Source of the DNA: Thermococcus thermotolerans | Lineage (GTDB): Archaea > Methanobacteriota_B > Thermococci > Thermococcales > Thermococcaceae | Length of the DNA: 64,000 nt | Direction: 5' to 3' | Assembly: GCF_024707485.1 (NCBI RefSeq) | Contig: NZ_CP102602.1 | Span: forward strand, 1,178,001 to 1,242,000 | Part shown: piece by piece, positions 1-64,000 of the stretch | Layout: every line of letters begins with the position of its first letter | Position numbering within the stretch: the stretch's first letter is position 1 | Program-made: the position numbers and the translations under genes | Notes under the pieces: generated by a model | What the model saw: only the letters and a program-made list of their open reading frames with translations | Told to the model about the DNA's origin: nothing | The model's database searches: none

Positions 1-1
1 C

Positions 2-673
2 GTGCTCAAGTTCGCAACGGAGATTGGCTTTGGACACCCAGAGAAGGCGAGAAAGCTCGACGCCCTTGTGGAGAAGATGAAGGGTCAGAAGTACGACACC
101 AACGTTGACGTGATACCGGGCATTGGAAAGCTGATAAAGGAAGTCAGAACTTTCTACGGCCTGAGTGTTGAGCAGGTTTACAAGTCGAACTTTGGGGCAC
201 TCGTGGAGAAGGGGAAACCAATATCAAGGAAGGCTCTCCTCAGTGTTGTGGAAAACCTTTCAAAGGCCAAGCTGCAAGAGTCGCCCGTTGAAATTCCCGA
301 AGACATAAGGGTAGCAATAGGGAAGGCGTTGGAGCCCGGGGAACTGGGAATGAGGTATGAAGAATTCTACGAGCTGTTCCTCAGAAAAAGACCGCGCAAG
401 CTCAAGTTTGGGCTTCTCATTGAGGTGGCAAGAGTTCTTGAAAGCAGGGACAAGTCCCTGTACTCCAAACTTGCTTGGCTTCTTAGCGAACACTATGCCA
501 GAGAAGATGACATTAAGGCAAAGCTTGAGACACTGAGAGCCATTGCCACCTCTGACCTCCTGTGGGAGAGAGTTAAGAAAGTTAAGAGAATCAGCCCCCC
601 CTACGACCACGTCTACGACCTAACGGTGGAAGGCTCCCACAGCTTTATCGCCAACGGCTTCGTCGTCCACAAC
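2..673 (+). other. MCM intein 1, C-terminal part (homing-endonuclease type)
   Basis: Codons 1-224 of the visible frame are not MCM. They end with the intein C-terminal blocks (VYDLTVEG, then NGFVVHN) followed by Thr as the +1 extein residue. The host sequence resumes as TAAAVRDEF, just after the glycine-rich segment that follows Walker A in MCM. The earlier part (IGFGHPEKARKL, NVDVIPGIGKLIKEVR) resembles the C-terminal half of LAGLIDADG-type intein endonucleases of Thermococcales. The N-terminal splice block and first endonuclease motif would lie upstream. The junction Asn/Thr is at 671-676. Confidence 0.88.
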
Positions 674-2644
674 ACCGCCGCAGCCGTGCGCGACGAGTTC
701 ACCGGCTCGTGGGTCTTAGAAGCTGGAGTCCTGGTTCTGGCCGATGGCGGGTTCGCACTAATTGATGAGTTCGACAAGATGAGTGACAGGGACAGGAGCG
801 CCATACACGAAGCGCTTGAGCAACAGAGCTACCACCATGACTTTGAGCTCCTCTTGGTCGACGGCAGGAAGGTAAAGATAGGCGAACTTGTCGATTCACT
901 AATCGAGGCCAACCGCGATAAAGTAATCCTCGGTAAAGACACTGAGATTCTGCCAGTTAACAACCTCTATCTTTTGGCCTATGATCTTGATAGGAAAGAG
1001 ATAGTCAAGGTTAAGGCCGACCGCGTGAGCAGACACAAAGCGCCAGAGAAGTTCATAAGGATACGGTTCTCCAACGGCAGGGAGATAGTCGTTACGCCGG
1101 AGCACCCCATAATGGTGTGGGAGGACGGAGAGATCAGAGAGAAGCCAGCCGAGAAGGTCGAAAAGGGAGACATAGCCCTCGGTATCGCCTACTATCCAAT
1201 TGAGATTCAGCCTGTCGAAGGTCAAGAATTCAAGGAGCCAAATGAAGCAGAGGCGAAGGCAGATTACATCTACTCTTTGGGAAAAGTAGCGCGGATTAAA
1301 AGGGTCTACGGGAAGTACATAGTCACTGAAGATGAGAGGAGGTTCCCCAGGGAAGTCGTTGTCCACCTGAAAAAAGCCGCAAAACTCCTCGGTGTGAGGC
1401 AGAGACCCGAGGAGAGGCAGAGGCTCGCGATGCTCCTCGTGAAAGAGAGCGCTTTGCAACCCTTCCTAGAGAGGGTTCTTAAGAGGGTAGAAACCATAAA
1501 AAAGGCCTTCAATGAGAATCCCGCCAGAGCTATCGAACTGTTGCCCTCTTCGAGGGCCCTCAATACTATTGGAATAACCGCCAGTTCCCTCGCGAGAAGG
1601 GCCAGGCGGGGCGATGAATGGGCCATTAAGAAAATACGCGGGCTTGTTGAGGAGATACTTCATAAGGCCGAAGAAGAGATAAACGTTTTCCTCCACCACT
1701 GGAACGGTAACGTGAACTTTCTCAGGGTCACAAAGGTTGAGAAGCTCCTCAATGACCGCTGGGAGTGGGTCTACGACGTTACCGTCGAGCCGTACCACCT
1801 CTTCGTTTCGCACGGTCTCGTTCTCCACAACACCATCAGCATCTCCAAGGCAGGCATAACCGCCACCCTCAACGCAAGGACAACGGTCATAGCGGCCGCG
1901 AACCCGAAATACGGACGCTTCAACCGCCACAAGTCCCTCCCGGAGCAGCTCGACCTGCCGCCGACCCTGCTCAGCCGTTTCGACCTCATCTTCCTACTCC
2001 TCGATGAGCCCGACGAGAAGGTAGATGCCAGCATAGCCGAGCACATCCTCAAGGTGCGCAGGGGAGAGGCAGAGGCGGTGACGCCCAAGATACCCTACGA
2101 CCTGCTCAAGAAGTACATCGCCTACGCCAGGAAGAACGTCCACCCTGTTCTGAGCAGGGAGGCAATGGAGGAGATAAAGCGCTACTACGTCAGGATGAGG
2201 AAGGGCTTTAAGAGGCCGGGCGAGGACGACGGCGTGCAGCCGATTCCGATAACGGCGAGGCAGCTGGAGGCCCTGATAAGGCTCAGTGAGGCCCACGCGA
2301 GAATGAGGTTGAGCGAGACCGTGACGAGGGAAGACGCCAGGGCGGCGATAGCGATAATCGAAGAGATGATAAGGAAGATAGCCGTTGACGAGGAGGGAAC
2401 CCTGGACGTCTCGATACTTGAGGTCGGCAAGAGCTCCAGGAAGATCAACAAGATTGACAGGATGGTCGACATCATAAAGAGCCTTGAGAGCGAGGGCGAG
2501 TTCGGGGCGCCGGAAGACAGGATAATCGAGGCGGCGAAGCAGGCCGGCCTTGGCTCGGAGAACGAGATAAAGAAGCTCATCAACGACCTCAAGCGCGACG
2601 CCAGGATATACGAGCCGCGCGCGGGCTTCTACCGCGTGCTCTGA
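2..2644 (+). CDS. mcm: MCM replicative helicase, C-terminal part, with two inteins (5' end outside window)
   Basis: The frame is already open at the window edge, so the GTG at 2 is not a start. The N-terminal DNA-binding domain and Walker A lie upstream. Host (extein) pieces are 674-826 and 1832-2641. They give the Walker B stretch LIDEFDKM, the sensor-1 stretch AAANP, the arginine-finger segment LLSRFDL and a C-terminal winged-helix tail. MCM is the hexameric ring helicase that unwinds DNA at the archaeal fork. Both inteins sit in the most conserved part of the AAA+ domain, so splicing is needed for activity. The family assignment is firm; only the C-terminal half of the host protein is visible. 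Confidence 0.95.
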   Translation: MLKFATEIGFGHPEKARKLDALVEKMKGQKYDTNVDVIPGIGKLIKEVRTFYGLSVEQVYKSNFGALVEKGKPISRKALLSVVENLSKAKLQESPVEIPEDIRVAIGKALEPGELGMRYEEFYELFLRKRPRKLKFGLLIEVARVLESRDKSLYSKLAWLLSEHYAREDDIKAKLETLRAIATSDLLWERVKKVKRISPPYDHVYDLTVEGSHSFIANGFVVHNTAAAVRDEFTGSWVLEAGVLVLADGGFALIDEFDKMSDRDRSAIHEALEQQSYHHDFELLLVDGRKVKIGELVDSLIEANRDKVILGKDTEILPVNNLYLLAYDLDRKEIVKVKADRVSRHKAPEKFIRIRFSNGREIVVTPEHPIMVWEDGEIREKPAEKVEKGDIALGIAYYPIEIQPVEGQEFKEPNEAEAKADYIYSLGKVARIKRVYGKYIVTEDERRFPREVVVHLKKAAKLLGVRQRPEERQRLAMLLVKESALQPFLERVLKRVETIKKAFNENPARAIELLPSSRALNTIGITASSLARRARRGDEWAIKKIRGLVEEILHKAEEEINVFLHHWNGNVNFLRVTKVEKLLNDRWEWVYDVTVEPYHLFVSHGLVLHNTISISKAGITATLNARTTVIAAANPKYGRFNRHKSLPEQLDLPPTLLSRFDLIFLLLDEPDEKVDASIAEHILKVRRGEAEAVTPKIPYDLLKKYIAYARKNVHPVLSREAMEEIKRYYVRMRKGFKRPGEDDGVQPIPITARQLEALIRLSEAHARMRLSETVTREDARAAIAIIEEMIRKIAVDEEGTLDVSILEVGKSSRKINKIDRMVDIIKSLESEGEFGAPEDRIIEAAKQAGLGSENEIKKLINDLKRDARIYEPRAGFYRVL
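827..1831 (+). other. MCM intein 2, complete, 335 residues
   Basis: It interrupts the MCM segment HEALEQQ/TISISKAG. It begins with Ser (827-829) and ends VSHGLVLHN with Thr as the next residue. Splicing block B is visible as the TPEHPI stretch and block F as WVYDVTVEPYHLF. Between the splicing halves is an insert of roughly 170 residues, rich in charged helices, with no LAGLIDADG-like motif I could find. This intein may therefore be an endonuclease-less element with an unusual helical insert, or a strongly decayed endonuclease. Splicing residues look intact. The boundaries are exact if the usual MCM sequence is restored. Confidence 0.9.
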
Positions 2645-2671
2645 TTCCCACCCCATTCCCCACTCCAAAAG

Positions 2672-2680
2672 GTTATAAAC
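2672..2680 (+). promoter_or_regulatory. TATA box of aIF2-beta gene
   Basis: The sequence gttataaac lies 32 bases before the start codon, so transcription should begin just before the ribosome binding site GAGGTGAGG at 2701-2709. Confidence 0.6.
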
Positions 2681-2711
2681 GTCTCCCGGTAGTTAAGATG
2701 GAGGTGAGGGC

Positions 2712-3143
2712 ATGAGCGAGAAGAAGGTTGACTTTTACGATTTCGAAGGCTTACTCGATAAGGCTTACGATGAACTGCCGGAGAACGTCAAGCATCACAC
2801 TTCCCGTTTCGAGGTTCCGGCAGCGATAGTCACGATAGCCGGAAACAGGACGATAATCGAGAACTTTGTGGACATAGCCGAGGCCATGAACCGCGACCCG
2901 AACCACCTGCTCAAGTTCATCCTGCGCGAGGTAGCGACGGCAGGAACACTCGAAGGAAGGCGCGTCGTCCTTCAGGGACGCTTTACGCCGTACCTTATAG
3001 GCAACAAGATGAAGAAGTACCTCAAGGACTACGTCATCTGTCCGGTCTGCGGAAGTCCGGATACAAAGATTATGAAGCGCGGACGCTTCCACTTCCTAAA
3101 GTGCGAGGCCTGTGGTGCAGAAACTCCAATCCAGCACCTCTGA
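2712..3143 (+). CDS. eif2b: Translation initiation factor aIF2 beta subunit
   Basis: This is a 143-residue protein, the usual length for archaeal aIF2-beta. An N-terminal helix (about residues 7-22) would contact the gamma subunit. A central alpha/beta domain (about 30-100) follows, and a C-terminal zinc ribbon uses Cys110, Cys113, Cys131 and Cys134. It is one of the three subunits of aIF2, which brings initiator Met-tRNA to the small ribosomal subunit. The ATG at 2712 is preceded by a strong GAGGTGAGG. The gene has its own promoter, and the next operon also has its own. Nothing unusual is seen. Confidence 0.95.
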
Positions 3144-3182
3144 GGCCATTTTTCTTTTCCAAATTTGCCGGCCGATAAAAAC

Positions 3183-3192
3183 TCTTTTAAAC
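3183..3192 (+). promoter_or_regulatory. TATA box of the sodium-pumping decarboxylase operon
   Basis: The sequence cttttaaact lies about 50 bases before the ATG at 3241. It is the only clear promoter element ahead of the four-gene operon that runs to 6864. Confidence 0.5.
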
Positions 3193-3240
3193 TTTACAAA
3201 CTACAAGTAGGCGACACCTCAGCACCCAGGGGGAGTTCTC

Positions 3241-4809
3241 ATGAGCATGGAAGAGAAAGTTAACGACCTGTATGAGAGAAAAAGGAAGATTCTTGAGATG
3301 GGCGGCGAAAAGGCCGTCGAAAAACAGCACGCTAAAGGAAAGCTGACCGCACGCGAGAGGATCGAGAAGCTCCTCGACCCGGGAAGCTTCGTTGAAATAG
3401 GTGCGTTCGTCAGACACCGCGGAACGGAGTTCGGCATGGACAAGAAGGAGCTGCCCGCGGACGGCGTCATCACCGGTTACGGTACCATCGATGGAAGGCT
3501 CGTTTTTGTGTTTGCCCAGGACTTCACAGTCATGGGCGGTTCCCTCGGTGAGATGCACGCGGCAAAGATAAAGCGCATCATGGAGCTTGCCCTCGAAGCC
3601 GGAGCACCGGTGATAGGCCTCAACGACTCCGGCGGAGCGAGAATCCAGGAGGGCGTCGACTCGCTCAAGGGCTACGGCGAGATCTTCAAGATGAACACCA
3701 TTCTCAGCGGTGTCGTTCCGCAGATTACAGCAATTATGGGTCCCTGTGCGGGCGGAGCCGTCTACAGTCCGGCCATAGGAGACTTCATCCTCATGGTGGA
3801 CAACCCGGCAAGCTTCATGTTCATCACCGGCCCTCAGGTCGTTAAAGCCGTTACCGGCGTCGAGGTCACCCCGATACAGCTCGGCGGTGCTATGGTCCAC
3901 GCCCAGCGCTCCGGGCAGGCCCACCTTATCGGAAAGAGCGATGAGGAGGTTCTGGCACTCATAAGGAGACTCATAAGTTACCTCCCGTCCAACAACATGG
4001 AGAAGCCGCCGCGCGTCAAGACGAATGATTTGCCCTTCAGGAAGACAGAGAACCTCTACTCCATCGTCCCGGACGACCCGAACAAGGGCTACGATGTGAG
4101 GCAGGTCATCTACGAGATAGTCGACAGGGACGAGAACGGCAACCCGGACTTCCTTGAAATACTGCCATACTTCGCCCCGAACGCGGTCGTTGGATTCGGA
4201 AGGATGAACGGCCAGACCGTCGGTATAGTTGCTAACAACCCGATACACTTCGCCGGCGTTCTCGACATAGACAGCTCCGACAAGATCGCTAGGTTTGTTA
4301 GAACCTGCGACGCATTCAACATCCCGATAGTCACCCTAGTTGACGTTCCGGGCTACCTGCCTGGAACCCAGCAGGAGTACGGCGGAATCATAAGGCATGG
4401 GGCTAAAGTCCTCTACGCCTACGCGGAAGCTACCGTCCCGATGGTGACGATTATCCTCAGGAAGGCCTACGGTGGGGCGTACCTCGCGATGGGAAGCAAG
4501 CACCTCGGAGCGGACTTCGTCTTCGCCTGGCCCACCGCAGAGATAGCGGTCATGGGGCCTGAAGGAGCGGCGAACATCATATTCAGGAAAGAAATCGCTG
4601 CGGCCGAGAACCCGGAGGAGGTTCGCCAGCAGAAGATAGCCGAATACCGCGAGCGCTTCGCCAACCCGTACGTTGCCGCGGCGAGGGGCTACATAGACGA
4701 CGTTATCGACCCCGCCGAGACCAGGGCAAAGATAATCCTCGCCCTTGAGGCCATGGAGAGCAAGCGCGTCAAGCTCCCGCCGAAGAAGCACGGCAACATA
4801 CCGCTGTGA
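3241..4809 (+). CDS. mmdA: Methylmalonyl-CoA decarboxylase alpha / acyl-CoA carboxyltransferase subunit
   Basis: This 522-residue protein is of the crotonase-fold carboxyltransferase family (MmdA/PccB). Two carboxyltransferase halves are visible, including glycine-rich oxyanion-hole segments (NDSGGARIQEG near residue 125; later KAYGGAYLAMGSKHL). It would move the carboxyl group from an acyl-CoA, most likely methylmalonyl-CoA, to biotin on the carrier protein encoded two genes downstream. The ATG at 3241 follows a GGGGGAG. It is the first gene of an operon with OadG-like, biotin-carrier and OadB-like genes. No biotin carboxylase gene is present, so decarboxylation coupled to sodium export fits better than carboxylation. 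The exact acyl-CoA substrate is inferred. Confidence 0.9.
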   Translation: MSMEEKVNDLYERKRKILEMGGEKAVEKQHAKGKLTARERIEKLLDPGSFVEIGAFVRHRGTEFGMDKKELPADGVITGYGTIDGRLVFVFAQDFTVMGGSLGEMHAAKIKRIMELALEAGAPVIGLNDSGGARIQEGVDSLKGYGEIFKMNTILSGVVPQITAIMGPCAGGAVYSPAIGDFILMVDNPASFMFITGPQVVKAVTGVEVTPIQLGGAMVHAQRSGQAHLIGKSDEEVLALIRRLISYLPSNNMEKPPRVKTNDLPFRKTENLYSIVPDDPNKGYDVRQVIYEIVDRDENGNPDFLEILPYFAPNAVVGFGRMNGQTVGIVANNPIHFAGVLDIDSSDKIARFVRTCDAFNIPIVTLVDVPGYLPGTQQEYGGIIRHGAKVLYAYAEATVPMVTIILRKAYGGAYLAMGSKHLGADFVFAWPTAEIAVMGPEGAANIIFRKEIAAAENPEEVRQQKIAEYRERFANPYVAAARGYIDDVIDPAETRAKIILALEAMESKRVKLPPKKHGNIPL

Positions 4810-4819
4810 GGTGTTAGGG

Positions 4820-5200
4820 ATGGTATCAATGGCAGAGTTTATGGAGGGCCTGAACATCACGGCCCTCGGAGTGACGGTGGTCTTCGCCGTCCTCACCATT
4901 TTGGCACTGGTGCTCTACTTCGTCGGCTGGCTGGAGAGGCGGCTTATTGAGAGGGAAGAAACCGCCGCGCCGGTTTCAGCAGCTCCCGAAGTCAGAGAGA
5001 TCGAGGAGGAGAAGCCGGCCATACCGCCGAAAGACCTCGCGGTCATAACGGCGGCCATACTCGCGTACACCGCTGAGAAGGCCTCACAGCTCAGGCCCAT
5101 CCCGTTCAAGAGGAAAGTTTCAGATGCATGGCGCCTCTACGGCGTCCAGTCGAGCATGGAGGAAGTTGAGGACTTCAACTATGAACTTGGGAAGTGGTAA
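4820..5200 (+). CDS. OadG-like gamma/delta subunit of sodium-pumping decarboxylase
   Basis: This is a 126-residue protein with one N-terminal membrane segment (about residues 14-36, ending FVGWLERRL). An acidic/alanine linker and a cytosolic tail follow. In the Na+-transporting decarboxylases this small subunit anchors and assembles the alpha and beta subunits. The start at 4820 was chosen because GAGGTG at 4808-4813 lies at the right distance; an ATG at 4829 is an alternative. It sits 10 bases after mmdA and 2 bases before the biotin-carrier gene, which is strong support from context. Sequence conservation in this subunit is always weak. Confidence 0.8.
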   Translation: MVSMAEFMEGLNITALGVTVVFAVLTILALVLYFVGWLERRLIEREETAAPVSAAPEVREIEEEKPAIPPKDLAVITAAILAYTAEKASQLRPIPFKRKVSDAWRLYGVQSSMEEVEDFNYELGKW

Positions 5201-5202
5201 AG

Positions 5203-5652
5203 ATGGCGAAGGTTAAGGTCATCGTTGATGGTATCGAGTACGAGGTTGAGGTTGAGGAACTCGGAATGGGCAGATTCAGGGTTGCCTTTGAGGAAAAGGA
5301 ATATACCGTCGAAGCTAAGGGGCTCGGGATAGACGTGAGCGCCCTGAGCGCGGCTCCAGCTGCCACCGCCGCCCAGGTTCCTGTGGCTCCTGCTCCAGCT
5401 CCGGCCGCTCCCGCCGCGCCAACTCCAGCTCCAGCCGGAGAGGGTGCCGTTACAGCCCCAATGCCCGGCAAAATCCTCAAGATCCTCGTCAAAGAAGGCG
5501 AGAGCGTCAAAACCGGCCAAGGACTACTCATCCTCGAAGCAATGAAAATGGAGAACGAAATCCCAGCACCAAAAGACGGAGTCGTAAAGAAAATCCTAAT
5601 CAAAGAAGGCGACACAGTCGACACAGGACAAGCACTAATAGAGCTCGGGTGA
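5203..5652 (+). CDS. Biotin carboxyl carrier protein of the decarboxylase
   Basis: The 149-residue protein has an N-terminal beta-rich region (1-45) and a flexible Ala/Pro linker (about 48-80). A C-terminal biotinyl domain carries the motif EAMKMEN with the biotinylated Lys115. It shuttles the carboxyl group from the carboxyltransferase to the membrane beta subunit. The ATG at 5203 follows GGGAAGTGG; a GTG at 5194 in the same frame is less likely. The stop overlaps an ATG. In the last third (about 5490-5650) codons switch to A-ending forms, unlike the first part of the gene and its neighbours. This may reflect recombination. Confidence 0.93.
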   Translation: MAKVKVIVDGIEYEVEVEELGMGRFRVAFEEKEYTVEAKGLGIDVSALSAAPAATAAQVPVAPAPAPAAPAAPTPAPAGEGAVTAPMPGKILKILVKEGESVKTGQGLLILEAMKMENEIPAPKDGVVKKILIKEGDTVDTGQALIELG

Positions 5653-5658
5653 TGGGTG

Positions 5659-6864
<1,206 letters not shown>

Positions 6865-6900
6865 GGTCTTCCCATCTTTTTGTCAATTTTTGAATGAAAA

Positions 6901-6910
6901 GCTTAAAATA
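6901..6910 (+). promoter_or_regulatory. TATA box of CBS-domain gene
   Basis: The sequence gcttaaaata lies about 39 bases before the ATG at 6949, with the ribosome binding site GGTGGTGA between them. Confidence 0.5.
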
Positions 6911-6948
6911 GGAGAAGGGCCCTTTAACTTAAAGCGGTGGTGAAAGAA

Positions 6949-7794
6949 ATGCGCGTGAAGACTTTGATGACCCCTGATCCGGTCGTGATAGAGCTTCCGG
7001 CGACGAGGGAGTATGCCCTCAGCCTCTTTAAAAAGCATAAAGTAAGGTCATTTCCTGTTATCAACAAAAACACCAAAGCTCTCGCAGGGATTATAAGTAT
7101 AAAACGTGTCCTCCTCCACCCCGACGAGGAGCAGCTCGCCATGCTCATAAGGAGGGAAGTGCCCACCGTCAAACCCAACGATGACCTCAAAAAAGCTGTT
7201 CGGGCAATGCTTGAGATGGACTACAGGCGCGTCGTGATTGTGGACGAGGGGAAGAGGGTTCTGGGAATACTTACCGTTGGAGACATCGTGAGGCGCTATC
7301 TGGCAAAAAACGAGAAGCTGAAGAATGTGACGATTGAGAAGTACTACCAGAAGAACGTCGGTCTCGTCTGGCAGGGCACTCCCCTCAAGGCAGCACTCAA
7401 GGCGCTCCTGCTCTGCAACGCCATGGCAATTCCGGTTATAGACGATGAGGGCAACCTCGTGGGGATGGTCGACGAAACCGACCTCCTCAAGGACAGCGAG
7501 GTTGTGAGGGTCATGAAGCAGACGGCGCTGGCGGCCTCAAGTGAGGAGGACTGGATACTGGAGAGCAATCCGACACTGCTCTTTGAGAAGGCAGAGCTCC
7601 AGCTTCCCAAGAAGCCCGTGTCCGAGATAATGAACCGCGAGCTCGTAGTTGCGACGCCCCACATGAGCGTCTACGACGTCGCCCAGAAGATGGTGCAGTA
7701 CCACATCGAGCAACTCCCGGTCATCAGGGGCGAGGGCGAGCTCGTGGGCATCATCAGGGACATGGACATCATAAAGGTCATCCTTAACAAGTGA
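6949..7794 (+). CDS. Four-CBS-domain protein
   Basis: The 281-residue soluble protein consists almost entirely of four CBS repeats. They start at about residues 3 (LMTPDPVVIE), 75 (EVPTVKPND), 130 (VGLVWQGTP) and 217 (IMNRELVVAT). CBS pairs bind adenine nucleotides or S-adenosylmethionine and act as sensors. No catalytic or DNA-binding domain is attached, so it probably works as a stand-alone ligand sensor. The ATG at 6949 was chosen because GGTGGTGA precedes it; GTG 6937 is in frame but overlaps that site. Its partner is not evident from the neighbours. Confidence 0.88.
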   Translation: MRVKTLMTPDPVVIELPATREYALSLFKKHKVRSFPVINKNTKALAGIISIKRVLLHPDEEQLAMLIRREVPTVKPNDDLKKAVRAMLEMDYRRVVIVDEGKRVLGILTVGDIVRRYLAKNEKLKNVTIEKYYQKNVGLVWQGTPLKAALKALLLCNAMAIPVIDDEGNLVGMVDETDLLKDSEVVRVMKQTALAASSEEDWILESNPTLLFEKAELQLPKKPVSEIMNRELVVATPHMSVYDVAQKMVQYHIEQLPVIRGEGELVGIIRDMDIIKVILNK

Positions 7795-7834
7795 GTTCCC
7801 TGCTTTAATCTCTCTTTTCTTGAGGGTGGTGCCT

Positions 7835-8836
7835 GTGAAGGAGATAAAGCTCTCCATTTTCGGCTTTGGAAACGTTGGGAGGGCCGTTGTAAGGGTTTTG
7901 CTGGAGAAGGGGGCGCTCTTCCGAGAGAAATACGGGGTAGAATTCAAGATTGTGAGCGTGGCAGATACCAGCGGAGTTGTCTGGCTTCCAGAGGGCATAG
8001 ACCCCAGGGAGGCGCTCATCATCAAAGAGAACTTCGGAAAACTATCGGCATGGACGAACGACTATGAGGTCTACAACTTTACACCCGGCGAAGCAGTCAG
8101 GGAGATAGATTCGGATATCGTTATAGACGTCACCAACGATAAAAACGCCCACACCTGGCATCTTGCTGCTCTGAAGGACGGCAAAGCCGTCGTCACGAGC
8201 AACAAACCGCCCCTAGCCTTTCACTACGCCGAGCTGATGAAGGAGGCTGAAGGGAGGAACCTGCCCTATCTCTTCGAGGCCACCGTGATGGCGGGGACGC
8301 CGATAATAACCCTCCTCCGCGATGGGCTGAAGGGAGACACCGTTGAGCGGATAGAGGCGGTTCTAAACGCCACAACCACGTTCATTCTAAGCCGGATGGA
8401 GGCAGGGCTTGATTTTGAGGAAGCACTAAGGGAAGCCCAGGCTCTCGGGATAGCCGAGCGTGACCCCAGCGGGGACATACTGGGAATAGACGCGGGATAC
8501 AAAGCCACCATCCTGCACTGCCTTGCGTTTCACCCTCTGACGTTCGATAGGGTGAAAAGACGGGGAATAGGAGGGATAACCCCGGAGGAGGTCAGACGTG
8601 TCCAAGGAAGGGGGAACACCCTACGGCTCGTGGCAGAGGTTGAAGACGGAGCGGTCGCAGTGGAGCCCAGGGAAGTCCCGAGAAAGAGCCCCCTGGCTGT
8701 TGAAAGCCACGAGAATGCTGCGATAATAAAAACCGACCTGCTTGGAGAGCTGGTCATCAAAGGAGCTGGGGCTGGACTAAAAGAGACGGCGAGCGGTGTG
8801 GTGAGCGACATCATAAAGGCGGCTCTGAGGGTTTAG
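7835..8836 (+). CDS. hom: Homoserine dehydrogenase
   Basis: The 333-residue protein has an N-terminal Rossmann fold (FGFGNVGRAVV, residues 8-18) for NAD(P). A segment with the catalytic-type lysine (VTSNKPPLAFHY) follows, then the homoserine dehydrogenase core (GTPIITLLRDGLKGD, ILSRMEAGLDFEEAL, AERDPSGDI). It reduces aspartate semialdehyde to homoserine on the route to threonine and methionine. No ACT domain is present, which is usual for short archaeal forms. The GTG at 7835 follows GAGGGTGGT; an upstream TTG at 7820 is in frame but lacks a site. No other threonine-pathway gene is nearby. Confidence 0.93.
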   Translation: MKEIKLSIFGFGNVGRAVVRVLLEKGALFREKYGVEFKIVSVADTSGVVWLPEGIDPREALIIKENFGKLSAWTNDYEVYNFTPGEAVREIDSDIVIDVTNDKNAHTWHLAALKDGKAVVTSNKPPLAFHYAELMKEAEGRNLPYLFEATVMAGTPIITLLRDGLKGDTVERIEAVLNATTTFILSRMEAGLDFEEALREAQALGIAERDPSGDILGIDAGYKATILHCLAFHPLTFDRVKRRGIGGITPEEVRRVQGRGNTLRLVAEVEDGAVAVEPREVPRKSPLAVESHENAAIIKTDLLGELVIKGAGAGLKETASGVVSDIIKAALRV

Positions 8837-8878
8837 GGGAGCCTGACTTCCCCTTCTCCCTGTTCAGGGCAGAACGCC

Positions 8879-9244
8879 TCACGGAAGCAGTCCAACTTCC
8901 TCCTCTCTGTAAACGACCGCCACCCTTCCGTCCCTTACATCAAAGGCAAAATCGCCAAATTCGGAATAGTCCGACACGTTTCCGCGCCACACCCTTCTAT
9001 TATCCCGAAAGACTTCCACCTCAAAGGCGGCTCCCCTTTTCCTGACCCGAACCTTGTAACCTCCAGCGATAACGATCCGTTCGAAGGAGAGGGCCAGGGC
9101 TATAAACCCGAAGATCACGAGGAACCGCCCCAAAAACTCAAACCCCTGCCAGAGGGCAACCACGGAAAGCAAGAGGGATAAAGCGGCCAACATAAGTCCC
9201 CTACGCCTGGAAGATACTTTGACCCGGGTCACCATAACCCCCAT
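8879..9244 (-). CDS. Small membrane protein of unknown function
   Basis: About 121 residues. A basic N-terminus (VKVSSRRRG) is followed by two close membrane segments (about residues 18-33 and 40-55). A hydrophilic beta-rich C-terminal half follows, with repeated charged pairs. I do not recognise a family. The start is uncertain: ATG 9244 or ATG 9235. The TATA element at 9264-9272 would place transcription start almost at the start codon, which suggests a leaderless message. The element is shared with the divergent gene at 9302. An exposed domain tethered by two helices is all that can be said. Confidence 0.7.
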   Translation of the reverse strand: MGVMVTRVKVSSRRRGLMLAALSLLLSVVALWQGFEFLGRFLVIFGFIALALSFERIVIAGGYKVRVRKRGAAFEVEVFRDNRRVWRGNVSDYSEFGDFAFDVRDGRVAVVYREEEVGLLP

Positions 9245-9263
9245 CAATGGTAATCATCGAAGG

Positions 9264-9272
9264 CTTTAAAAG
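9264..9272. promoter_or_regulatory. Shared divergent TATA box
   Basis: The sequence ctttaaaag has a palindromic core tttaaa. It lies about 20 bases from the start codon of the minus-strand gene (9244) and about 30 bases from the start of the plus-strand gene (9302). One element may serve both directions. Confidence 0.45.
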
Positions 9273-9301
9273 ATTATCCACGAGGGAAGGGCGGTGGGAA
9301 C

Positions 9302-9826
9302 ATGGAGCACGTGATAGCGCTCCACCAGGTCTACGCGGAGCTGATATTCCGCGGGCTTAAGACGGTAGAGCTGAGAAAGGCCAGGGCATTCAGTGAGGGG
9401 GACACCGTTTTCCTCTACGTGGCGAGGGGAAACCCCTATGAGCTTCGCGATACCCTCAGAAGGCTCGGTCTCCACGAGGAGCAGACGCTGACTCAGAGGG
9501 GAACGATAGCCGGCGGCTTCGAGGTGGGAGAGGTAATAAAGGCCGACCTCGACACGCTCTGGGAGATGACGAAGGAAACCAGCGGTTTGGCCCTTGTTCA
9601 CGGCGAGAACGGGAAGCGCTGGCTGGGAGAGTACATCAAGGAGCACGGCTACGCCTTCACAATAGAGAGGCCTTTCCTCTTCAAAGAGCCGATGAGCAGG
9701 GAGGAGATGAGGGAGCGCTATGGAGTCCACGTTGAGGGCATAATCCACCTCTCAAGAAAAACCAGAAAGCCATGGGTGAGGGCCCTCATAGAGGATCTCC
9801 TCGCTAGAGATGCAGTATATCTCTAG
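9302..9826 (+). CDS. DUF365/ASCH-like PUA-fold protein
   Basis: This 174-residue soluble protein begins HVIALHQVYAELIFRGLKTV followed by ELRK. That is the pattern of ASCH/PUA-like domains, in which a short N-terminal strand and a conserved ELR/K segment line an RNA- or nucleotide-binding groove. I associate it with the DUF365 family of Thermococcales. The function is unknown; RNA or modified-nucleotide binding is an inference from the fold. The ATG at 9302 follows GGGCGGTGGGA. The stop codon TAG at 9824-9826 overlaps the stop of the convergent gene by four bases (the palindrome CTAG). Confidence 0.78.
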   Translation: MEHVIALHQVYAELIFRGLKTVELRKARAFSEGDTVFLYVARGNPYELRDTLRRLGLHEEQTLTQRGTIAGGFEVGEVIKADLDTLWEMTKETSGLALVHGENGKRWLGEYIKEHGYAFTIERPFLFKEPMSREEMRERYGVHVEGIIHLSRKTRKPWVRALIEDLLARDAVYL

Positions 9827-10449
9827 CCACCCTTTTCTTCGTCCTCTTCCGGCTCAACGAGGACGTATGGGCCGAGACTGAGGCTCTTGATTTCCTCCTG
9901 CGTCAAAAGCCGGCTCTTTACCTTCTCGCCGATGAGGGCGCTGTTGCCGAGGGGATCCATGATCCTCACGGTGAGCGGTTTTTTGCCCTCCTTCACCTCT
10001 TCGATATAATCGAGTATCTCCTCGGCTTTTCTGACGGCCTCCTTATCCCCCTCCTGCTCTCTGAAGTGCTTGGCCATTATGAGGGTCTCACGAACCCTCT
10101 CAAGAACTCCCTCAACGTTGCTGACGAAGCCTTCAGCGGCAGGCCCGGGTTCTATCTTGACCCCTATCTCCTCCAGCTCGATGGTTCCGCTCTTGCTCCT
10201 GACGACGCGGGTGAAGAGGTCTTTTTCCTCCTCAATCTTCACGCTGTAGAGTTTCGGCGGTCTGTCCTCCAGTATCATGACGTCCGCGTTTCTATATCCA
10301 CAACGCTCACAGATTATCGTGCTCTCCATGACCTTCCCGAAGTAGGGGATGTCGTGAACGTACTGGAGGGCCTTGAGAGTACCCTTGCCGCCGCAGATTG
10401 GACAGTTACCCAGCCGGATTTCCTGAATCTCACCTTCCCTCTCGGTCAT
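9823..10449 (-). CDS. ZPR1-type zinc finger protein
   Basis: The 208-residue protein has a zinc ribbon near the N-terminus (NCPICGG at residues 15-21 and IICERCGYR near 46-54), then a beta-helical ZPR1 domain. Eukaryotic ZPR1 has two such units and binds translation factor eEF1A; archaeal members have one. The visible features match a single-unit archaeal ZPR1 protein. The last residues are acidic (EPEEDEEKGG). It lies 65 bases downstream of the sepF gene on the same strand and may be co-transcribed. Its stop overlaps the stop of the convergent gene. Confidence 0.88.
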   Translation of the reverse strand: MTEREGEIQEIRLGNCPICGGKGTLKALQYVHDIPYFGKVMESTIICERCGYRNADVMILEDRPPKLYSVKIEEEKDLFTRVVRSKSGTIELEEIGVKIEPGPAAEGFVSNVEGVLERVRETLIMAKHFREQEGDKEAVRKAEEILDYIEEVKEGKKPLTVRIMDPLGNSALIGEKVKSRLLTQEEIKSLSLGPYVLVEPEEDEEKGG

Positions 10450-10514
10450 CTCTCACCACCGAAGAATAGAGTCAGCCAACCCTTTATAAAATCGGTGGGT
10501 AGAAAAGAAAGGCC

Positions 10515-10910
10515 TCACTTGGCAATCCTTATGTCCGCCGGGACGAGAATCAGCTTTATCTCGTGCTTGCAGATTTTAGCGGCCTGTCCACCGAGGGCAC
10601 TGACCATTCCCTTTATCTGCTCGGCGACCTTCTCAAGAACCTCCGGCTTGACCTCGAGCGGGGTGAGGTCGACCAGAATTATGTTGCCGTTCTGGAGCTC
10701 CTCTGAGATTCTCTCAAGGTCGGCATAGCTGGTAACGACGATCTTCTTGAGGTACCTGACCTGGGGCTTGACTATCTCCTTAGCAAGAACATCCTCCTCA
10801 AGAGGAATGACATCGATGTCACGCCTGGGAGCTACCTCCTTTTTAATCGCCGCGGGCGGCTTCTTCTTGGCCTTTTCGTCCTTCTTTTTGAGGCTGTCAA
10901 ACAATCCCAT
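10515..10910 (-). CDS. sepF: SepF-like cell division protein
   Basis: The 131-residue protein starts MGLFDSLKK, a short amphipathic membrane-targeting helix. A lysine-rich linker follows, then a C-terminal alpha/beta SepF domain (about residues 55-131: VVTSYADLERISEEL, ILVDLTPLE). SepF anchors FtsZ to the membrane in archaea. Archaeal SepF is essential or near-essential where tested, which is family knowledge. A TATA element at 10960-10968 (minus strand) and a GGGGGGAAC before the ATG support the start. Nothing is truncated. Confidence 0.9.
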   Translation of the reverse strand: MGLFDSLKKKDEKAKKKPPAAIKKEVAPRRDIDVIPLEEDVLAKEIVKPQVRYLKKIVVTSYADLERISEELQNGNIILVDLTPLEVKPEVLEKVAEQIKGMVSALGGQAAKICKHEIKLILVPADIRIAK

Positions 10911-10959
10911 AACTGTTCCCCCCAGTTAATCGTAAGGCTGGATTAATTTGGGCATTGGT

Positions 10960-10968
10960 GTTTATATC
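10960..10968 (-). promoter_or_regulatory. TATA box of sepF
   Basis: Read on the minus strand this is gatataaac, about 50 bases before the ATG at 10910. Confidence 0.5.
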
Positions 10969-11055
10969 TCTTTCTGAAAACGTCCAAGATTCTAAATTAT
11001 ATCATACACGAAAGTGCATTAGCAATATTTAACACACAAGAAGTATATAGTAAAA

Positions 11056-11064
11056 TTTATAAAC
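11056..11064 (+). promoter_or_regulatory. TATA box of secreted accessory protein gene
   Basis: The sequence tttataaac lies in an AT-rich leader 30 bases before the ATG at 11094. The ribosome binding site GGTGAT is at 11085-11090. Confidence 0.6.
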
Positions 11065-11093
11065 TTCAACGTAATATTATCAACGGTGATATT

Positions 11094-12011
11094 ATGATAC
11101 AAAAGAAAATATTAGGAATAATTACAATTCTAATAGTGTTGTATAGCACCCATACAGTTGTAGCGACTCCATTTGGGATATTAAGTAAAGAGCTAACACA
11201 AACCGAGCTAGAGGAAATTGGAAAAGTTATTAGCGAATACCGAACATTGATATCAAAGGGAGGGCTTCTTAATGACATTAGGGCACAACTACTTCTTATT
11301 AGACATGGGATTAAAAAAGGCAAAACTAAAGAGTATGTTTACAGTTTTCCACGAATCTCAACGAAGAATGGAGAAGCCCATATTCTTGGTAGAGAAGAAA
11401 TATTCCTTAAACTAGAAGTTACACCATATGCTTCATATTATTCTCCAAATTATGTATTTGTAGAATACCATTGGGAGTGGACAGATTCAATGGGAAGACC
11501 TGCCACTGAAGAATGGGGATGGAGAGGAAGTGAAGACCTTATTTATATCCCATATCCCAAGGGAATGCTCGAGGTAGTTCATGTATCTATAACTACAACA
11601 CTAGGTGTGGGGGATAATGGCGGGGTAAGTTATATAGGAGAAAAAGAAGAAACAACAAGCACTATAATTAATGGTGTTAAAACAACAATGACCACAAAAA
11701 CATATGCAGTAAAGGATGAGATTTTCAAGGGATCCATGACTATAATGTACAAAATACATCCAAACGTAAAAGGAGAGCAACTTGAATTTGGCATGAAATA
11801 TGAACATACATATGGTAATACATTATTCTCATTACTAGACAATCCATGGTACAATTTTGCAGCGGGAGTCATAAGTTTGGGATTAGCACTGCTCGCAGCA
11901 CCAGCAGTTATAACGTACACCGTAACAGCCTATACTCTTTCATCAGCTGCTGAAAGCTTATTAGACGGTTCATGGCCAGCATCTGCTAAAAGTTATAGAT
12001 GGACTCTATAG
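11094..12011 (+). CDS. Secreted protein of unknown function (accessory, AT-rich)
   Basis: The 305-residue protein has a clear signal peptide (IQKKILGIITILIVLYS, cleavage probably near VVATP). A beta-rich middle follows (VFVEYHWEWTD, SEDLIYIPYP, MTIMYKIHPN), and the C-terminus has a long hydrophobic stretch (about residues 257-295). The gene is visibly AT-richer than all core neighbours and uses A/T-ending codons, which suggests recent acquisition. It is followed by a relic hairpin repeat and then a small membrane-protein gene. A weak resemblance in the middle part to the secreted protein at 44426-45286 suggests one family. Function unknown; a secreted antagonist with a membrane immunity partner is a hypothesis. 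Confidence 0.8.
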   Translation: MIQKKILGIITILIVLYSTHTVVATPFGILSKELTQTELEEIGKVISEYRTLISKGGLLNDIRAQLLLIRHGIKKGKTKEYVYSFPRISTKNGEAHILGREEIFLKLEVTPYASYYSPNYVFVEYHWEWTDSMGRPATEEWGWRGSEDLIYIPYPKGMLEVVHVSITTTLGVGDNGGVSYIGEKEETTSTIINGVKTTMTTKTYAVKDEIFKGSMTIMYKIHPNVKGEQLEFGMKYEHTYGNTLFSLLDNPWYNFAAGVISLGLALLAAPAVITYTVTAYTLSSAAESLLDGSWPASAKSYRWTL

Positions 12012-12012
12012 A

Positions 12013-12058
12013 CTGACCTTCTCTCGGCGTGAACGGCGAGGCTTTCAAAAGAAAAATG
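12013..12058 (+). repeat. IS200/IS605-like right-end hairpin relic, copy 1
   Basis: It reads CTGACCTTCTCTCGGCGTGA and then ACGGCGAGGCTTTCAAAAG, starting two bases after the stop of the secreted-protein gene. It shares the CTGACCT start, a central GC-rich stem-loop and the end TTTCAAAAGAAAA with the copies at 18227 and 21824. No transposase gene is attached. Confidence 0.55.
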
Positions 12059-12129
12059 CAACAGAGTAACCACACAGTTTTTGTTTTTTCAACAACTATG
12101 TTATTATTTAGTTAGATAGGGGTGTTAAA

Positions 12130-12537
12130 ATGACTCATACAGACTTGGTATCACTGGAAATCATGAGAAGTGCTGATTTTATTAAACAGGTAATAGCCTA
12201 TGCCCTACTCTGTATTGGCAGGTTTTTCTTTCCGCATCCCGAAATAGAGACCGCCTTCTCAGCTGAGTTCTATGGAGCCGTTGCAGTTTATTTCATACTG
12301 ACACTGGCACTTGTTTTCAGCTACGAGCTCCTTCATGATGCGTTCTCGACAAGGAGAGACGAGTTTTCAATGGCAACCCCCAAAGAAAAATGGGTGATGA
12401 GACTCCTAATTTCAGCATACTTTGCGTTCTTACTGGCCACACCCAATAAAGAAAAGAAGCTGATATTATTAATAGCATGGAGCTTTAGTATTGGGCTAGC
12501 ATACCTCATTTCCAAAGTAAGGCTCAGGAAATTCTAA
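12130..12537 (+). CDS. Small multi-pass membrane protein, candidate partner of the secreted protein
   Basis: The 135-residue protein has about four membrane segments (approximately residues 18-34, 48-66, 90-103 and 108-124) and a basic C-terminus (KVRLRKF). I recognise no family. It starts at ATG 12130 after GGGGTG, 118 bases downstream of the AT-rich secreted-protein gene on the same strand, and is similarly non-core in composition. Gene order resembles that of bacteriocin and immunity pairs, and a comparable pair occurs at 43995-45286. The partnership is an inference from order only. Confidence 0.7.
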   Translation: MTHTDLVSLEIMRSADFIKQVIAYALLCIGRFFFPHPEIETAFSAEFYGAVAVYFILTLALVFSYELLHDAFSTRRDEFSMATPKEKWVMRLLISAYFAFLLATPNKEKKLILLIAWSFSIGLAYLISKVRLRKF

Positions 12538-12564
12538 GAAACAGGAAAAATCAGAGGAAGATGT

Positions 12565-13374
12565 TCACTCGGCCTTAACGGCCTCAAGAACCTTCTCCCT
12601 TATCTCGGCGGCCTTCTTCAGGGCCAAATCTACTGCGTACATGACCTCCTCCAGTTTGAAGCTGCCTCCCTCGCTCTTCTGGACGGAGGAAATCATGCCG
12701 TTCTCGTCGGTGGTTATGGTTATCCTGCCGTCCATGACGCGCTCCTCGTCGAGGTTCGGGTCGGCCAGCAGGTTGCCGCCGATCTTGGCTATGGTCACCG
12801 GAATAGGCACTCTGCTTACCGGAAGCGGCTCGTACTCGTCGAGAACCTGAACCTCGTCCTTCTCCTCGTCGTAGATGACCTTCGGCATCTTCGTGCTCAG
12901 CAGGGCCGCTATGGCGCCAATTCCGCTGGCATCGAGGAGGTTTCCGTCGTAGTCGAGGACGTGGACGTCGATGAAGACAACGCGGACGAGCTTACCGGGG
13001 ACGATGACGAGCTTCTCAAGCTCCACCGCCTGGCTCTCCCTTATGCCCCTGTCCACGACTCTGGCCAGCTCTATGGCGTTCTCGTCCGGCGGACCGGGTT
13101 CAAAGCTCGGGGAAGCGAGCGGCACGAGCTCGACGTTGGTGGTTATAACGCCCTTCTCGGGGAGGTCGGGGAAGGGCTCACCCATATCGACCTTTATGCC
13201 GACGAGAACCTGGGTGTTGCCGAGCCTCACCCACGCCGAACCTTCCGCCTTCTCAATGACGTTGACCCTGACCTCAAGGTCACGGTAGTCTTCAAGACCG
13301 CGGCCATCTATGCGCCTGCCCTCCTTGAGGAGGCTCAGGATGTGGTCGCGCATTATGCTGGCCATCACTTCCAT
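12565..13374 (-). CDS. rrp42: Exosome complex protein Rrp42
   Basis: The 269-residue protein is an RNase PH-fold subunit of the archaeal exosome. The N-terminus carries GRRIDGRGLEDYR and the core has VDMGEPFPDLPEKGV and the D-rich IDVHVLDYDGN. Rrp42 pairs with Rrp41 in the hexameric ring and helps bind RNA, but lacks the phosphate-binding catalytic residues. ATG 13374 was chosen, one base after the rrp41 stop, with GGAGGTGAG ahead of it inside the end of rrp41. It is the last gene of the visible exosome-proteasome operon. No ribosomal protein L37Ae or RpoP gene follows, unlike the usual order. Confidence 0.95.
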   Translation of the reverse strand: MEVMASIMRDHILSLLKEGRRIDGRGLEDYRDLEVRVNVIEKAEGSAWVRLGNTQVLVGIKVDMGEPFPDLPEKGVITTNVELVPLASPSFEPGPPDENAIELARVVDRGIRESQAVELEKLVIVPGKLVRVVFIDVHVLDYDGNLLDASGIGAIAALLSTKMPKVIYDEEKDEVQVLDEYEPLPVSRVPIPVTIAKIGGNLLADPNLDEERVMDGRITITTDENGMISSVQKSEGGSFKLEEVMYAVDLALKKAAEIREKVLEAVKAE

Positions 13375-13375
13375 C

Positions 13376-14125
13376 TCACTCACCTCCACCGACCTCCTCG
13401 GCTATTTTGAGGTACTTGACTTTCAGCGCCTCGCGCTGCTTCTGGTAGACTGCTTTAGCCCCCTTGATGGCGAGCCTCACTGCCTCGATGAACTCCTCCT
13501 TTGTCAGGTAGCCGTCCATCTGGAGGAGCGTTATGTCGTTCTTGAGGGGCATTATGGCCACTGGAACGTCAGCCTCGCCGTAGTTGTCCTCGTCCTTGTT
13601 GAGGTCGAGGACTATCTCGCCCTCTATCTTACCGGCGGCGCAGGCCGCGACCAGGTCTCTCATGGGCACTCCAGCGTCCGCCAGGGCGAGGGAAGCGGCG
13701 GTTATTCCGGCAACGCGCGTTCCGGCATCCGCCTGTAGAACCTCGATGAAGACGTCTATGGCAGTCCTTGGGAACATCTCAAGTAGGAGCGCAGGCTCAA
13801 GGGCGCCCCTTATGACCTTGCTTATCTCCACACTCCTCCTGTCAGGACCGGGCTTCTTCCTCTCCTCGACGCTGAAGGGAGCCATGTTGTACCTCACGCG
13901 GAGTATCGCCCTGTCTGGCCTCTGAAGGTGCTTGGGATGAATCTCCCTCGGTCCGTAAACAGCGGCAAGAACCTTGTTCTTGCCCCACTCAACGTAGGCA
14001 GAACCGTCGGCGTTCTTCAGCACGCCGACCTCCATCTTAATAGGCCTGAGTTCGTACTTCTTTCTCCCGTCTATCCTCTTTCCGTTCTCATCTATGAGCT
14101 TTAAACCCTCTGGCTTGCCCATCAT
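13376..14125 (-). CDS. rrp41: Exosome complex exonuclease Rrp41
   Basis: The 249-residue RNase PH-fold protein is the catalytic subunit that degrades or tails RNA 3' ends with phosphate. Visible are [15 protein letters not shown] at the N-terminus, the RNA-binding arginines in [17 protein letters not shown], and the catalytic region [15 protein letters not shown] and [12 protein letters not shown]. It overlaps rrp4 by four bases at its start and lies next to rrp42, consistent with balanced translation of one complex. Start ATG 14125 (ATG 14122 also possible). Confidence 0.96.
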
Positions 14126-14892
14126 TCTCCTTCACCCTCTCCAGCGGTTTGCTCCTCAATCCGGGGTATCTCTTCAACGACTCCCCGTTCCTTGAGCTCC
14201 TGGAGTCTCGTCATGAGAAGTTCCTTGACCCTGTCCGTGAGCCCCTGGGTGTGGCTTTCTCTGTCGACCTTGAGTATGGCCTCGATAGCGAGCCTCTCAA
14301 GCTCCCCCTTTCTGCCACTGACCCAGACCCAGCCGTTCTGGCCGACTATTATCCTCGTGTTTGTCAGCTTCTTGATGAGGTTGATCATCGAACCGCCCTT
14401 GCCGATGAGCCTAGGCACCTTGGAGGGCGTTATCTTGACTATCTGCCCTCCTCTGAGCGGGCCGCCCTTGAAGGGCATACCCTTCGTGGTCAGGTCTATC
14501 TGGTTTATCTCGTTGTACGCCTTTATCCTGGCGTAGATTATGTCACCGATGTCGAAAATCTTCCTCAGGTCGGTCTTCAGTATGTCTATGCGCTCCTCGA
14601 CAGCGTCCTGGACACGCAGGTTGGCCTCGTAGGGTGCCCCTATGTCCACGCTCCAGTTGGAGAACCTGACGTCGGTTATCTTGCCGAGAACGTTGTCACC
14701 AACCTCGGGTATGTACGGGCCCTCAAGGGGTATCACCCGGATGGCGTCTCCCCTGATCTCCACCAGCCCGACGACGGTTGAGTATATCCTGTTGCCTTCC
14801 CTGAACGTCCCTCTTCCGCTCTTAAACGGCCCCTGGGCAAGCAGAGTCCCAGGGACGACAAGTTCCCTACTCTTTACAAAAATCCGTCTCAT
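14122..14892 (-). CDS. rrp4: Exosome complex RNA-binding protein Rrp4
   Basis: The 256-residue cap subunit of the exosome has an N-terminal domain ([14 protein letters not shown]), an S1 domain ([20 protein letters not shown]) and a KH domain with the loop [13 protein letters not shown]. An acidic tail follows ([11 protein letters not shown]). It recruits RNA substrates to the Rrp41-Rrp42 ring. The start overlaps the SDO1 stop by four bases (ATGA-type junction), indicating coupled translation. A typical family member. Confidence 0.95.
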
Positions 14893-15599
14893 AGTCCCTT
14901 CCTCTCTATCAGTTTAGTTATCGCATTGCCCTTCGTGAGGGCGTTAAGCTTCTCATAGAACTCCTCCTCGACCCCTCCGGGGATCTCGATGAGGAACATC
15001 CACGAGCCGTCGCTGGCCCACTCTTCGCGCTTTATCGTTCCGAACTTCCTTACCTCACCGTATGCCCTGCCCACGTAGTCGCCCGGTATCTTAACGGCTA
15101 TAACTTTCATCTCAAGCTTTATCGGGAGAAGTGGCCTTATGGCCTTGATAACCCCAGGTACCTGCGCTTCGGCATCCTTGAACAGGTCGATGTGGACTCC
15201 AGCCTCTTCCATTGCCCGGAGGATTCTATCAACGGGGTGAGGATAACCCGTTCTCGGGTCCACGGCGTGTCTGTGAATAATGGTGGCTATGTAGCGCCTC
15301 TTGTCCTCAAGCATCTGTCTCCTCTGCTCAGCGGTGAGCTGAACGTCGCCCTTCCTGAGGATTATCTTCGCCACCTCGTAGGGGTCGCTGGTGCCGAATA
15401 TCTTCTCCATCTCGTGCTCGCTGGCCTTGTCGCCCTTATGGGCGTCCTTGAAAACGTAGGGAGTGGCGAGGATCTCCTCAACGGGGACGTCCTTGCCCTC
15501 CTTGAAGTCCCTGGCCAGGTACGGGTCAACGAGTATCTCAAACGTCTCGCCGTGCGTCTTCAGACGGGCGATGACGGCTTTATCAACGCTTATGGGCAT
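14889..15599 (-). CDS. sdo1: Ribosome assembly factor SBDS/SDO1
   Basis: The 236-residue protein matches the Shwachman-Bodian-Diamond family throughout. The N-terminal FYSH domain runs to about residue 85, a central helical domain contains the hallmark [20 protein letters not shown], and a C-terminal ferredoxin-like domain follows. It helps release aIF6 and finish large-subunit maturation. It sits between psmA and rrp4 in the conserved archaeal exosome superoperon. ATG 15599 lies 11 bases after the psmA stop, and GGTGACGGGCG precedes it. Confidence 0.95.
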
Positions 15600-15610
15600 C
15601 GCCCGTCACC

Positions 15611-16393
15611 TCAGTAGTTGCTGTCCAGCTCGGAGTAGTCCTCTTCCCTCTCCTCAACTTCCTCTTCCTTGACCTCTTCGAGGATTTCATCGAGGTACCT
15701 GGCAACGTCCTCCTTGCCGAGCTTCTTCCAGCGCTTGTCTTCCATGGTTATGTAGGCGACCTCTATGCTGTCGGGGCTGGGCTCCTCAAGGGTCTTCGCG
15801 AGCGCCATTATGGCCAGCTTTATCGCCCCTTCCATGTCTATGTCGTCGGTGTAGTGTTCCTCAAAGATGGCCATGACGGTGTTCCTTCCGCTGCCTATTG
15901 CCACGGCCTTCCATTCGAAGTAAGCCCCGCTGGGGTCGGTCTCGTAGAGCTCGGGCTCCTCATTGACGCCCGCCATGAGCAGGGCGGCACCGAAGGGCCT
16001 CACACCGCCGTACTGGGTGTGGGCCTGCTTGAGGTCGCAAATCTTCTTCACCAGAACGGTGAGCGGAACGGGTTCGCCGTAGGTCAGGCGGTAAACCTGG
16101 GCCTCAAGCCTGGCCCTGTCAACTAGAACCCTCGCATCGGCTATTATGCCGCTCGGAGCGGCCGCGATGTGGTCATCGATCTGGAAAATCTTCTCGTAGC
16201 TGCTCGGCTCGATGAGCTTGCTGGTTATCCTCTTTTCAACGGCGAGAACGACACCTTCCTTCCACTTGACTCCTACAGCGGTTGCTCCCCTCTTAACGGC
16301 CTCTCTTGCGTAGTTTACCTGGAAGAGCCTTCCGTCAGGGCTGAAAACAGTAATGGCCCTGTCGTAACCTGCCTGCGGTGGTACAAACGCCAT
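15611..16393 (-). CDS. psmA: Proteasome alpha subunit
   Basis: The 260-residue protein has the alpha-subunit N-terminal gate sequence ([20 protein letters not shown]), the [17 protein letters not shown] segment and the Ntn fold without a catalytic threonine. It forms the outer rings of the 20S proteasome and controls substrate entry. A strongly acidic C-terminal extension (about the last 20 residues) is present. It is the first gene of the operon with SDO1 and the exosome. ATG 16393 has GAGGTGATG upstream and a possible TATA element near 16460 on the minus strand. Confidence 0.96.
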
Positions 16394-16471
16394 TTTACAT
16401 CACCTCTAACGTATTATCGTCATATCTCCTACTCTCTGCCCATACTTCTCGGGCGGCATAATTAAGCTTTT

Positions 16472-16693
16472 CTATTCACCCCGCAAGGCGAGCATCGCCA
16501 TCTTTCTGGCTATTCTCCTGGCGAACTCCAGGGGGATGAATGCTATCACAAACAGTATCGCGGCCAGAATCAGGGACGGTTCCCGTCCGAGGGGCTGGAC
16601 TATCATCATTCCAAAGGCTACCAGCAGAAAACCCATGCCAAACGCTAGGAATCTCCTGTATGTTTTGTTCATTGCCTCAAGGGTTTCCTCCAT
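16472..16693 (-). CDS. Small two-helix membrane protein
   Basis: A 73-residue protein with two membrane segments (about residues 14-31 and 37-54) and a basic C-terminus (EFARRIARKMAML). I recognise no family. ATG 16693 was chosen because GGTGGGGAGG precedes it; the frame extends upstream but would cross the divergent promoter of the HIT gene. A T/A-rich element around 16708-16717 lies between the two genes and may serve both. Function unknown. Confidence 0.6.
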   Translation of the reverse strand: MEETLEAMNKTYRRFLAFGMGFLLVAFGMMIVQPLGREPSLILAAILFVIAFIPLEFARRIARKMAMLALRGE

Positions 16694-16748
16694 CCTCCCC
16701 ACCGAGGCCTTTTTATTTCGAACCGGTTTTAAGTCTTTGGTGTTGCCG

Positions 16749-17198
16749 ATGGAATGTCCGTTCTGCAACGCGAAGAGGGAGACAGTTCTTTACGATGACG
16801 GCATCATCAGGATACTCCTTGACTCCTACCCAGCCAGCAGAGGGCACCTGCTTGTCATCCCAAAGCGACACGTGGAGAGCTGGTGGGGACTGAGCAGGAA
16901 GGAGAGGGAGGCCCTGCTGGAGGGAATAGAGCTGGCGATGGAAAAACTGACCCAGACCCTGAAGCCGGACGGGTTCAACGTTGGAATGAACCTTGGAAAG
17001 GCTGCGGGGCAGACCGTTCCCCACATCCACATCCACGTCATCCCGCGCTGGGAAGGGGACTGCGCCCACCCACGAGGCGGCGTCAGAAAGGCTGTCCTCG
17101 ATTTGGAGGACGAGAACCTCAGCATGAGGGGGCGGTGGGAGGGGAACAGGTTGAAGAAGGAAGAGATCGAGAAGCTCAGAGACGTCTTCAAGTTCTGA
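16749..17198 (+). CDS. HIT family nucleotide hydrolase/transferase
   Basis: The 149-residue protein has a zinc-binding Cys pair at the N-terminus (ECPFC) and the histidine triad VPHIHIHVIPRW near residue 93, whose middle His is the nucleophile. HIT proteins hydrolyse nucleoside phosphoramidates or dinucleoside polyphosphates; the precise substrate cannot be read here. ATG 16749 follows GGTGTTG. The 3' end overlaps the convergent mazG-like gene by 11 bases. Confidence 0.93.
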   Translation: MECPFCNAKRETVLYDDGIIRILLDSYPASRGHLLVIPKRHVESWWGLSRKEREALLEGIELAMEKLTQTLKPDGFNVGMNLGKAAGQTVPHIHIHVIPRWEGDCAHPRGGVRKAVLDLEDENLSMRGRWEGNRLKKEEIEKLRDVFKF

Positions 17199-17505
17199 CC
17201 GGATACTTTTCTCCGTTTTTCATGAGCTTCCGTTCAACCGCCTCGTCGAGGTCTATGCCCAGCTCGTGGGAGAGTAGAGCGAGATAGATAATGACATCGG
17301 CTATCTCGTCGGCTATGGCCTCCTTTTTGGCCGGGTCTTTCGCGGCCTCAAGTATCTCGGCGTCATCCTCCCACTGGAAGTGCTCAAGCAGTTCGCCCAG
17401 CTCAACTGCCACAGACACCGCCAGGTTTTTGGGCGTGTGGTACTCAGCCCAGCCCCGTGCATCGCGGAAGGAGACGACCCTTTCCTCAAGCTCTTTGAAG
17501 TCCAT
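17188..17505 (-). CDS. MazG-like nucleotide pyrophosphohydrolase
   Basis: The 105-residue all-helical protein has the metal-binding acidic pattern of the MazG/dUTPase-like superfamily: VELGELLEHFQW, then DEIADVIIYLALL about 30 residues later. Short stand-alone forms cleave (d)NTPs and are thought to clean the nucleotide pool. ATG 17505 lies 9 bases downstream of the 17515-17802 gene, so the two are probably co-transcribed. The tail overlaps the HIT gene's 3' end. Confidence 0.9.
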   Translation of the reverse strand: MDFKELEERVVSFRDARGWAEYHTPKNLAVSVAVELGELLEHFQWEDDAEILEAAKDPAKKEAIADEIADVIIYLALLSHELGIDLDEAVERKLMKNGEKYPVRT

Positions 17506-17514
17506 GGAACCACC

Positions 17515-17802
17515 TCAGTAGGCATGAGGTTCGGCCTTCCTCAGAAGCTCCAGTAGCTTTAGAAACTCCTCAAGCTCCTCCTTGGAGAAGTGCTCTTCGG
17601 CTTCGCTCTCGGGGTCGAGCCCGGCCAGCATCTCCCGGGCCTTCAGGAGGTCATCCAAATCCTCCTGGAGCTCAAGGACTCTCTGGGCAAACTCGTAGCT
17701 CGTGTGCGGACTCTCAAAGACTCTGTTCTGATTGGCAATTATCGCTATCTTCAGGTTCGCGATGGTTTCGTCGACCAGCTCGATAAGCTCCCCAACCTTC
17801 AT
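17515..17802 (-). CDS. Small acidic helical protein, unknown
   Basis: A 95-residue, highly acidic protein (many Glu/Leu, for example KEELEEFLKLLELL), predicted all-helical or coiled coil. I recognise no family. ATG 17802 was selected because GGTGG is just upstream; the same frame also opens with GTG at 17811. It precedes the MazG-like gene by 9 bases, so a regulatory or partner role for that enzyme is possible but unproven. Confidence 0.7.
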   Translation of the reverse strand: MKVGELIELVDETIANLKIAIIANQNRVFESPHTSYEFAQRVLELQEDLDDLLKAREMLAGLDPESEAEEHFSKEELEEFLKLLELLRKAEPHAY

Positions 17803-17895
17803 ATCCACCACGTCATAACCTACGCACCGGGGTATTTAAGCTTCCCCCGAAACCTTTTTACACCGAATGGAACAAAATTTTACACGGTGGCAAGG

Positions 17896-18147
17896 ATGGA
17901 TTTCGACCTCTTCATGGAGAGGTACGGATACAAGATCCTCTTCGGGATATTTGGGCTCGCCCTCATAGTGATATTCGGGGTTCTGGCGTTCTCTGTCTAC
18001 ACGGTTCTAAGGCTCTTTGGCCTGTTAGCCGGGGGACTGCTCCTTCTCTTCGTAGTCGTCTATGCATTCACCGTCAAGAGGCGCGTCATGGACGCCCAAG
18101 CACAGGCTCACGCGAAGTACTTCTATGACGACAGGCCGAGGAGGTGA
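17896..18147 (+). CDS. Small two-helix membrane protein, paralogue of the split gene downstream
   Basis: The 83-residue protein MDFDLFMERYGYKIL... has two membrane segments (about residues 15-37 and 39-60) and a basic, tyrosine-containing tail (KYFYDDRPRR). No known family. ATG 17896 follows ACGGTGGCAAGG. Five bases after its stop a second gene begins with nearly the same N-terminus (DIGLFMERYGYKIL), showing a tandem duplication. That second copy is interrupted by island A. Confidence 0.75.
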   Translation: MDFDLFMERYGYKILFGIFGLALIVIFGVLAFSVYTVLRLFGLLAGGLLLLFVVVYAFTVKRRVMDAQAQAHAKYFYDDRPRR

Positions 18148-18152
18148 GGAAA

Positions 18153-18230
18153 GTGGACATAGGGCTGTTCATGGAACGGTACGGATACAAAATTCTCACC
18201 GTGCTCTTCGCATCCATAGTGGTGGGCTGA
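18153..18230 (+). pseudogene. 5' fragment of small membrane-protein gene split by island A
   Basis: GTG 18153 opens a 25-codon frame (DIGLFMERYGYKILTVLFAS...) that matches the start of the gene at 17896. It breaks off in the first membrane segment at IVVG, where the hairpin repeat begins and supplies the stop TGA. The rest of the gene is found at 21865-22067. Joining the two gives a continuous two-helix protein with the same layout as the upstream paralogue. Both the sequence break and the reappearance of the tail are visible directly. Confidence 0.75.
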
Positions 18231-18270
18231 CCTCTTACCTGCCTAAAGGGCAAGATTTCAGAAGAAAAAG
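18227..18270 (+). repeat. IS200/IS605-like right-end hairpin relic, copy 2 (left border of island A)
   Basis: It begins CTGACCTCTTACCTGCCTAA and continues AGGGCAAGATTTCAGAAGAA. The stem is GCC-TAAA-GGGC. It starts exactly where the membrane-protein gene is interrupted and lies in the same orientation as the copy at 21824-21865. Confidence 0.55.
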
Positions 18271-18276
18271 TGGTTA

Positions 18277-18761
18277 TCAACGCTCACAGGGATTCCCCAC
18301 CTGAGCTTTAAAGTATTCCTCGGCCCCCTGACGAGGATTTTGCCCTCCATCTTCCCGCTGATGCGCTTGAGGACTATTGCAGTCATATGCGAGCTGAACC
18401 ATGATTTGTCCTCAAGCAAGTCCCGATAGCCCTCTTCGTCCGTCAAATCGCTTTCTCTTACTGAAACAAGTAGTTTATAACCGTTCAATCTCCTGATTAG
18501 AACATACTCCATCTCTTCCCTTCCTGACCTCTTAATCAGCTCGCAGAGACCATCCTCCAAGTCTAAGAGTTCTTTCTTCACTAGGGTAACGCTTGAAGGG
18601 AGAACCTCAAGCTTTCCCCGTTTTACGGTCTCGACCAACCATTCGTACAGGAGGAACTGATTGTTCCCTTCAAAGCCTGCATCTCTGAGGTCGTGGTCGT
18701 CCGTGTTAAATATTTCCCTCTTCTTATCAAGCACGAGGTGAATGTAATTATCAACACCCAC
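18277..18761 (-). pseudogene. Immunity-like family member 3, internally deleted and frameshifted
   Basis: GTG 18761 (after GGGTGAT) opens with GVDNYIHLVLDKK, the family N-terminus. It jumps after about 15 residues to TDDHDLRDAGFEGNNQFLLYEW, which corresponds to the region after residue 125 in the intact copy at 19604-20410. About 110 residues are missing. Near 18324-18328 (five C on the plus strand) the frame slips. In the corrected frame the end reads AEEYFKAQVGNPCER then TGA at 18277-18279. The start overlaps the end of the preceding copy. A relic, not a functional full-length protein. Confidence 0.75.
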
Positions 18762-19577
18762 AGCAATCACCCGACGCCCCGGTTTGTGCCTTAAAAATCC
18801 TCTCGGCCTTCTTGAGTAGTCCCCTGTCCTCAACCCGCCCTGCAATTGGCGCGAGAGTTGTTAACGTGAGGAGCCCGCTTAGTTCTGTTAAATCTTCAAA
18901 GTGCTCCCGGTAAAGTTCCTCATCAGTCAGGTCGTCAGCCCAAATCCTCATTAAAAGCCTGTAATCTCCCATACTCCTTACGAGCACATAGGCGTCCCAT
19001 TCTTCCGGATTTTTCTTTTCAAGGGCATAAAGCCCGTCATCCCGCCCAATGAGCCCCTTTTAATCACCGAAAACGCTGAAGGGAGAATCTGGAGCTCCCC
19101 AAGCCCAAGTAGTTCCACCAGCCGGTCAATTAGGAAGTAATAGTTATCGTACTCAAGCCCCAGGTCTGTTAAATCGATATCATCCTGGTACCCCGAAATA
19201 AGTAATGCCTCCCCATTCATGAAGACTGTCAAAAATCTCATCAGCTCGTGGCTGTAAACGTCCCACCACCAGCCTCTCGGGTTGGGGTGGAGTTCAAGGA
19301 CGGAGAACCAGCCGGCCAGATAAATTTTAAAATCCGCCCCTTCTATGAACCCTCCCCTCACTGTCTGCAGAGGTTGTTTAAACCACAGGTATCCCGAGCT
19401 GATGAGGTCAAAGCTCTTTTTCAGGATTCCTTTCCGCCTGAGATACATTATCTCAGCTCTTGTCCACTTATCGGTATTATCGGGGTCAAACCTCGCCCTG
19501 AACTCTCTCCTCAGGAACTCTTCTACGCGCTCGGGAGTTTGTTCAAAAACGAAGAGGAGGTAGTGGTCAACTCCCAC
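18751..19577 (-). pseudogene. Immunity-like family member 2, single frameshift
   Basis: GTG 19577 (GGTGATGACA before it) starts GVDHYLLFVFEQTPERVEEF. The reading continues normally to SAFSVIKR, then loses the frame near 19054-19061 (runs CCCC and TTTT on the plus strand). One base shift restores LIGRDDGLYALEKKNPEEW through to KAERIFKAQTGASGDCCGC and TGA at 18751. Total length would be about 275 residues, as in the other copies. Either a recent pseudogene or a sequencing error in the homopolymers. No signal peptide; a cytosolic protein. Confidence 0.75.
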
Positions 19578-19603
19578 TGTCATCACCTTTCAATAATCAT
19601 GCC

Positions 19604-20410
19604 TCACAGCGACATGTGATTTATCCCAATTTGGGTTTTGAAATATTTTTCAGCTCTCTTCATGAGGAATTCATCCTCGACCCTCTTTCCAATGCGTTTT
19701 ATTCTCAAATCTGTTAGACTGAGACTGAACCATGCCCTGTCCTCAAGAAGGTCCCGGTAACATTCGTCATCTCTCAGGTTGTCCCTTTTTATCGTAACCA
19801 GAACCTTATCTTCTCCCAGACTCTTTATCAAGACGTACTCCTTCTCACTCTCACCTGGCCTAGGCTCCAGCTCATAAAGTCCATCATCGAGGTTCAGGAG
19901 TTCCCCTTTTACTAAAGTGAAGCCAGAAGGGACGGCTTCCAGTTTTCCTTTTTCCACCTCCCCAACCAACCATTCGTAGAAGAGGAACTGGTTATCCTCT
20001 TTAAAGCCTGCATCTCTGAAATCATGGTCGTCCGTGTAACCACAGATGAGGACCGCCCCAGCCCTCATCAGCTTTCTGAGAAACTTCATTACTTCGGAAC
20101 TCAAGACAAACATCCATCCGCTTGTCCATGCCTCAATCTGGACGAGCGTTGTGTTTTCTCTCGAGTATGTTTCAACATTGGCCAGGGCTATTAACCCTCC
20201 CCACTCTGGTATTGTCTTCATTGGATAGTCAATGTTCCCCACCTCTACCAGCTTGAATCCCCTCATATCAAACAGGAACCGCAGGTCCTTTTCCCTGTCC
20301 TCCCGCTGGTACGCGAGTTCGCGAGTGTACCTGAACTCGCGGGAGAGGTTCTCAAGCACTTCCCTCCAGGGCTTATCAAACACGGCAAGTGTATAATACG
20401 TGGTTCCCAT
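19604..20410 (-). CDS. Immunity-like family member 1 of island A (intact)
   Basis: The 268-residue, soluble, acidic protein has no signal peptide or membrane segment. ATG 20410 was chosen (GGGGGAGTGGT before it), giving MGTTYYTLAVFDKPWREVLE. Family features shared with the other copies are a short N-terminal strand, an aromatic middle region, ICGYTDDHDFRDAGF, a Leu/Lys-rich segment (GKLEAVPSGFTLVK), DGLYELEPRPG and the C-terminal AEKYFKTQ. It lies directly downstream of the exported nuclease-like gene, as immunity genes do. I recognise no named family, and the immunity role is inferred from order, location and tandem paralogy. Confidence 0.8.
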   Translation of the reverse strand: MGTTYYTLAVFDKPWREVLENLSREFRYTRELAYQREDREKDLRFLFDMRGFKLVEVGNIDYPMKTIPEWGGLIALANVETYSRENTTLVQIEAWTSGWMFVLSSEVMKFLRKLMRAGAVLICGYTDDHDFRDAGFKEDNQFLFYEWLVGEVEKGKLEAVPSGFTLVKGELLNLDDGLYELEPRPGESEKEYVLIKSLGEDKVLVTIKRDNLRDDECYRDLLEDRAWFSLSLTDLRIKRIGKRVEDEFLMKRAEKYFKTQIGINHMSL

Positions 20411-20457
20411 ACCACTCCCCCCATGATTCATTCATAATGGAAAATAAAGAAACAGGT

Positions 20458-21555
20458 TCAGTCGAATTCTGAAGCCAAGTAGAATACTTCAACGTCCACT
20501 CCGAACTTGGACTTTATCTCTTTTGGCAGGCGATATTTGTAGTAGTAATAAGACGCGGGGCTGTCAGCTCCCTCGGAGAAGTACACCTCAATCTTTCTGA
20601 TTCCATTATTGATGGCGTACTCAGCGTACTTTGCAAGCTGTTCCTCGCTTATTTTATGTGCGTTTCTCTTGCACTCTATCAGCACGATATCTGACCCTTT
20701 CTTGGTTATGATGTCAACCTCCGTTAGAGTTCTTCCCGATGCGTCTCTAATCTCTTTCTCGACTTCTTTTATTGTCCACCCATTCTTTTTGAGGTAGCTA
20801 ACCACTTCCGCCTCGTAGAGTGGACCCAGGGTTTTCTTCTTTTTTAAGTCTCTATTAATGGCCCCAATGAGTTTGCTTCCTCCGTGTTTAACGCTGCTTG
20901 CATCGTTAAGTACTTCTTCAAGCTTCTCAACGTCCCAGTCTCGGCGAATAACCTCCTTAAATGCATTCTTGTTAGTTAACCACTTCCTGATCCTTTTGAG
21001 GCTATCAACAACCTCATCAAAGTCCATGCCACGCCTTTTTACGTATTTCTCGCCTATCTCCTCGAGGTACTGCTTGCCCAGTTCATTTACAACCCACCTG
21101 GCGTTTTCTTTGCTGACTTTCGTGAATTCCCTAACCATTATTTTATGTCCCAGGTAGTCCTTTACGATGCCCATTGAAAATCTGGATATTTCATCCCCGT
21201 CCTTCGCGAGTATCTTGATTCCCCATTTTCCACCGCGAACGATGTCTGTTGGATCTGGAGCAAGAATAGTGGATAGTGCATCATACGCCATTGCTGCCTC
21301 AGGAGAGACGTAATGTTCGATAGCAAGACTTAACGCATTGTCCACGAGGATTGCACCTATTACCAGGACAATTCCCGGAACAGCCTGAGGCTGAACCTCA
21401 TCTCTTGGCCCCTTCTCCGGACTGAACTCCTGCGGAACCGTTACTGTACTGTTCACCGTCGCGTTAACGAAGCTTGCCGTGGCACTAGCTCCACTGACCG
21501 TCATTCCCAAGAAGAGCACCACCAAGGCTAGAGCAAAAAACCTCTTCCAACCCAT
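20458..21555 (-). CDS. Exported protein with C-terminal PD-(D/E)xK nuclease-like domain (putative toxin, island A)
   Basis: The 365-residue protein starts at ATG 21555 after GGAGGTGAAC. A signal peptide (residues 1-25, WKRFFALALVVLFLG) is followed by a second hydrophobic stretch (about 60-80), a charged helical middle (110-235) and a C-terminal nuclease-like domain. That domain has YEAEVV with Glu248, EVDIITKK with Asp281, and IECK with Glu294 and Lys296, then a Gln/Tyr helix (EEQLAKYAEYA). This is the E...D...ExK layout of restriction-endonuclease-like enzymes. It is about half identical by eye to the protein at 53330-54400. Export plus a nuclease tail plus downstream paralogues suggests a secreted toxin; activity is not proven. 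Confidence 0.82.
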   Translation of the reverse strand: MGWKRFFALALVVLFLGMTVSGASATASFVNATVNSTVTVPQEFSPEKGPRDEVQPQAVPGIVLVIGAILVDNALSLAIEHYVSPEAAMAYDALSTILAPDPTDIVRGGKWGIKILAKDGDEISRFSMGIVKDYLGHKIMVREFTKVSKENARWVVNELGKQYLEEIGEKYVKRRGMDFDEVVDSLKRIRKWLTNKNAFKEVIRRDWDVEKLEEVLNDASSVKHGGSKLIGAINRDLKKKKTLGPLYEAEVVSYLKKNGWTIKEVEKEIRDASGRTLTEVDIITKKGSDIVLIECKRNAHKISEEQLAKYAEYAINNGIRKIEVYFSEGADSPASYYYYKYRLPKEIKSKFGVDVEVFYLASEFD

Positions 21556-21597
21556 GAGTTCACCTCCAACGCTGTTCATATGGATAATAAATCCAAA

Positions 21598-21606
21598 CCT
21601 TAAAAA
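21598..21606 (-). promoter_or_regulatory. TATA box of island A operon
   Basis: On the minus strand an AT-rich tttttaagg lies about 45 bases before the start codon at 21555. No other promoter is visible before the three downstream family members, which suggests one transcript. Confidence 0.4.
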
Positions 21607-21823
21607 ATTTACTATTTTTAATATTAACAAGGCAATGACAATTGAAATTGAACTACTTCACTATTGGAACACCAAATTACAACCGCCAAAACAGGACAAT
21701 TAAAGAACCGCCAGAAGCCAGAAACCCTACCCGAATATGGATTAACCTACCGGGAAACAGTCCAACCTCCCAAAGTTCGAGAAAGGAAGGGAAAGAGTGG
21801 GTTTGGAGAAGCCCAAACTGTGA

Positions 21824-21865
21824 CTGACCTCCCACCCTGAAGGGCAAGGCTTTCGGAAGAAAATG
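21824..21865 (+). repeat. IS200/IS605-like right-end hairpin relic, copy 3 (right border of island A)
   Basis: It reads CTGACCTCCCACCCTGAAGG then GCAAGGCTTTCGGAAGAAAA. The stem is GCCCT/AGGGC-like, as CCCT-GA-AGGG. The interrupted membrane-protein gene resumes at its last bases. About 170 bases before it (21650-21823) an open but unrecognised frame runs into the repeat and may be a decayed gene end. Confidence 0.55.
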
Positions 21866-22067
21866 TAATCAGCGTTCCGTTTCTCATCATGTTCTGGGGC
21901 TTCTCAGATTACGCACCGGTTGCCGGCGTTATCACTGTGGTGGCGTTCATCCTTGGGTTCTCTTCATAATGGCACCCAGGGGATGGCGCTCGGAGACTAT
22001 GTCGAGAACGTTCGTCCGGACTTACAACAGGGTCTACTACACCAAGAACGAGAAAAAGCAACGGTGA
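21865..22067 (+). pseudogene. 3' fragment of the split membrane-protein gene, with a frameshift
   Basis: From 21865 the frame reads VISVPFLIMFWGFSDYAPVA then GVITVVAFILG and stops at 21967. A one-base shift at the GGG near 21955 continues VLFIMAPRGWRSETMSRTF, ending VYYTKNEKKQR with TGA at 22065. The two pieces supply the second membrane helix and basic tail missing from the fragment at 18153. The frameshift shows the gene has been decaying since it was split. Confidence 0.65.
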
Positions 22068-22114
22068 TTTCCGAAAATTTTTCGATTTTCATTGACACTT
22101 TTCTGAAGGTAGAG

Positions 22115-22123
22115 TTTTAACCC
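22115..22123 (+). promoter_or_regulatory. Probable TATA box of iorA
   Basis: The sequence agttttaac lies about 30 bases before the GTG start region of iorA. Confidence 0.4.
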
Positions 22124-22151
22124 CCTCTGCAAAGAAACTACGGTGGTCATT

Positions 22152-24056
22152 GTGGAGGCAGTTAAGGCTTATCCTTCTGACTCAACCGAGCTCAAGACCA
22201 AGAAGCGCGAGAAAAAACTTCTCATGGGCAACGAGGCCATAGCTTACGGAGCCCTTGAGAGCGGTGTTGTCTTTGCGACAGGTTATCCCGGGACTCCTTC
22301 AACGGAGGTAATTGAGACCATAGCCCATCTGAAGCCCGAGGTATTCGCAGAGTGGGCGCCCAACGAGAAGGTTGCCCTTGAGGAAGCGGCCGGCGTTGCA
22401 TACACAGGCCTCAGGGCGCTCGTTACCATGAAATGCGTCGGTCTCAACGTCGCGGCCGACCCGCTGATGAGTTTAGCATATTCCGGCGTTGAGGGTGGTT
22501 TGGTCATCCTCGTCGCCGACGACCCCGGGCCGCACACCAGCCAGACCGAGCAGGACGACAGGTATTATGGAAAAATCTCACTTTTGCCCGTCCTTGAGCC
22601 TGCCGACCCGCAGGAGGCCCACGATTTAATCATCTACGCCTATGAGCTGAGCGAGAAGTATAAAGTCCCAGTCATCTTCAGGACAACCACGAGGGTAAAC
22701 CACACGACTGCAGATGTTGAAGTCGGCGAGTTCGTCGAGCTGAACCGAAAGCCGGTCTTCAAGAAGGACATTGAGCGCTACGTTAGAGCCAGCATGGAGG
22801 GCAACAGGAAGAGGCACCGCTGGTTGAACGAGACCCTGACAAAGATAGAGGAGGAGTTCAGCTCGATGCCCTTCAACTGGGTCGAGGGCGAGGGAAGGAT
22901 TGGGATAATCGTCGAGGGCGCGCCCTACAACTACGTGCGCGAGGCTCTGCCAAAGATAAAGGGAGATTTTAAAATACTCAAGCTCTCGACCCCCCACCCT
23001 CTCCCGAGGAGGCTCGTGGTTGAGTTCCTCAAGAGCGTGGAGTTCGCGGTGGTTATAGAGGACGGTGCCCCGTTCCTTGAGGAAGAGGTCAAGATAGCGG
23101 CCTACGAGGCAGGCCTCAGCGTCCCAATCTACGGCAAGAGAACCGGCCACTTCCCGCTTGAGGGGGAGCTGACGCCTTCCCTTGTGAGGAATGCCCTTCT
23201 GGGGCTGATGGGCGAAGAGGGTGAGACCTACGAGAAGCCCGAGGAAGTTAAATACGCCGAAAGCCTCGCCCCGAAGAGGCCCCCGGTGATGTGTCCCGGC
23301 TGTCCGCACAGGGGAAGCTACAGAGCAGCCCTCGACGCTTTGAGGGATTTGAAGCTCGGAAGATACAGCGTCCCGATTCACGGCGACATAGGCTGCTATG
23401 CACTGTCGCTCCTTCCGCCGCTTGAAGCCATCTGGACGGAGTACGTTATGGGGGCGAGCATAAGCCTTGCCAACGGCCAGAGCGTGGCGCTGAACAAGAA
23501 GGTGATAGCCACCATCGGCGATTCAACGTTCTTCCACAACGGAATCCAGCCGCTGGTCGATGCCGTCTACAAGAACCTGAACGTCTTAGTTATGATACTC
23601 GACAACAGAACCACCGCAATGACCGGCCACCAGCCCCACCCCGGAACCGGAGGCAGTGAAACCGGCAGGAGGTTCAACGAGATAGACATCGAGGCCCTCG
23701 TCAAGGCTCTGGGTGTCAAGTACGTCAAAACCGTTGACCCCTACGACCTCAAGGCCACGAGGGAGGCCATCAAAGAGGCCATGAAGGTTGAAGGGCCGGC
23801 GGTAATAATAGCGAAACAGGAGTGCGTCATCCCTGTCATAAGGCGCGGTGAGATAGGCGAGATACCGCTCGTCATCGAGGAGAAGTGCACCGGCTGTAAA
23901 GCCTGCATCCTCTTAACCGGCTGTCCGGCGCTCGTTTACGACCCGGAGACGAACAAGGTGAGGATAGACAACCTGCTCTGCACCGGCTGTGGCGTCTGCA
24001 ACCAGCTCTGCCCGTTCGATGCCATAAAATTCCCGAGCGAGCTGGAGAAGAGCTAA
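22152..24056 (+). CDS. iorA: Indolepyruvate:ferredoxin oxidoreductase alpha subunit
   Basis: The 634-residue protein has an N-terminal pyrimidine-binding domain (GYPGTPSTEVIE, EWAPNEKVALEEA). A central domain follows, then a thiamine-diphosphate-binding domain (MCPGCPHRGSY; GDIGCYALS; GDSTFFHNGIQ). The C-terminus carries two ferredoxin-type 4Fe-4S clusters (KCTGCKACILLTGCP and LCTGCGVCNQLCP). It oxidises aryl pyruvates from aromatic amino acids to aryl-acetyl-CoA, passing electrons to ferredoxin. GTG 22152 was chosen with GGTGG just upstream; GTG 22143 is in frame. The partner gene iorB is not adjacent. The first cluster has an irregular spacing (CxxCxxCxxxxxCP), as in other IorA proteins. 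Confidence 0.95.
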   Translation: MEAVKAYPSDSTELKTKKREKKLLMGNEAIAYGALESGVVFATGYPGTPSTEVIETIAHLKPEVFAEWAPNEKVALEEAAGVAYTGLRALVTMKCVGLNVAADPLMSLAYSGVEGGLVILVADDPGPHTSQTEQDDRYYGKISLLPVLEPADPQEAHDLIIYAYELSEKYKVPVIFRTTTRVNHTTADVEVGEFVELNRKPVFKKDIERYVRASMEGNRKRHRWLNETLTKIEEEFSSMPFNWVEGEGRIGIIVEGAPYNYVREALPKIKGDFKILKLSTPHPLPRRLVVEFLKSVEFAVVIEDGAPFLEEEVKIAAYEAGLSVPIYGKRTGHFPLEGELTPSLVRNALLGLMGEEGETYEKPEEVKYAESLAPKRPPVMCPGCPHRGSYRAALDALRDLKLGRYSVPIHGDIGCYALSLLPPLEAIWTEYVMGASISLANGQSVALNKKVIATIGDSTFFHNGIQPLVDAVYKNLNVLVMILDNRTTAMTGHQPHPGTGGSETGRRFNEIDIEALVKALGVKYVKTVDPYDLKATREAIKEAMKVEGPAVIIAKQECVIPVIRRGEIGEIPLVIEEKCTGCKACILLTGCPALVYDPETNKVRIDNLLCTGCGVCNQLCPFDAIKFPSELEKS

Positions 24057-24406
24057 TACCAGCCATAGCGCCAGCCACCCTCTCTTTCCCTTCTTGCATC
24101 TTCAACCTCGTCCGAGATTATCGCGTAGAAGAGGAGAAAGTAGGTTATGAGAAGGAAAAAGCCGATAACTGTCCCTATATTGGTATCCACCAGATAGAGA
24201 ATCCAGATGCCGGCTGAGAAAAGGAGGAAAAGTCTCATCGCACCGTTCCGGATAAACCTCCAGTTTTCAGGACCCAGGTAATCAAGACTTCCCACGCTAG
24301 AAAACGGGTCGTGGAAGAACCAGTAGAGACCACTGGCCATTACCGATGATATCCCCACGGGAACCAGCATCAGGAGGGTGTAGATAATGGCAGACCACGG
24401 CTCCAT
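24053..24406 (-). CDS. Small membrane protein, unknown
   Basis: A 117-residue protein with three to four hydrophobic segments (about residues 8-28, 57-72, 76-98). The C-terminal tail is charged with aromatic residues (EREGGWRYGWY). I recognise no family. ATG 24406 was chosen over the upstream in-frame start because GGGGTAACA precedes it. Its stop overlaps the iorA stop by four bases in a convergent arrangement. Role unknown. Confidence 0.65.
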   Translation of the reverse strand: MEPWSAIIYTLLMLVPVGISSVMASGLYWFFHDPFSSVGSLDYLGPENWRFIRNGAMRLFLLFSAGIWILYLVDTNIGTVIGFFLLITYFLLFYAIISDEVEDARREREGGWRYGWY

Positions 24407-24454
24407 TGTTACCCCTAGCAAAAGTATGCATGTAACGCTTTTAAGTTTTTGCCA

Positions 24455-25138
24455 TCACTCCCTCCACACTTCCAGCACCATGAAGCGCCTCACGAGGGGG
24501 TTCGGATAGAGCTCCCAGCCGACCCCTTCAGTGTTTGCCTCGATTTCCCCGAAGAGGCCGCCCTCACGGGGGTCAAGGCTCTCGCCGTAGATTTTCCCGG
24601 AGCGTATCTCGACTTTCATATACCTCGGGAGACCAACGATAGCCCTGCCGTTCTCTCTGGCGTAGTCGATAGCCCACTTTGCGGTGTATATTCCAGAGTA
24701 AATCTCCGCTATCCTCACAGGAACGCTGGACTTGCCTATCGCGATCATCTCTATCCCCGTCTCCTCCCAGAACTTCTTTGCCAGCGGTTGAAGGTCTTTA
24801 GCCAGGTCTTTCCAGACCTCTTTACCCCGGTCTGTTATCGTGAGTGCCTCTATCGTCGGCTCGTCGAGCTTTCTGACTTCGATTCCGCCGAGGGTCGAGT
24901 CGAGATGTATCACATCGGGCTTAACTTTCCTCGCGAGTTCAACGGCTAAGAAAGCCTCCTCCCGAACGGCCTGTCTTCCGCTCATGTCGTAGCCGAATGG
25001 GTCAGCGTACTTAACGATGCTCAGCGTTGCCGTCCTGTATGGCTTCTCCACGAGAACCGCGGCGGTAGCTATCAGGCCTATGGGATTGTAACCCTCATCC
25101 AGCAGAGCACCACCCGTGTCAGCGGCGACTATCCTCAT
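24455..25138 (-). CDS. DUF4152 family protein (RNase H-like fold, PF2046-type)
   Basis: The 227-residue protein starts MRIVAADTGGALLDEGYN, with acidic residues placed as in RNase H-like folds: Asp near residue 7, VIHLDSTLGGIEV near 90, and a late acidic residue. It matches my memory of the DUF4152 family, typified by P. furiosus PF2046, for which a nuclease-like fold is known. Substrate unknown. ATG 25138 follows ACGGTGGTT. Divergent from the gene at 25204, with only 65 bases between them for both promoters. Confidence 0.75.
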   Translation of the reverse strand: MRIVAADTGGALLDEGYNPIGLIATAAVLVEKPYRTATLSIVKYADPFGYDMSGRQAVREEAFLAVELARKVKPDVIHLDSTLGGIEVRKLDEPTIEALTITDRGKEVWKDLAKDLQPLAKKFWEETGIEMIAIGKSSVPVRIAEIYSGIYTAKWAIDYARENGRAIVGLPRYMKVEIRSGKIYGESLDPREGGLFGEIEANTEGVGWELYPNPLVRRFMVLEVWRE

Positions 25139-25203
25139 CGCAACCACCGTTAAGGACCAATTACCAATATACAACGGAAGCCAAATGTATAGCGGTGATA
25201 GCG

Positions 25204-25635
25204 TTGGATGGGTCAGGCGGTGTAGTTTATGAAGCTTTGGGTTCTTACATAGACGGCCTCTGCGGTTCAGTGTTTCTTGGAACCGCCCGGGGAAAGGTCG
25301 TCCTGTACAAAATGGGCACGTATCCCATGACGCCCACTGTGGATCCGCTCCCGTTTCTCAACGTGTTCTATTCCCGGGGCATGCTGGAGATAACCGGGAT
25401 ATGGAACAGAAATGGCAAGAGCGGAGCTTTTCTCCTGAAGATGGTTCCCTCCGGGATAGAAGTCAGGGAGAAGGGCATTATCTACATAACCTTCCATCCA
25501 CGCGATGGGGGTATAGTTCTGGTCACTCTATACGGAAACGAAGGACTGGCAAGGACTCTCAAAGGTGCAGTTATGGACTGCAGAAGGAGCAGGAACGAGG
25601 AGGAAAAGATGCTGTCTTCGATCTCCACCCGCTGA
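25204..25635 (+). CDS. Small beta-rich protein, unknown
   Basis: About 143 residues, mostly alternating hydrophobic strands (GKVVLYKMG, GAFLLKMVPSGIEVREKGII, GIVLVTLYG), with a basic helical tail (CRRSRNEEEK). I recognise no family. The start is uncertain: TTG 25204 has GGTGAT six bases upstream, while GTG 25195 would place that site inside the gene. It faces the 25637-25960 gene tail to tail with one base between the stops. Confidence 0.6.
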   Translation: MDGSGGVVYEALGSYIDGLCGSVFLGTARGKVVLYKMGTYPMTPTVDPLPFLNVFYSRGMLEITGIWNRNGKSGAFLLKMVPSGIEVREKGIIYITFHPRDGGIVLVTLYGNEGLARTLKGAVMDCRRSRNEEEKMLSSISTR

Positions 25636-25636
25636 G

Positions 25637-25960
25637 TCATCTATTACCTCTCTTACCGGGCAGGGACTCCCTAAGCCTCTTTACCTCCTCTCCCAGAGAA
25701 CCCACTGTTTCTTCATCGAAGCCCGTAATCCCGGCGTACCGTGATATAACGCCATAAACTTCGGGATGCCTGCTTTTCAGAATCCCTTCCATCTCCCGGG
25801 CAGACATGAGAAGGCCAGTATCAAGATAAACGAGGTATGCACCGATGGTGTAGAGGGCGTCCATGTAGGCATTGTAGGCCATATCAAACCGCCTTTCCTC
25901 CAGATAGTAATCTGCACGGCGTATGTATGCCAGAACCTTCTCCATAAGCTCCGCTTCCAT
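25637..25960 (-). CDS. HEPN-like small helical protein
   Basis: A 107-residue helical protein beginning MEAELMEKVLAYIRRADYYL and containing a tandem-helix pattern (FDMAYNAYMDALYTIGAYLV) typical of HEPN-like domains. The Rx4-6H catalytic motif of RNase HEPN toxins is not evident, so it may be a non-catalytic member. ATG 25960 follows GGGAGG. It is divergent from the PerM-like transporter gene, sharing a short promoter region with the TATA element near 25979. Confidence 0.55.
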   Translation of the reverse strand: MEAELMEKVLAYIRRADYYLEERRFDMAYNAYMDALYTIGAYLVYLDTGLLMSAREMEGILKSRHPEVYGVISRYAGITGFDEETVGSLGEEVKRLRESLPGKRGNR

Positions 25961-25978
25961 TCCTCCCACCACGCATGG

Positions 25979-25987
25979 TTTATAAGG
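25979..25987 (+). promoter_or_regulatory. TATA box of AI-2E family transporter gene
   Basis: The sequence gtttataag lies about 30 bases before ATG 26016 in the divergent promoter region, leaving a very short leader. Confidence 0.5.
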
Positions 25988-26015
25988 AGAGACCTAATAA
26001 ACCTGTCGAGGGACT

Positions 26016-27059
26016 ATGAGGGCAGGAAAACTGGTCTGGGCGGCCACGGTGCTCATAATAATCTACATTACGTGGAAGGCAATCAGTCCGCTGATAACAC
26101 CGATATTCTTCGGACTGATTCTGGCCTACGCGGCCCATCCAATCCACCGGCGGCTGAGCCCCAGGATTGGAGGAATGAAATCGGCCCTCCTTCTTACGGT
26201 GGGGATGCTCGGTCTTGGAAGTATCGTTACCTTCGAGATCCTCATGATATCGGTTCAGGTTGCATCGTCCTTCTACCACAGTATTGTCGATTTCTTCAGG
26301 TGGCTGATGACACAGCCACTGCCCCCCGAGGTTCTCGACTTTCTCCAGAACTTCTTCAATCAGCTGGTTCCCCGGCTTTCGGACTACATATCGAGGCAGG
26401 CATTCTCGCTCCCCATGTACCTTCTCCAGCTCGTTGTCTTTCTGTTCACGTTCTATTACGCGCTCGCCTTTTCCAGGGAGATAGCGGAGGAAATACGGCT
26501 GGCGATACCCGAGAGAAACCGCCACCTGGGGGAGGAGATACTGGAGAGCCTCAACAAGACCCTTGGAGCACTCGTGAGGGCGTGGCTCATCCTCAATGTC
26601 GTTAAGGGCGTGCTCATGACACTGGGCTTCATAGCTTTCGGGGTTTCCGATGTATATACGGCGATAGTTGCGGGCTTCCTGACGTTCATCTTCTCCTTCG
26701 TCCCCCTCTTTGAGGGCTGGATGATATGGCTTATCGCCGCGGCGTACTTCGCCAGGGAGGGCATGTACCTGCACGCGGTCGGGATATCCCTCTACGGCTT
26801 CCTGCTGGTCTCGCCAATGCCGGACTACACTATAAGGCCCATGATGGTGGCTAAGGATACAAACCTAGACGAAACCCTGGTCTTCATAGGGATGATAGGC
26901 GGAACCTGGGCCATGGGGGTGAAGGGCCTGATAATCGGCCCGATAGTTCTCAACCTTCTCCTGGTTCTTCTGAAAGAATGGAAGAGGGTGGTCTCTAAAG
27001 AACCTTCACACCGGCACTCTCAAGCTCCCCCAAAGCCCGCTCCTCATCCTGTGGGTTGA
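26016..27059 (+). CDS. AI-2E/PerM family membrane transporter
   Basis: The 347-residue protein has about eight membrane segments in the family pattern: two near the N-terminus, one pair (about 53-80), a long amphipathic loop (85-130), then the C-terminal block. That block has conserved KGVLMTLGF, FVPLFEGWMIW and GLIIGPIVLNLL. Members export small molecules or act in sodium/proton exchange; the substrate here is unknown. The C-terminus is Pro/His/Ser-rich and overlaps the convergent nicotinamidase gene by 65 bases. Confidence 0.88.
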   Translation: MRAGKLVWAATVLIIIYITWKAISPLITPIFFGLILAYAAHPIHRRLSPRIGGMKSALLLTVGMLGLGSIVTFEILMISVQVASSFYHSIVDFFRWLMTQPLPPEVLDFLQNFFNQLVPRLSDYISRQAFSLPMYLLQLVVFLFTFYYALAFSREIAEEIRLAIPERNRHLGEEILESLNKTLGALVRAWLILNVVKGVLMTLGFIAFGVSDVYTAIVAGFLTFIFSFVPLFEGWMIWLIAAAYFAREGMYLHAVGISLYGFLLVSPMPDYTIRPMMVAKDTNLDETLVFIGMIGGTWAMGVKGLIIGPIVLNLLLVLLKEWKRVVSKEPSHRHSQAPPKPAPHPVG

Positions 27060-27531
27060 TTCCCTTCACCGCATCCCTGAGGAGATACGTCTCGAAGCCG
27101 TGTTTGACGGCATCAAGGGCCGTTGCTTTAACGCAGTACTCGGTCGCAACGCCACAGATGTAGACCCTTTTAACCCCGCGCTTTTTAAGTATCTCCGCCA
27201 GCTCGGTGCCCTCAAAGCCGGAGTATGCTTCTTTATCCGGCTCCGTCGCCTTGGATATTATCACCGCATCGGCCGGAAGTTCCACCACGAACTCGGCACC
27301 TGGAGTGTTCTGGACGCAGTGCTTCGGCCAAGGGCCGCCACGCTCTCTAAAGCTGATGTGGTTCTCGGGGTGCCAGTCGCGGGTGGCAACTATCAGCGCC
27401 CCCCTCTCCATGAAGGCTTTGATGTAGCGGTTGCACCGGGGAATTATCCTGTCGCCCTCAGGAACGGGTAATGCTCCCCCCGGCATGAAATCCCTCTGCA
27501 TGTCAACAACTATAAGGGCCTCCTCGGGCAT
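26995..27531 (-). CDS. pncA: Nicotinamidase
   Basis: The 178-residue cysteine hydrolase of the isochorismatase-like family has the catalytic Asp in LIVVDMQRDF, the Lys in ISKATEPDKEAYSGF and the nucleophile Cys in GVATEYCVKATALDA. Metal ligands are in RDWHPENHISF. It converts nicotinamide to nicotinate for NAD salvage. ATG 27531 was chosen because GGTGAGG precedes it. The 3' end overlaps the convergent transporter gene. Confidence 0.95.
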   Translation of the reverse strand: MPEEALIVVDMQRDFMPGGALPVPEGDRIIPRCNRYIKAFMERGALIVATRDWHPENHISFRERGGPWPKHCVQNTPGAEFVVELPADAVIISKATEPDKEAYSGFEGTELAEILKKRGVKRVYICGVATEYCVKATALDAVKHGFETYLLRDAVKGINPQDEERALGELESAGVKVL

Positions 27532-27575
27532 CTGCCTCACCGAGAATAGATTCGCGGAAAAGGTTAAAACCCTTA

Positions 27576-28295
27576 TCAGAACAGCTCACCGTTTATGAAC
27601 TTCCGGGTCAGCTCGTTCCTCGGGTTTTCAAAGACATCCCTCGTTTTCCCCACCTCAACTATCCTTCCAGCGTACATGTGGGCGACCCTGTCGGCGAGCC
27701 TCTTCGCCTGGAACATGTTGTGGGTCGAGAAGACTATCGTCGTGCCGTTCTCCTTGGTAACCTCCTTTACGATGTCTTCTATTATGGCCGAGTTCGTTGG
27801 GTCAAGATTAGCGGTCGGCTCGTCCATCAGGAGGAGCTTCGGCTCAAGGACTATTGCCCTCGCTATGGCGACGCGTTGCTTCTCCCCACCGGACAGCGTT
27901 TTGGCCTTCCTGTTCTCGTAGCCCTCAAGCCTCACGAGGGAGAGCACCTCTAGCACTTTTTTCTCAATCTCGGCCTTGGGGTAGCCCCTCAGCCTCAGGC
28001 CGTAGGCTATGTTCTTGAAAACCGTCGTGTTGAACATTACCGGAGTCTGAAACACCATGGTGATGTTTTTTCTCAGCTCCCCCGGCCGGCTCCAGTTGAC
28101 GGGCTTCCCATCGAAAACGTACTCACCCGAGTCGGGCCTCTCAAGCAGAGCTAAAATCCGCAGGAGGGTGGTCTTTCCGGCACCGCTGTGTCCCATGACG
28201 CAGAATATCTCGCCCTTTTTGACCTCAAGGCTAACTCCATTCAGCGCCCTGTGGTCTCCGTAGCTTTTGACTAAGTTCTCGACCCTCACTATCAT
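27576..28295 (-). CDS. tupC: Tungstate ABC transporter ATP-binding protein
   Basis: The 239-residue ABC ATPase has Walker A GHSGAGKTT, Q-loop VFQTPVMF, signature LSGGEKQRVAIARA, Walker B LLLMDEPTA and the switch His in FSTHNM. It energises import through the permease encoded upstream, whose gene it overlaps by four bases. ATG 28295 gives MIVRVENLVKSYG. Assignment to tungstate rests on the TupA-like binding protein at the head of the operon. Thermococcales need tungsten for aldehyde oxidoreductases. Confidence 0.9.
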   Translation of the reverse strand: MIVRVENLVKSYGDHRALNGVSLEVKKGEIFCVMGHSGAGKTTLLRILALLERPDSGEYVFDGKPVNWSRPGELRKNITMVFQTPVMFNTTVFKNIAYGLRLRGYPKAEIEKKVLEVLSLVRLEGYENRKAKTLSGGEKQRVAIARAIVLEPKLLLMDEPTANLDPTNSAIIEDIVKEVTKENGTTIVFSTHNMFQAKRLADRVAHMYAGRIVEVGKTRDVFENPRNELTRKFINGELF

Positions 28296-28999
28296 TCCAA
28301 CCACTTCCGCACGAGGTTTGAAAGCAGGTTTACGGCAAGGACTATGCCCATGAGGATTATGCCCAGCGCTATGGCCACGCTCATCTCTGCCCTGACGGTG
28401 TACATCTGTATTGCCGTGGTAAGAACCCTGGTGTTGTAAACGCCACCCTTGACGTAGATGTTGCCGCCGATCATGAGGGCTATGCCGAGCTCGGCTATGG
28501 CCCTGTTGAATGCAGCTATGATGGCCAGAACTATTCCCCCGACGCTCTCCCTGACCACCTGGAAGGATGCACGTATCTCATCGGCACCGAGCGTTAAGGC
28601 CAGCTCTCTCACCTCACCCTCTATAGACTCCAGTGAGTTCACGACTATGCTCATGATTATCGGGGTTATCAGGAGGGCCTGACCGACGCTTATCCCCATC
28701 TCCGTGTAGAGAAGGCCGAGAGAACCGAGCGGTCCGAGGGGGACGAACATCAGGTAGAGCACCAGGCCCCAGATAACGGTCGGGACTCCCATGAGCCCGT
28801 TTATCAGGGTCTTAACCAGCCATTTGCCGGGGAAATCTTTCAGGCCGAGGAGCACTGAAATCGGCAGAGACCACGCCACTGCCATCAGTGTCGCTACACC
28901 GGAGACCTTGATGGAACGGAGGGCTATCTCTATCACGTAGGGGTCGTCTATCAGCTTCACCGCCTCTGAAAATCCCTGGATTATGTAGTCCCATGCCAT
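28292..28999 (-). CDS. tupB: Tungstate ABC transporter permease
   Basis: The 235-residue protein has about five to six membrane segments and the permease loop ELALTLGADEIRASFQVV (the EAA motif contacting the ATPase). The N-terminal GFSEAVKLIDDPYVIEIALR is typical of TupB/WtpB-like permeases. ATG 28999 is preceded by GGGTGGATGACAG. It lies between tupA and tupC in the operon order A-B-C. Confidence 0.9.
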   Translation of the reverse strand: MAWDYIIQGFSEAVKLIDDPYVIEIALRSIKVSGVATLMAVAWSLPISVLLGLKDFPGKWLVKTLINGLMGVPTVIWGLVLYLMFVPLGPLGSLGLLYTEMGISVGQALLITPIIMSIVVNSLESIEGEVRELALTLGADEIRASFQVVRESVGGIVLAIIAAFNRAIAELGIALMIGGNIYVKGGVYNTRVLTTAIQMYTVRAEMSVAIALGIILMGIVLAVNLLSNLVRKWLE

Positions 29000-29038
29000 C
29001 TGTCATCCACCCGGAGATGGAGGGAAGAAATAAAAGGC

Positions 29039-30073
29039 TTAGCCCCCAACCACCGAGGCCGGGAACTCGAAGAAGTCGTAGGTGGCGTTGTACCTGAACT
29101 TCTCGGGGCATTCGGTGTATTTATCCCCGTCCTTCATGAAGCCGTACTTGAGGATCCACTTGAAGACATCCCCCTGCTCGCTCTTGAGGACCGGAACGGC
29201 TGGGTAGAACAGGGGCCTTCCAAACTCCTCCTTTCCGTACTCGGCTATGGCCTTCTGACCCTCCTCACTGGTCAGCCACTCAGCCAGGAGCATGGCATCC
29301 TCAAAGTCCTTGCCGGGTATCTTCTTCGGGTTGATTATGATTATAGCGTAGACGTTTATGAGCTCCTCCCCCTTGTCAACGAGGACGTCCAGGTTTATCT
29401 TGCCCTCCTTCTGGTACTTGAGGTAGGTTCCTATGTCCGAGAGGGTGTAGGCCTTTCTCTCGCTCGTGTATAGGAGCGTGTTGCCCATTCCAGCACCGGT
29501 GGTTCCGAACCAGCTCTCGTTCTTCAGCTCGTTGAAATCAAAGCCCGCCTTCTCCCACAGGGCTATCTCCTTCGTGTTGGTTCCCGAACCGTCGTCCCTT
29601 GAGACCCAGACGATTTTATCCGGATGGGCCCTGCCGTACTCGACGATCTTCTTGAGCGCCTCGGAAACGCTCAGGCCCCTTATTCCGGCAGGGTCGTCCT
29701 TCGGGCCGACTATTACGAAGAAGTTGTACGCGAAGACCTTTCTGTTCACGCCGTAGCCCTCCTCCATGAAGGCTTGTTCCTTTGGAAGTGCATGCACGAG
29801 TATGGCATCGCTGGCACCGCTTTTAGCATCGAGAATCGCCCCACCGGTTCCCTTGGGGATAAAGCGGAGCTCTATGTTGTACTTCTCCTTGAAAATCGGT
29901 GCAACCACGTTCTCAAGGATTCCGGTATCGTAGAGGCTGGTGGTGGTTGAAATCGTAAGAACCTTGGGCTTCTCTGTCGCCGTTTGAGTTCCGTTGGTAC
30001 TCCCTATGCATCCGTAGGAAAGCCCAGTTAGGAGCAGAACCAGCAAAACAAGTGTGTTTACCCTCTTATTCAT
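29039..30073 (-). CDS. tupA: Tungstate ABC transporter substrate-binding lipoprotein
   Basis: The 344-residue protein has a signal sequence ending in a lipobox-like GLSYGC, so it is probably membrane-anchored by the Cys. The N-terminal binding motif ISTTTSLYDTGILENVVAPI followed by PKGTGGAI is typical of TupA. A later stretch is WVSRDDGSGTNTKE. It captures tungstate outside the cell. ATG 30073 follows GGTGGGCACT. A TATA element is at 30103-30113 on the minus strand. Confidence 0.92.
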   Translation of the reverse strand: MNKRVNTLVLLVLLLTGLSYGCIGSTNGTQTATEKPKVLTISTTTSLYDTGILENVVAPIFKEKYNIELRFIPKGTGGAILDAKSGASDAILVHALPKEQAFMEEGYGVNRKVFAYNFFVIVGPKDDPAGIRGLSVSEALKKIVEYGRAHPDKIVWVSRDDGSGTNTKEIALWEKAGFDFNELKNESWFGTTGAGMGNTLLYTSERKAYTLSDIGTYLKYQKEGKINLDVLVDKGEELINVYAIIIINPKKIPGKDFEDAMLLAEWLTSEEGQKAIAEYGKEEFGRPLFYPAVPVLKSEQGDVFKWILKYGFMKDGDKYTECPEKFRYNATYDFFEFPASVVGG

Positions 30074-30102
30074 AGTGCCCACCGTTAGCTGGACGAAGAC
30101 AG

Positions 30103-30113
30103 AATTTATAAAC
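30103..30113 (-). promoter_or_regulatory. TATA box of tup operon
   Basis: The minus-strand sequence gtttataaatt is about 30 bases before ATG 30073. This is the only promoter seen for tupA-tupB-tupC. Confidence 0.6.
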
Positions 30114-30166
30114 ATTTTTGTCCATTTTAAGCAATTTTGTTTAACAACCTGCCGAAAAAATTAAGG

Positions 30167-30565
30167 CTAAAGCTCAAGCCTGTCCCTGAACCGGGACATA
30201 TCAACGCCCTTGTCCATCCCAAAGAGGTAAGCCAGAACCTTCTCGTCCAGGTCGCCGTAGCGCTCGCGCATGGATCTTATTCCCTCGATGACCTCCTCCC
30301 TCTCCCAGCCGAGGGACTCGGCTATGTAAGAGACCATTTCATTGAAAAGGTCTTTTTCAACTTCTTCCTCCGCTAGCAGGGCTTTGTTAACGACCAGAAG
30401 GCCGTCCTTTTCCTCAAGGACTCCCTCCTCCAGGGACTTCGCTATGAGTTCTTTCGCGCTCTTCACGTCCATAAGACGGAGGCTGAAGGCCAGTATCCCC
30501 ACGAGTTCGCTCCGGGTGAACTCAAGGGAGCCCTTATACTCAACCGCGCGTTTTATCGGGTGCAC
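30167..30565 (-). CDS. DUF2240 family protein
   Basis: The 132-residue helical protein begins HPIKRAVEYKGSLEFTRSEL, a pattern I associate with DUF2240, an archaeal family of unknown function with a winged-helix-like start. The second half is acidic and helical (EEEVEKDLFNEMVSYIAESL). GTG 30565 was chosen; the frame continues upstream, but a TATA-like element near 30600 on the minus strand and family length favour this start. Divergent from the thioesterase gene. Confidence 0.75.
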   Translation of the reverse strand: MHPIKRAVEYKGSLEFTRSELVGILAFSLRLMDVKSAKELIAKSLEEGVLEEKDGLLVVNKALLAEEEVEKDLFNEMVSYIAESLGWEREEVIEGIRSMRERYGDLDEKVLAYLFGMDKGVDMSRFRDRLEL

Positions 30566-30663
30566 GCAACCACCTAACTTTTTTAGGGCGCTGGAATAAA
30601 TAAACCTTTGCATAACTCCGTTAGATGTTTAAGCACCCGCGAGAACTCTAAACGGTGATGCCG

Positions 30664-31050
30664 ATGGAGCAGAGGACTCACAGGCTGACCTCTGAAAAAT
30701 TGGTTGGAAAACCCGTGAAAATTGAGAAGGATTACGCGGAGGTCCTTCTGGAGACGACGGAAGAGATGGCGGTTGATGAATACGGGCTCGTTCACGGCGG
30801 CTTCACCTTCGGACTGGCCGACTACGCGGCAATACTCGCGGTAAACGAGCCGACGGTCGTTCTCGGGAAGGCCGATGTCAAGTTCCTGAAGCCAGTCAAG
30901 GTCGGTGAAAAGCTGACCGCCAAGGCCGAAGTGAGCGAAGACCTCGGGAGGAAGAAGATAGTAAAGGCAGAGGTCTTCAACGAGAAGAACGAGAAAGTCT
31001 TCGAGGGAACCTTCCACTGCTACGTTCTGGAGAAGCACGTGCTCGAATGA
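30664..31050 (+). CDS. PaaI-type hotdog-fold thioesterase
   Basis: The 128-residue hotdog-fold protein has the active-site region DEYGLVHGGFTFGLADYA (HGG with a downstream Asp) and the strand pattern ADVKFLKPVKVGEKLTAKAE. Such enzymes cleave acyl- or aryl-CoA thioesters, possibly products of the aryl-pyruvate pathway, though no gene context ties them together. ATG 30664 follows ACGGTGATGCC. Confidence 0.88.
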   Translation: MEQRTHRLTSEKLVGKPVKIEKDYAEVLLETTEEMAVDEYGLVHGGFTFGLADYAAILAVNEPTVVLGKADVKFLKPVKVGEKLTAKAEVSEDLGRKKIVKAEVFNEKNEKVFEGTFHCYVLEKHVLE

Positions 31051-31058
31051 GCCAAAAT

Positions 31059-31068
31059 TTTTTAAGCC
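31059..31068 (+). promoter_or_regulatory. TATA box of padR-efflux operon
   Basis: The sequence tttttaagcc stands directly before the palindrome at 31071-31089 and about 35 bases before the padR start at 31100. Confidence 0.5.
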
Positions 31069-31070
31069 TT

Positions 31071-31089
31071 GATATCGTATTCCGATATC
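31071..31089. promoter_or_regulatory. Probable PadR operator (perfect inverted repeat)
   Basis: GATATCG-TATTC-CGATATC is a perfect 7+7 palindrome. It sits between the TATA box and the start codon, where bound protein would block transcription. Its position directly upstream of a padR-type repressor gene suggests autoregulation. Confidence 0.65.
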
Positions 31090-31099
31090 GGTGTTAGAT

Positions 31100-31390
31100 A
31101 TGAAGTACCGGGACTTCCTAACGCTACACGTTCTCCATCACGCGAACGAGGAACCCGTCACAGGTTCATTCCTGATGGAAGAGCTCAAGAGACACGGTTA
31201 CAGCATCAGCCCGGGGACGATGTACCCTCTCCTCCACTCCCTCGAAAGGGAAGGCCTCCTAAGGAGCCACTGGGAGGTAAGGGACGGCAGGCGGGCTAGG
31301 GTCTACGAGATAACCGAGGCGGGGAAAGAGACACTGGAAGAGGGCAAGAAAAAGCTGAAGGAGCTCTGCACGGAACTCCTGGGGGAATGA
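31100..31390 (+). CDS. PadR-family transcriptional repressor
   Basis: The 96-residue winged-helix protein carries the PadR pattern GSFLMEELKRHGYSISPGTMY, LLHSLEREGLL and RRARVYEITEAG. It has the short C-terminal helix of PadR-s1-type proteins used for dimerisation. ATG 31100 follows CGGTGTTAG. Four bases after its stop the MFS transporter gene begins. PadR proteins commonly repress a neighbouring drug exporter until an effector binds. A palindrome at 31071-31089 is the likely operator. Confidence 0.92.
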   Translation: MKYRDFLTLHVLHHANEEPVTGSFLMEELKRHGYSISPGTMYPLLHSLEREGLLRSHWEVRDGRRARVYEITEAGKETLEEGKKKLKELCTELLGE

Positions 31391-31393
31391 ACG

Positions 31394-32572
31394 ATGGAAG
31401 AAAGGGAAAAGAAAATCTTCGGCGTTAGCTGGAACGTCTTCCTTCTCGGGATCGTCAGCTTCCTCAACGATATGAGCAGCGAAATGATAATGCCCGTGAT
31501 GCCGAGCTACCTGATGGAGGTCCTCGACGCCGGAAAGCTCCTCAGCGGCTCCGTCATGGGAGCAATAGAGAGCATGAGCTCCCTCTTCAAGGTGGCCTTC
31601 GGCTACGTGAGCGACCGCTTTAGAAAGAGGAAGGTATTCGTCTTCGCCGGTTACGCCCTCTCGACCCTGGCCAAAGGAGCTCTAGCGCTAACCCGCTACT
31701 GGTGGGACTTCCTCCTACTGAGGGCCCTCGACAGGATAGGCAAGGGGATAAGAACCGCCCCTAGGGACGCGCTTATAGCCGAATCTACTGAAAAGGGAAA
31801 GACCGGCAAATCCTTCGGCTTCCACCGAATGATGGACACCCTTGGAGCCGTCGCCGGTCCGCTCGTTACCATAGGCCTCATCGAGCTCCTGAAGAGCCTT
31901 CCGGCGGAAACGGCCTACCGCTACATCTTTTTGCTCTCGGCCCTTCCGGGAGCGATATCTCTGTTCGTCATAATCCTCTTCGTGAAGGACAGGGGCGGTG
32001 AGGTTAAGAAGAAGATAAGGGGCATATCCACGCTGAAAAACAGAAACCTCCAGCTTTTCCTTGCCGTCGTTGCCATTGGGGCGCTGGGGAGATACAGCTA
32101 CGCCTTCATGATGTGGAAGGCCCAGGAGCTCGGTTACTCCGTGGTTCAAAGCATAGCCTTCTACGCGCTGTTCAACCTCATCTACGCCCTCTCGGCCTAT
32201 CCCTTAGGGGTTTACTCGGACAGGTTCGGCAAGAAGAGGATGATAACCCTCGGATTTGGCGTTGCGGCTTTAGCGGCCTTGGCTTTCGCCTACGCGAGGA
32301 ATCTCTACACGCTCATAGCGGCCTTCGTGCTCTACGGCATCTACATCGCCATCGAGGACACGGTTCCAAGGGCGTACATGGCGGATCTGGCGAGGGAATA
32401 CGAGAAGGGCACCATAATAGGTGCATACCACACCGTCTTCGGAATCTTTGTCCTTCCGGCATCGGTGATAGCGGGCTGGCTCTGGGGGAGCTACTCCCTG
32501 GCGTATTCCTTCACCTTTGCGGCTTTGATGAACGTCATTGCCATGGTTCTAATGACCATCGTGGAGGAATAG
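31394..32572 (+). CDS. MFS transporter, PadR-linked efflux pump
   Basis: The 392-residue protein has 12 predicted membrane segments. The loop-2/3 motif is FGYVSDRFRKRKVFVFAGY, and the second half has a matching YPLGVYSDRFGKKRMITLG. The TM1 start (FLNDMSSEMIMPVMPSYL) and the DRIGKGIRTAPRDALIAES segment are typical of a prokaryotic MFS subgroup often annotated as multidrug exporters. It is translated right after the PadR repressor, so it is probably induced by a toxic compound. The substrate cannot be read from the sequence. Confidence 0.9.
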   Translation: MEEREKKIFGVSWNVFLLGIVSFLNDMSSEMIMPVMPSYLMEVLDAGKLLSGSVMGAIESMSSLFKVAFGYVSDRFRKRKVFVFAGYALSTLAKGALALTRYWWDFLLLRALDRIGKGIRTAPRDALIAESTEKGKTGKSFGFHRMMDTLGAVAGPLVTIGLIELLKSLPAETAYRYIFLLSALPGAISLFVIILFVKDRGGEVKKKIRGISTLKNRNLQLFLAVVAIGALGRYSYAFMMWKAQELGYSVVQSIAFYALFNLIYALSAYPLGVYSDRFGKKRMITLGFGVAALAALAFAYARNLYTLIAAFVLYGIYIAIEDTVPRAYMADLAREYEKGTIIGAYHTVFGIFVLPASVIAGWLWGSYSLAYSFTFAALMNVIAMVLMTIVEE

Positions 32573-32611
32573 CTCCCCCAATTTCATTGTAGAAAAGATA
32601 AGAAGGCCAGT

Positions 32612-32821
32612 TCATGCCTCTAGCTTCTCTAGCTCCTCCTTTCCAACGAGAAGAGGTCTCTCGGCTTCAATGATGTAGCTGAGCTCCCACTTGACCTCGC
32701 CCTTGTTCATAGCCTTTGCATAGCGCTCGGCTATTTCTTCCGCCTCCTCAAGTGAAGACGCCTCTATGATCCTCCTGACGTACCACTTCATATCTCCGAA
32801 GCGAAGCTTGAACTCCGCCAT
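32612..32821 (-). CDS. Small protein, unknown
   Basis: About 69 residues, alpha/beta (MAEFKLRFGDMKWYVRRIIE, then an acidic helix EEAEEIAERYAKAM). A short RNA- or protein-binding domain is possible but not recognised. ATG 32821 was taken; in-frame GTG 32827 or 32836 are alternatives, with GGTGAT near 32838. It faces the next gene on the same strand with about 45 bases between. Confidence 0.6.
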   Translation of the reverse strand: MAEFKLRFGDMKWYVRRIIEASSLEEAEEIAERYAKAMNKGEVKWELSYIIEAERPLLVGKEELEKLEA

Positions 32822-32866
32822 GTACACGGCCATCACCGCAGAAAGTTGGAGGGGAACTATAAAAAC

Positions 32867-33121
32867 CTAAGGCTCCACTGCCCGGTAAATCCCGTCAACC
32901 TCTCCAGCCTCGAAGATCTTGCCGCCTTCCTTCGTCCTCAGCTCAACGAGAACCTTCTCCGGAGCCTTCTCAACCTCTTCCTCAACCTTCCTCGTGCTGA
33001 GGACCTGAATGAAGGCATCGCCGAGCCTCTCGAACTCGAAAACTAGCGCATCGTCCTCCCAGCGGTGGCCGCGGTAAGAAACGCCCCCCATTCTAAAGGT
33101 AACCTCAAGAACTATCCTCAT
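32867..33121 (-). CDS. Small beta-rich protein, unknown
   Basis: An 84-residue protein, RIVLEVTFRMGGVSYRGHRW followed by EDDALVFEFERLGDAF, mostly strands with an acidic patch. Not recognised. ATG 33121 has GGAGG at the proper distance; ATG 33127 would be too close to that site. Possibly in one transcript with the following small gene. Confidence 0.6.
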   Translation of the reverse strand: MRIVLEVTFRMGGVSYRGHRWEDDALVFEFERLGDAFIQVLSTRKVEEEVEKAPEKVLVELRTKEGGKIFEAGEVDGIYRAVEP

Positions 33122-33200
33122 CAACATTCCTCCAGATGTCCTTATATCAATGGGTAGTCGGGGGGGTTAAAAAAGATTGCCTAGAAAAAGAAAAACTCCG

Positions 33201-35426
33201 TCAGTCCTTTTTCTTCAGCTTGAGAACCTGCTTGGCGAACTCCTCAAGGACCTCCTTGCGCATGCCCTCGAAGAACTTTATCGAACCTGCATAACTGTGG
33301 CCGCCTCCCTCTATCCCTGCGCTCGGCAGGGCCTCCTGGAGCTTCGGGATTATCTCGTTGAGGTCGAAGCCGTAAGCTGCCATGCCGTCGGCGGCTCTCA
33401 CAACTGCAAAGTCCGGACCGTAAGCTAAAGTCAGTATCGGCGCGTCCTCACCGTACTTCTCCTTGAAGTGGTCGTGGATTAGGCCGGAGAGCTTGCCCGG
33501 GGAGGGATAAGAAAACTTCGGGGCGAAGAGCTCGATGTCTATAGTGTTGAACCTTATCCCGTTGGGCAGGACTACGCTCTTGACGTGGGGCAGTGAAGCC
33601 TTCAAAGCCTTCTCCTGCTTCTCCTTTACCTCGGGATAGATCGCGTTTATCAGCTCGCGGTGCCTCTGGAGGTTTCCAGTGAGGAGGAGTATTTCGTCTA
33701 TTACGCCGTGCCCGTCCATGAACTTCCAGTAGAAGGCCTCATGGTCTATCACCTCGGCTATCTTCTTGAGGTCATCCTCGTCGAGGCCCTTTGCCTTCTT
33801 TGCTATCTCAAGGTACTGGTAGAACTCCGGGGCCTTGCTCCTGTCGCCGGTTCCGGCTATGGCAGGCAGGTGCTTTATCCTGTCCTCAACTTCAGGGTTG
33901 ATAAACCGAGCAACTTCCGTTGCCAGCATCCCGGCGGTGAGCTCGTAGTAGCCGCGCTTTATATGGTGCGGGTTGACGTGCACATCAACGTAGTCATCGA
34001 CCTTGGCCTTATCCTCGCTCACCCATTCACGCGGGTCGTGGTGGTCTATCACAACTATTGGAACACCGTAGGCCCTTATACGTCTGTACGCCGGGATATC
34101 CTCGCTCGTTCCGCCGTTATCCACTATAACAACCAGCGGGAGTGGGTCGCCGAACTTCTCGTGATCCTCGACCATGAATATTATGTCCTTGAGCACATCC
34201 TCCAGCTCATAGAAGGGCGCCCTGCTCGGCCTCCTCTTGAAGAGCTTCCACCTGGCCCCCGAATCCGGCGAGACTTCCTCGATGAGCGGAACTATCGCAT
34301 ACTCAAGGGCTAGGCCAGAGGTGTAGCCGTCGGCATCGGCGTGGTGCCTCAAGAGGATAGGCCTGCCCTCGTATATCGCCCTGCGTATCATGAATGCCGC
34401 CTTCATTATCTTGGGCTTGAGCTTCTCTAAAACCTCGCTCTCCACCAGGAAGCCGACGTCCTGTGGCTGGGCACGCCTGTCAAGTTCCTCCTCTATACGC
34501 CTCTTCACCTCCGCCGCCTCGGGCCCCCACAGCCTGGCCATGTCGCTGACCTCAATCTGTATCTCGCCCGAGTGGAAGGCAACCTTGCCTATTATCTCGA
34601 CGACGTCACCGACGTTTACCTTCGGATATGCCCTGACACCAGGGGCCTCAAAGGCGGCCGCCCACGTTATTCCGGTTCCATCTGTTATCGTGAAGACCGT
34701 TGGGCCGCCGGTCACCTGTATCTGGGTCACCTTACCGCGAAGCCTGACCGTCTGACCTGCCACGTCCTTGCTCAGCTCTCCGATGAGAGTTACCGGGAGC
34801 TCCTTTCTGACGGTTACGGTCTTGTAGTGTTTGAGCGCCGACTCGATGAAGTCCACCTCGCCCTTATCGGGCCTAACATCGAGAACCTGGACCAGTATCT
34901 CCTCACCGGGCTTATATTCCCTGCCACCGAGAAGGTCTTTACGCCTTATTAAACCCCTTACGTGCGGATTTAACCTGACAAAGACTCCAAAGCGCTCTAC
35001 CCTGTCAATTGTCCCCTTGTAGACGTTTCCGACCTCTATGTCTTCCAGGTCGCAGGTCTTGTCCAGGATGTAGACGACCTTGTACTTCCTCATGCATTCC
35101 GAGCAGACCCATGTGGTCTCCATACCCGGCTCCCACGGTTCCTTCACTTTGCCACAGATATCGCAGGCGAGGACGCGGCCGCTTCCGCCACACGTGGGAC
35201 AGGTGTCGTAAACAGGAACCACACCCTTACCGTGGCACTCTGGACAGGGTATCTCATCCACCTCGTCCTCAACGCCGAGGTAGTCGAGATTTCTGTAGCC
35301 CTTAAGCTTGTCTCCCACTTTGAAATCAGCGGGAACGTATCCCCAGCCCTCGCAGACGGGACATTCTTTCTCGCCGGCCTTGATTTTCCCGGTTCCGTGG
35401 CACTCGGGACAGTCCTTAACCACCAT
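33201..35426 (-). CDS. DHH-family phosphoesterase/RecJ-like nuclease with zinc fingers, S1 and OB domains
   Basis: The 741-residue protein contains, in order: DnaJ-like CxxCxGxG zinc repeats (residues 5-90: DCPECHGTGK, CPVCEGWG, CPECHGKG, CPTCGGSG); an S1 domain (VGNVYKGTIDRVERFGVFV); an OB-fold (VRLRGKVTQIQVTGG); then DHH motifs (RHHADADGYTSG, VVIVDNGG, VIDHHDP). The DHHA1 C-terminus has GIEGGGHSYAG. The DHH core with metal-binding Asp/His suggests a single-strand nuclease or a phosphodiesterase. ATG 35426 follows GGGTGATGCTC. It is the second gene after an MFS transporter. The combination is known in Thermococcales, but the natural substrate is not clear. Confidence 0.9.
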   Translation of the reverse strand: MVVKDCPECHGTGKIKAGEKECPVCEGWGYVPADFKVGDKLKGYRNLDYLGVEDEVDEIPCPECHGKGVVPVYDTCPTCGGSGRVLACDICGKVKEPWEPGMETTWVCSECMRKYKVVYILDKTCDLEDIEVGNVYKGTIDRVERFGVFVRLNPHVRGLIRRKDLLGGREYKPGEEILVQVLDVRPDKGEVDFIESALKHYKTVTVRKELPVTLIGELSKDVAGQTVRLRGKVTQIQVTGGPTVFTITDGTGITWAAAFEAPGVRAYPKVNVGDVVEIIGKVAFHSGEIQIEVSDMARLWGPEAAEVKRRIEEELDRRAQPQDVGFLVESEVLEKLKPKIMKAAFMIRRAIYEGRPILLRHHADADGYTSGLALEYAIVPLIEEVSPDSGARWKLFKRRPSRAPFYELEDVLKDIIFMVEDHEKFGDPLPLVVIVDNGGTSEDIPAYRRIRAYGVPIVVIDHHDPREWVSEDKAKVDDYVDVHVNPHHIKRGYYELTAGMLATEVARFINPEVEDRIKHLPAIAGTGDRSKAPEFYQYLEIAKKAKGLDEDDLKKIAEVIDHEAFYWKFMDGHGVIDEILLLTGNLQRHRELINAIYPEVKEKQEKALKASLPHVKSVVLPNGIRFNTIDIELFAPKFSYPSPGKLSGLIHDHFKEKYGEDAPILTLAYGPDFAVVRAADGMAAYGFDLNEIIPKLQEALPSAGIEGGGHSYAGSIKFFEGMRKEVLEEFAKQVLKLKKKD

Positions 35427-35460
35427 GAGCATCACCCTAGAAACCTCTCGTCTGAGAGAC

Positions 35461-36639
35461 CTAGGCCGGCTCCGGCTTATAACCTTTTGTCTCCGCCTTA
35501 CCGAAGAAGCCCCAGAACACAACCATTGAGAGGCCGTAGAGCAGTGCGGTTATCATGAACGGCCAGGTGAGGGAGAGATCAAAGAGCCTGCCCCCTATGT
35601 ACTGACCGATTCCAAAGGTAGCAGTCCATGAGAGGTTGTTGAGGGCCATGACCGTTGAACGCTCCTCCTTTTTGAAGAAGCCCACCATAAAGGAGTTCCA
35701 GATCGGGTTGACTATGTTCATCAGGATCGTCCTTACGGTGTAGATGGCCGCGGCTATGAGGAAGGTCGGGGAGAAGGGCATCGCCGCTATGAGGATGCTT
35801 GCGCTCCCGTTGAAAGACACTATGGTTTTGACACTACCGAACCTGTCGGCTATCATCGGAAGCAGAAAGGTGCCCAGGCCCATGATAAACTGCTGGAAGG
35901 CGAACAGCCATCCGATACTCTCCAGACTCGTCCCGAAGCGCCCGTTGAACCATAGGCCAACATACGGAATTGTGACCCCAGCACCTAGGCCTATGAGCGC
36001 ACTCGGAAGTGCGAAGCGCCCTATCCTCACGAGAAGGTCCCGGTCAAGCCTCAGCTTTTTCTCTGTCTCGGCCAGAACGGACCTTACAAACAGCACCAGG
36101 AGAAACCTCAAGGGGATTATTACGAGAACCAATGCAAAGACATCCCTGTATGAGATGTATCTGGGCAGGAAGCCGGCCAGGATCAGACCGACGGCTGAGC
36201 CTATGGTCCCCATAGCAGAGGAGAGGCTGAAGAGGTAGTGCCTCTTCTCGTCGCTCACCTCGCCGCTCAGCAGTGCCATGTATGATGGGTTTTCAAAGGC
36301 CATGCCGATGCCCACAAGAACGCCGCCGAGGGTCAGAAGGAGTATCGTGGGGTAGGTCACCTGAACCAGCCTGCCGAGGAACATCAGGGAAACGCCCAGG
36401 AGAACCGCTTTTTTATAGCCCATCTTCGTACCGAGGGGGCCGGAAAACAGGAGAACGCTGGCCTGGGCTATGGTGGACATGGAGAAGACTATCCCGATGT
36501 CGGTGTAGCTGAAGCCGAGCGACCTCAGGTAAAACGGGAAGATGAACCACGCTATGTTGCCCCCGAGCCAGGAGATGAATGAGTATGCGACGAGCAACCA
36601 TGCATCCTTACTGAATCCCCTGTAGTTCTGCAGCGACAT
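35461..36639 (-). CDS. MFS transporter
   Basis: The 392-residue protein has about 12 membrane segments. The first cytoplasmic loop reads FSGPLGTKMGYKKAVLLGVS, and the matching second-half loop is LLPMIADRFGSVKTIVSF. No substrate hint is visible. ATG 36639 lies about 25 bases after a TATA element at 36662-36670 on the minus strand, so the message may be leaderless. The DHH gene follows after 34 bases. Confidence 0.87.
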   Translation of the reverse strand: MSLQNYRGFSKDAWLLVAYSFISWLGGNIAWFIFPFYLRSLGFSYTDIGIVFSMSTIAQASVLLFSGPLGTKMGYKKAVLLGVSLMFLGRLVQVTYPTILLLTLGGVLVGIGMAFENPSYMALLSGEVSDEKRHYLFSLSSAMGTIGSAVGLILAGFLPRYISYRDVFALVLVIIPLRFLLVLFVRSVLAETEKKLRLDRDLLVRIGRFALPSALIGLGAGVTIPYVGLWFNGRFGTSLESIGWLFAFQQFIMGLGTFLLPMIADRFGSVKTIVSFNGSASILIAAMPFSPTFLIAAAIYTVRTILMNIVNPIWNSFMVGFFKKEERSTVMALNNLSWTATFGIGQYIGGRLFDLSLTWPFMITALLYGLSMVVFWGFFGKAETKGYKPEPA

Positions 36640-36661
36640 GAACGTTCAGACCGCTGTCGAG

Positions 36662-36670
36662 TATATAAAC
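36662..36670 (-). promoter_or_regulatory. TATA box of MFS-DHH unit
   Basis: The minus-strand sequence gtttatata lies so close to ATG 36639 that the transcript probably starts at or within a few bases of the codon. Confidence 0.5.
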
Positions 36671-36802
36671 TTACCTCCTATCCAACCGAAAAGTTTATTA
36701 AAAAAACAAACGATTACTCAGCGTTTAAATCAAAAATACGGCTTATTCCTTGCTCGAATCAAAGGGCGTAAAATTAGAAAAACATGATGATAAAATAAGA
36801 TT

Positions 36803-38269
36803 TCACATTTCTTCCATGAACTTCTCGACAGCCAGTCTCGTCTCGGCGTACGTCTTTCCTGCGAGGATTATGACCTTGTAGTTCTGGTTGTTCGGGTTCT
36901 TGAGCTCCTTTATCACATACCCCTTCTGCTCTATCTCGGACTTGATGGCATCGACGGTATCCTTTCCGTAGGCCTGCTCCAAAAGCGCCCAGGCCTTATT
37001 GCTCACCCATCCCCCGACTATTATGACGTTCTTGTCAGCTGGAAAGTCCTTGAGCTGGGTGTCCTCGATTATGAACTTGTAGACGTCATCAGTCGCCTCA
37101 ATCTTGGGCGCGGTTATGGAGACCTTCTTGGTCACCGAGGCAACACGGATGAAGCGGTAGCCCTCGATCCCGACTATCTCACCGTCATTGTTCTTTGTGA
37201 AGACGGGGACTATCTCAAGGCCCCAGTTAGTGGGCAACTTAAGCGTTGCCCCTTCGCCGATGAAGACCCTCTTGAAACCGGCGCTTTCGTTGACGTGAAG
37301 GTAGAGGACGTAGAGATTGTTACTCGGGTCTATGTCCCAGACCCACTGGCCACTGTAAACGTCACCGTCCTGGTACTGCTTGACCTTCTCGTAGTACCAG
37401 TAGTTGTAGGTGACCATGAGGGTTCCGCCGACACCAACGAAGAAATCGGTGGGTGCAAAGAGGAACAGCTCCTTAACGCCCCTCTCAAGGAGTTCGGTGA
37501 TTCTGACAGATGGGTACGTGCTGAAGGTCTCGAAATCCTCGTTCCCGTTTGCATCAACGTACATGATGTAGTAGCTCCCCTTCTCCATAGTCTTCTGTTT
37601 TATCATACCGCTCGGATAGATTAGGTCAATGAGCATTTCCTCCTGGTTTATGTTTATGTCCACGAACTTCATGCTCCAGCTTCCAACAGACAAGCTCTCG
37701 CCGAGGGAGCTTGAGGTGGAGTCAACCTCGGTGTAGGCATAGAAGTACATCGTGTCCTTTCCGTCAACGGTTGTGGCAACAACCTTGTAGTCACCGCCGA
37801 TGTCGAGAGGGGTCGTGTTCTCGTTGAATATTATCTCCACGCTCCTGTCGGTGAACTCGGCAGCCTTTTTAGTGGAGTTGAAATCGAGGCGCGAGAAGTT
37901 GACCTGGATGACTACCCCATGTCCAACCGGCTCGTCGCCAACGTTAACCCCGACATCGGGCATGTCGCGGGAGTTGAGCTTATAGGTCTGGTTCTCATCG
38001 GGAATGAGCACGCTGTGGTACTCAACCGGTATGGAGACGGTTTTCGTGTACGTTCCCTGAGAAACGCCCTGGAGGACAAGAAAAGCACCGAGTCTCGAAC
38101 CCGTTATGGCGTCCTCACCTATGTGAAGCGGCACTCCATTGACTATCTTGGTCGTGGGCAGAACTATTACCGTGTTGGAGGAATTGATTCCCGTAACCGC
38201 TGCGTTAATCGGCGTAAGGAGCAGGCCCAGAACTATCAGGCCCATAAACAGAGCCAAAGCCCTTTTCAT
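36803..38269 (-). CDS. S-layer-type cell-surface protein
   Basis: The 488-residue protein has a signal peptide (KRALALFMGLIVLGLLLTPI, cleavage near NAAVTG). A long beta-rich body has several N-glycosylation sites, and the C-terminal module (about the last 80 residues, NVIIVGGWVSNKAWALLEQA) is typical of Thermococcales S-layer proteins. It probably belongs to the cell envelope lattice or a related surface protein; it is shorter than the main S-layer proteins I know from this order. ATG 38269 follows GGTGATAAACG. It shares a TATA element with the divergent gene. Confidence 0.85.
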   Translation of the reverse strand: MKRALALFMGLIVLGLLLTPINAAVTGINSSNTVIVLPTTKIVNGVPLHIGEDAITGSRLGAFLVLQGVSQGTYTKTVSIPVEYHSVLIPDENQTYKLNSRDMPDVGVNVGDEPVGHGVVIQVNFSRLDFNSTKKAAEFTDRSVEIIFNENTTPLDIGGDYKVVATTVDGKDTMYFYAYTEVDSTSSSLGESLSVGSWSMKFVDININQEEMLIDLIYPSGMIKQKTMEKGSYYIMYVDANGNEDFETFSTYPSVRITELLERGVKELFLFAPTDFFVGVGGTLMVTYNYWYYEKVKQYQDGDVYSGQWVWDIDPSNNLYVLYLHVNESAGFKRVFIGEGATLKLPTNWGLEIVPVFTKNNDGEIVGIEGYRFIRVASVTKKVSITAPKIEATDDVYKFIIEDTQLKDFPADKNVIIVGGWVSNKAWALLEQAYGKDTVDAIKSEIEQKGYVIKELKNPNNQNYKVIILAGKTYAETRLAVEKFMEEM

Positions 38270-38300
38270 CGTTTATCACCGATTTAAAGTGCATCTCAAC

Positions 38301-38310
38301 CTTTATAACC
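38301..38310. promoter_or_regulatory. Shared divergent TATA box (S-layer protein / DUF2391 gene)
   Basis: The plus strand reads ctttataacc and the minus strand ggttataaag. It lies about 32 bases from ATG 38269 on the minus strand and 24 bases from ATG 38334 on the plus strand, which would make the plus-strand transcript leaderless. Confidence 0.5.
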
Positions 38311-38333
38311 TTTCCCCGGAACTCATTTCTGCG

Positions 38334-38873
38334 ATGATGAGTGAATCCAATGCTGACCGGATGATGAACCCCGAACCTGAGCACCGGATTGAAAACGAAA
38401 GGCGAACCAAAATGGAGAAACAGCTTGAAGAGCTTTACTCCAGCATCGAGGAGCTGAAAAGAGAGAATGAGAGGAGGAAAGCCCCAGATCAGCTCGGATG
38501 GGACGACATCGCTCAGGAGATCATTGGAGCGGTCACCTTTGCCCTCCCGTTTCTCTTCACGGCGGAGCTGTGGGAGATAGCCAAGGACATCTCGATTGAA
38601 CGCTCCCTTCTGGTATTCCTAATGACCCTTGGCGTTGCGTACCTGTTCATTGTCAAATCCGGAATAGGAAATCTAGAAAGAGAGAAGCTGTTTCACGTGC
38701 CAAAGAGGCTCCTTACTGTTACGGGAATAGCCTACATAATCTCCGCCGGGTTGATATATCTCTACGGAATAAACAGCCTGGCCGACTTCACGGCAGGACA
38801 GTACCTCAACGCTACCATACTCATAAGCACCTTCGCCGTGATAGGCGCAATAACCGTTGACATGGTGAAGTGA
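38334..38873 (+). CDS. DUF2391-like membrane protein
   Basis: The 179-residue protein has a charged N-terminal helix (about residues 15-50, coiled-coil-like, KMEKQLEELYSSIEELKREN). Four membrane segments follow (about 62-80, 88-105, 124-141, 155-175). It matches the pattern of the DUF2391 family of archaeal membrane proteins; function unknown. Starts at 38334 or 38337 are both possible; the TATA position suggests a leaderless start. Its stop is directly adjacent to the next ATG, so the TOPRIM-like protein is probably co-translated. Confidence 0.75.
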   Translation: MMSESNADRMMNPEPEHRIENERRTKMEKQLEELYSSIEELKRENERRKAPDQLGWDDIAQEIIGAVTFALPFLFTAELWEIAKDISIERSLLVFLMTLGVAYLFIVKSGIGNLEREKLFHVPKRLLTVTGIAYIISAGLIYLYGINSLADFTAGQYLNATILISTFAVIGAITVDMVK

Positions 38874-39908
38874 ATGAGGCTCGTAACGGGAAAAAGGTGG
38901 GAAGCGTTCGCGGATGAAAAATCCATACTCTTCCCGGAGTACAGGAGGAACCGCGATGAACTCATTGACTTCGTTGATTCCCTGACAGGAGAAGAGACCG
39001 TAGTTACGGCGAGCCTTGAACTCATCGATTTAATCGCCTGGAAGTTCCGGAGGGGCGAGGAAAACGTCCTGGTATATTCTGACACCGGAAAGAGCCTCAC
39101 CCTCAAAGAGGTCTATGAGCTGAGGAAGTACCTCGACTTCGACGTCCGCGGTGGCTTCTCCGGGGAGATGGCCGAGACAAGCGTCCTCTTCGTCGAGGGC
39201 AAGACCGATTCCAAATTCTTCAAGGCGGTCTTCAAGAAGCTCTTCGAGTTCAAGGAGAGCAGGGAAGCCCCATACAGCCTGAGGTTCATCGAGCGCGTCT
39301 TCGAGCGTGACAACTTCGACCTGCTGAAAAGGGAGGAGGACGGGAGGTACGTGGCAGTCATACCGAGCGAAGGAAACTCCGGTGTCATAAGAAACCTCGG
39401 GAACTTCCTGAAGGCCATGGATGTATTCGACTTCCGGGTTGAGAGAATTGGAGTCGCCATCGACACCGACGAGGACAGAGACGCGGCTCTAGCCTCTATA
39501 ACCGGAAAGCTCTCCGGTTTCGAGCACAGGAAAACATCCATGGGCTACCTCGTAGGAAAAACCGAGGTGGTTCCGCTGATAATCGGCCTGCCGTTCGAGG
39601 ACGATATCATCGAATGGAAGAAGCCGACCGTCGAGGACTTGATGCTCCACCTCATAGCGAGGGAGGGCCTTTTGGAGAGGATAAAGCCGGGGCTCAGGGC
39701 ATTAAACGAGAGCCTCGGAAGGAAGCTCAAGCCCAAAGAGGTTATGTACCTCGCCCTTTCCGCCTACGGCCACTGGGGCAACCTTGAGGGCTTCTACGAG
39801 CTGTTCGTCATGCGCTCACGCTTCAGAAACTTAAAGGCAGTCCTGAGGGAAGCAGGCCTCATGAGGGGGCTCATTTATCTTGCGGGAAGGGAGAATGAAA
39901 GGCGTTGA
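38874..39908 (+). CDS. DUF3226-type TOPRIM-domain protein
   Basis: The 344-residue protein contains TOPRIM-like motifs: the Glu in VLFVEGKTDSKFFKAVF near residue 107 and the Asp pair in VAIDTDEDRDAALASITGK. Between them lies SEGNSGVIRNLGNFLKAM. This pattern is that of the DUF3226 family, related to OLD-type nucleases and primases, so a metal-dependent nucleic-acid enzyme is likely. ATG 38874 directly follows the stop of the membrane gene. It could be a membrane-linked nuclease pair, but this is an inference. Confidence 0.8.
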   Translation: MRLVTGKRWEAFADEKSILFPEYRRNRDELIDFVDSLTGEETVVTASLELIDLIAWKFRRGEENVLVYSDTGKSLTLKEVYELRKYLDFDVRGGFSGEMAETSVLFVEGKTDSKFFKAVFKKLFEFKESREAPYSLRFIERVFERDNFDLLKREEDGRYVAVIPSEGNSGVIRNLGNFLKAMDVFDFRVERIGVAIDTDEDRDAALASITGKLSGFEHRKTSMGYLVGKTEVVPLIIGLPFEDDIIEWKKPTVEDLMLHLIAREGLLERIKPGLRALNESLGRKLKPKEVMYLALSAYGHWGNLEGFYELFVMRSRFRNLKAVLREAGLMRGLIYLAGRENERR

Positions 39909-39948
39909 ATTTTTATTTCTCCCTGTTCAAACCGAGATGGTGGTGAAG

Positions 39949-40650
39949 GTGAAGCTCGTTTCATTCGACGTCTGGAACACTCTCCTCGACATCAACGTCA
40001 TGCTAGATATAATGGCGGTAGAGCTCTCCAAGCTGATGGGAACGTGCCTGGTAGACGTCGTCGAGGGGATGATGCTTACCCGCGAGAGAATAAAGCGAAT
40101 GAGGGCCAAAACCGCAGGGAATCCAGCCAGGGCACTCGAAGAGAGCCAGGAGTTGCTGGCGGAGCTTTTGGGCACGGACGTTGAGCTCGTGAAAAGGGCC
40201 GCTGCGAGGGCCGTCCTGAAGGTCGGCGACGATATAGTCCTTCCGGGGGCAAAGGAAGCCCTTGAAGGCGTTAAGAGAAAGGGCCTGAAGGTCACCGTGA
40301 CTGGCAACGTGATGTTCTGGCCGGGTTCATACACTCGTCTCTTGCTCGAAAGGTTCGGGCTGATGAACTACATCGACAAGACCTTCTTCGCCGACGAGGT
40401 TCTCGCCTACAAGCCGATGCCGGAAATGTTCAGAAAACCGCTGGGGGTCTTTGGGATCGAGCCGGACGAGGCGATTCACATAGGCGACACCTACGCCGAG
40501 GACTTTGAGGGTGCGCTGAGAACCGGCCTCTGGGCGGTCTGGATAAATCCCGAGGCCGAAGAGGTCAGGAAAATCCACGAGAGGGGCTTTGAGGTTCCCG
40601 ACGTTGAGGGGATTTTGGAGGTACTTGAGAGGATAGAAAAGAAAGGTTAA
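39949..40650 (+). CDS. HAD-superfamily hydrolase
   Basis: The 233-residue protein has the HAD motif I in VSFDVWNTLL (nucleophile Asp8), a threonine in VTVTGNV for motif II, the lysine in AYKPMPEMF and the metal-binding HIGDTYAEDFEGA (motif IV). A helical cap lies between the first two motifs. It is a phosphatase of unknown substrate. GTG 39949 was chosen (GGTGGTGAAG before it); ATG 39937 is an in-frame alternative. Its stop overlaps the convergent vapC gene by four bases. Confidence 0.88.
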   Translation: MKLVSFDVWNTLLDINVMLDIMAVELSKLMGTCLVDVVEGMMLTRERIKRMRAKTAGNPARALEESQELLAELLGTDVELVKRAAARAVLKVGDDIVLPGAKEALEGVKRKGLKVTVTGNVMFWPGSYTRLLLERFGLMNYIDKTFFADEVLAYKPMPEMFRKPLGVFGIEPDEAIHIGDTYAEDFEGALRTGLWAVWINPEAEEVRKIHERGFEVPDVEGILEVLERIEKKG

Positions 40651-41039
40651 CGAAGGAGCTTGGCATTTACATAATTTTTGGCGGCTAGATACTGTTTCTC
40701 GTCCGCAGTCAGAAATTCCGCGTTCAGCGCCTCGGCCAGGGCTATGTAAAGGGCGTCGTAGATTGTAATTCCTTCATTCAGGCCGATTTCCAGCCCCCTC
40801 TCGAAGAAGTTGTGCGCCTCAAAGAGTGTTATCGAACTCCCTAACGTCTTAAGAACGATTACCTTAACCTTTCCCTGCTCAATGAGTAGCTCTCCGAGTC
40901 GCACTGCCTTCCAGATTGCGTTCATGCCCTCAACGAGTGCATAGTCGAGCGTTGCCACGTGTGGCTCCGTTGGTACTTCTTCCCAACCCGGCTCCTGCAA
41001 AACGACTTTCACAAGGGCTGAGGCATCAATGACTATCAC
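40647..41039 (-). CDS. vapC: VapC-type PIN-domain toxin
   Basis: The 130-residue PIN-domain protein has acidic metal ligands in VIDASALVKVV (Asp5), LVEGMNAIWK (Glu near 38), ITIYDALYIALA and FLTADEKQYLA. Such RNases cut tRNA or mRNA when free of antitoxin. The start overlaps the end of the vapB gene by 14 bases, the classic arrangement of a toxin-antitoxin pair. The stop overlaps the HAD gene's stop. Intact in length. Confidence 0.92.
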   Translation of the reverse strand: MIVIDASALVKVVLQEPGWEEVPTEPHVATLDYALVEGMNAIWKAVRLGELLIEQGKVKVIVLKTLGSSITLFEAHNFFERGLEIGLNEGITIYDALYIALAEALNAEFLTADEKQYLAAKNYVNAKLLR

Positions 41040-41247
41040 GGTCCTCCCTCACGGACTTCGCTGCGAAACCCCTGCTCACGCTTCCGCTGGCCTTTGCAAG
41101 CTCTAAGGCTTCCTGTATTCGTCTCTTTCTTTCTATCTCATCTATGCGCTTCCTTATGAACTCCCTTATCTCCTCGCTCCAGTTGATGTTGAGCTCCTTC
41201 ATCTTGAGCTTCAGCTCGTCGGGAACGCGGACGGTAACGATGGCCAT
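41026..41247 (-). CDS. vapB: VapB-type ribbon-helix-helix antitoxin
   Basis: The 73-residue protein begins AIVTVRVPDELKLKMKELNI followed by NWSEEIREFI, a ribbon-helix-helix DNA-binding domain. The C-terminal charged arm (EALELAKASGSVSRG) would wrap the toxin. ATG 41247 follows GAGGTGTATTAC. It acts as antitoxin to the overlapping vapC and probably represses the operon. Confidence 0.9.
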   Translation of the reverse strand: MAIVTVRVPDELKLKMKELNINWSEEIREFIRKRIDEIERKRRIQEALELAKASGSVSRGFAAKSVREDRDSH

Positions 41248-41298
41248 GTAATACACCTCGAAACACAGTTTGTAATGCAAAGATAAAAGGGTTTCGGG

Positions 41299-43626
41299 CT
41301 ACTTCTTCCCCTTCGGCTTCAGCCACGCCCCCAAACCGACCTGCCTGGTCTTCTGGTAGCGCAGGTCTTCCTTCTTGTAGCCGAATGCCTTCAGAATCCT
41401 CTCAACAGCGGGCAGAACCTGGTTCTCGATGTAGTATTCTGCATCGTATTTGTGCTTCGTTGGGTCGAACTCGTCAAACGGAATCGCCCTGTCGCCTATC
41501 CTTCCTGAGCCTTTGAGGACGATGTAGCTGATGACAGTCCCGGGGCGGATTTTCACGCCTCTTGCGGCGAGGCGCTTCGCTATGGCCACGTGCGGGCCGG
41601 TAGCCTTGTAGTCCTTCAGCTCCCTGGTGATCTGCTCGTGGATTACTAACTTCTCCGGCGGAACCTCGTATTTGCTCAGCTTTTCCGTTACCTCCTTGAC
41701 TATCCTGACGGCCTCCTCGACGTCACCGTGCCTCAGTATGGCCTCTAAAACCCTCGCCTGCGTCTCCTTCGCTATCTCGCTCCAGTCGCGCCTGACTATC
41801 TCAAGCCCGCGCGTCGTTATCTTGCCCTCCTCGTCTATGACGGCGTACTTCTTCTTGGTGACGAAGAATCCCCTGAGGTAGAAGCCCTCGTACTCCAGCT
41901 CAAGCAGTCCCGGCAGTTTGGGGTTGATGTACTTTAAGAACTCCATTGCCTTTTTCTTGACCGTCTCGGCGTCTGCTCCGGGAATAGTGGCATGGAGACC
42001 GTCGGTGTCGGCATAGAGGACTTTAAAACCAAACTTCTCCTCAAGCTCGCGGATTACCATCTCGATGTAGTCCCTTCCCCACGCCGTAACGCTCTCCGCG
42101 CACTCCTTGCAGTACCATCTCGCCCTGGCGTAGCCGTAGTAGCCGTAGAAGCTGTTGGCGAGGATTTTGATAGCGCGTTGCCTGTAATCGAGAAGCTTCC
42201 TCTCCAGCGGGTCTATGCTGGCCTTCATTTTCTTCTTTATCTTCTGCCTCTCGTCGAGAAGGGAACCCAAAAGGCTCGGGATGAATCCCGGGAAGTCTTT
42301 ACAAAAGCGGTGGTCGACCTGTGGGGCGGTGTCGTACTCCCTACAGCCCTCGCGGTTTAGTGTGTCCGGCGAGACGTTATGGGTGATGATGATTGAAGGG
42401 TAGAGACTACGAAAGTCTAGGTACACAATATTGTCCCACAATCCCCTTTCAGGTTCCTTGACGTAGCCACCCGCGTAACCCCCGCGCCGCCTCGCCAGTT
42501 CCCTCTCCTCGGGTTTGTTCGGTGCCAGCTCGTTCCTCTCGTAGGCCTTCCTCAGGAGGAACCACTCAACTAAATTCCCTGTGCTTGAGCGCGAGACGTC
42601 CCAGAGGCTCTGGCCTATTAAGCGAGAAAGCTGGGCCTCCATCGGGAAGAATTCCCTGCCGAGCTCAAAGGTGACCTTCGCGTCCTCCATGGAGTAGCGC
42701 GCGACCCTTTCAAGCCCCTCGCCGGTTTCCCAGGCGGTGGTTATCTCCTCGGCGTAGACCTTCCCCTTCGGCTTTCCAAAGACTGCCTCGTAAACCGCCT
42801 CAAGGGTGTATGTTGGAAGGTTTATCGTGCGCCTTATGACGGGGTACAGGTCGAAGTGTATTCTGCCCTTCACCTCGACCGCAAACCTGTCCCCCATGCG
42901 CTGGATTTTTGGTTCAGAACCATCTCTCCCGAGGGTGAACTTTATCCCGAGCTTCTCGCACCGTCTCTTTAGGTAAGCAAAGTCAAAGTTGTCGCCGTTG
43001 TAGGTTATGAGAACATCAGGATCCTTCTCCTTGACAACCTTGAGGAAGCGCTTAATCATCTCCTTCTCGGTGGAGACGACGTCAACGTATGGCAGGTCTA
43101 TCTTCTTCCACGTTATGACCCTAGCCTCGTCCTCGTCGGCGTAACTTATCATCAGAATCGGCCCGGTTCCGAACTCCTCGCCCTCGTGGTAGAGAGTCTC
43201 GATGTCAAAGGACATCATCTTAAGCTCCTCATCGCCCTCCATCGGGATTAGCCCCTTATCTATGAGGTAGCGCTTGGCGAAGGGTATGTCGTACTCGTAG
43301 ATGGCAACGACGGCAGGATGCTTTCGTATCTCGTCCCTTATCGCCGGAACGTCCTGGGGGTGGGTGAAGTAGAGAACCCAGACCTCTATCGGCCTGCCGA
43401 GGAACTTCTTTTTCACCTTCTCGGCGCGCTTGACTTTAACCACCGTCCCGTGTCGGCTGGAGGTTATCTTTTTGAGCTCGTCAATCGCTGAGTCATCCTT
43501 CAGGAGCGCGTAGAAGTACGGCTCAAAGTTCCGGTCGTATTCTATCTTAAACTCACCGTTCTCCTTCTTGAATATCCTAATGACGGGCTTCCCATCCTCT
43601 GTGAGGTAGTCGGTGTCGAGAATCAT
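41299..43626 (-). CDS. polB: DNA polymerase B (family B, Pfu/KOD-type), without inteins
   Basis: The 775-residue protein has the 3'-5' exonuclease motif FDIETLYHE, the Exo II-type [12 protein letters not shown], polymerase motif [11 protein letters not shown], motif [14 protein letters not shown] and motif [12 protein letters not shown]. The C-terminal thumb is complete. All catalytic Asp/Glu appear intact. The intein insertion sites used in other Thermococcus polB genes are uninterrupted. The residues after motif C read LH, where KOD has FF, as I recall. ATG 43626 overlaps the stop of the upstream small gene (ATGA), so translation is probably coupled. Confidence 0.97.
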
Positions 43627-43892
43627 GAGTCATCACCAGTCAGGTGATTCAAAACCATTTGGGCGCTCTCACGCTCAAACCTTGCCTCTTCTTCGTCCAA
43701 GAATGAATACTCGACGCCGAGCTTGTCGAGGAGAAACGCCAGCTCACCAAGTTTCATGTTTAAAAGCTCCGCCGCCTTCTCAAACGTTATCTGGTGGCTT
43801 ACGAGGAGGCCTACCACCTTGAGGAATCGCTCTTTTTCCCGGTAATCCTTGAAGAGAGGGAAGTTGAAGACCAACCTGTCAACCTCTTCCAT
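43623..43892 (-). CDS. Small UPF0175-like helix-turn-helix protein
   Basis: The 89-residue protein has the segment [20 protein letters not shown] followed by [17 protein letters not shown]. This is the layout of UPF0175-type proteins, which are often antitoxin- or regulator-like. ATG 43892 follows CGGTGAGAGC. It is translated just before DNA polymerase B with an ATGA overlap, so it may be functionally or regulatorily linked to the polymerase. No PIN-type partner is adjacent. Confidence 0.72.
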
Positions 43893-43912
43893 GCTCTCAC
43901 CGTGATTAATTG

Positions 43913-43922
43913 GCTTTTTATC
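43913..43922 (-). promoter_or_regulatory. Probable TATA box of UPF0175-polB unit
   Basis: The minus-strand sequence ataaaaagcc lies about 25 bases before ATG 43892. Confidence 0.4.
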
Positions 43923-43994
43923 CCATAAATAAACTTCGCCATTGGAAGGCACGACCTGCTTTCAAAAATTGCAGAACAATTGAGTTTGTGCAGT

Positions 43995-44426
43995 TTACAG
44001 GCATTTCTCCTTCGCCCGTCTGATTCTCTCGGATGAAGCCCACTCGTATGGATAATCAATATTACTCAATATTTTTGCCGATGCCAGTGCCCATACAATC
44101 GCCAGTATTGCCAAAGCGGCATAGTTCTGGTTAAGGTACTTGCTAACCAGACTTGCCGGAACTATTATCCCAATGCCTGCGGAATCAATAAAAGACTTCT
44201 TTAGAAGGGTATCACATAGCGGCCTGCATTCAAGTCGTTTGGATAACTCGCTGCACTTATGTGAGTTATATACAATCCACACCAAACTAGATATTGCCCA
44301 CGAAACAATGGCTATAAACACTACGTCTGGACTGTCCAACGTCCCAAAAAGAAAAGATAGGCCAAAAGAGACTATGCTCTCCCTCAAAAGGTTGGTTCTA
44401 AACCGTACTCTGTAATATTCATCCAT
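43995..44426 (-). CDS. Small multi-pass membrane protein, partner of the secreted protein upstream
   Basis: The 143-residue protein starts MDEYYRVRFRTNLLRES and has about four membrane segments (approximately 17-29, 32-52, 79-94, 100-118) and a charged C-terminus. There are three Cys in the central loop (HKCSELSKRLECRPLCD). Not recognised. ATG 44426 overlaps the stop of the upstream secreted-protein gene (TGATG), so the two proteins are made together. Low-GC like its partner. Resembles an immunity protein by order and topology only. Confidence 0.72.
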   Translation of the reverse strand: MDEYYRVRFRTNLLRESIVSFGLSFLFGTLDSPDVVFIAIVSWAISSLVWIVYNSHKCSELSKRLECRPLCDTLLKKSFIDSAGIGIIVPASLVSKYLNQNYAALAILAIVWALASAKILSNIDYPYEWASSERIRRAKEKCL

Positions 44427-45286
44427 CAATTTACACTCCCCCCGATTGATGTAGGGCATATCCCTCCCGGCGAACATGGAGGCCATGGTGGAGTTGATTT
44501 CCAGGGATATTCGCTAGTGGAGTAAACTATTTCCCTCTCGTCCTTCTTTTCCCAAAGACCTTTGCCTCTCCCCAGTACATCACCGAGTATTTTCTCAACA
44601 CCCCACGTCACGGTAGTCGAGACGAGCGGATTTGTATATTTAATGCTTACGAGTGTATTGAAGGCAGTCATGGTTGGCCTAATGTAGTCCCAATTGTGAA
44701 AGTAACCAAAATGAGTCCCTAGTGTTATCTTTTTCTTTGGGGTTATCCCAACCCATATTATGCCCCATGAGACATCGTCATCTACTGGAATTTTGATGAA
44801 CATTTGGTAGATCCTGCGATAGCCTCCGTTGTAAAATAATAGCTCCTCAGTAGGTTCTATAGAGAACCTTACAGGGCCAACTTTGTACTCCATGCCATGT
44901 ACTGTTTCAATACGAACTTCTGGCAGATATTCATAGAATATGTAAGGGTCAGGATAACCATGGATTTCCCAAGGAAATGAGATTACAATGGCATCCTTGC
45001 CTCCGCCAAACAATTCTGGCAACCCATTCCATTTCCATTCAAATGCGAGGTATAACTTCCCGTCAAGGACGAATGACAAATCCTTTCTAAATCTGACTGT
45101 AAGCTGGTTCTTATCTCCAAGCACCATTGGAGATATCGGTGCGGTTTTAGATACCTCCGGAGACATCTTCGAAGCAACAGATTCCTGAGGTACGGACACT
45201 TCAGGATATGAAGTTGCCAATGTAGCTCCTGATGCTCCCAGCACCAGCAGTCCTACTAAGACTGCCATCAAGCCTCGCCACTTCAC
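44426..45286 (-). CDS. Secreted protein of unknown function with proline/cysteine-rich tail (accessory)
   Basis: The 286-residue protein starts at GTG 45286 after GGAGGTGAAATCCC. A signal peptide (MAVLVGLLVLGASGATLATS) is followed by a Ser/Thr/Val-rich linker, then a beta-rich body (LYLAFEWKWNGLPELFGGGK, DAIVISFPWE, MFIKIPVDDD, ITLGTHFGYFHNW). The unusual tail is TPPWPPCSPGGICPTSIGG, with two cysteines. The gene is AT-richer than its neighbours. The body faintly resembles the protein at 11094-12011 (W-W-G-D-I-P pattern). It is translationally coupled to a membrane protein. A secreted antimicrobial protein with an immunity partner is a hypothesis. Confidence 0.78.
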   Translation of the reverse strand: MKWRGLMAVLVGLLVLGASGATLATSYPEVSVPQESVASKMSPEVSKTAPISPMVLGDKNQLTVRFRKDLSFVLDGKLYLAFEWKWNGLPELFGGGKDAIVISFPWEIHGYPDPYIFYEYLPEVRIETVHGMEYKVGPVRFSIEPTEELLFYNGGYRRIYQMFIKIPVDDDVSWGIIWVGITPKKKITLGTHFGYFHNWDYIRPTMTAFNTLVSIKYTNPLVSTTVTWGVEKILGDVLGRGKGLWEKKDEREIVYSTSEYPWKSTPPWPPCSPGGICPTSIGGSVN

Positions 45287-45315
45287 GGGATTTCACCTCC
45301 GTAGTGTTTTTGCAA

Positions 45316-45326
45316 TTTATATAATT
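45316..45326 (-). promoter_or_regulatory. TATA box of the second secreted/membrane pair
   Basis: The minus-strand sequence aattatataaa lies about 30 bases before GTG 45286. A second candidate (gtttataaag) is near 45336-45345. The interval 45327-45476 is otherwise AT-rich without genes. Confidence 0.5.
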
Positions 45327-45476
45327 CAACTTGTCTTTATAAACTTTTCCTTTTACTATAAGTACATTTTCTTCGTTTTTTTTCGAGTATAATTTTTTTC
45401 AGAATAGAGTTTTCCCAGTAGAATGAACGAAAAGAAGCCAGAGTAAAAGAGTTGCATACTCATGCACACACCACCA

Positions 45477-45487
45477 CCTTTTTAAAC
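45477..45487 (+). promoter_or_regulatory. TATA box of RNA methyltransferase gene
   Basis: The sequence cctttttaaac lies about 22 bases before ATG 45508, and no ribosome binding site is visible. This suggests a leaderless message. Confidence 0.5.
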
Positions 45488-45507
45488 TCCCCCACAAAGC
45501 CCCGTCC

Positions 45508-46866
45508 ATGGAGCTGTTTTACCGCGTGAGCTTTCAGGAAGTGGTGGCGGACGCGTTGAGCCTGGTTGAGGAGCGTGAACTCTCATCGAAGCACGCCCTT
45601 GAGAGGGTCTTTAAGAGGGTCGCCGGCAAAGACCGGGACAAGGCGCGGGGATTAGCTCATGCCTACGTCTTCGAGATAGAGAAGTGGCGGGCGAAGATAG
45701 ACTTCATAATAAACTCCGTCCTCAAAGGCTCAACGGTCGAGGAATTAGACCCCTACCTGGCCAACCTCCTGAGAATCGGCACCTTTGAAATCCACTTCCG
45801 GAAGGTTCCCCCGGCTGTGGCGACCGACTCGATAATCAGGGTCGTCAAAGAACGCTTTGATTTCTCAAGGGCAAAGTTCGTGAACGCGCTCATGCATTCG
45901 ATAGAGAAGTTTGACGTGGAGAACGCCCTAAAACGGCTTAAGGAGAGGGACAGGGTAGAATGGCTCTCCGTCCGCTTCTCGCACCCGAGATGGTACGTGG
46001 AGTACGCTATAGACCTCCTCGGCTACGACGAAGCAGTAAGACTCCTCCTCAGCAACAACAGACTACAACGCTATTACGTTAGAGCAAACACCCTCAAGAC
46101 CGACGTTGATTCCCTCAGAGATTACCTTGGGGAGAACGGCGTAAGGACGGCCTTAACGCCCGTCCCGGACGTTTTGAAGATCCTCGAATACAAAACTCCG
46201 GTAACGAGGCTCGACTGGTACAGGGAAGGGAAGTTCGCTATCCAGGATCTGGCCTCTGCCTACGTTGCCCATGTTTTGGCTCCGGAGCCGGGAGAGAGGG
46301 TTCTGGACTTAGCGGCCGCACCGGGGAGTAAAACCTTCCACGCGGCGGCGCTGATGGAGAACAAAGGAGAGATAATCGCGGTTGACTACTCCTACGACAG
46401 GCTCATGCGCATGAAGGAGAAGATGAGGCTTTTGGGCATCAAAAACGTCAAGCTGGTTCATGCCGACGGCCAGAGCTTTAGGGATAAGAGCAAGTTCGAC
46501 AAAATAATCCTCGATGCCCCCTGTTCAAGCTCCGGAACCTACCGGCAGTTCCCGGAGGTCAAGTGGCGCTTCGATGAGAAGAAAATCAAGCGCATCATAA
46601 ACGTCCAGAGGAACATGCTCCGCAATGCCTACGAGAACCTCAGAGCCGGGGGGGAGATGACCTACTCGACGTGCTCGATTAGGATTGACGAAGACGAGGA
46701 GAACGTGCTCTTCGCGATAAACAGGGTGGGGCTTGAGCTGATGAACTACCCCTTCGGCTGGGGCGATAGGGGCTTCCTTGAAATCGGCGACAGGGTTTTC
46801 AGAGCGTGGACGCACAGGCACGACTGCAACGGATTCTTCATTGCAAAATTGAGAAGGGCGGACTAG
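45508..46866 (+). CDS. RsmB/NSUN-type RNA m5C methyltransferase with NusB-like N-terminus
   Basis: The 452-residue protein has an N-terminal helical NusB-like domain (about residues 1-140: LSSKHALERVFKRV, YLANLLRIGTFEIHF). A PUA-like linker precedes the SAM-dependent methyltransferase core with LDLAAAPGSKTFHAA (SAM site). The catalytic loop is LDAPCSSSGTYRQFPEVKWR and the second cysteine is in TYSTCSIRIDEDEEN. It methylates cytosine C5 in rRNA or tRNA; the exact target is not readable. The 3' end overlaps the convergent surface-protein gene by four bases. Confidence 0.92.
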   Translation: MELFYRVSFQEVVADALSLVEERELSSKHALERVFKRVAGKDRDKARGLAHAYVFEIEKWRAKIDFIINSVLKGSTVEELDPYLANLLRIGTFEIHFRKVPPAVATDSIIRVVKERFDFSRAKFVNALMHSIEKFDVENALKRLKERDRVEWLSVRFSHPRWYVEYAIDLLGYDEAVRLLLSNNRLQRYYVRANTLKTDVDSLRDYLGENGVRTALTPVPDVLKILEYKTPVTRLDWYREGKFAIQDLASAYVAHVLAPEPGERVLDLAAAPGSKTFHAAALMENKGEIIAVDYSYDRLMRMKEKMRLLGIKNVKLVHADGQSFRDKSKFDKIILDAPCSSSGTYRQFPEVKWRFDEKKIKRIINVQRNMLRNAYENLRAGGEMTYSTCSIRIDEDEENVLFAINRVGLELMNYPFGWGDRGFLEIGDRVFRAWTHRHDCNGFFIAKLRRAD

Positions 46867-47945
46867 CCGCCCTCAAGCTCCTTCATGGCATCAAGGAGCA
46901 TGCCAACAGCGTCCCTTTCCAGAACGTATGCCTTCCTCACCAAGTGGAGCCTCGGGTACGTCGGTATCGCTCCCCAGACGCGGAGCTTTATGTCATCGAG
47001 GTTGTCCGTATGCCATGCCCCCATCATCATCTGGGTCGCGTTCTCGTGGAGTTCCTTTGCCAGAGCAAGGGTCTCGTTATCGACCCCCATGGCGCTTGCG
47101 TTGGCGTAGACTTCATCAAAGTCGTCGTGAAGCCTGAAGAAGTACATTGTCCACACCTGGGCGATGACCATCATGCGGTTGTATATGAAGTACGCAGGTG
47201 GAACATCGAACTTGAGGTCATCAATCAGAACCGTCGTGTCGACGATGCTGTCGCCCTCATCTCCAACCTCCAGAACCAGCGTTATCTTTTCGCCCTGGTA
47301 CTGGGAAACATCGACCCTGGCCACGTATATGGAGCTCATTCTCCACAGTACGACGCCATCCTGGCCGTTGATGGGCGTCAGATACGGCTCGATTATGGTT
47401 ATGTACGGGATGGTTCCGTTAAGCACCGTGGCGGCAACCTTTTTGGTGCCATCCGGGAAGACGACGTATGCGTAGAAAAAGTCGTTGTATGGAGAATACT
47501 CGTCCGAGACGATCCTCCAGCGGAAGGACAGTTCCTTGGCACCGTAGGGTACTTCGAGGGTTATCTCAAGCCTGGCGACGTCGTATATGGTCTCCCCTGT
47601 TACCGGGTGGCCTCCGGATATGGAGAGGCCCCCCATGTTCTCAACGTCGTACGTGCTCCCTTCGGTGACGTACCTCGCATCGCCGGAGCTTAGGATCACA
47701 TAGGAATCCCCCTCAATCGGGAAACCGAGCAACGGCTTCGTGGTCACCAGAATCTGCTCCTCAACACCCCTGAACTTGGCGGTCACCAGCGAATTCTGAA
47801 AGTTGGAGTTGAGAATGGCCTTGGCCTCATTGGTCGCATCCCTTGTAATGACCGTCCCATAGGTGGCCCCAACGTATCCCAGAGAGACCACACTACCCAG
47901 AACCAGCAGGAGGGCCAGGACCACCAGAACTTGTCTTTTCTCCAA
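46863..47945 (-). CDS. Exported surface protein with choice-of-anchor L-like domain
   Basis: The 360-residue protein has a signal peptide (QVLVVLALLLVLGSVVSLGY). A beta-sandwich domain follows (ISSGDARYVTEG-like region, LEITLEVPYGAKELSFRWRI, SDEYSPYNDFFYAYVVFPDG), resembling choice-of-anchor L domains of extracellular proteins. A helical C-terminal region (about 255-355) with several Met and His follows. It starts at TTG 47945, preceded by AAGGTGAGGTCAGA; the usual ATG is absent. Function unknown; possible adhesion or binding. Confidence 0.78.
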   Translation of the reverse strand: MEKRQVLVVLALLLVLGSVVSLGYVGATYGTVITRDATNEAKAILNSNFQNSLVTAKFRGVEEQILVTTKPLLGFPIEGDSYVILSSGDARYVTEGSTYDVENMGGLSISGGHPVTGETIYDVARLEITLEVPYGAKELSFRWRIVSDEYSPYNDFFYAYVVFPDGTKKVAATVLNGTIPYITIIEPYLTPINGQDGVVLWRMSSIYVARVDVSQYQGEKITLVLEVGDEGDSIVDTTVLIDDLKFDVPPAYFIYNRMMVIAQVWTMYFFRLHDDFDEVYANASAMGVDNETLALAKELHENATQMMMGAWHTDNLDDIKLRVWGAIPTYPRLHLVRKAYVLERDAVGMLLDAMKELEGG

Positions 47946-48036
47946 TCTGACCTCACCTTATTTTGATGTATGTCCCACAACTATTTAAATATTTTCAAGA
48001 AATTTTGGTAATTATTCGAAAAATTTTCCAGGACGG

Positions 48037-48651
48037 TCACAGCGGCTTCCTTTTGACCGGCCCTCCCGGTTTTTCCTCCTCAAACACCTCCGCCGTGAAG
48101 CGGTAGACCTTCGTATCCTCGTCGAGCCAGCAGTCGGGTGGAAGACCGGCCTTCCAGCAGGTCTGAGCTAAGAACTCCTCCTCGTCCCAGCCCCACTCTA
48201 TCGGCACCTGCGGGAGAAGCAGGCCGGAGTAAATGCCCTTCTCGATGATCAGACCGTCCCTGCCGACCTTTATCTTCTTTGGCCTCTCCTCGGGAGGCCC
48301 TTCGATGAGTTCCGGCGGCGTCAGGACGCTCACCTCAACAACCAGGTCATCCAGCTCACCCTCCCTCACGGGCGGGAAGCGGGGGTCGTCAACCGCCGCA
48401 TAGATAGCCGCCTTTATCGTGGCCTCAACCAGCGGATATATTGGGAGGGGAAAGCCGATGCATCCCCTGAGCGCCATCTGGGGGGGAGAGTGACGTCTGT
48501 TGAGGGTTACGAAAACGCCCATCTTCTCCCACAGCTCGGGAGGCGTGTCCTCAGGTGGTTTTATAGTCCTGCCGTTTCTAACGTACTCTTCAATAGCCCT
48601 CCTCGCGAGCCTGACGAGAAACTCTCCCCATTCGTCCTTGATCTTGTACAT
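48037..48651 (-). CDS. AMMECR1-domain (TIGR00296) protein
   Basis: The 204-residue protein has the hallmark LRGCIGFPLPIYPLVEATI and the following VDDPRFPPVREGELDDLVVE of the AMMECR1 family. The role of this family is not established; archaeal members are widespread and the Cys in LRGCIG suggests catalysis. ATG 48651 follows GGTGAGGGCG. Divergent from the MTH1187-type gene at 48746. Confidence 0.93.
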   Translation of the reverse strand: MYKIKDEWGEFLVRLARRAIEEYVRNGRTIKPPEDTPPELWEKMGVFVTLNRRHSPPQMALRGCIGFPLPIYPLVEATIKAAIYAAVDDPRFPPVREGELDDLVVEVSVLTPPELIEGPPEERPKKIKVGRDGLIIEKGIYSGLLLPQVPIEWGWDEEEFLAQTCWKAGLPPDCWLDEDTKVYRFTAEVFEEEKPGGPVKRKPL

Positions 48652-48745
48652 CGCCCTCACCTCTGACCCCTACGGCGGGAGGGGTTATTTATCTTTCCCG
48701 CAAGATTTAAAAGATTGCCGAAAAAAGTTAAGTCGGGTGTCGAAG

Positions 48746-49048
48746 ATGGTGATAGTTGAGTTCGTTATCGTTCCCCTCGGGGAGAAAAGTCTCAGCAGGT
48801 ACGTCGCAGAGGTGGTAAAGCTTTTAGAGAGAAAGGGTGTTAAATATCAACTGACTCCGATGGCAACCATAATAGAGGTTCCAACCGCAAGGGACGCGTT
48901 TGAAATAATAGCACAGGCCCATGAACTCATGTTCGAGCTCGGGGCTGAGAGGGTCTCTACAACCGTGAGGATAGACGACAGGCGTGATGTGGAGAGAAAA
49001 ATGGAGGACAAGGTGAAATCCGTGATGGAAAAGGTCAGGGGTGGTTGA
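48746..49048 (+). CDS. MTH1187/YkoF-type thiamine-binding protein
   Basis: The 100-residue ferredoxin-like protein, MVIVEFVIVPLGEKSLSRYV and further ATIIEVPTARDAFEIIAQA, matches the MTH1187/COG0011 family. Members of this family bind thiamine or related small molecules. ATG 48746 follows GGGTGTCGAAG, with a TATA-like atttaaaag near 48703. The last eight bases overlap the start of the DUF373 gene. Confidence 0.85.
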   Translation: MVIVEFVIVPLGEKSLSRYVAEVVKLLERKGVKYQLTPMATIIEVPTARDAFEIIAQAHELMFELGAERVSTTVRIDDRRDVERKMEDKVKSVMEKVRGG

Positions 49049-50174
49049 GATTAAGGCCCTGATTCTAGCTATAGACCGCGATGACGACTTCGGAGAAAAG
49101 GCGGGGGTTGAAGGACCCGTCATCGGGCGAGACGCCTGCATTGACGCCGCCCTAAAGCTCAGTCTGGCCGATCCGGAGGACAGCGATGCTAACGTTGTCT
49201 ATGCCGCCGTCAAGCTCTACGATGAGCTCAAAGGGAGCGGGGAGTTCGATGATGTCGAAGTTGCACTGATAACCGGCCATCCCAAGGTGGGGGTAAAAAG
49301 TGATATGGAGCTGGCCAGGCAACTTGAGCTGGTCCTGGAGAGGTTTCCCGCCGATGGGGTTATTACCGTCACCGACGGGGCAGAGGACGAGCAGATATTC
49401 CCGATAATAACCTCAAAGGTTCCCATAGTAAGCTCTCACAGGGTAGTCGTCAAGCAGAGCGAGGGCATAGAAACTACCTATTATATCATCTACCGCTACC
49501 TGAGGGAGATACTCAGCGACCCAGAGGTGGCAAAGGTAGTTCTCGGGATTCCGGGGATGATACTCTTGCTCTACGGTATCGCAAGACTCATAGGTGTCTG
49601 GTATCCTGACAGCGTCAAGATAGTCTCTGCCACGATAACCGGAACAATACTCCTCATCATAGGCGGGTACTTCTTCACAAAGGGATTCCGGCTCAACTTC
49701 AGGGAAACCATCGCAAAGCAGTTCGTGTTCGTAATATCCGCGGTTGCGGGTGTTCTCATAATCATCGGAGGTTCTATCAACGCCTACTTCAGGCTTGAGG
49801 AGTACGCGAAGGAGATAATCGGCGGCTGGCCCGGGACACCTCTGCTGGCGACGCTCATCTACATAAACGCCATAGGCGCCCCGCTGATAATAGGGATATC
49901 CGTGATGATAATGGGTAAGACCATCCAGGCCTACCTCCGGAAGGACTACCACATCTGGTACTACGTCTCAGCCCTGCTCCTGATGCCCGCGCTGTGGATA
50001 ACGATAGACCTGACGACGAGGTACGCGATGGCCATACTCACGATATCCGACATAGACGTCTTTGCAAAGCTCCTTCTAGCCATTGCCGACGTGGCCGTGG
50101 CTATTCTGGTTGGAATCTACATGAGAGGAAAAGTTAGGGGATGGGAGAGAGTTGAAGCTGGAGCAAGCGCTTGA
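49041..50174 (+). CDS. DUF373 family membrane protein
   Basis: The 377-residue protein has an N-terminal soluble domain (about 1-135: LILAIDRDDDFGEKAGVEGP, VVTVTD-like segments such as GVITVTDGAEDEQIFPIITS). About six membrane segments follow. Asp residues in the N-terminal part are conserved in the DUF373 family, whose function is unknown. It starts with GTG 49041 and overlaps the preceding gene by eight bases and the next by 23, so three genes are tightly linked. Confidence 0.85.
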   Translation: MVEIKALILAIDRDDDFGEKAGVEGPVIGRDACIDAALKLSLADPEDSDANVVYAAVKLYDELKGSGEFDDVEVALITGHPKVGVKSDMELARQLELVLERFPADGVITVTDGAEDEQIFPIITSKVPIVSSHRVVVKQSEGIETTYYIIYRYLREILSDPEVAKVVLGIPGMILLLYGIARLIGVWYPDSVKIVSATITGTILLIIGGYFFTKGFRLNFRETIAKQFVFVISAVAGVLIIIGGSINAYFRLEEYAKEIIGGWPGTPLLATLIYINAIGAPLIIGISVMIMGKTIQAYLRKDYHIWYYVSALLLMPALWITIDLTTRYAMAILTISDIDVFAKLLLAIADVAVAILVGIYMRGKVRGWERVEAGASA

Positions 50175-51213
50175 GGAGTATGAGAAAAGGAGAAAGAAGG
50201 CAGAAAAAGAGGTCGAGAAGATAAGGAAGAAGTACAACAAACGCCTGGAAAAGAAGATACGGGAAGTTCTGAAGAAAATAGACGCACTGGAGAAAAAAGA
50301 GGTTCCCAAGAAGGTCGATGAGAATATCAAAAAAATAGTCACTGCTGAAAAGAGGAATTACGTGACAGCACTTAGGAACGTACTGAGCAGTATAAGCGAC
50401 ATGGACGACCTCGGAAAGCGCCTCCCCGACTTAGCTAAGCTCCACGTGGGTCACGGAAAGTACCTCCTGATAATATTCGAAAAGGACGTTTACGCCATAA
50501 ACCGCCTGCTGAAGGAGCTGAACGAGGACTACGTGAGCTACTACAATGAGCTGAGCAAAAAAGGCCTGCCGGATCTCCGGCTGAGGGAAATCCTCTGGGA
50601 AGAGGAAAAAACCAGGGGACATATCCAACAGATTGAGCAGGAAAAGCTGGAGCTTGAAAGGGAAATAAAAGCCAAGGAAGGTGAACTCAAGGAGTTCTAC
50701 AGCAGGCACGGACTTCAGGAACTTGAGGAGGACATAAAAAGCCTTTCTTCATCGCTCCGGAGTGCCGAGATGGAGGTTCGCTCAAAGGCATCAAAGCTTC
50801 AGAAGCCCATAAAGAGGATGCGCCTCCACGAGCCGATAGCCGACGAACTCATAAATGACAGCGGCGTTGCCCTCAGAAAGCCCGATGAGTTCGTCTCCCT
50901 GCTCCAGAGGATATATCCTAGACTGGAGGGCAAGTACAAGAAAACCGCCCAGTGGCTGATAGAGAACCTCAAGGAGAAGTCCGAGGCCATCAGGCAGGAA
51001 GGAGAAAAGCTATCAGAGCTTGAGAAGAAAAGGGACGAAATCCTGGCCAGTGGAGAGAGTAAAAAGAAGGAGATATGGGAACTCCACCGCCTCATCGAGG
51101 AAAAGGAGGCAGAGATACGAAAGCTCAGACGCCAGCTGGAGCACCTTGAGAAGGAGCTGAAGGATAGCCTCGCCAAACTTGAGGAGATACTCGGGCAGAA
51201 AGTCGAGCGATAG
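50152..51213 (+). CDS. Coiled-coil protein, unknown
   Basis: The 353-residue protein is made of long charged heptad-type helices at both ends (residues 1-60 and 155-215, 270-350). A compact central region (about 70-150: VTALRNVLSSISDMDDLGKR, LPDLAKLHVGHGKYLLII) lies between them. It has the look of an SMC-arm or structural protein, but no ATPase motif. TTG 50152 opens the frame within the end of the DUF373 gene, implying co-translation. No known family is recognised. Confidence 0.75.
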   Translation: MKLEQALEEYEKRRKKAEKEVEKIRKKYNKRLEKKIREVLKKIDALEKKEVPKKVDENIKKIVTAEKRNYVTALRNVLSSISDMDDLGKRLPDLAKLHVGHGKYLLIIFEKDVYAINRLLKELNEDYVSYYNELSKKGLPDLRLREILWEEEKTRGHIQQIEQEKLELEREIKAKEGELKEFYSRHGLQELEEDIKSLSSSLRSAEMEVRSKASKLQKPIKRMRLHEPIADELINDSGVALRKPDEFVSLLQRIYPRLEGKYKKTAQWLIENLKEKSEAIRQEGEKLSELEKKRDEILASGESKKKEIWELHRLIEEKEAEIRKLRRQLEHLEKELKDSLAKLEEILGQKVER

Positions 51214-51254
51214 GTTTATGAATTAGGCTCCCCTAATTCTTTCGGGTGGTGAGC

Positions 51255-52100
51255 ATGTTTAAAGTTGACAGACTGCGCTTCGGAACGGCCGGAATACCCA
51301 TCTCAACCCCAAAGCGCTCAACTCTTGACGGAATAGTCCACGTGAGAAACCTAGGCCTTGACGCGATGGAGCTGGAGTTCGTCCGGGGGGTCAACCTCAA
51401 GCCGGAGCTGGCGAAGAAGATAAAATACGTCGCCAGAAAGCACGATATTCTGCTGACCGCCCACGCACCGTACTACATCAACCTCAACGCGGCGGAAAAG
51501 GCCAAGATCGAGGCCAGCAAGAAGAGGATAATCCAGAGCGCTGAACGCTTACACCAGGCCGGCGGCTGGAGCGTGGTTTTTCATGCGGGCTACTACCTAA
51601 AGCAGGACCCTGGAAAGGTTTATGAGAAAATACGGGGGGAGATTAAGGATATCGTAAAGAGCCTCCAGGACAGGGGCATCGAGGTGTGGGTAAGGCCCGA
51701 GCTGACCGGCAAGCCGACCCAGTTCGGAGACCTGAGAGAGCTCGTGAAGCTCAGCGAAGAGATCGAGATGGTTCTACCAACGATAGACTTCGCCCACTGC
51801 CACGCCCGGAACGTGGGGAAGTTCAACACCGCCGAAGAGTGGCGCGAGATGCTGAGCTTTATGGAGGACCGGCTCGGCAGAGAGGCTCTCGACAACATGC
51901 ACATCCACATAAGCGGCATAAACTACACCTCAAAGGGCGAGAGGAACCACCTCAACCTCCAGGAGAGCGACATGAACTGGGAAGACCTGCTGAGGGTCCT
52001 CAAGGAGTTCAAAGTCAAGGGAGTGGTCATAAGCGAGAGCCCGAACATAGAGGGCGACGCCCTGCTGATGAAAAAGAAATACGAGGAGATACGGGTTTAA
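51255..52100 (+). CDS. Endonuclease IV-like TIM-barrel protein
   Basis: The 281-residue TIM barrel contains metal-ligand candidates in HDILLTAHAPYYINL, VVFHAGYYL, RPELTGKPTQFGDL, PTIDFAHCHAR and MHIHISGINYT. This is the arrangement of AP endonuclease 2/Nfo-type enzymes, which cut DNA at abasic sites with zinc. A sugar-isomerase relative is less likely. ATG 51255 follows GGGTGGTGAGC. Its stop overlaps the DmpA gene's stop by four bases. Confidence 0.85.
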   Translation: MFKVDRLRFGTAGIPISTPKRSTLDGIVHVRNLGLDAMELEFVRGVNLKPELAKKIKYVARKHDILLTAHAPYYINLNAAEKAKIEASKKRIIQSAERLHQAGGWSVVFHAGYYLKQDPGKVYEKIRGEIKDIVKSLQDRGIEVWVRPELTGKPTQFGDLRELVKLSEEIEMVLPTIDFAHCHARNVGKFNTAEEWREMLSFMEDRLGREALDNMHIHISGINYTSKGERNHLNLQESDMNWEDLLRVLKEFKVKGVVISESPNIEGDALLMKKKYEEIRV

Positions 52101-53143
52101 GCCCTCTCAATCCTCCCGTATCTTTCCATGATTTCCAGGAGCCTATCAACCGGAAGGGCGTAGCGGATCCTGCCGTTTCTGCCTCCCATCGTCCTAGCCT
52201 GCAGGAGGGAGTTGATTATCGCCTCCTCAGTGGAATCAGCTGCGGCTATGAATAACCTGTTGAGTGCATCGTCCGGGAGGAACCCCATGGAATGAGCCTC
52301 CTTGCCGCCCGGGACGGTCTGGGCCGTCGAGAAAGCCAGAACTATGTCCCCGCTCCCGTTGTGGCCGTAGGAGCCCGTCCTGGCCAGGCCGAGGATTGCC
52401 CTCCTAGCCAGTCTAGCCAGCTGACGGGAGGTCAGAGGCGCGTCTGTGGCGATTACAATAGATATGCTGCCCCCCATGGAAAGTCCCCTGCCCGGGTAGT
52501 CCCTCAACTCCCAGCCGACGGGAACGCCCGCTATGACCAAATCCTCCCTCTTGCCAAAGTTGCTGAGGACGAGCGACGCAACGGTGTACTCCTCGCCACC
52601 AATCTCAACTACCCTTGAAGAGGAACCTATCCCCCCTTTGAACTCGAAGGCGCTCATTCCGGTGCCTGCTCCAACAGAGCCCTCTTCAAAGTCAAGGGAT
52701 GCGCCCTCGAAAGCCTCAAAGACGTGTTCCTCCTTAACGGCACGCTTTTTATTATCGTTGAGGTAGCCGTCGTTACACTCCATTACGAGCGGGTTTACCG
52801 ATATTCCCTCGGGGTTCTCCTCCGCCCAAAGGCTTATCAGAGCGTCCGCAACACGGTAGCCGTTCAGCGTGCTGGTTAAAGCTATTGGAGTTTCGATGTA
52901 GCCGAGCTCCTCCACCTGGATAAACCCAATCGGCTTGGAAAAGCCGTTGAAGGTGTAAACTCCTGCGAAGAGCCTCTCCCTGAAGGGGTTCCCCACCGGC
53001 GGAACGAGGATCGTAACTCCCGTTCTAATATCGTCCCCCTCGATTATCGTCGAATGACCAACCCTGACGCCCAAATCAGCTATAGAGTTCTTTTTCCCGT
53101 GCTCATAACGGCCTATCTTTATTCCCAGATCAGGGGCCTTCAT
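52097..53143 (-). CDS. P1 family peptidase (DmpA-type aminopeptidase)
   Basis: The 348-residue protein belongs to the self-processing Ntn-hydrolase DmpA family. An N-terminal DLGIKIGRYEHGKKNSIADL leads to VRVGHSTI, and the core has GSVGAGTGMSAFEFKGGIGS followed by SSRVV, the likely autocleavage/nucleophile region. The tail carries RTGSYGHNGSGDIVLAFST. It cleaves N-terminal residues from peptides, in keeping with peptide-fermenting life. ATG 53143 follows GGTGTTGGTGATACC. Confidence 0.9.
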   Translation of the reverse strand: MKAPDLGIKIGRYEHGKKNSIADLGVRVGHSTIIEGDDIRTGVTILVPPVGNPFRERLFAGVYTFNGFSKPIGFIQVEELGYIETPIALTSTLNGYRVADALISLWAEENPEGISVNPLVMECNDGYLNDNKKRAVKEEHVFEAFEGASLDFEEGSVGAGTGMSAFEFKGGIGSSSRVVEIGGEEYTVASLVLSNFGKREDLVIAGVPVGWELRDYPGRGLSMGGSISIVIATDAPLTSRQLARLARRAILGLARTGSYGHNGSGDIVLAFSTAQTVPGGKEAHSMGFLPDDALNRLFIAAADSTEEAIINSLLQARTMGGRNGRIRYALPVDRLLEIMERYGRIERA

Positions 53144-53289
53144 GGTATCACCAACACCCCTACGCTCTCTGGCTTTTAGGGTTTTGGAGACAATTTTCAT
53201 GCTGGATTAAAAATCCACCGAATATTTTCTGCTTCCAATTACTACTTATCAAAGTTTGTAGTAATATAATTCAGTTATTACGAAGAAAA

Positions 53290-53299
53290 GTTTAAAATA
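53290..53299 (+). promoter_or_regulatory. TATA box of island B operon
   Basis: The sequence gtttaaaata lies about 40 bases before ATG 53330, followed by GGTGAT at 53321-53326. Confidence 0.6.
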
Positions 53300-53329
53300 C
53301 AATAAAAATGCGTCCAATACGGTGATTCC

Positions 53330-54400
53330 ATGGGCTGGCGTAGGTTTGCTACCTTCGTCTTGATTGTGCTCTTCCTTGGAATGACAGTTAGTGGAGCAAG
53401 TGCCACTGCGAGCCTCGTCAATTCATCCACCAACAGCACGGTGAAGCTTCCGTCGGGACTCAACCCACAGGGAAAACCGGGAGACGAGGTACAGCCACAA
53501 GTAGGCCCGATACTCATCTTTGTTGGCATGATTCTGCTGGATTTGCTCCTCAGCTGGGCGCTTGAGAAATACGTTTCTCCAGAAGCCGCGATGGTTTACG
53601 ATGCAGTCTCGCTCTTAATCCCAGACCCCGGGGACGGCCTCAAGCTTGGTATCAAAGTCCTAGCCAAGCACGGGGACGAGATTACAAAGTACTCAATAGT
53701 AATCGTCAAAAAGGACCTGTGGCGTACCAAAGTCGTCAGAAAGATTACCGATGTTAGTGCCAGCAGTGCCAAGTGGGTAAAGAGCGCCCTCGGCGAGAAG
53801 TACATCAAAGAAATCGCAGAGAAATACGTCGTAAAGAGGGGTAAGAACTTCGATGACGTTGTTAATAGCCTCAAGAGAATCCAAAGCATGGGTATAACCA
53901 GCGCAAAAGCTAGACGATTAATCATTGACAGGGGCTGGGATGTCAAAAAGCTTGAAAGGGTACTCAGCGACGCAAAAAGCGTTAGAAAAGGAGGAAGCAA
54001 GCTTATTGGGGCCATAAATAGAGACTTGAAAACCCAAAAAGACCTCGGACCACTCTATGAGGCTGAGGTTGTGAGCCACCTCAAGCGGAGTGGATGGAGG
54101 ATAAAAGAGGTAGAGAAGGACGTGGTAACCTCAATCGGAAAAACTGAGATTGACATAATCGCCGAAAAGAGTGGAAGAACAGTTTACGTTGAGTGTAAGA
54201 GAAGCTTTGATGGGATAGATATTGGTCAAATAGCAAAACAGGCTGAATACGCCAGAAACCACGGAATAAAGACGATAAAAATTTATTATGCAGAGGGACC
54301 ATCATATCCACCCACTTACATCCTTCAGAAGCTCAGGGAAATTAGTTCAAAATACAACGTTGATATAAGCTTAGTTTATCTCGGATCTAACTTCAACTAA
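53330..54400 (+). CDS. Exported protein with C-terminal PD-(D/E)xK nuclease-like domain (putative toxin, island B)
   Basis: The 356-residue protein is closely similar along its whole length to that of 20458-21555. It has a signal peptide (RRFATFVLIVLFLGMTVSG), then a hydrophobic stretch (about 60-78, ILIFVGMILLDLLLSW). YVSPEAAMVYDAV and a charged helical middle follow. The nuclease-like tail has YEAEVV (Glu244), TEIDIIAEK (Asp275), VECK (Glu288, Lys290) and QIAKQAEYA. ATG 53330 follows GGTGAT. The gene stands between the DmpA gene and an ABC transporter and is more AT-rich than both. It is followed by two immunity-like genes. Toxin role is an inference. Confidence 0.82.
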   Translation: MGWRRFATFVLIVLFLGMTVSGASATASLVNSSTNSTVKLPSGLNPQGKPGDEVQPQVGPILIFVGMILLDLLLSWALEKYVSPEAAMVYDAVSLLIPDPGDGLKLGIKVLAKHGDEITKYSIVIVKKDLWRTKVVRKITDVSASSAKWVKSALGEKYIKEIAEKYVVKRGKNFDDVVNSLKRIQSMGITSAKARRLIIDRGWDVKKLERVLSDAKSVRKGGSKLIGAINRDLKTQKDLGPLYEAEVVSHLKRSGWRIKEVEKDVVTSIGKTEIDIIAEKSGRTVYVECKRSFDGIDIGQIAKQAEYARNHGIKTIKIYYAEGPSYPPTYILQKLREISSKYNVDISLVYLGSNFN

Positions 54401-54441
54401 CTTTTTTATTTTTTCTAAACTACAGCAAAGGAGGTGAAGAT

Positions 54442-55248
54442 ATGGGCGTTGATAACTATATTTACTTTGTCTTTGATAAGAAGCCGGAAGAGGTTGAAAA
54501 CTTTCTTAAAAGGGAGTTTGAAGCTGAGGTTCGGAATGAGGAGTTTGATGATCCTCGGATGGATTACCTCGGGGAAAAGGGTCTTTTAGGAGAGCATTTT
54601 CAGCTAATCACCTCAGGCGAACTGCTCTTTGACCCGCCACTAAGGACTACAGAATGGGGGGTTATAATCAACGCTGACTTTCATGTTTATACTGTTAAGG
54701 ACTACACAATCCTTGAAATCCACCCCAATCCAAGAAGCAGGTGGGGGTTTGTCCTCAGCTCGGAAGTCATCAGGCTCTTAAAACGGTTCATGAAGGCAGA
54801 ACCTCTCCTGATATGCGGTTACAGGGATGATGCAGATCTAACAGAACTCGGTTTCAATTACAACATGTCATATTTGTTCATAAACTGGCTTCCCGAGACA
54901 ATTAAAACCGGAAAACTCAAAACCCTACCCTCAGCCATCACAGTAGTGAAGAAAGAGCTTCTTGGCCTTGAGGATGGTCTCTATGAACTGATTGAAAGGC
55001 CCGGAAGGGAAGAAAAGGAGTACGTGCTGGTAAAGAGCATTGAGGACTATAAAATACTCGTCGCAGTAGAGGAAGTCGATTTAATGGATGAGGAGTGCTA
55101 CCGTGACATTTTGAATGACAAAGCAGAGTTTAGCTTAAAAATCGTTGGGGTTACATTCAAGCGCATCGGTCGGAAGGTTAAAGATGAGTTGCTCCTCAGG
55201 AGGGCCGAAGATTACTTTAAGACCCAGGTGGAGGAAGATGGGTGTTGA
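54442..55248 (+). CDS. Immunity-like family member of island B (intact)
   Basis: The 268-residue soluble protein begins MGVDNYIYFVFDKKPEEVEN. It is a full-length member of the family found in island A (19604-20410): ICGYRDDADLTELGFNYN, GKLKTLPSAITVVKKELLG, DGLYELIERPGREEKEY, AEDYFKTQ. Lack of a signal peptide fits a cytosolic inhibitor of an incoming nuclease. ATG 54442 is preceded by GGAGGTGAAGAT. The last codons overlap the start of the truncated copy that follows. Confidence 0.8.
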   Translation: MGVDNYIYFVFDKKPEEVENFLKREFEAEVRNEEFDDPRMDYLGEKGLLGEHFQLITSGELLFDPPLRTTEWGVIINADFHVYTVKDYTILEIHPNPRSRWGFVLSSEVIRLLKRFMKAEPLLICGYRDDADLTELGFNYNMSYLFINWLPETIKTGKLKTLPSAITVVKKELLGLEDGLYELIERPGREEKEYVLVKSIEDYKILVAVEEVDLMDEECYRDILNDKAEFSLKIVGVTFKRIGRKVKDELLLRRAEDYFKTQVEEDGC

Positions 55249-55603
55249 TAATTATCTTTACTTCGTGTTTGGTGAGAAGCCGGAAGAGGTTGAAAACTTC
55301 CTCAAAAAGGAGTTTGAAATTAAAATTCGGGATGAGGAGTTTGATGACCCTCGGATGGAACACTTTAAGAGAAAAGGCACCATAGACGAAAGTTTTGGCA
55401 TAATAGCTGCTGGAGACTTATTCTTTGATCCTCTAAGAAATATCAGAGGAGAGAGTGTAGCCAACGCAGACTTCTGGATTTATACCGTCAAAGACCACAC
55501 AATCCTCGAAATCCACCCCAATCCAAGAAGCAAGTGGTGGGACGTTTACAGCCACGAGCTGATGAAATTTTTGACAGTCTTCATGAATGAGGGGACGTGT
55601 TAA
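55238..55603 (+). CDS. Immunity-like family member, 3'-truncated second copy of island B
   Basis: The 121-residue frame starts MGVDNYLYFVFGEKPEEVEN and follows the family to HELMKFLTVFMN, then ends EGTC with a stop. The full-length copies continue there into the GYxDD region. About 150 C-terminal residues are missing. The start overlaps the preceding gene, as between family members 2 and 3 in island A. It may be a relic or a shortened functional protein; no remains of the missing part are seen downstream. Confidence 0.65.
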   Translation: MGVDNYLYFVFGEKPEEVENFLKKEFEIKIRDEEFDDPRMEHFKRKGTIDESFGIIAAGDLFFDPLRNIRGESVANADFWIYTVKDHTILEIHPNPRSKWWDVYSHELMKFLTVFMNEGTC

Positions 55604-55649
55604 TAACATTGCACTTACTCGTGTTTGGGAAGGTTTTATTGTTAATCAA

Positions 55650-55659
55650 CGCTTATAAA
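55650..55659 (+). promoter_or_regulatory. TATA box of ABC transporter genes
   Basis: The sequence cttataaaga lies about 25 bases before ATG 55682 and no ribosome binding site is seen, so the permease message is probably leaderless. Confidence 0.5.
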
Positions 55660-55681
55660 GAGCAAAAACCGAGTTGTCACC

Positions 55682-57307
55682 ATGGGGTCAAGGCTCTCGA
55701 AGCTCTTCCTGCTCATCCCTCTGGCCTTCCTCGTGGTCTTCTTCTACGTCCCGTTAGCTAGTATTCTAAAAACCGGCCTCTGGGAGAACGGCCTCACCCT
55801 CAAACACCTCTCCGCAGTTCTAGCCAACGACTACCACAGGAGGGTCATCCTCTTCACGATAGGGCAGGCAATAGCCTCGACGCTCCTCACCCTAGCACTC
55901 GGCCTTCCCGGGGCGTACATCTTCGCCAAGTACGACTTCCCGGGGAAGGGCATCATAAAGGCCGTCCTAACCGTCCCGTTCGTCATGCCCAGTGTGATGG
56001 TGGCTCTCGGCTACATTCTCCTCTTCGGAAAGAGCGGCTTCGTGACCCAGCTTTTAGGCCGTGACCTTGGCATAATCTACTCCTGGAAGGGCATTCTCCT
56101 GGCACACGCCTTCTACAACTTCCCCATCGTTATACGCATGGTCTCGTCGCTGTGGCAGCGCGTTAATCCCCACTACGAGGAGGCCGCGATGGCACTCGGA
56201 GCCAGAGGCTGGACGCTCTTCAGAAAGGTTACCCTGCCGATGATCTCCCCGGCGATTTTTGCCTCCGCGATGCTCACCTTTGTGTTCTGCTTCCTGAGCT
56301 TCTCGATTCCGCTCATCATCGGCGGCTACCAGTACGCCACGATAGAGGTGGACATCTTCACCTCAATAATGGTGCTCCTCGACTTCAAGACCGGCTCGGC
56401 TCTTGCCATAATCCAGATAATCCTGAGCATAGGCTTCATGTACCTCTACCTGAGGGCGCTCGATGCCTACGCCAAGCGCGAGGAGCAGAGGGTTTTCAGA
56501 AGGCCGGTTCCGTTCACGAGGCGTGACTGGCTGAGCCTCAAAGGAGTGCTCGTTGGAATATACTCCCTGATCATCTTCCTCTTCATCGTTTCCCCGCTCT
56601 TAGCTGTCCTCTACGACTCCCTGCGCTTCAACGACGCCTGGAGCATCGAATGGTACCGGAGGATATTCTCGACCGAGTACAACCCGATGTTCGGGGCGAC
56701 GACGCTCGACGCGATAAGGAACTCACTCACCTTTGGTCTGGCAACGATAGTTCTATCAGTCCTCATAGCCCTGCCCATAGCCTACGCCCTCCACCGCTGG
56801 GAGTTTAAAGGCAAGAGGATCTTCGACGTCCTTGTGATGCTCCCGCTGGCAAGCTCAGCCATAACCCTCGGCCTGGGCTACATAAGGGTCTTCCACACCA
56901 CGCCGCTCTACTACACGGTCTGGATAATCGTGGCGGCACACACGGTCATAGCTTACCCCTTCGTTCTGCGCGCCGTCTCCACCAGCCTCAAAAAAATAAG
57001 GCCCAACCTCTTTGAAGCGGCGTTAAGCCTCGGTGCCAGGGAGTGGAAGGCCTTCCTGAGGGTGGAGCTCCCATTAGCTCTGGGCGGAGTTATCGTCGGC
57101 GCGATATTCGCCTTTGCAATGAGCATAGCCGAGCTGGGAGCGACCTACATGCTGGCCAAGCCAGAATATACCACCATGACCGTGGCCATATACAAGTTCC
57201 TCGGGGCGAGGCAGTTCGGCTCGGCCTCAGCTTTGTCCGTTCTTCTTATGGCGGTCTCAACGCTGGGCTTCCTGATAATCGAGAGGGTAGGTGAGGAGGT
57301 ATGGTAA
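55682..57307 (+). CDS. ABC transporter permease (fused two-domain, ThiP/iron type)
   Basis: The 541-residue protein has two six-helix permease halves. Each carries an EAA loop (EEAAMALGARGWTLFRKVTLP near 165 and FEAALSLGAREWKAFLRVEL near 435). This tandem fusion is typical of thiamine or ferric-iron importers (ThiP/FbpB type). The gene overlaps the ATPase gene by seven bases. No substrate-binding protein is adjacent; the upstream neighbour is island B. The actual substrate is therefore uncertain. Confidence 0.87.
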   Translation: MGSRLSKLFLLIPLAFLVVFFYVPLASILKTGLWENGLTLKHLSAVLANDYHRRVILFTIGQAIASTLLTLALGLPGAYIFAKYDFPGKGIIKAVLTVPFVMPSVMVALGYILLFGKSGFVTQLLGRDLGIIYSWKGILLAHAFYNFPIVIRMVSSLWQRVNPHYEEAAMALGARGWTLFRKVTLPMISPAIFASAMLTFVFCFLSFSIPLIIGGYQYATIEVDIFTSIMVLLDFKTGSALAIIQIILSIGFMYLYLRALDAYAKREEQRVFRRPVPFTRRDWLSLKGVLVGIYSLIIFLFIVSPLLAVLYDSLRFNDAWSIEWYRRIFSTEYNPMFGATTLDAIRNSLTFGLATIVLSVLIALPIAYALHRWEFKGKRIFDVLVMLPLASSAITLGLGYIRVFHTTPLYYTVWIIVAAHTVIAYPFVLRAVSTSLKKIRPNLFEAALSLGAREWKAFLRVELPLALGGVIVGAIFAFAMSIAELGATYMLAKPEYTTMTVAIYKFLGARQFGSASALSVLLMAVSTLGFLIIERVGEEVW

Positions 57308-58305
57308 GGGTAGAACTGAAGGGAGTCCTCAAGGAGTGGGAGGATTTCCGGCTTGAGATAAGCGAGTTAGTGGTTAAGGACGGCGAGTTTCTCACGCTCC
57401 TTGGCCCGAGCGGCTGTGGGAAGACGACGACGCTCAGAATGATAGCGGGCTTTGAAAAGCCGGGGAGGGGCGAGATACTCTTCGACGGAAGGCCGGTGAA
57501 CGATTTACCTCCCTACAAGCGCGGCATAGGCATAGTCTTCCAGGACTACGCGCTGTTTCCCCACATGACGGTCTTCAGGAACATCGCCTTCGGCCTTGAG
57601 ATGAAGAGGCTTCCAAGGGCGGAGATAGAGAGGAGGGTGAAGTGGGCGCTTGAGCTGGTCGGTCTGGAAGGCCTCGAAAACCGCTATCCGGAGCAGCTGA
57701 GCGGTGGCCAGCAGCAGCGCGTTGCCCTCGCGAGGGCCCTGGTCGTCGAGCCCGAGGTCCTTCTCCTGGACGAGCCGCTGAGCAACCTCGATGCCAAGAT
57801 AAGGGAGCGTTTGAGGGGAGAACTAAAGAGAATACAGCGCGAGCTCGGCATAACGACGATATACGTCACCCACGACCAGGAGGAGGCGATGGTGATAAGC
57901 GACAGGATAGCCGTCATGAACGTCGGCCACATTGAGCAGGTGGGGAAACCGCTGGAGCTCTACTACCGCCCAAAGACCGAATTCGTGGCGCGCTTTTTAG
58001 GTCTGAGCAACATACTGGAGCTTAAAGCCGAGAACGGAAGAGCCTGCATTGGAGGGCTGTGCTTCGACGTCGGAAGAGAGGGAAAGGTGAGAATCTTCTT
58101 CCGGCCTGAGAGTGTTTACATAAAACCCGGCGATACCGCCGAAATCATCGACTACGAACTCCTGCCAGGAAGGATAAGACTGCGGCTTGGGATTGAAGGA
58201 GAGGTAATCCTAGCGGAGCGCTTCCTCGACGAGCTGCCCTTCGGCGTTGAGGCTATGCCGGAACGGGTAGGTGTTGAAGTGGGGAGCTTCTCGGTGCTGG
58301 GGTGA
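57301..58305 (+). CDS. ABC transporter ATP-binding protein (thiamine/iron/spermidine type)
   Basis: The 334-residue protein has Walker A GPSGCGKTT, Q-loop VFQDYALFP, signature LSGGQQQRVALARAL, Walker B VLLLDEPLS and switch His VTHDQEEAM. A C-terminal regulatory extension (TOBE-like, about residues 240-334) follows. It pairs with the two-domain permease whose gene it overlaps. Substrate unknown for lack of a binding-protein gene nearby. Confidence 0.9.
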   Translation: MVRVELKGVLKEWEDFRLEISELVVKDGEFLTLLGPSGCGKTTTLRMIAGFEKPGRGEILFDGRPVNDLPPYKRGIGIVFQDYALFPHMTVFRNIAFGLEMKRLPRAEIERRVKWALELVGLEGLENRYPEQLSGGQQQRVALARALVVEPEVLLLDEPLSNLDAKIRERLRGELKRIQRELGITTIYVTHDQEEAMVISDRIAVMNVGHIEQVGKPLELYYRPKTEFVARFLGLSNILELKAENGRACIGGLCFDVGREGKVRIFFRPESVYIKPGDTAEIIDYELLPGRIRLRLGIEGEVILAERFLDELPFGVEAMPERVGVEVGSFSVLG

Positions 58306-58326
58306 AATGCGCCGTGGTTTTTTCAA

Positions 58327-58340
58327 TGTACCAAGGTACA
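58327..58340. repeat. Short inverted repeat after the ABC operon
   Basis: TGTACC-AA-GGTACA is a perfect 6+6 palindrome in the 163-base gap before the peptidase gene. It might be a regulator site or part of a terminator. Nothing else beyond a possible TATA element near 58413 is seen in this gap. Confidence 0.35.
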
Positions 58341-58468
58341 TCAACAACACTATAGAAGTCCAATTGGTTATAACTTAGTTTTACCCAAAGTTTCACTTTT
58401 AGCGATAGAAAAAGTTAAATAGATCAGTGGCATATCTTGTAATGCAATTTTCCTTGGAGGTGCAGGTT

Positions 58469-59744
58469 ATGAACTGGAAGACCCCAGCAGTGTTACTCAT
58501 CGGACTTTTCTTGTTGGGGGGGGGTCGTGACGGCAGCACCAGTTGACAAGCCAGAAGCAGTACCTCTAGCGACAGTCAAAGCACTGGCAGTCAGGGAACT
58601 TCACAAGTTCCCGGAATTCAACGGGGCAGTCCCAACCAACCCAACCCCCCTCTACTTCCCCGACGGCAGGTTGGCGGCCTACGAATTCAGAATGGTCAAG
58701 AATGGAAAAACCATAGGCTACATCATAGTATCAGCCAACAGGAACCTGCCACCGGCAATCCTAGAGGCGGGATTTGGCAAGAAGACTCCGAGCGACATGA
58801 TGAAAGAACTCGCCGCGAGGAAAGGAGTGAAAACCTACCGCTTCACCTACCTTGGAGGACTAAGCTATGGGTTACTAACGGGTGACACGGTAGTGAACAT
58901 GAAGGGGAGAGAGTACAAAAAGCCAAGCAGATACACCCTCTCACTGGAAGTTGATGCCATCAGGAACCAAAAAGAGTGGGAATCACTCCGGACAGAAAAA
59001 GCCCACACCTCCGTTGAGGTGAGGTATCCAACACTGCTTGCCAGTGCGGTAGAATACAAAGTCATCCTCACAGTTCCGACGTGGTCTTGGCAGGATAGCG
59101 ATGAAGGTGGTGCAGATAATGGTTTGCCCCCAACACCCCATCCAATTGAGGTTACAGAACTCGGTTACGATTATGTTGGACCCGATCCCGATCCCTGGGA
59201 AAAGGATGATGGATGTGCCCCGATCTCAGGAGCCATGATAGTAGGGTATTATGAACTTCAGTATCGAGACAGCTGGTACCGTGAGGCGGTGATAGACATA
59301 CTCCACATAACCATGGATACTCAAGGAAAAGAAACATCTTATCAAAACATTGCCCTAGGAATGGAGAGGTTCTATGAAAAAGCTGTGGAGTTGTACAACA
59401 GCGGCATAATTTCCAGAAAACCCAGATATGACTACGATTCGTTTACGTTATATCTTTCGAATAACCTTCAGCTGTACACGTACATTAAAAGCGAGATCAA
59501 CATGAACAGGCCAACTATACTAACATCCACTCATGGAGTAAGCGAAGATGGCAATTTTGAATGGCCTTCTCAGGGTCTCGGCAATTATCATACAGTAGCA
59601 GTAACAGGATACAAAGCTTTTGACGACGGTAGCAAGTACATATACGTCCACACAACAGAAAACAGTCCCTATGCAGCATGGATACAGCTCGAAAGTATAA
59701 CTAATCCAGTATTGACCATAGTTAGACCTATTTACAAGGGGTGA
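58469..59744 (+). CDS. Secreted C39-like cysteine peptidase, frameshifted by a nine-G tract
   Basis: ATG 58469 (GGAGGTG before it) opens a signal peptide (NWKTPAVLLIGLFLLGG). The G run at 58516-58524 then throws the frame off, and the ORF stops at 58544. With one G fewer the frame continues as VVTAAPVDKPEAVPL into a 405-residue body. A prodomain-like region (GKTIGYIIVSANRNLPPAIL) is followed by the catalytic Cys in DDGCAPISGAMIVGYY, His in GNYHTVAVTGY and Asn/Asp in VHTTENSPY. This is a papain-like C39-type peptidase. It may be phase-variable at the tract or carry a sequencing error. The 3' part is lower in GC. Confidence 0.8.
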
Positions 59745-60671
59745 ATGACTATTATGGAAGGCGCCAGAGGGTTTAAGTTTCGTCTTTTTATTTTTCTATT
59801 GATTGTTCTGATAGTAGTCACTGCATTAGGTATACGTTACTGGGAAAAAGAAACTATCTCTCCCAACAACCAGACGTTGAATCTCCACGAATACAACCAG
59901 AAATGCAAGCTTATTATCCACTCAAAACAACCAAAAAATACCTCAGTAGGCAAATGGATAGACAATAAAATCACCGAAGTAACCAACGGCTCCGAGATCA
60001 CGCTGATGGACTGGTTCGCCGTTTACCCCAACATGAGCACCGGCACGCCCGAGGGCTGGAACGCCTACCTCATCTACTGGCCGGAGAAGTTCAACCTGAC
60101 GTTGCCCTGCTCAATGGGCGGCTTTACAATGGCCCTGGTTGGCAGAAAGAGCGGAGAATCCTTCTACCAGGCGGTTTTAATAAACGAGACTTTTCCCGAA
60201 CACGAAACAGAGTGCTGGGATGGAGGAAAAGGACGGTGGCTGGAACTGCCGCCGGGAAGGGCCTACTTCGCGGTTCAGTACGTTCCAACGGCCAACGCAA
60301 CCTGGAAATTTACCATCCTGACACCAACCAAGACCTGGACCGACTTCAGGGACTACCACCTCTTCCTTGAGACTCCGGTAGAGCTTAAAGCCACCTGCAC
60401 CTGCCCCATAAAAACGCTGATAGAGAGATTCGAAACTTCCATTAAAGGCCAGGGCTTCGAAGAGACTGAACTCTGGGCCATGCCCGAGGAAAACGACTGT
60501 TTTAAGCCCCTCAGCGTCAAGCTATATCGCAGGGGTGATCAGTACCTCTACGTGGAGTTCGTCCAGGTGAAGGGTCTGGACCTGGTCAGGGTTCTCATGA
60601 TACTCGGCGAGGGAGAGGAGGTCGTGAAGGCCTACGCGGAAGGCTTCACCGCAGTGGGCGGTGAGGGTTAA
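59745..60671 (+). CDS. Membrane-anchored extracellular protein, unknown, partner of the peptidase
   Basis: The 308-residue protein has a signal-anchor (about 12-29, RLFIFLLIVLIVVTALG). An extracytoplasmic part contains three potential N-glycosylation sites and several Cys (NLTLPCSMGG, ETECWDGG, ATCTCPIKTL, ENDCFKPL). No family recognised. It starts directly after the peptidase stop; ATG 59754 is an alternative because GGGGTGA would then be better spaced. It may be substrate, inhibitor or co-factor of the peptidase. Confidence 0.7.
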   Translation: MTIMEGARGFKFRLFIFLLIVLIVVTALGIRYWEKETISPNNQTLNLHEYNQKCKLIIHSKQPKNTSVGKWIDNKITEVTNGSEITLMDWFAVYPNMSTGTPEGWNAYLIYWPEKFNLTLPCSMGGFTMALVGRKSGESFYQAVLINETFPEHETECWDGGKGRWLELPPGRAYFAVQYVPTANATWKFTILTPTKTWTDFRDYHLFLETPVELKATCTCPIKTLIERFETSIKGQGFEETELWAMPEENDCFKPLSVKLYRRGDQYLYVEFVQVKGLDLVRVLMILGEGEEVVKAYAEGFTAVGGEG

Positions 60672-60792
60672 GGTTCCGCTCGTCCAACAGTGCCCACATC
60701 CCATCTTTCTTTTCTTTAACACTTTTCTGTCAAAAAAACCTTTAAAAAACTAAGTTATTAGCAAAAATCAGTCAACTCAAGGGGTGAAGCTC

Positions 60793-62172
60793 ATGGGATG
60801 GTTTGAGAACTACTTTGAATTTGAGAGGCACGGCACGGACATGAAGACCGAAGTGCTCGCCGGAATGACGACCTTCATGACCATGGCATACATCCTCTTC
60901 GTGAACCCCGCTATACTCAGCGATGCTATGGGCAAGGAGGCCTTCAACTCGCTTGTCGCTGTCACGGCCTTGGCTGCGGGCTTCGCGACGATTCTCATGG
61001 GCCTCTACGCCAAGAAACCCTTTGCGCTCGCACCGGGAATGGGATTAAACGCTTACTTCGCCTACAGCGTGGTTATCGGCATGGGCTACGACTGGCGCGT
61101 TGCCCTCGCGGCGGTCTTCGTTGAAGGTCTTATCTTCATCGTCCTCAGCGTTACCAAAGTGAGAAGCGCGATAATCCATGCGATACCTCTCAGCCAGAAG
61201 TACGCGGTCGGGGCGGGAATAGGGCTCTTCCTGACCTTCATAGGCCTCAACGACGTCGGCCTTCTCTCCGCCAAGGTCGTGGCCCCCCAGGGTTCAGAGC
61301 TTGTCATAGATGGCCAAACCCACCTGATAGGAACGCTCCAGTTCACCGGGCTGAACACCTCCGCTCTGGCGAGCGGCGACATACTGCTGTTCTTCTTCGG
61401 CCTCTTCCTCGCGATGGTCCTCATCGCGCTCCGCGTTAAGGGCTCGCTCCTGATATCCATCATAACTACGAGCGTCATCGGCTGGATCACCGGCGTCGCC
61501 CCCTGGCCCGAGCACCTGTTCTCGATCCCCGACATCAGCTACACATTCATGCAGATGGACCTCCAGGGCCTCCTCAACGTAGGGGCGCTGGGAGTTGTCT
61601 TCGCATTCTTCATGGTGGACTTCTTCGACACACTGGGAACGGTTACGGGTCTGAGCGCCAAGGCAGGCTTCATCACGAAGGACGGAAAGGTTCCCGATGC
61701 CGAGAAGGTTCTCCTCACCGATGCGATAGGCACGACCGTCGGAGCCATCCTCGGAACCTCAACGGTCACGACCTACATCGAGAGCGCCGCGGGAATAGAG
61801 GAGGGTGGAAGAACCGGAATGACCGCACTCGTTACCGGGCTACTCTTCCTCGGCATAGGCCTCTTCATAGCGCCGCTCGCCCAGTCAATACCGGCCTTCG
61901 CAACGGCCCCCGCCCTTGTCATAGTAGGTTACTACATGCTCAGCGCCATCAAGGAGGTTGACTTCACAGATCACACCGAGGCCATTCCGGCCTTCCTCGT
62001 CCTCATAACGATACCCTACACCTACTCGATAGCCGACGGAATCGGCGCGGGCTTCATTAGCTACACACTGCTGAAGCTCTTCAGCGGGCGCGGAAAGGAG
62101 CTCCACCCGCTCATGTACATCCTGGCGATAATATTCGTGGCTTACTTCGCCTACCTCGGCGGAGTCTTCTGA
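60793..62172 (+). CDS. Purine permease of the AzgA/NCS2-like family
   Basis: The 459-residue protein has about 12-13 membrane segments. Family motifs are FMTMAYILFVNPAIL near the N-terminus, APGMGLNAYFAY, FTLGGVF-like turns and DFFDTLGTVTGLS with EESAGIEEGGRTG-like SAAGIEEGGRTGMTALVTG. It probably imports adenine, guanine or hypoxanthine with protons. ATG 60793 follows GGGGTGA; GTG 60784 is in frame but inside that site. Confidence 0.92.
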   Translation: MGWFENYFEFERHGTDMKTEVLAGMTTFMTMAYILFVNPAILSDAMGKEAFNSLVAVTALAAGFATILMGLYAKKPFALAPGMGLNAYFAYSVVIGMGYDWRVALAAVFVEGLIFIVLSVTKVRSAIIHAIPLSQKYAVGAGIGLFLTFIGLNDVGLLSAKVVAPQGSELVIDGQTHLIGTLQFTGLNTSALASGDILLFFFGLFLAMVLIALRVKGSLLISIITTSVIGWITGVAPWPEHLFSIPDISYTFMQMDLQGLLNVGALGVVFAFFMVDFFDTLGTVTGLSAKAGFITKDGKVPDAEKVLLTDAIGTTVGAILGTSTVTTYIESAAGIEEGGRTGMTALVTGLLFLGIGLFIAPLAQSIPAFATAPALVIVGYYMLSAIKEVDFTDHTEAIPAFLVLITIPYTYSIADGIGAGFISYTLLKLFSGRGKELHPLMYILAIIFVAYFAYLGGVF

Positions 62173-62216
62173 ACTCTTTTTATTTTAGAAGAGCAAAAAC
62201 TTAATGAACGAAGAAA

Positions 62217-62654
62217 TCACTCCGATTCAGCGTTCCCGGCCAGCTTCTCCCTGATGAACTGCTTCAGCACGTAGGGACACTCCTCCTGGATAAACCGCGC
62301 AAACTCCCTTATCCTCTTCACGGTTATCTCGCTGACGTAGTGCTCGAACTGACAGGCATCCCTCTCGGCTATCTCCGGCGGAATGCCAAGGATGTCTATG
62401 AAGAACTTCGTGAGGAGGAGGTGTTTTGAATACGTTCTTTCAGCGACCTCTCTGCCCTCATCGGTAAGAAGAATCCTGTCATACTTCTCGTATTCAACCA
62501 GTCCCTTCTCATTGAGCTTTTTGAGGGCATCGACGACACTTGGGGGCTTGACCCTCATCATTTTGGCGATGTCTTTGACTCTTATCACGCCCTTGTTCTT
62601 GTGGAGGATATACATCGTCTCAAGGTACTCCTCTTCCCTCTTGCTTATCTCCAA
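62217..62654 (-). CDS. DtxR/MntR-family metal-dependent transcriptional regulator
   Basis: The 145-residue protein has an N-terminal winged helix (EEYLETMYILHKNKGVIRVK then DIAKMMRVKPPSVVDALKKL). A dimerisation/metal-binding domain has SKHLLLTKFFIDILG, AERDACQFEHYVS and a C-terminal helix. It resembles iron- or manganese-sensing DtxR regulators without the SH3 tail. TTG 62654 was chosen because GGTGAGG lies three bases upstream; GTG 62663 is in frame but inside that site. Its regulon is not apparent; the adjacent gene is a purine permease. Confidence 0.9.
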   Translation of the reverse strand: MEISKREEEYLETMYILHKNKGVIRVKDIAKMMRVKPPSVVDALKKLNEKGLVEYEKYDRILLTDEGREVAERTYSKHLLLTKFFIDILGIPPEIAERDACQFEHYVSEITVKRIREFARFIQEECPYVLKQFIREKLAGNAESE

Positions 62655-62711
62655 CGTCCTCACCTGATTAGGCTACCCAAAAATGTTTAAGTAGTTTTCG
62701 CATGGGGCAAA

Positions 62712-62721
62712 GCTTATAAAA
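62712..62721 (+). promoter_or_regulatory. TATA box of tRNA-Lys
   Basis: The sequence gcttataaaa lies 27-36 bases before the tRNA, standard spacing for an archaeal tRNA promoter. Confidence 0.65.
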
Positions 62722-62748
62722 TCTCTCCGCCGTTATCCCATCGGGTGT

Positions 62749-62826
62749 GGGCCGGTAGCTCAGCCTGGTTAGAGCGCGGGGCTTTTAACCCCGTGGCCGC
62801 GGGTTCGAATCCCGTCCGGCCCGCCA
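62749..62826 (+). tRNA. tRNA-Lys (anticodon TTT)
   Basis: Acceptor stem GGGCCGG pairs with CCGGCCC. The anticodon loop is CTTTTAA with TTT at 62784-62786, and the T-arm GGTTCGAATCC is present. Discriminator G is followed by an encoded CCA (62824-62826). No intron is seen. Confidence 0.97.
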
Positions 62827-62836
62827 CACGAAAGAC

Positions 62837-62855
62837 AAGGGGGCTCCGCCCCCTT
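62837..62855 (+). terminator. GC-rich hairpin after tRNA-Lys
   Basis: AAGGGGGC-TCC-GCCCCCTT is a perfect 8+8 stem with a 3-base loop, 11 bases after the tRNA end. Archaeal termination mainly uses T tracts, so a terminator role is tentative; RNA processing is another possibility. Confidence 0.45.
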
Positions 62856-62882
62856 ATCTCTCTGTACTCTCAATCCCCCGGT

Positions 62883-62913
62883 GTGGGGCTTCGCCCCACG
62901 AACCCCGTTTTTT
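62883..62913 (+). terminator. Hairpin followed by T-run
   Basis: GTGGGGC-TTC-GCCCCAC is followed nine bases later by a six-T run (62908-62913), an intrinsic-terminator-like pattern. Further hairpins lie at 62935-62950 (GGGGGC-TAAC-GCCCCC) and 63065-63079 (GCGCCC-TTC-GGGCGC). Confidence 0.5.
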
Positions 62914-63197
62914 CTAGACCTTCGGGGGGCTAACGCCCCCACGCCCCCTTTCAGCCCTTGCTTGTCCAAGCGCTGTCGGAAGTTGGTGTGCATTTTTGAA
63001 ATTGCTTGTTTTTGGGGGTTTGTTTTGCTCAAACCGCGATTTTGTGAGCGTTTCACTCTCCAAAGCGCCCTTCGGGCGCCGAAACAAAGTTGAAACTGCT
63101 TTAGGAGCTTAATTTAAAAGTTAAACCCATGTTTTGGTTGCACTTGGCCATTGCACGACTGGTTTTTGTCAGTTTAATGGAAAGGGCCCTCTTTGAT

Positions 63198-63220
63198 CAA
63201 ACTTTGCAAAGCAAAGTTTG
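63198..63220. repeat. Palindromic repeat copy 1 in tRNA spacer
   Basis: CAAACTTTGC-AAA-GCAAAGTTTG, preceded by CTTTGAT. It is a near-identical palindrome to 63443-63466. No coding sequence is recognised between the two copies (63221-63442), although an open frame exists on the minus strand. Confidence 0.65.
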
Positions 63221-63442
63221 CTAAAGTGGGATTGCCGTGAAATTTAACCTCCAGAGTATGGGAATCCGGCAGAACATTCTATTTTGAGAGTTCTCTGTCA
63301 AATCGATGCCCGAAAGGCTCCAGAAAGAGTAACCCCCACAAGGGAATGGCCGCTTGGACAGGCCCCCTATCAAAACCAGATGTGAATCATGCTTGAAAAA
63401 CCTGGCAATTTGGAATTCAAAACAGGAACTACAGGCTTTGAT

Positions 63443-63466
63443 CAAACTTTGCTCTGCAAAAGTTTG
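63443..63466. repeat. Palindromic repeat copy 2 in tRNA spacer
   Basis: CAAACTTTGC-TCT-GCAAAAGTTTG, preceded by the same CTTTGAT as copy 1. The two copies in direct orientation border about 220 bases of unidentified sequence, as in a miniature mobile element. Confidence 0.65.
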
Positions 63467-63472
63467 TTAGAA

Positions 63473-63550
63473 TGGCGCCCGGGTCGGGATTTGAACCCGA
63501 GTCACGGGAGTGACAGTCCCGTATGATGGGCCTGGCTACACCACCCGGGC
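63473..63550 (-). tRNA. tRNA-Asp (anticodon GTC)
   Basis: On the minus strand the gene begins GCCCGGGTGGTGTAGCC. The anticodon stem-loop is GGGACT-GTC-ACTCCC, the T-arm GGTTCAAATCC is present, the acceptor CCCGGGC pairs with the 5' end, and discriminator G plus encoded CCA follow (63473-63475). It lies seven bases downstream of the 5S rRNA and is probably in one transcript with it. Confidence 0.96.
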
Positions 63551-63557
63551 GTTTGAG

Positions 63558-63682
63558 TGGCCGGCGGCGTCCCCGGCTTCCCGCCCCCTCCCGGAGGGCA
63601 GTACAACCGGGATCGCTGGCGGGCTTAACTTCCGGGGTCGAAACGAGACCGGGTGTGACCCCGCCGCTATGACCGCCGTACC
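63558..63682 (-). rRNA. rrf: 5S ribosomal RNA
   Basis: The minus strand reads GGTACGGCGGTCATAGCGGC at the 5' end, then the conserved loop region CGTTTCGACCCCGGAAGTTA. It continues to the 3' part GGCGGGAAGCCGGGGACGCC. The ends pair as helix I. It is followed by tRNA-Asp, an arrangement typical of Thermococcales, where 5S is not part of the 16S-23S operon. Exact ends are uncertain by a few bases. Confidence 0.93.
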
Positions 63683-63703
63683 GGTACAGACCTCCCAGGT
63701 TGG

Positions 63704-63712
63704 GTTTATAAA
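63704..63712 (-). promoter_or_regulatory. TATA box of 5S rRNA-tRNA-Asp unit
   Basis: The minus-strand sequence ctttataaa lies about 22-30 bases before the 5S start. Confidence 0.6.
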
Positions 63713-63822
63713 GATTACGGTCGCCAGCAGTCCACACTAGCATCTGAATCCCCACGCGGTAGCCAAAGATTTTTATAGAGCCAGAACACAAATTAACAGT
63801 TGGATACCGTGGGAGGGTCAAG

Positions 63823-64000
63823 ATGAACACCACCGTGCTCCTGCTGGGCCAGTTTTTCAGCCTCTCTGCCAAGTTGGTGGTCTCTGCAGTACTCCTCACC
63901 GTCTACATAAAATCGCGGAGAAGATCCGCGGTCGTATGGGCATTCGCATGGCTTGTGGCAGCTATGAGCATAGCCGCAGATGCGCTTGGCGTCCTCCAGC
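63823..64000 (+). CDS. Membrane protein, N-terminal part (runs off window)
   Basis: ATG 63823 follows GGGAGGGTCAAG, with a TATA-like tttttata near 63769. The first 59 residues contain two probable membrane segments (LGQFFSLSAKLVVSAVLLTV and a second, VVWAFAWLVAAMSIAADALG) separated by the basic loop KSRRRSA. The frame continues past the window end. Too little is visible for a family; an N-terminal membrane sensor module is possible. Confidence 0.65.
   Translation, partial: MNTTVLLLGQFFSLSAKLVVSAVLLTVYIKSRRRSAVVWAFAWLVAAMSIAADALGVLQ

Follow-up and report, generated by a model that had tools for sequence, protein, structure and literature searches.

Short hairpin repeats in Thermococcus thermotolerans as probable ends-only derivatives of a TTAC-specific IS605 family

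Introduction

In Haloquadratum walsbyi, deletion of the core of IS605-type elements between palindromic direct repeats of 19-22 bp, situated near the termini, gives rise to terminal-only PATEs of 52 bp (PMC3119063). Six insertions of the 52-bp form ISHwa23 are strain-specific, which suggests that such a derivative has continued to move (PMC3119063). A PATE-like sequence of Halanaerobium hydrogeniformans likewise is an ends-only IS605 derivative that TnpA is considered able to move in trans; it differs from the repeats described below in being longer (28 nt of the left end, 58 nt of tnpB and the whole right end) and in occurring as a single copy (PMC7290912). In IS608, the left cleavage site and its guide are TTAC and AAAG, and the second pair is TCAA and GAAT (PMC5934647). 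Short hairpin repeats tied to a TnpA-like transposase are also found among the REP/REPIN elements, which are mobilised by RAYT (PMC3116915, PMC2817692).

Here we describe three hairpin repeats in a stretch of 64,000 nucleotides from Thermococcus thermotolerans (the window), which very probably are ends-only derivatives, of the terminal-only PATE type, of a TTAC-specific Thermococcus IS605 family, presumably formed by deletion between the two hairpins of the full element. They resemble the Haloquadratum terminal-only PATEs (core deletions of HqIRS46, ISHwa23; PMC3119063) in their fused IS605-type termini, their size of about 50 bp, the lack of target duplication and a possible mobility in trans, and differ from them in the Thermococcus lineage, the target TTAC, a family-specific hairpin and the framing of an accessory island by two copies. 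What sets them apart from REP/REPIN elements is a direct origin from IS605 ends, a low number per genome in most species and the presence of TTAC and TCAG. The kind of element is already known; what is added is its Thermococcus family, together with the target and guide sequences and the distribution of that family, and an island framed by two such scars. In a literature search whose scope left aside most subscription papers as well as ISfinder, no publication linking Thermococcus, IS605 and MITE was found.

Results and discussion

The three copies in the window

Exactly three matches to the pattern CTGACCT..TTTCNNAAGAAAA are present in the window and none in 100 dinucleotide shuffles, and the three copies lie where the original prediction had placed them. 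All are found both by this pattern and by a covariance model on the minus strand: copy 1 at 12013..12057 (45 bp), copy 2 at 18227..18269 (43 bp) and copy 3 at 21824..21864 (41 bp). Their E-values are 7e-13, 5e-10 and 6e-10, respectively, and are partly self-trained, since the 30 copies from which the model was built take in those of the window. The original prediction had read the repeats on the plus strand; this is the reverse complement of the element, because full elements have their ends, tnpA and tnpB in the orientation of the window's minus strand. The tetranucleotides that follow copies 1, 2 and 3 on the plus side are GCAA, GTGG and GTAA, with a consensus GTAA that corresponds to TTAC on the minus strand; read in the latter direction, copy 1 has TTGC on its target side (12058-12061), copy 2 has CCAC in place of TTAC (18270-18273) and copy 3 has TTAC itself (21865-21868).

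On the minus strand, the consensus of the short form reads TTAC, followed at the insertion point by [A/T]TTTTTCTTTTGAAAG CCTCGCCC TTCA GGGCGGGG AGGAGGTCAG. Its layout after TTAC is [A/T]TTTTTCTTTTGAAAG-CCTCGCCCTTCAGGGCGGGG-AGGAGGTCAG, that is, a left tip, a single hairpin common to both ends and a right tip. The flanks before TTAC and after the terminal TCAG are unrelated among copies, which leaves TTAC as the sole conserved flank. The palindrome near the termini of the short form makes a hairpin with modest pair support; copies 1 and 3, taken on the element strand, fold no better than shuffled sequence, as decayed copies might.

Copy 1 directly follows the stop codon of the gene at 11094-12011 and, as had been predicted, separates a pair of AT-rich genes (11094-12011 and 12130-12537). 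Both neighbour genes are adjacent in one relative (G073, locus L163), in which the intergenic sequence is too diverged for base-level boundaries.

Kinship with full IS605 elements

Sister genomes contain intact IS605 elements of 1.9 kb, which encode TnpA (PF01797) and TnpB and have the same ends as the repeats. The cleanest of them (L302) has both genes and a length of 1,893 bp, counted from the first base behind TTAC through TCAG; at the left it reads TTAC, then ATTTTTCTTTTGAAAG-CCTCGCCGTTCACGGCGGGG-ATACAATAA.., and at the right ..GGAAC-CCTCGCCCTTCAGGGCGGGG-AGGAGGTCAG. Comparison of these ends with the repeats therefore shows that, in the short form, what precedes the hairpin corresponds to the left tip, and the hairpin with all that follows it to the right tip. 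The original prediction of an IS200/IS605 right end was correct as to the family, which has intact relatives with TnpA and TnpB, and too narrow as to the end: the left half of the repeats matches the left ends of full elements, which rules out a right end only, and the right half matches their right ends, so that the copies are fused left and right termini and nothing else. We hold the assignment to the IS605 family firmly. The case that would have spoken against it, a repeat scattered at random with no link to tnpA or tnpB, did not occur.

On the 5' side of the stem, 13 of 17 left ends have the tetranucleotide AAAG, and 21 of 24 right ends have GAAC. Applied to TCAG, the TCAA/GAAT pattern of the second IS608 pair would yield GAAC by our own derivation, which fits. 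The parental Thermococcus elements, which like IS608 encode Y1 TnpA and TnpB, share with it the left site TTAC, the left guide AAAG, subterminal hairpins and insertion 3' of TTAC, and differ in the right site and guide (TCAG/GAAC as opposed to TCAA/GAAT; PMC5934647). The short form retains AAAG and has lost GAAC, tnpA and tnpB. Unlike IS608, the window copies thus have one hairpin with the left guide at most, no right guide and no genes; at 41-45 bp they have no coding capacity, encoding neither Y1 TnpA nor TnpB, and the two subterminal hairpins, each with a 5' guide, that characterise an IS200/IS605 element are not there. Judged by their sequence they are to be seen as derivatives of IS200/IS605 elements and not as IS elements themselves. 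Within a full element the left and right hairpins are almost the same (in L302, identical at 19 of 21 nt by eye) and therefore constitute a direct repeat of about 20 bp, which is palindromic as well.

In full right ends, the hairpin is preceded by a conserved sequence (..GAGGGGTTAACTCGTTGGAAC; ..GAGGGGTTAACTCGTTGGAACCCTCGCCC..), which could pair with the hairpin; it is absent from the window copies. This bears on the suggestion that the repeats might be transcribed as guide-like RNAs, in its general form that they are right-end-derived genes or decoys for the guide RNA (omega RNA) that would serve a TnpB of the genome. In its favour, both the right hairpin and the tail are part of the copies, and the genome encodes a TnpB of this family (L037); against it, the conserved sequence upstream of the hairpin is missing, a search of Rfam gave no match at the window copies, and the orientation, and with it the side on which a guide would lie, is opposite to that implied by the plus-strand reading. 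An omega RNA of TnpB has a right-end scaffold from the 3' region of tnpB and then the guide, an arrangement that the copies do not have. Nothing in their sequence would support a guide-RNA function, and we regard it as very improbable. Nor does the loss of the right guide and of the sequence before the right hairpin lend support to autonomous mobility of the copies.

Empty sites and the mode of insertion

The joined flanks of 11 copies from three genomes were searched against the genus, and contiguous, uninterrupted matches were aligned. Empty sites at base level were obtained for four pairs of occupied and empty loci (L204/L245, L206/L258, L212/L278 and L224/L274), and for a fifth (L189/L247) save a one-base shift. 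The empty site in L245 reads TTAC^AATTTC, compared with TTAC[...GGTCAG]AATTTC when occupied; those in L258, L278 and L274 read TTAC^CTCGCGG, TTAC^CGCGGAAT and TTAC^TCCTCCGC. The fifth empty site, that of a copy from the window's own genome, reads TTAC^AAGAGG in L247/L248, with the one-base shift. In the five aligned empty sites the element starts with the base after TTAC, its last four bases are TCAG and no base is duplicated. An end at TCA instead of TCAG, considered on account of the reading frames of the joined flanks, is ruled out by these alignments. Insertion 3' of the fixed tetranucleotide TTAC without target duplication is the hallmark of single-strand insertion by IS200/IS605 elements; together with the near-terminal palindrome, the lack of duplication is also what the terminal-only PATEs display.

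The same alignments contradict the view that the repeats have no transposon origin and are extragenic repeats of a common type, for instance terminators or REP elements. The position of copy 1 just after a stop codon and the GC-rich hairpin in every copy would agree with it; the precise insertion at TTAC, the interruption of a coding gene (see below) and the identity with both IS605 ends would not, and we consider it hardly credible.

Scar or mobile miniature

Anatomy, kinship with the full elements, target site and precise insertion without duplication are observed directly; the step that we propose to connect them is a deletion. The order of the full element is TTAC, left tip, AAAG, hairpin, tnpA, tnpB, GAAC, the same hairpin and AGGAGGTCAG. 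Slippage or recombination between the hairpins, most easily on single-stranded DNA, would remove the genes along with one hairpin and leave a scar of 41-46 bp, comparable to the solo LTR left by a retrotransposon. A TnpA acting in trans may later have moved or amplified some of the scars, which is what was proposed for the ISHwa23 derivative of 52 bp. Among the loci compared, none was found to be occupied by a full element in one genome and, at the orthologous position, by a scar in another; in the candidates L265 and L275/L276, the extra DNA near the junction turned out to be unrelated genes.

It could be argued that the 46-bp form is a miniature element in its own right, mobilised in trans by a Y1 TnpA, and not the scar of a collapse in place. 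One genome (G008), which has no Y1 TnpA and a single, distant TnpB match only, contains copies most of which, among those retrieved, are identical or nearly so at unrelated sites; short copies moreover are widespread, empty sites are common, and mobility of the 52-bp form was inferred in Haloquadratum (PMC3119063). On the other hand, the short form has one hairpin and the left guide only, GAAC being missing, and empty sites alone would look alike whether a scar had moved in or a full element had inserted and later collapsed. We consider this alternative almost evenly balanced, leaning slightly against it.

As for the window's genome, a PF01797 search gave no match for a Y1 TnpA; the intact elements with these ends are those of sister genomes. 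There is one TnpB of the element's family (L037), to which the TnpB of the sister genomes is about 80% identical; its gene has a right end, and its left-end motif is not recognisable. The copies look inert in this genome for these two reasons, and the suggested action of a transposase encoded elsewhere cannot be shown there. A second TnpB gene (L034, G000:C1:1290534-1293728) lies directly after an apparent serine-recombinase gene, by eye an IS607-like arrangement.

Distribution

In the window's genome (2.07 Mb, single contig), eight clear copies were found with the covariance model at E < 1e-6. They are located at 255696, 771064, 993770, 1017123, 1190013, 1196227, 1199824 and 1970024, three of them inside 10 kb; all eight are on one strand (chance about 0.8%, two-sided), the strands being mixed in other genomes. 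Model matches are present in 51 of 61 Thermococcus genomes, with a maximum of 84 per genome; these counts are upper bounds for the short form, because the model also scores the left ends of full elements. In one genome (G024), the 20 retrieved matches all read as the short form. Named records with the same pattern are nearly all Thermococcus or Thermococci, and viral contigs gave a single pattern match on one contig (L324). Plasmids gave one partial match, in a record of Saccharolobus solfataricus (NC_021914.1, 23868-23900), where 33 bases of hairpin and right tip match at 97%; this suggests related IS605 ends in Sulfolobales. Two ends-only copies on a contig of another genome (L023/L033, G025 contig C5) lie about 1 kb apart with TTAC-side sequence alike, suggestive of a duplication that took in the copy.

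An island framed by copies 2 and 3

The original prediction that two copies border an island holds: copies 2 and 3 flank 3.6 kb of AT-richer DNA (18270..21823; about 44-49% GC compared with about 55% in the surroundings) with four genes on the minus strand (18258-18845, 18978-19586, 19604-20431 and 20458-21630). Comparison with relatives reveals that the block of copy 2, island and copy 3, both copies having the same orientation, splits a small membrane-protein gene on the plus strand, whose N-terminal half (18153..18226) ends at copy 2 and whose C-terminal half with a degraded tail occupies 21865..22067. The gene is uninterrupted upstream of iorA in at least seven relatives (L132, L134, L135, L136, L143, L147, L153). 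It forms a tandem paralogue pair with its upstream neighbour, which starts with a similar motif (MDFDLFMERYGYKIL.. / VDIGLFMERYGYKIL..; window 17590-18226), and many relatives retain this pair in front of iorA.

On the minus strand, the outer boundaries are the TTAC of copy 3 and the TCAG of copy 2, and the block therefore sits like a single IS605 insertion. The two copies may share one insertion site through joint movement with the intervening DNA or through recombination of the island into an older scar. According to the former, they would be a composite single-strand transposon that brought the 3.6-kb island into the membrane-protein gene in one step, copy 3 supplying its left end and copy 2 its right end; TTAC and TCAG at the two borders, the common orientation and the contiguous gene in relatives are all as such an event would leave them. 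However, copy 2 itself has CCAC as its left flank and, compared with relatives, the split gene lacks one base at the junction, so that the island's history is untidy; the right guide of the parental elements is missing; and recombination of island DNA into an existing scar yields an identical map. Only one other genome has scars near an island homologue (L173), and there they are in opposite orientation. A composite transposon is, taken together, unlikely, although worth keeping in mind.

Three of the island genes (window 18258-21630) are paralogues of an unnamed family, beside a gene whose 390-aa product has a hydrophobic N-terminus and, at its C-terminus, a weak likeness to YraN/UPF0102 nucleases. 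The layout recalls that of a putative secreted nuclease with several immunity genes.

Conclusions

Ends-only scars of this family can easily pass for terminators, REPs or guide RNAs, and model matches occur in most of the Thermococcus genomes sampled. They mark former IS605 activity where the transposase no longer remains, and they extend the account of ends-only PATEs in Haloquadratum to a hyperthermophile genus. The boldest reading, that single-hairpin elements of 46 bp with the left guide only are still mobile in trans and that pairs of them carry several kb of host genes as a composite transposon, seems to us improbable. The scars would allow a clean test of two points: whether one hairpin and one guide are enough for TnpA to move an element, and whether pairs of scars may acquire accessory genes.

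What the first reader, a model, noticed from the sequence alone, without database searches (positions are those of the whole stretch)
18277..21555. Candidate secreted nuclease toxin with a tandem immunity-gene array (island A)
The sequence shows an exported protein whose C-terminal domain has an E...D...ExK pattern (Glu248, Asp281, Glu294-Lys296), followed on the same strand by three paralogous cytosolic proteins. Polymorphic toxin systems are organised like this: a secreted protein with a toxic tail and one or more immunity genes immediately after it. The immunity-like family here (GVDNY start, GYxDD region, AExYFKTQ end) is not one I can name. Toxicity, target and immunity are inferences.
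Basis: partly seen in the sequence, partly recalled or inferred. Interest (0 to 1): 0.85.

Follow-up and report, generated by a model that had tools for sequence, protein, structure and literature searches.

The report
Archaeal swappable toxin and immunity genes
A heat-loving archaeon carries genes for an exported protein with a DNA-cutting-enzyme-like tail and, right behind it, a likely protective partner; relatives carry the same front end with other toxic tails and other partners, which is the pattern of weapons used between rival microbes.

Summary
Window 20458-21555(-) encodes a 365-aa exported-looking protein whose tail carries E248, D281, E294-x-K296 and an invariant Q306. One intact 275-aa partner follows, then two decayed copies (one frameshifted, one deleted and frameshifted). 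A second pair lies at 53330-55248(+).

The polymorphic-toxin reading is strongly supported by comparison. The tail models as a PD-(D/E)XK nuclease (Z 11.2 to AF1548). In the fetched DNA, 21 of 22 tail places are followed directly by the partner family. The ~60-residue leader is shared with proteins that have unrelated EndoU/BECR-like tails and other downstream families. Tail similarity tracks partner similarity (r=0.71); the middle region hardly does (0.26). At the same chromosomal site in genome G012, an EndoU-like tail plus a new gene interrupts the toxin gene and leaves the old nuclease tail and old partner stranded downstream. The partner's two best structural neighbours (weak, Z 6.5 and 6.2) come from immunity systems against PD-(D/E)XK nucleases.

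Verdict: a Thermococcaceae polymorphic toxin system, a new variant of a known kind. Killing, neutralisation, export and entry are untested, and the 2019 survey of archaeal polymorphic toxins could not be read.

The parts
20458..21555 (-). Toxin A, 365 aa, exported-looking protein with PD-(D/E)XK tail
21358..21555 (-). Leader (residues 1-66): signal peptide and linker, shared with proteins that carry other tails
21319..21375 (-). Hydrophobic segment after the leader (residues 61-79), possible membrane or translocation element (inference)
   Evidence: mean hydropathy 2.24; 23 of 24 long leader proteins reach 1.6 in this region
20851..21318 (-). Middle region (residues 80-235), varies independently of the tail
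20461..20838 (-). Toxin tail (residues 240-365): E248, D281, E294, K296, Q306
19604..20431 (-). Partner 1, intact, 275 aa, predicted immunity protein
18751..19586 (-). Partner copy 2, broken by a frameshift (ORFs 18978-19586 and 18751-18987)
18258..18845 (-). ORF holding partner copy 3, a remnant with an internal deletion and a frameshifted end
53330..54400 (+). Toxin B, 356 aa, same architecture, 57% identical to toxin A
54442..55248 (+). Partner B, intact, 268 aa
55145..55603 (+). Truncated second partner at locus B, 152 aa

Best explanation
A polymorphic toxin system of Thermococcaceae. The cell exports a protein whose conserved leader (signal peptide and a short sequon-bearing linker) and hydrophobic segment serve trafficking, while the exchangeable C-terminal ~125 residues are the toxin. 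In both window copies the toxin is a PD-(D/E)XK nuclease, most likely cutting DNA of related archaea once inside them. The next gene makes a cytosolic protein that most likely binds the tail and blocks it, protecting the producer and its kin; extra and decayed copies are left from earlier cassettes. Tail and partner move together as a cassette by recombination under the conserved leader. Shown here: shared leader with different tails, nuclease fold and motif, linkage, co-variation, one tail displacement in place, partner-only alleles. Inferred: secretion, entry, target, killing, neutralisation.
For: Nuclease fold and motif. Leader shared with other tails, of which six of ten proteins scanned match EndoU/PBECR below cut-offs. 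21 of 22 tail places followed by the partner, and 8 partner places without a tail directly before them. Tail-partner identity r=0.71, p=0.0002, middle-partner r=0.26 (11 pairs). Toxin subtype predicts first downstream family: 54 of 67 same-subtype pairs agree, 0 of 20,000 shuffles reach this. Tail displaced at the island-A site in G012. Different cassettes at the island-B site. 26 of 28 leader proteins carry an N-x-S/T sequon in residues 25-60.
Against: No activity, export or rescue has been measured. Pfam/NCBIfam hits for the tail are all below cut-offs. Rpb5 chains, which are not nucleases, reach Z 8.3 against the tail model. The partner's structural matches are weak (Z under 8; Foldseek none at E below 0.001). 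13 of 67 same-subtype pairs have different first downstream families. No known delivery domain was recognised and the entry step is unknown. Many copies are decayed, including the old partner in G012, which has two in-frame stops.
Confidence: 0.85

Rival explanations
1. Membrane-anchored intracellular suicide or defence module: the leader and the hydrophobic segment form two membrane spans that leave the nuclease in the cytosol, held in check by the partner until infection.
For: A second hydrophobic segment follows the signal-like start in 23 of 24 long leader proteins; export was not tested; toxin-partner order would look the same.
Against: A signal-peptidase-like AxA site and N-x-S/T sequons are conserved between the two segments, which suits an outside location; partner-only alleles and stranded old tails are typical of exported polymorphic toxins. 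None of this is decisive.
Confidence: 0.08
2. Secreted scavenging nuclease that digests environmental DNA; the downstream gene is a chaperone or an unrelated passenger.
For: Exported-looking protein with a nuclease fold.
Against: Partner co-varies with the tail, is present after 21 of 22 tails, persists without a tail in 8 places, and the same leader carries unrelated tails with other downstream families.
Confidence: 0.05
3. Self/non-self recognition module like VARTIG, with no killing.
For: Same order, hypervariable islands, exported first gene (PMC8416519: abstract, Results part 1 of 3, passages).
Against: No Ig domain among Pfam hits; nuclease-like tails are present, which the VARTIG authors say they could not find in their modules.
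Confidence: 0.02

Closest known systems
Polymorphic toxin systems (Zhang et al. 2012, PMC3482391, passages seen)
   Same: Conserved N-terminal part, exchangeable C-terminal toxin, immunity gene straight after it, stranded tails with their immunity genes; Tox-REase-1 and -6 have motifs E, D, ExK, Q like this tail.
   Different: Short Sec-type leader with a hydrophobic segment and no recognised delivery domain; partner in no Pfam family at sequence level; found only in Thermococcaceae among the 115 genomes searched.
Archaeal polymorphic toxins (Makarova et al. 2019, mBio e00715-19; not held, not read)
   Same: Cited in PMC8416519 as predicting such systems in many archaea, with DNase or RNase domains as common toxins.
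   Different: Cannot tell: the paper and its tables could not be checked; this family may be in them.
VARTIG modules of Thermococcales (PMC8416519)
   Same: Hypervariable islands of Thermococcales with an exported first gene and recombining C-termini.
   Different: VARTIG proteins have Ig domains and no identified toxin domains; here the tails are nuclease-like and no Ig domain was hit.
TseT-TsiT and TseV-TsiV T6SS effector-immunity pairs (PMC10281587, PMC9635880, passages seen)
   Same: PD-(D/E)XK effector paired with an immunity protein; the partner model's top two structural rows are from such pairs; TsiV3 blocks the effector's DNA-binding side.
   Different: No sequence-level match of the partner; no T6SS-type delivery seen; fold match weak (Z 6.5, 6.2).
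Haloarchaeal T6SS toxin-immunity pairs (PMC11566945, passages seen)
   Same: Archaeal toxin genes each followed by an immunity gene; four of six putative pairs verified.
   Different: Delivered by a contractile injection system; here the protein has its own export leader.

Membership tests
Polymorphic toxin system | Conserved N-terminal trafficking region carrying different C-terminal toxin domains | tested here: met
Polymorphic toxin system | C-terminal domain of a fold known from toxins, with catalytic residues | tested here: met
   PD-(D/E)XK model and motif; a CdiA toxin-immunity complex chain among the matches at Z 7.0
Polymorphic toxin system | Specific immunity gene directly downstream | tested here: met
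   Position and co-variation only: 21 of 22 places, r=0.71
Polymorphic toxin system | Tail replacement leaving stranded tail and immunity genes | tested here: met
   L073; L076, L105, L149, L152
Polymorphic toxin system | Toxic tail neutralised by its own immunity protein | not testable with these tools
   needs experiment
Polymorphic toxin system | Delivery out of the producer and into the target | tested here: inconclusive
   Signal-like leader, sequons and hydrophobic segment; no delivery domain among Pfam hits
Named Tox-REase families (Pfam/NCBIfam) | Match to a family model above cut-off | tested here: not met
   Only sub-threshold UPF0102, Hjc, Mrr_cat, YraN and others
VARTIG | Ig domains in the exported protein | tested here: not met
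   No Ig domain among Pfam hits
Imm52 (PF15579) | Match to the family model | tested here: not met
   0 of 1 genome at E<=10; the control rang in 1 of 14 genomes, below cut-off; none among Pfam hits of 21 members
TsiT/TsiV-like immunity fold | Shared fold | tested here: inconclusive
   Z 6.5 (170 residues, rmsd 5.7) and 6.2 (188 residues, rmsd 5.4), both under 8

The most novel reading that the evidence does not exclude
A self-contained archaeal toxin class that needs only the general export route and its own hydrophobic segment to leave the producer and enter the target at very high temperature, armed with interchangeable DNase-like or RNase-like tails, spread over five genera of Thermococcaceae, and guarded by an immunity fold shared with bacterial immunity proteins against PD-(D/E)XK nucleases despite no detectable sequence similarity.
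Probability: 0.3. Interest if true: 0.87.

Novelty: new variant of a known kind. Interest (0 to 1): 0.72.

Why it matters
It gives hyperthermophilic archaea a concrete, testable weapon-and-immunity system, in an order that includes genetically tractable species such as T. kodakarensis (recalled). The VARTIG authors could not find toxin domains in their modules of the same order; here nuclease-like tails, partners and tail replacement at a fixed chromosomal site are all visible. It turns several families of unnamed genes into candidate toxins and immunity proteins, and it raises the question of how a toxin with so short a leader gets into another archaeal cell.

Tried and rejected
Housekeeping readings of the tail (Holliday-junction resolvase, YraN/UPF0102, Mrr): Pfam and NCBIfam hits are below cut-offs and I read them as the shared PD-(D/E)XK core; the gene context argues against a repair enzyme. 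Leader as a mere signal-peptide artefact: the profile matches 52 of 115 genomes at E<=0.001, but the weak rows (E 8.5e-9 and above) mostly cover only the first 25-50 positions and look like ordinary signal peptides. I count only rows below 1e-11: 45 rows in 29 genomes (hand count; two G004 rows are halves of one broken copy).

Led nowhere: PDB sequence search with the partner profile (0 hits at E<=5) and with the toxin profile (best E 0.055, AF1548); viral contigs, searched with the partner only (no relatives); genome contigs gave 3 loci, so the structure alignments had only 5 and 6 rows; Imm52 profile; Foldseek alone for the partner (none at E below 0.001). A weak family of 265-276-aa ORFs matching part of the partner was not pursued. 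Makarova et al. 2019, the survey of archaeal polymorphic toxins, is not held, so I cannot say whether this family is in it. Paper searches of the held library that showed no account of this family: (listings only; several returned more papers than were listed).

Rows left out or kept: L068 (same DNA as window B) was left out but is one of the 25 proteins. The G015 toxin, which lost D281 and K296, is in the 11-pair test and not in the 9-pair test. A weak hit in another class (G062, E=0.0099) was not counted. One search covered the window and 49 fetched regions, chosen because they hold a hit to toxin, partner or leader; one of its 22 tail places is only 54 bp long, and some places come from close relatives, so they are not independent.

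Full report
What is there. The window is G000:C1:1178001-1242000 of a 2.07-Mb genome held as one contig. Named records that hold the same genes are MAGs called Thermococcaceae, Thermococcales and Thermococcus; that the window itself is Thermococcus is inferred. At 20458-21555(-) lies a 365-aa ORF. It starts with a charged then hydrophobic stretch ending in GASATA, continues through N-x-S/T sequons to PRDEVQPQ, then a hydrophobic segment (mean hydropathy 2.24 from residue 61), a middle region, and a tail with E248, D281, E294-x-K296 and Q306. After it on the same strand come one intact 275-aa gene (19604-20431), a copy split by a frameshift (18978-19586 and 18751-18987), and a remnant with an internal deletion and a frameshifted end. 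G+C is 0.47-0.49 here against mostly 0.52-0.57 around. A second pair, 57% identical in the toxin, lies at 53330-55248(+), with a truncated extra partner.

The tail has a nuclease fold. Sequence models only hint at it: UPF0102, Hjc and Mrr_cat, all below cut-off. In 14 relatives E294 and Q306 are invariant; D281 and K296 are nearly so, and the G015 protein has lost both. The model of residues 216-365 (5 sequences, mean pLDDT 75, the first ~19 residues poor) runs helix, three strands, helix, strand, helix, strand, with E248, D281, E294/K296 and Q306 on the expected elements. The structural second look lists AF1548 (Z 11.2, 108 residues), a Pyrococcus abyssi repair endonuclease (10.0), EcoT38I and EndoMS (9.5), FokI (8.9), Hjc (7.5) and a CdiA toxin-immunity complex chain (7.0). 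It also lists XisH-family proteins (up to 10.1) and Rpb5 chains of RNA polymerases (up to 8.3), which are not known to me as nucleases. Foldseek alone gave two matches at E<=0.001.

The front end is shared by other proteins. Searching 101 genomes with the toxin gave relatives in 23 at E<=0.01, and many hits confined to the first 30-85 residues, often in ORFs of about 320-380 aa. The tails of 25 leader proteins longer than 250 aa, one of them a duplicate of window B, fall into groups of 14, 10 (the nuclease kind) and 1. Of ten proteins scanned from loci with other tails, six match EndoU, PBECR2 or PBECR3 in their C-terminal parts, all below cut-offs, and four do not; I read the group as BECR-fold RNase-like. 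A leader profile has 45 strong rows (E<1e-11, hand count) in 29 of the 115 genomes of the phylum searched, in five genera, all of one family. The partner profile matches 22 of the same 115, in three genera of that family.

Tail and partner belong together. In the window and 49 fetched regions, 21 of 22 tail places are followed directly, on the same strand, by the partner family; the exception is a 202-bp remnant after an intact pair. Eight partner places have no tail directly before them. Over 11 toxins read in one frame, tail identity follows partner identity (r=0.71, p=0.0002; 0.68 with the middle held constant). Middle and partner correlate weakly (0.26, p=0.047), and not once the tail is held constant (0.12, p=0.16). 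With the G015 toxin and a near-duplicate removed, nine pairs give 0.70 for tail-partner and 0.15 for middle-partner. Examples: window A and G034 share 41% of the middle but 74% of the tail and 68% of the partner; window A and G012 share 94%, 56% and 48%. Over 24 leader toxins, subtype predicts the first downstream family: 54 of 67 same-subtype pairs agree, 13 do not, and 0 of 20,000 shuffles reach 54 (families by single linkage, so some are merged).

Exchange at fixed sites. G012 carries an island between the same flanks as island A (85% and 88% DNA identity). There a toxin like window B's is homologous over residues 1-213 (74%). It then changes to another tail (EndoU, E=0.0065, below cut-off) and a 248-aa gene. 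About 1.2 kb on, the old nuclease tail resumes (residues 237-356, 85% identical), followed by the old partner (71%), which has two in-frame stops. At the site of window B, G044 has a nuclease pair, G056 only the partner, and G047 a BECR-like toxin with another downstream family. Nuclease tails without a leader also sit behind other toxins or cassettes in L076, L105, L149 and L152. In L076 and L105 the D281 position has changed, in L076 the E294 position too.

The partner. It matches no Pfam family convincingly and no PDB sequence, but models well from six sequences (mean pLDDT 86.9, pTM 0.87). Foldseek gives nothing at E below 0.001. In the second look the top two rows are 9oz0_A, from the PA3907-PA3908 effector-immunity complex (Z 6.5, 170 residues), and 7drg_B, PA0821 (6.2, 188 residues); 6d7y_B, from a CdiA complex, is ninth at 5.3. 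PMC10281587 (passages) lists PA3907/PA3908 as TseT/TsiT, a TOX-REase nuclease pair, and PA0822/PA0821 as a putative VRR-NUC nuclease pair. PMC9635880 (passages) reports that TsiV3, whose closest structure is PA0821, blocks the DNA-binding side of a PD-(D/E)XK effector, and that TsiT interferes with oligomerisation of TseT. That chain A of 9oz0 is the immunity partner is inferred from its size and alignment, not checked. All Z values are under 8, so this is a lead, not a proof of kinship.

How it most likely works (inferred). The toxin leaves the cell by its signal peptide, reaches a neighbour and enters by an unknown step, perhaps helped by the hydrophobic segment. The tail then cuts DNA (RNA for the other tails) unless the neighbour has the matching partner in its cytosol. 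Selection for new tails and for kept immunity would explain tail exchange, stranded tails, partner arrays and partner-only alleles.

Known or new. The kind is known: polymorphic toxins (PMC3482391, passages), with PD-(D/E)XK toxins noted in archaeal loci (PMC6393860, passages) and a wide archaeal survey by Makarova et al. 2019 (not held; cited in PMC8416519). For Thermococcales, the VARTIG paper (abstract, Results part 1 of 3, passages) describes different Ig-domain islands without identified toxin domains. My searches of the held library showed no account of this family, but the 2019 survey could contain it. I therefore file it as a new variant of a known kind.

Noticed in passing
window 43995-45286(-): Low-G+C stretch with an exported-looking 286-aa protein (MKWRGLMAVLVGLLVLG start) followed by an overlapping 163-aa ORF with hydrophobic stretches; looks like another small island.
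   Followed up: no
window 11094-12537(+): Low-G+C stretch with an exported-looking 305-aa protein followed by a 135-aa ORF with hydrophobic stretches.
   Followed up: no
window 58527-60671(+): Low-G+C pair of a 405-aa ORF, possibly a cysteine peptidase (recalled resemblance), and a 308-aa ORF with one hydrophobic N-terminal stretch.
   Followed up: no
L105 6986-7474(+): ORF whose first part reads like the start of a peptidase and whose end reads like a BECR-type tail, followed by a 218-aa ORF: perhaps a stray cassette landed in another gene.
   Followed up: no
L066 6076-6776(+): Two ORFs that look like pieces of a transposase lie inside the multi-cassette island of G025, which holds three leader-type toxin copies.
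   Followed up: no
loci with flank families 3, 4, 5, 6, 10 (L064, L065, L066, L078, L086, L092, L146, L149, L150, L152, L153, L154 and others): One chromosomal neighbourhood, next to what looks like a hydroxylamine reductase gene, holds these cassettes in genomes of five genera: an apparent insertion hot spot.
   Followed up: partly
L101, L022, L023, L025: ORFs of about 265-276 aa match only about residues 65-130 of the partner, weakly (E 1e-4 to 1e-2): distant relatives or chance.
   Followed up: no
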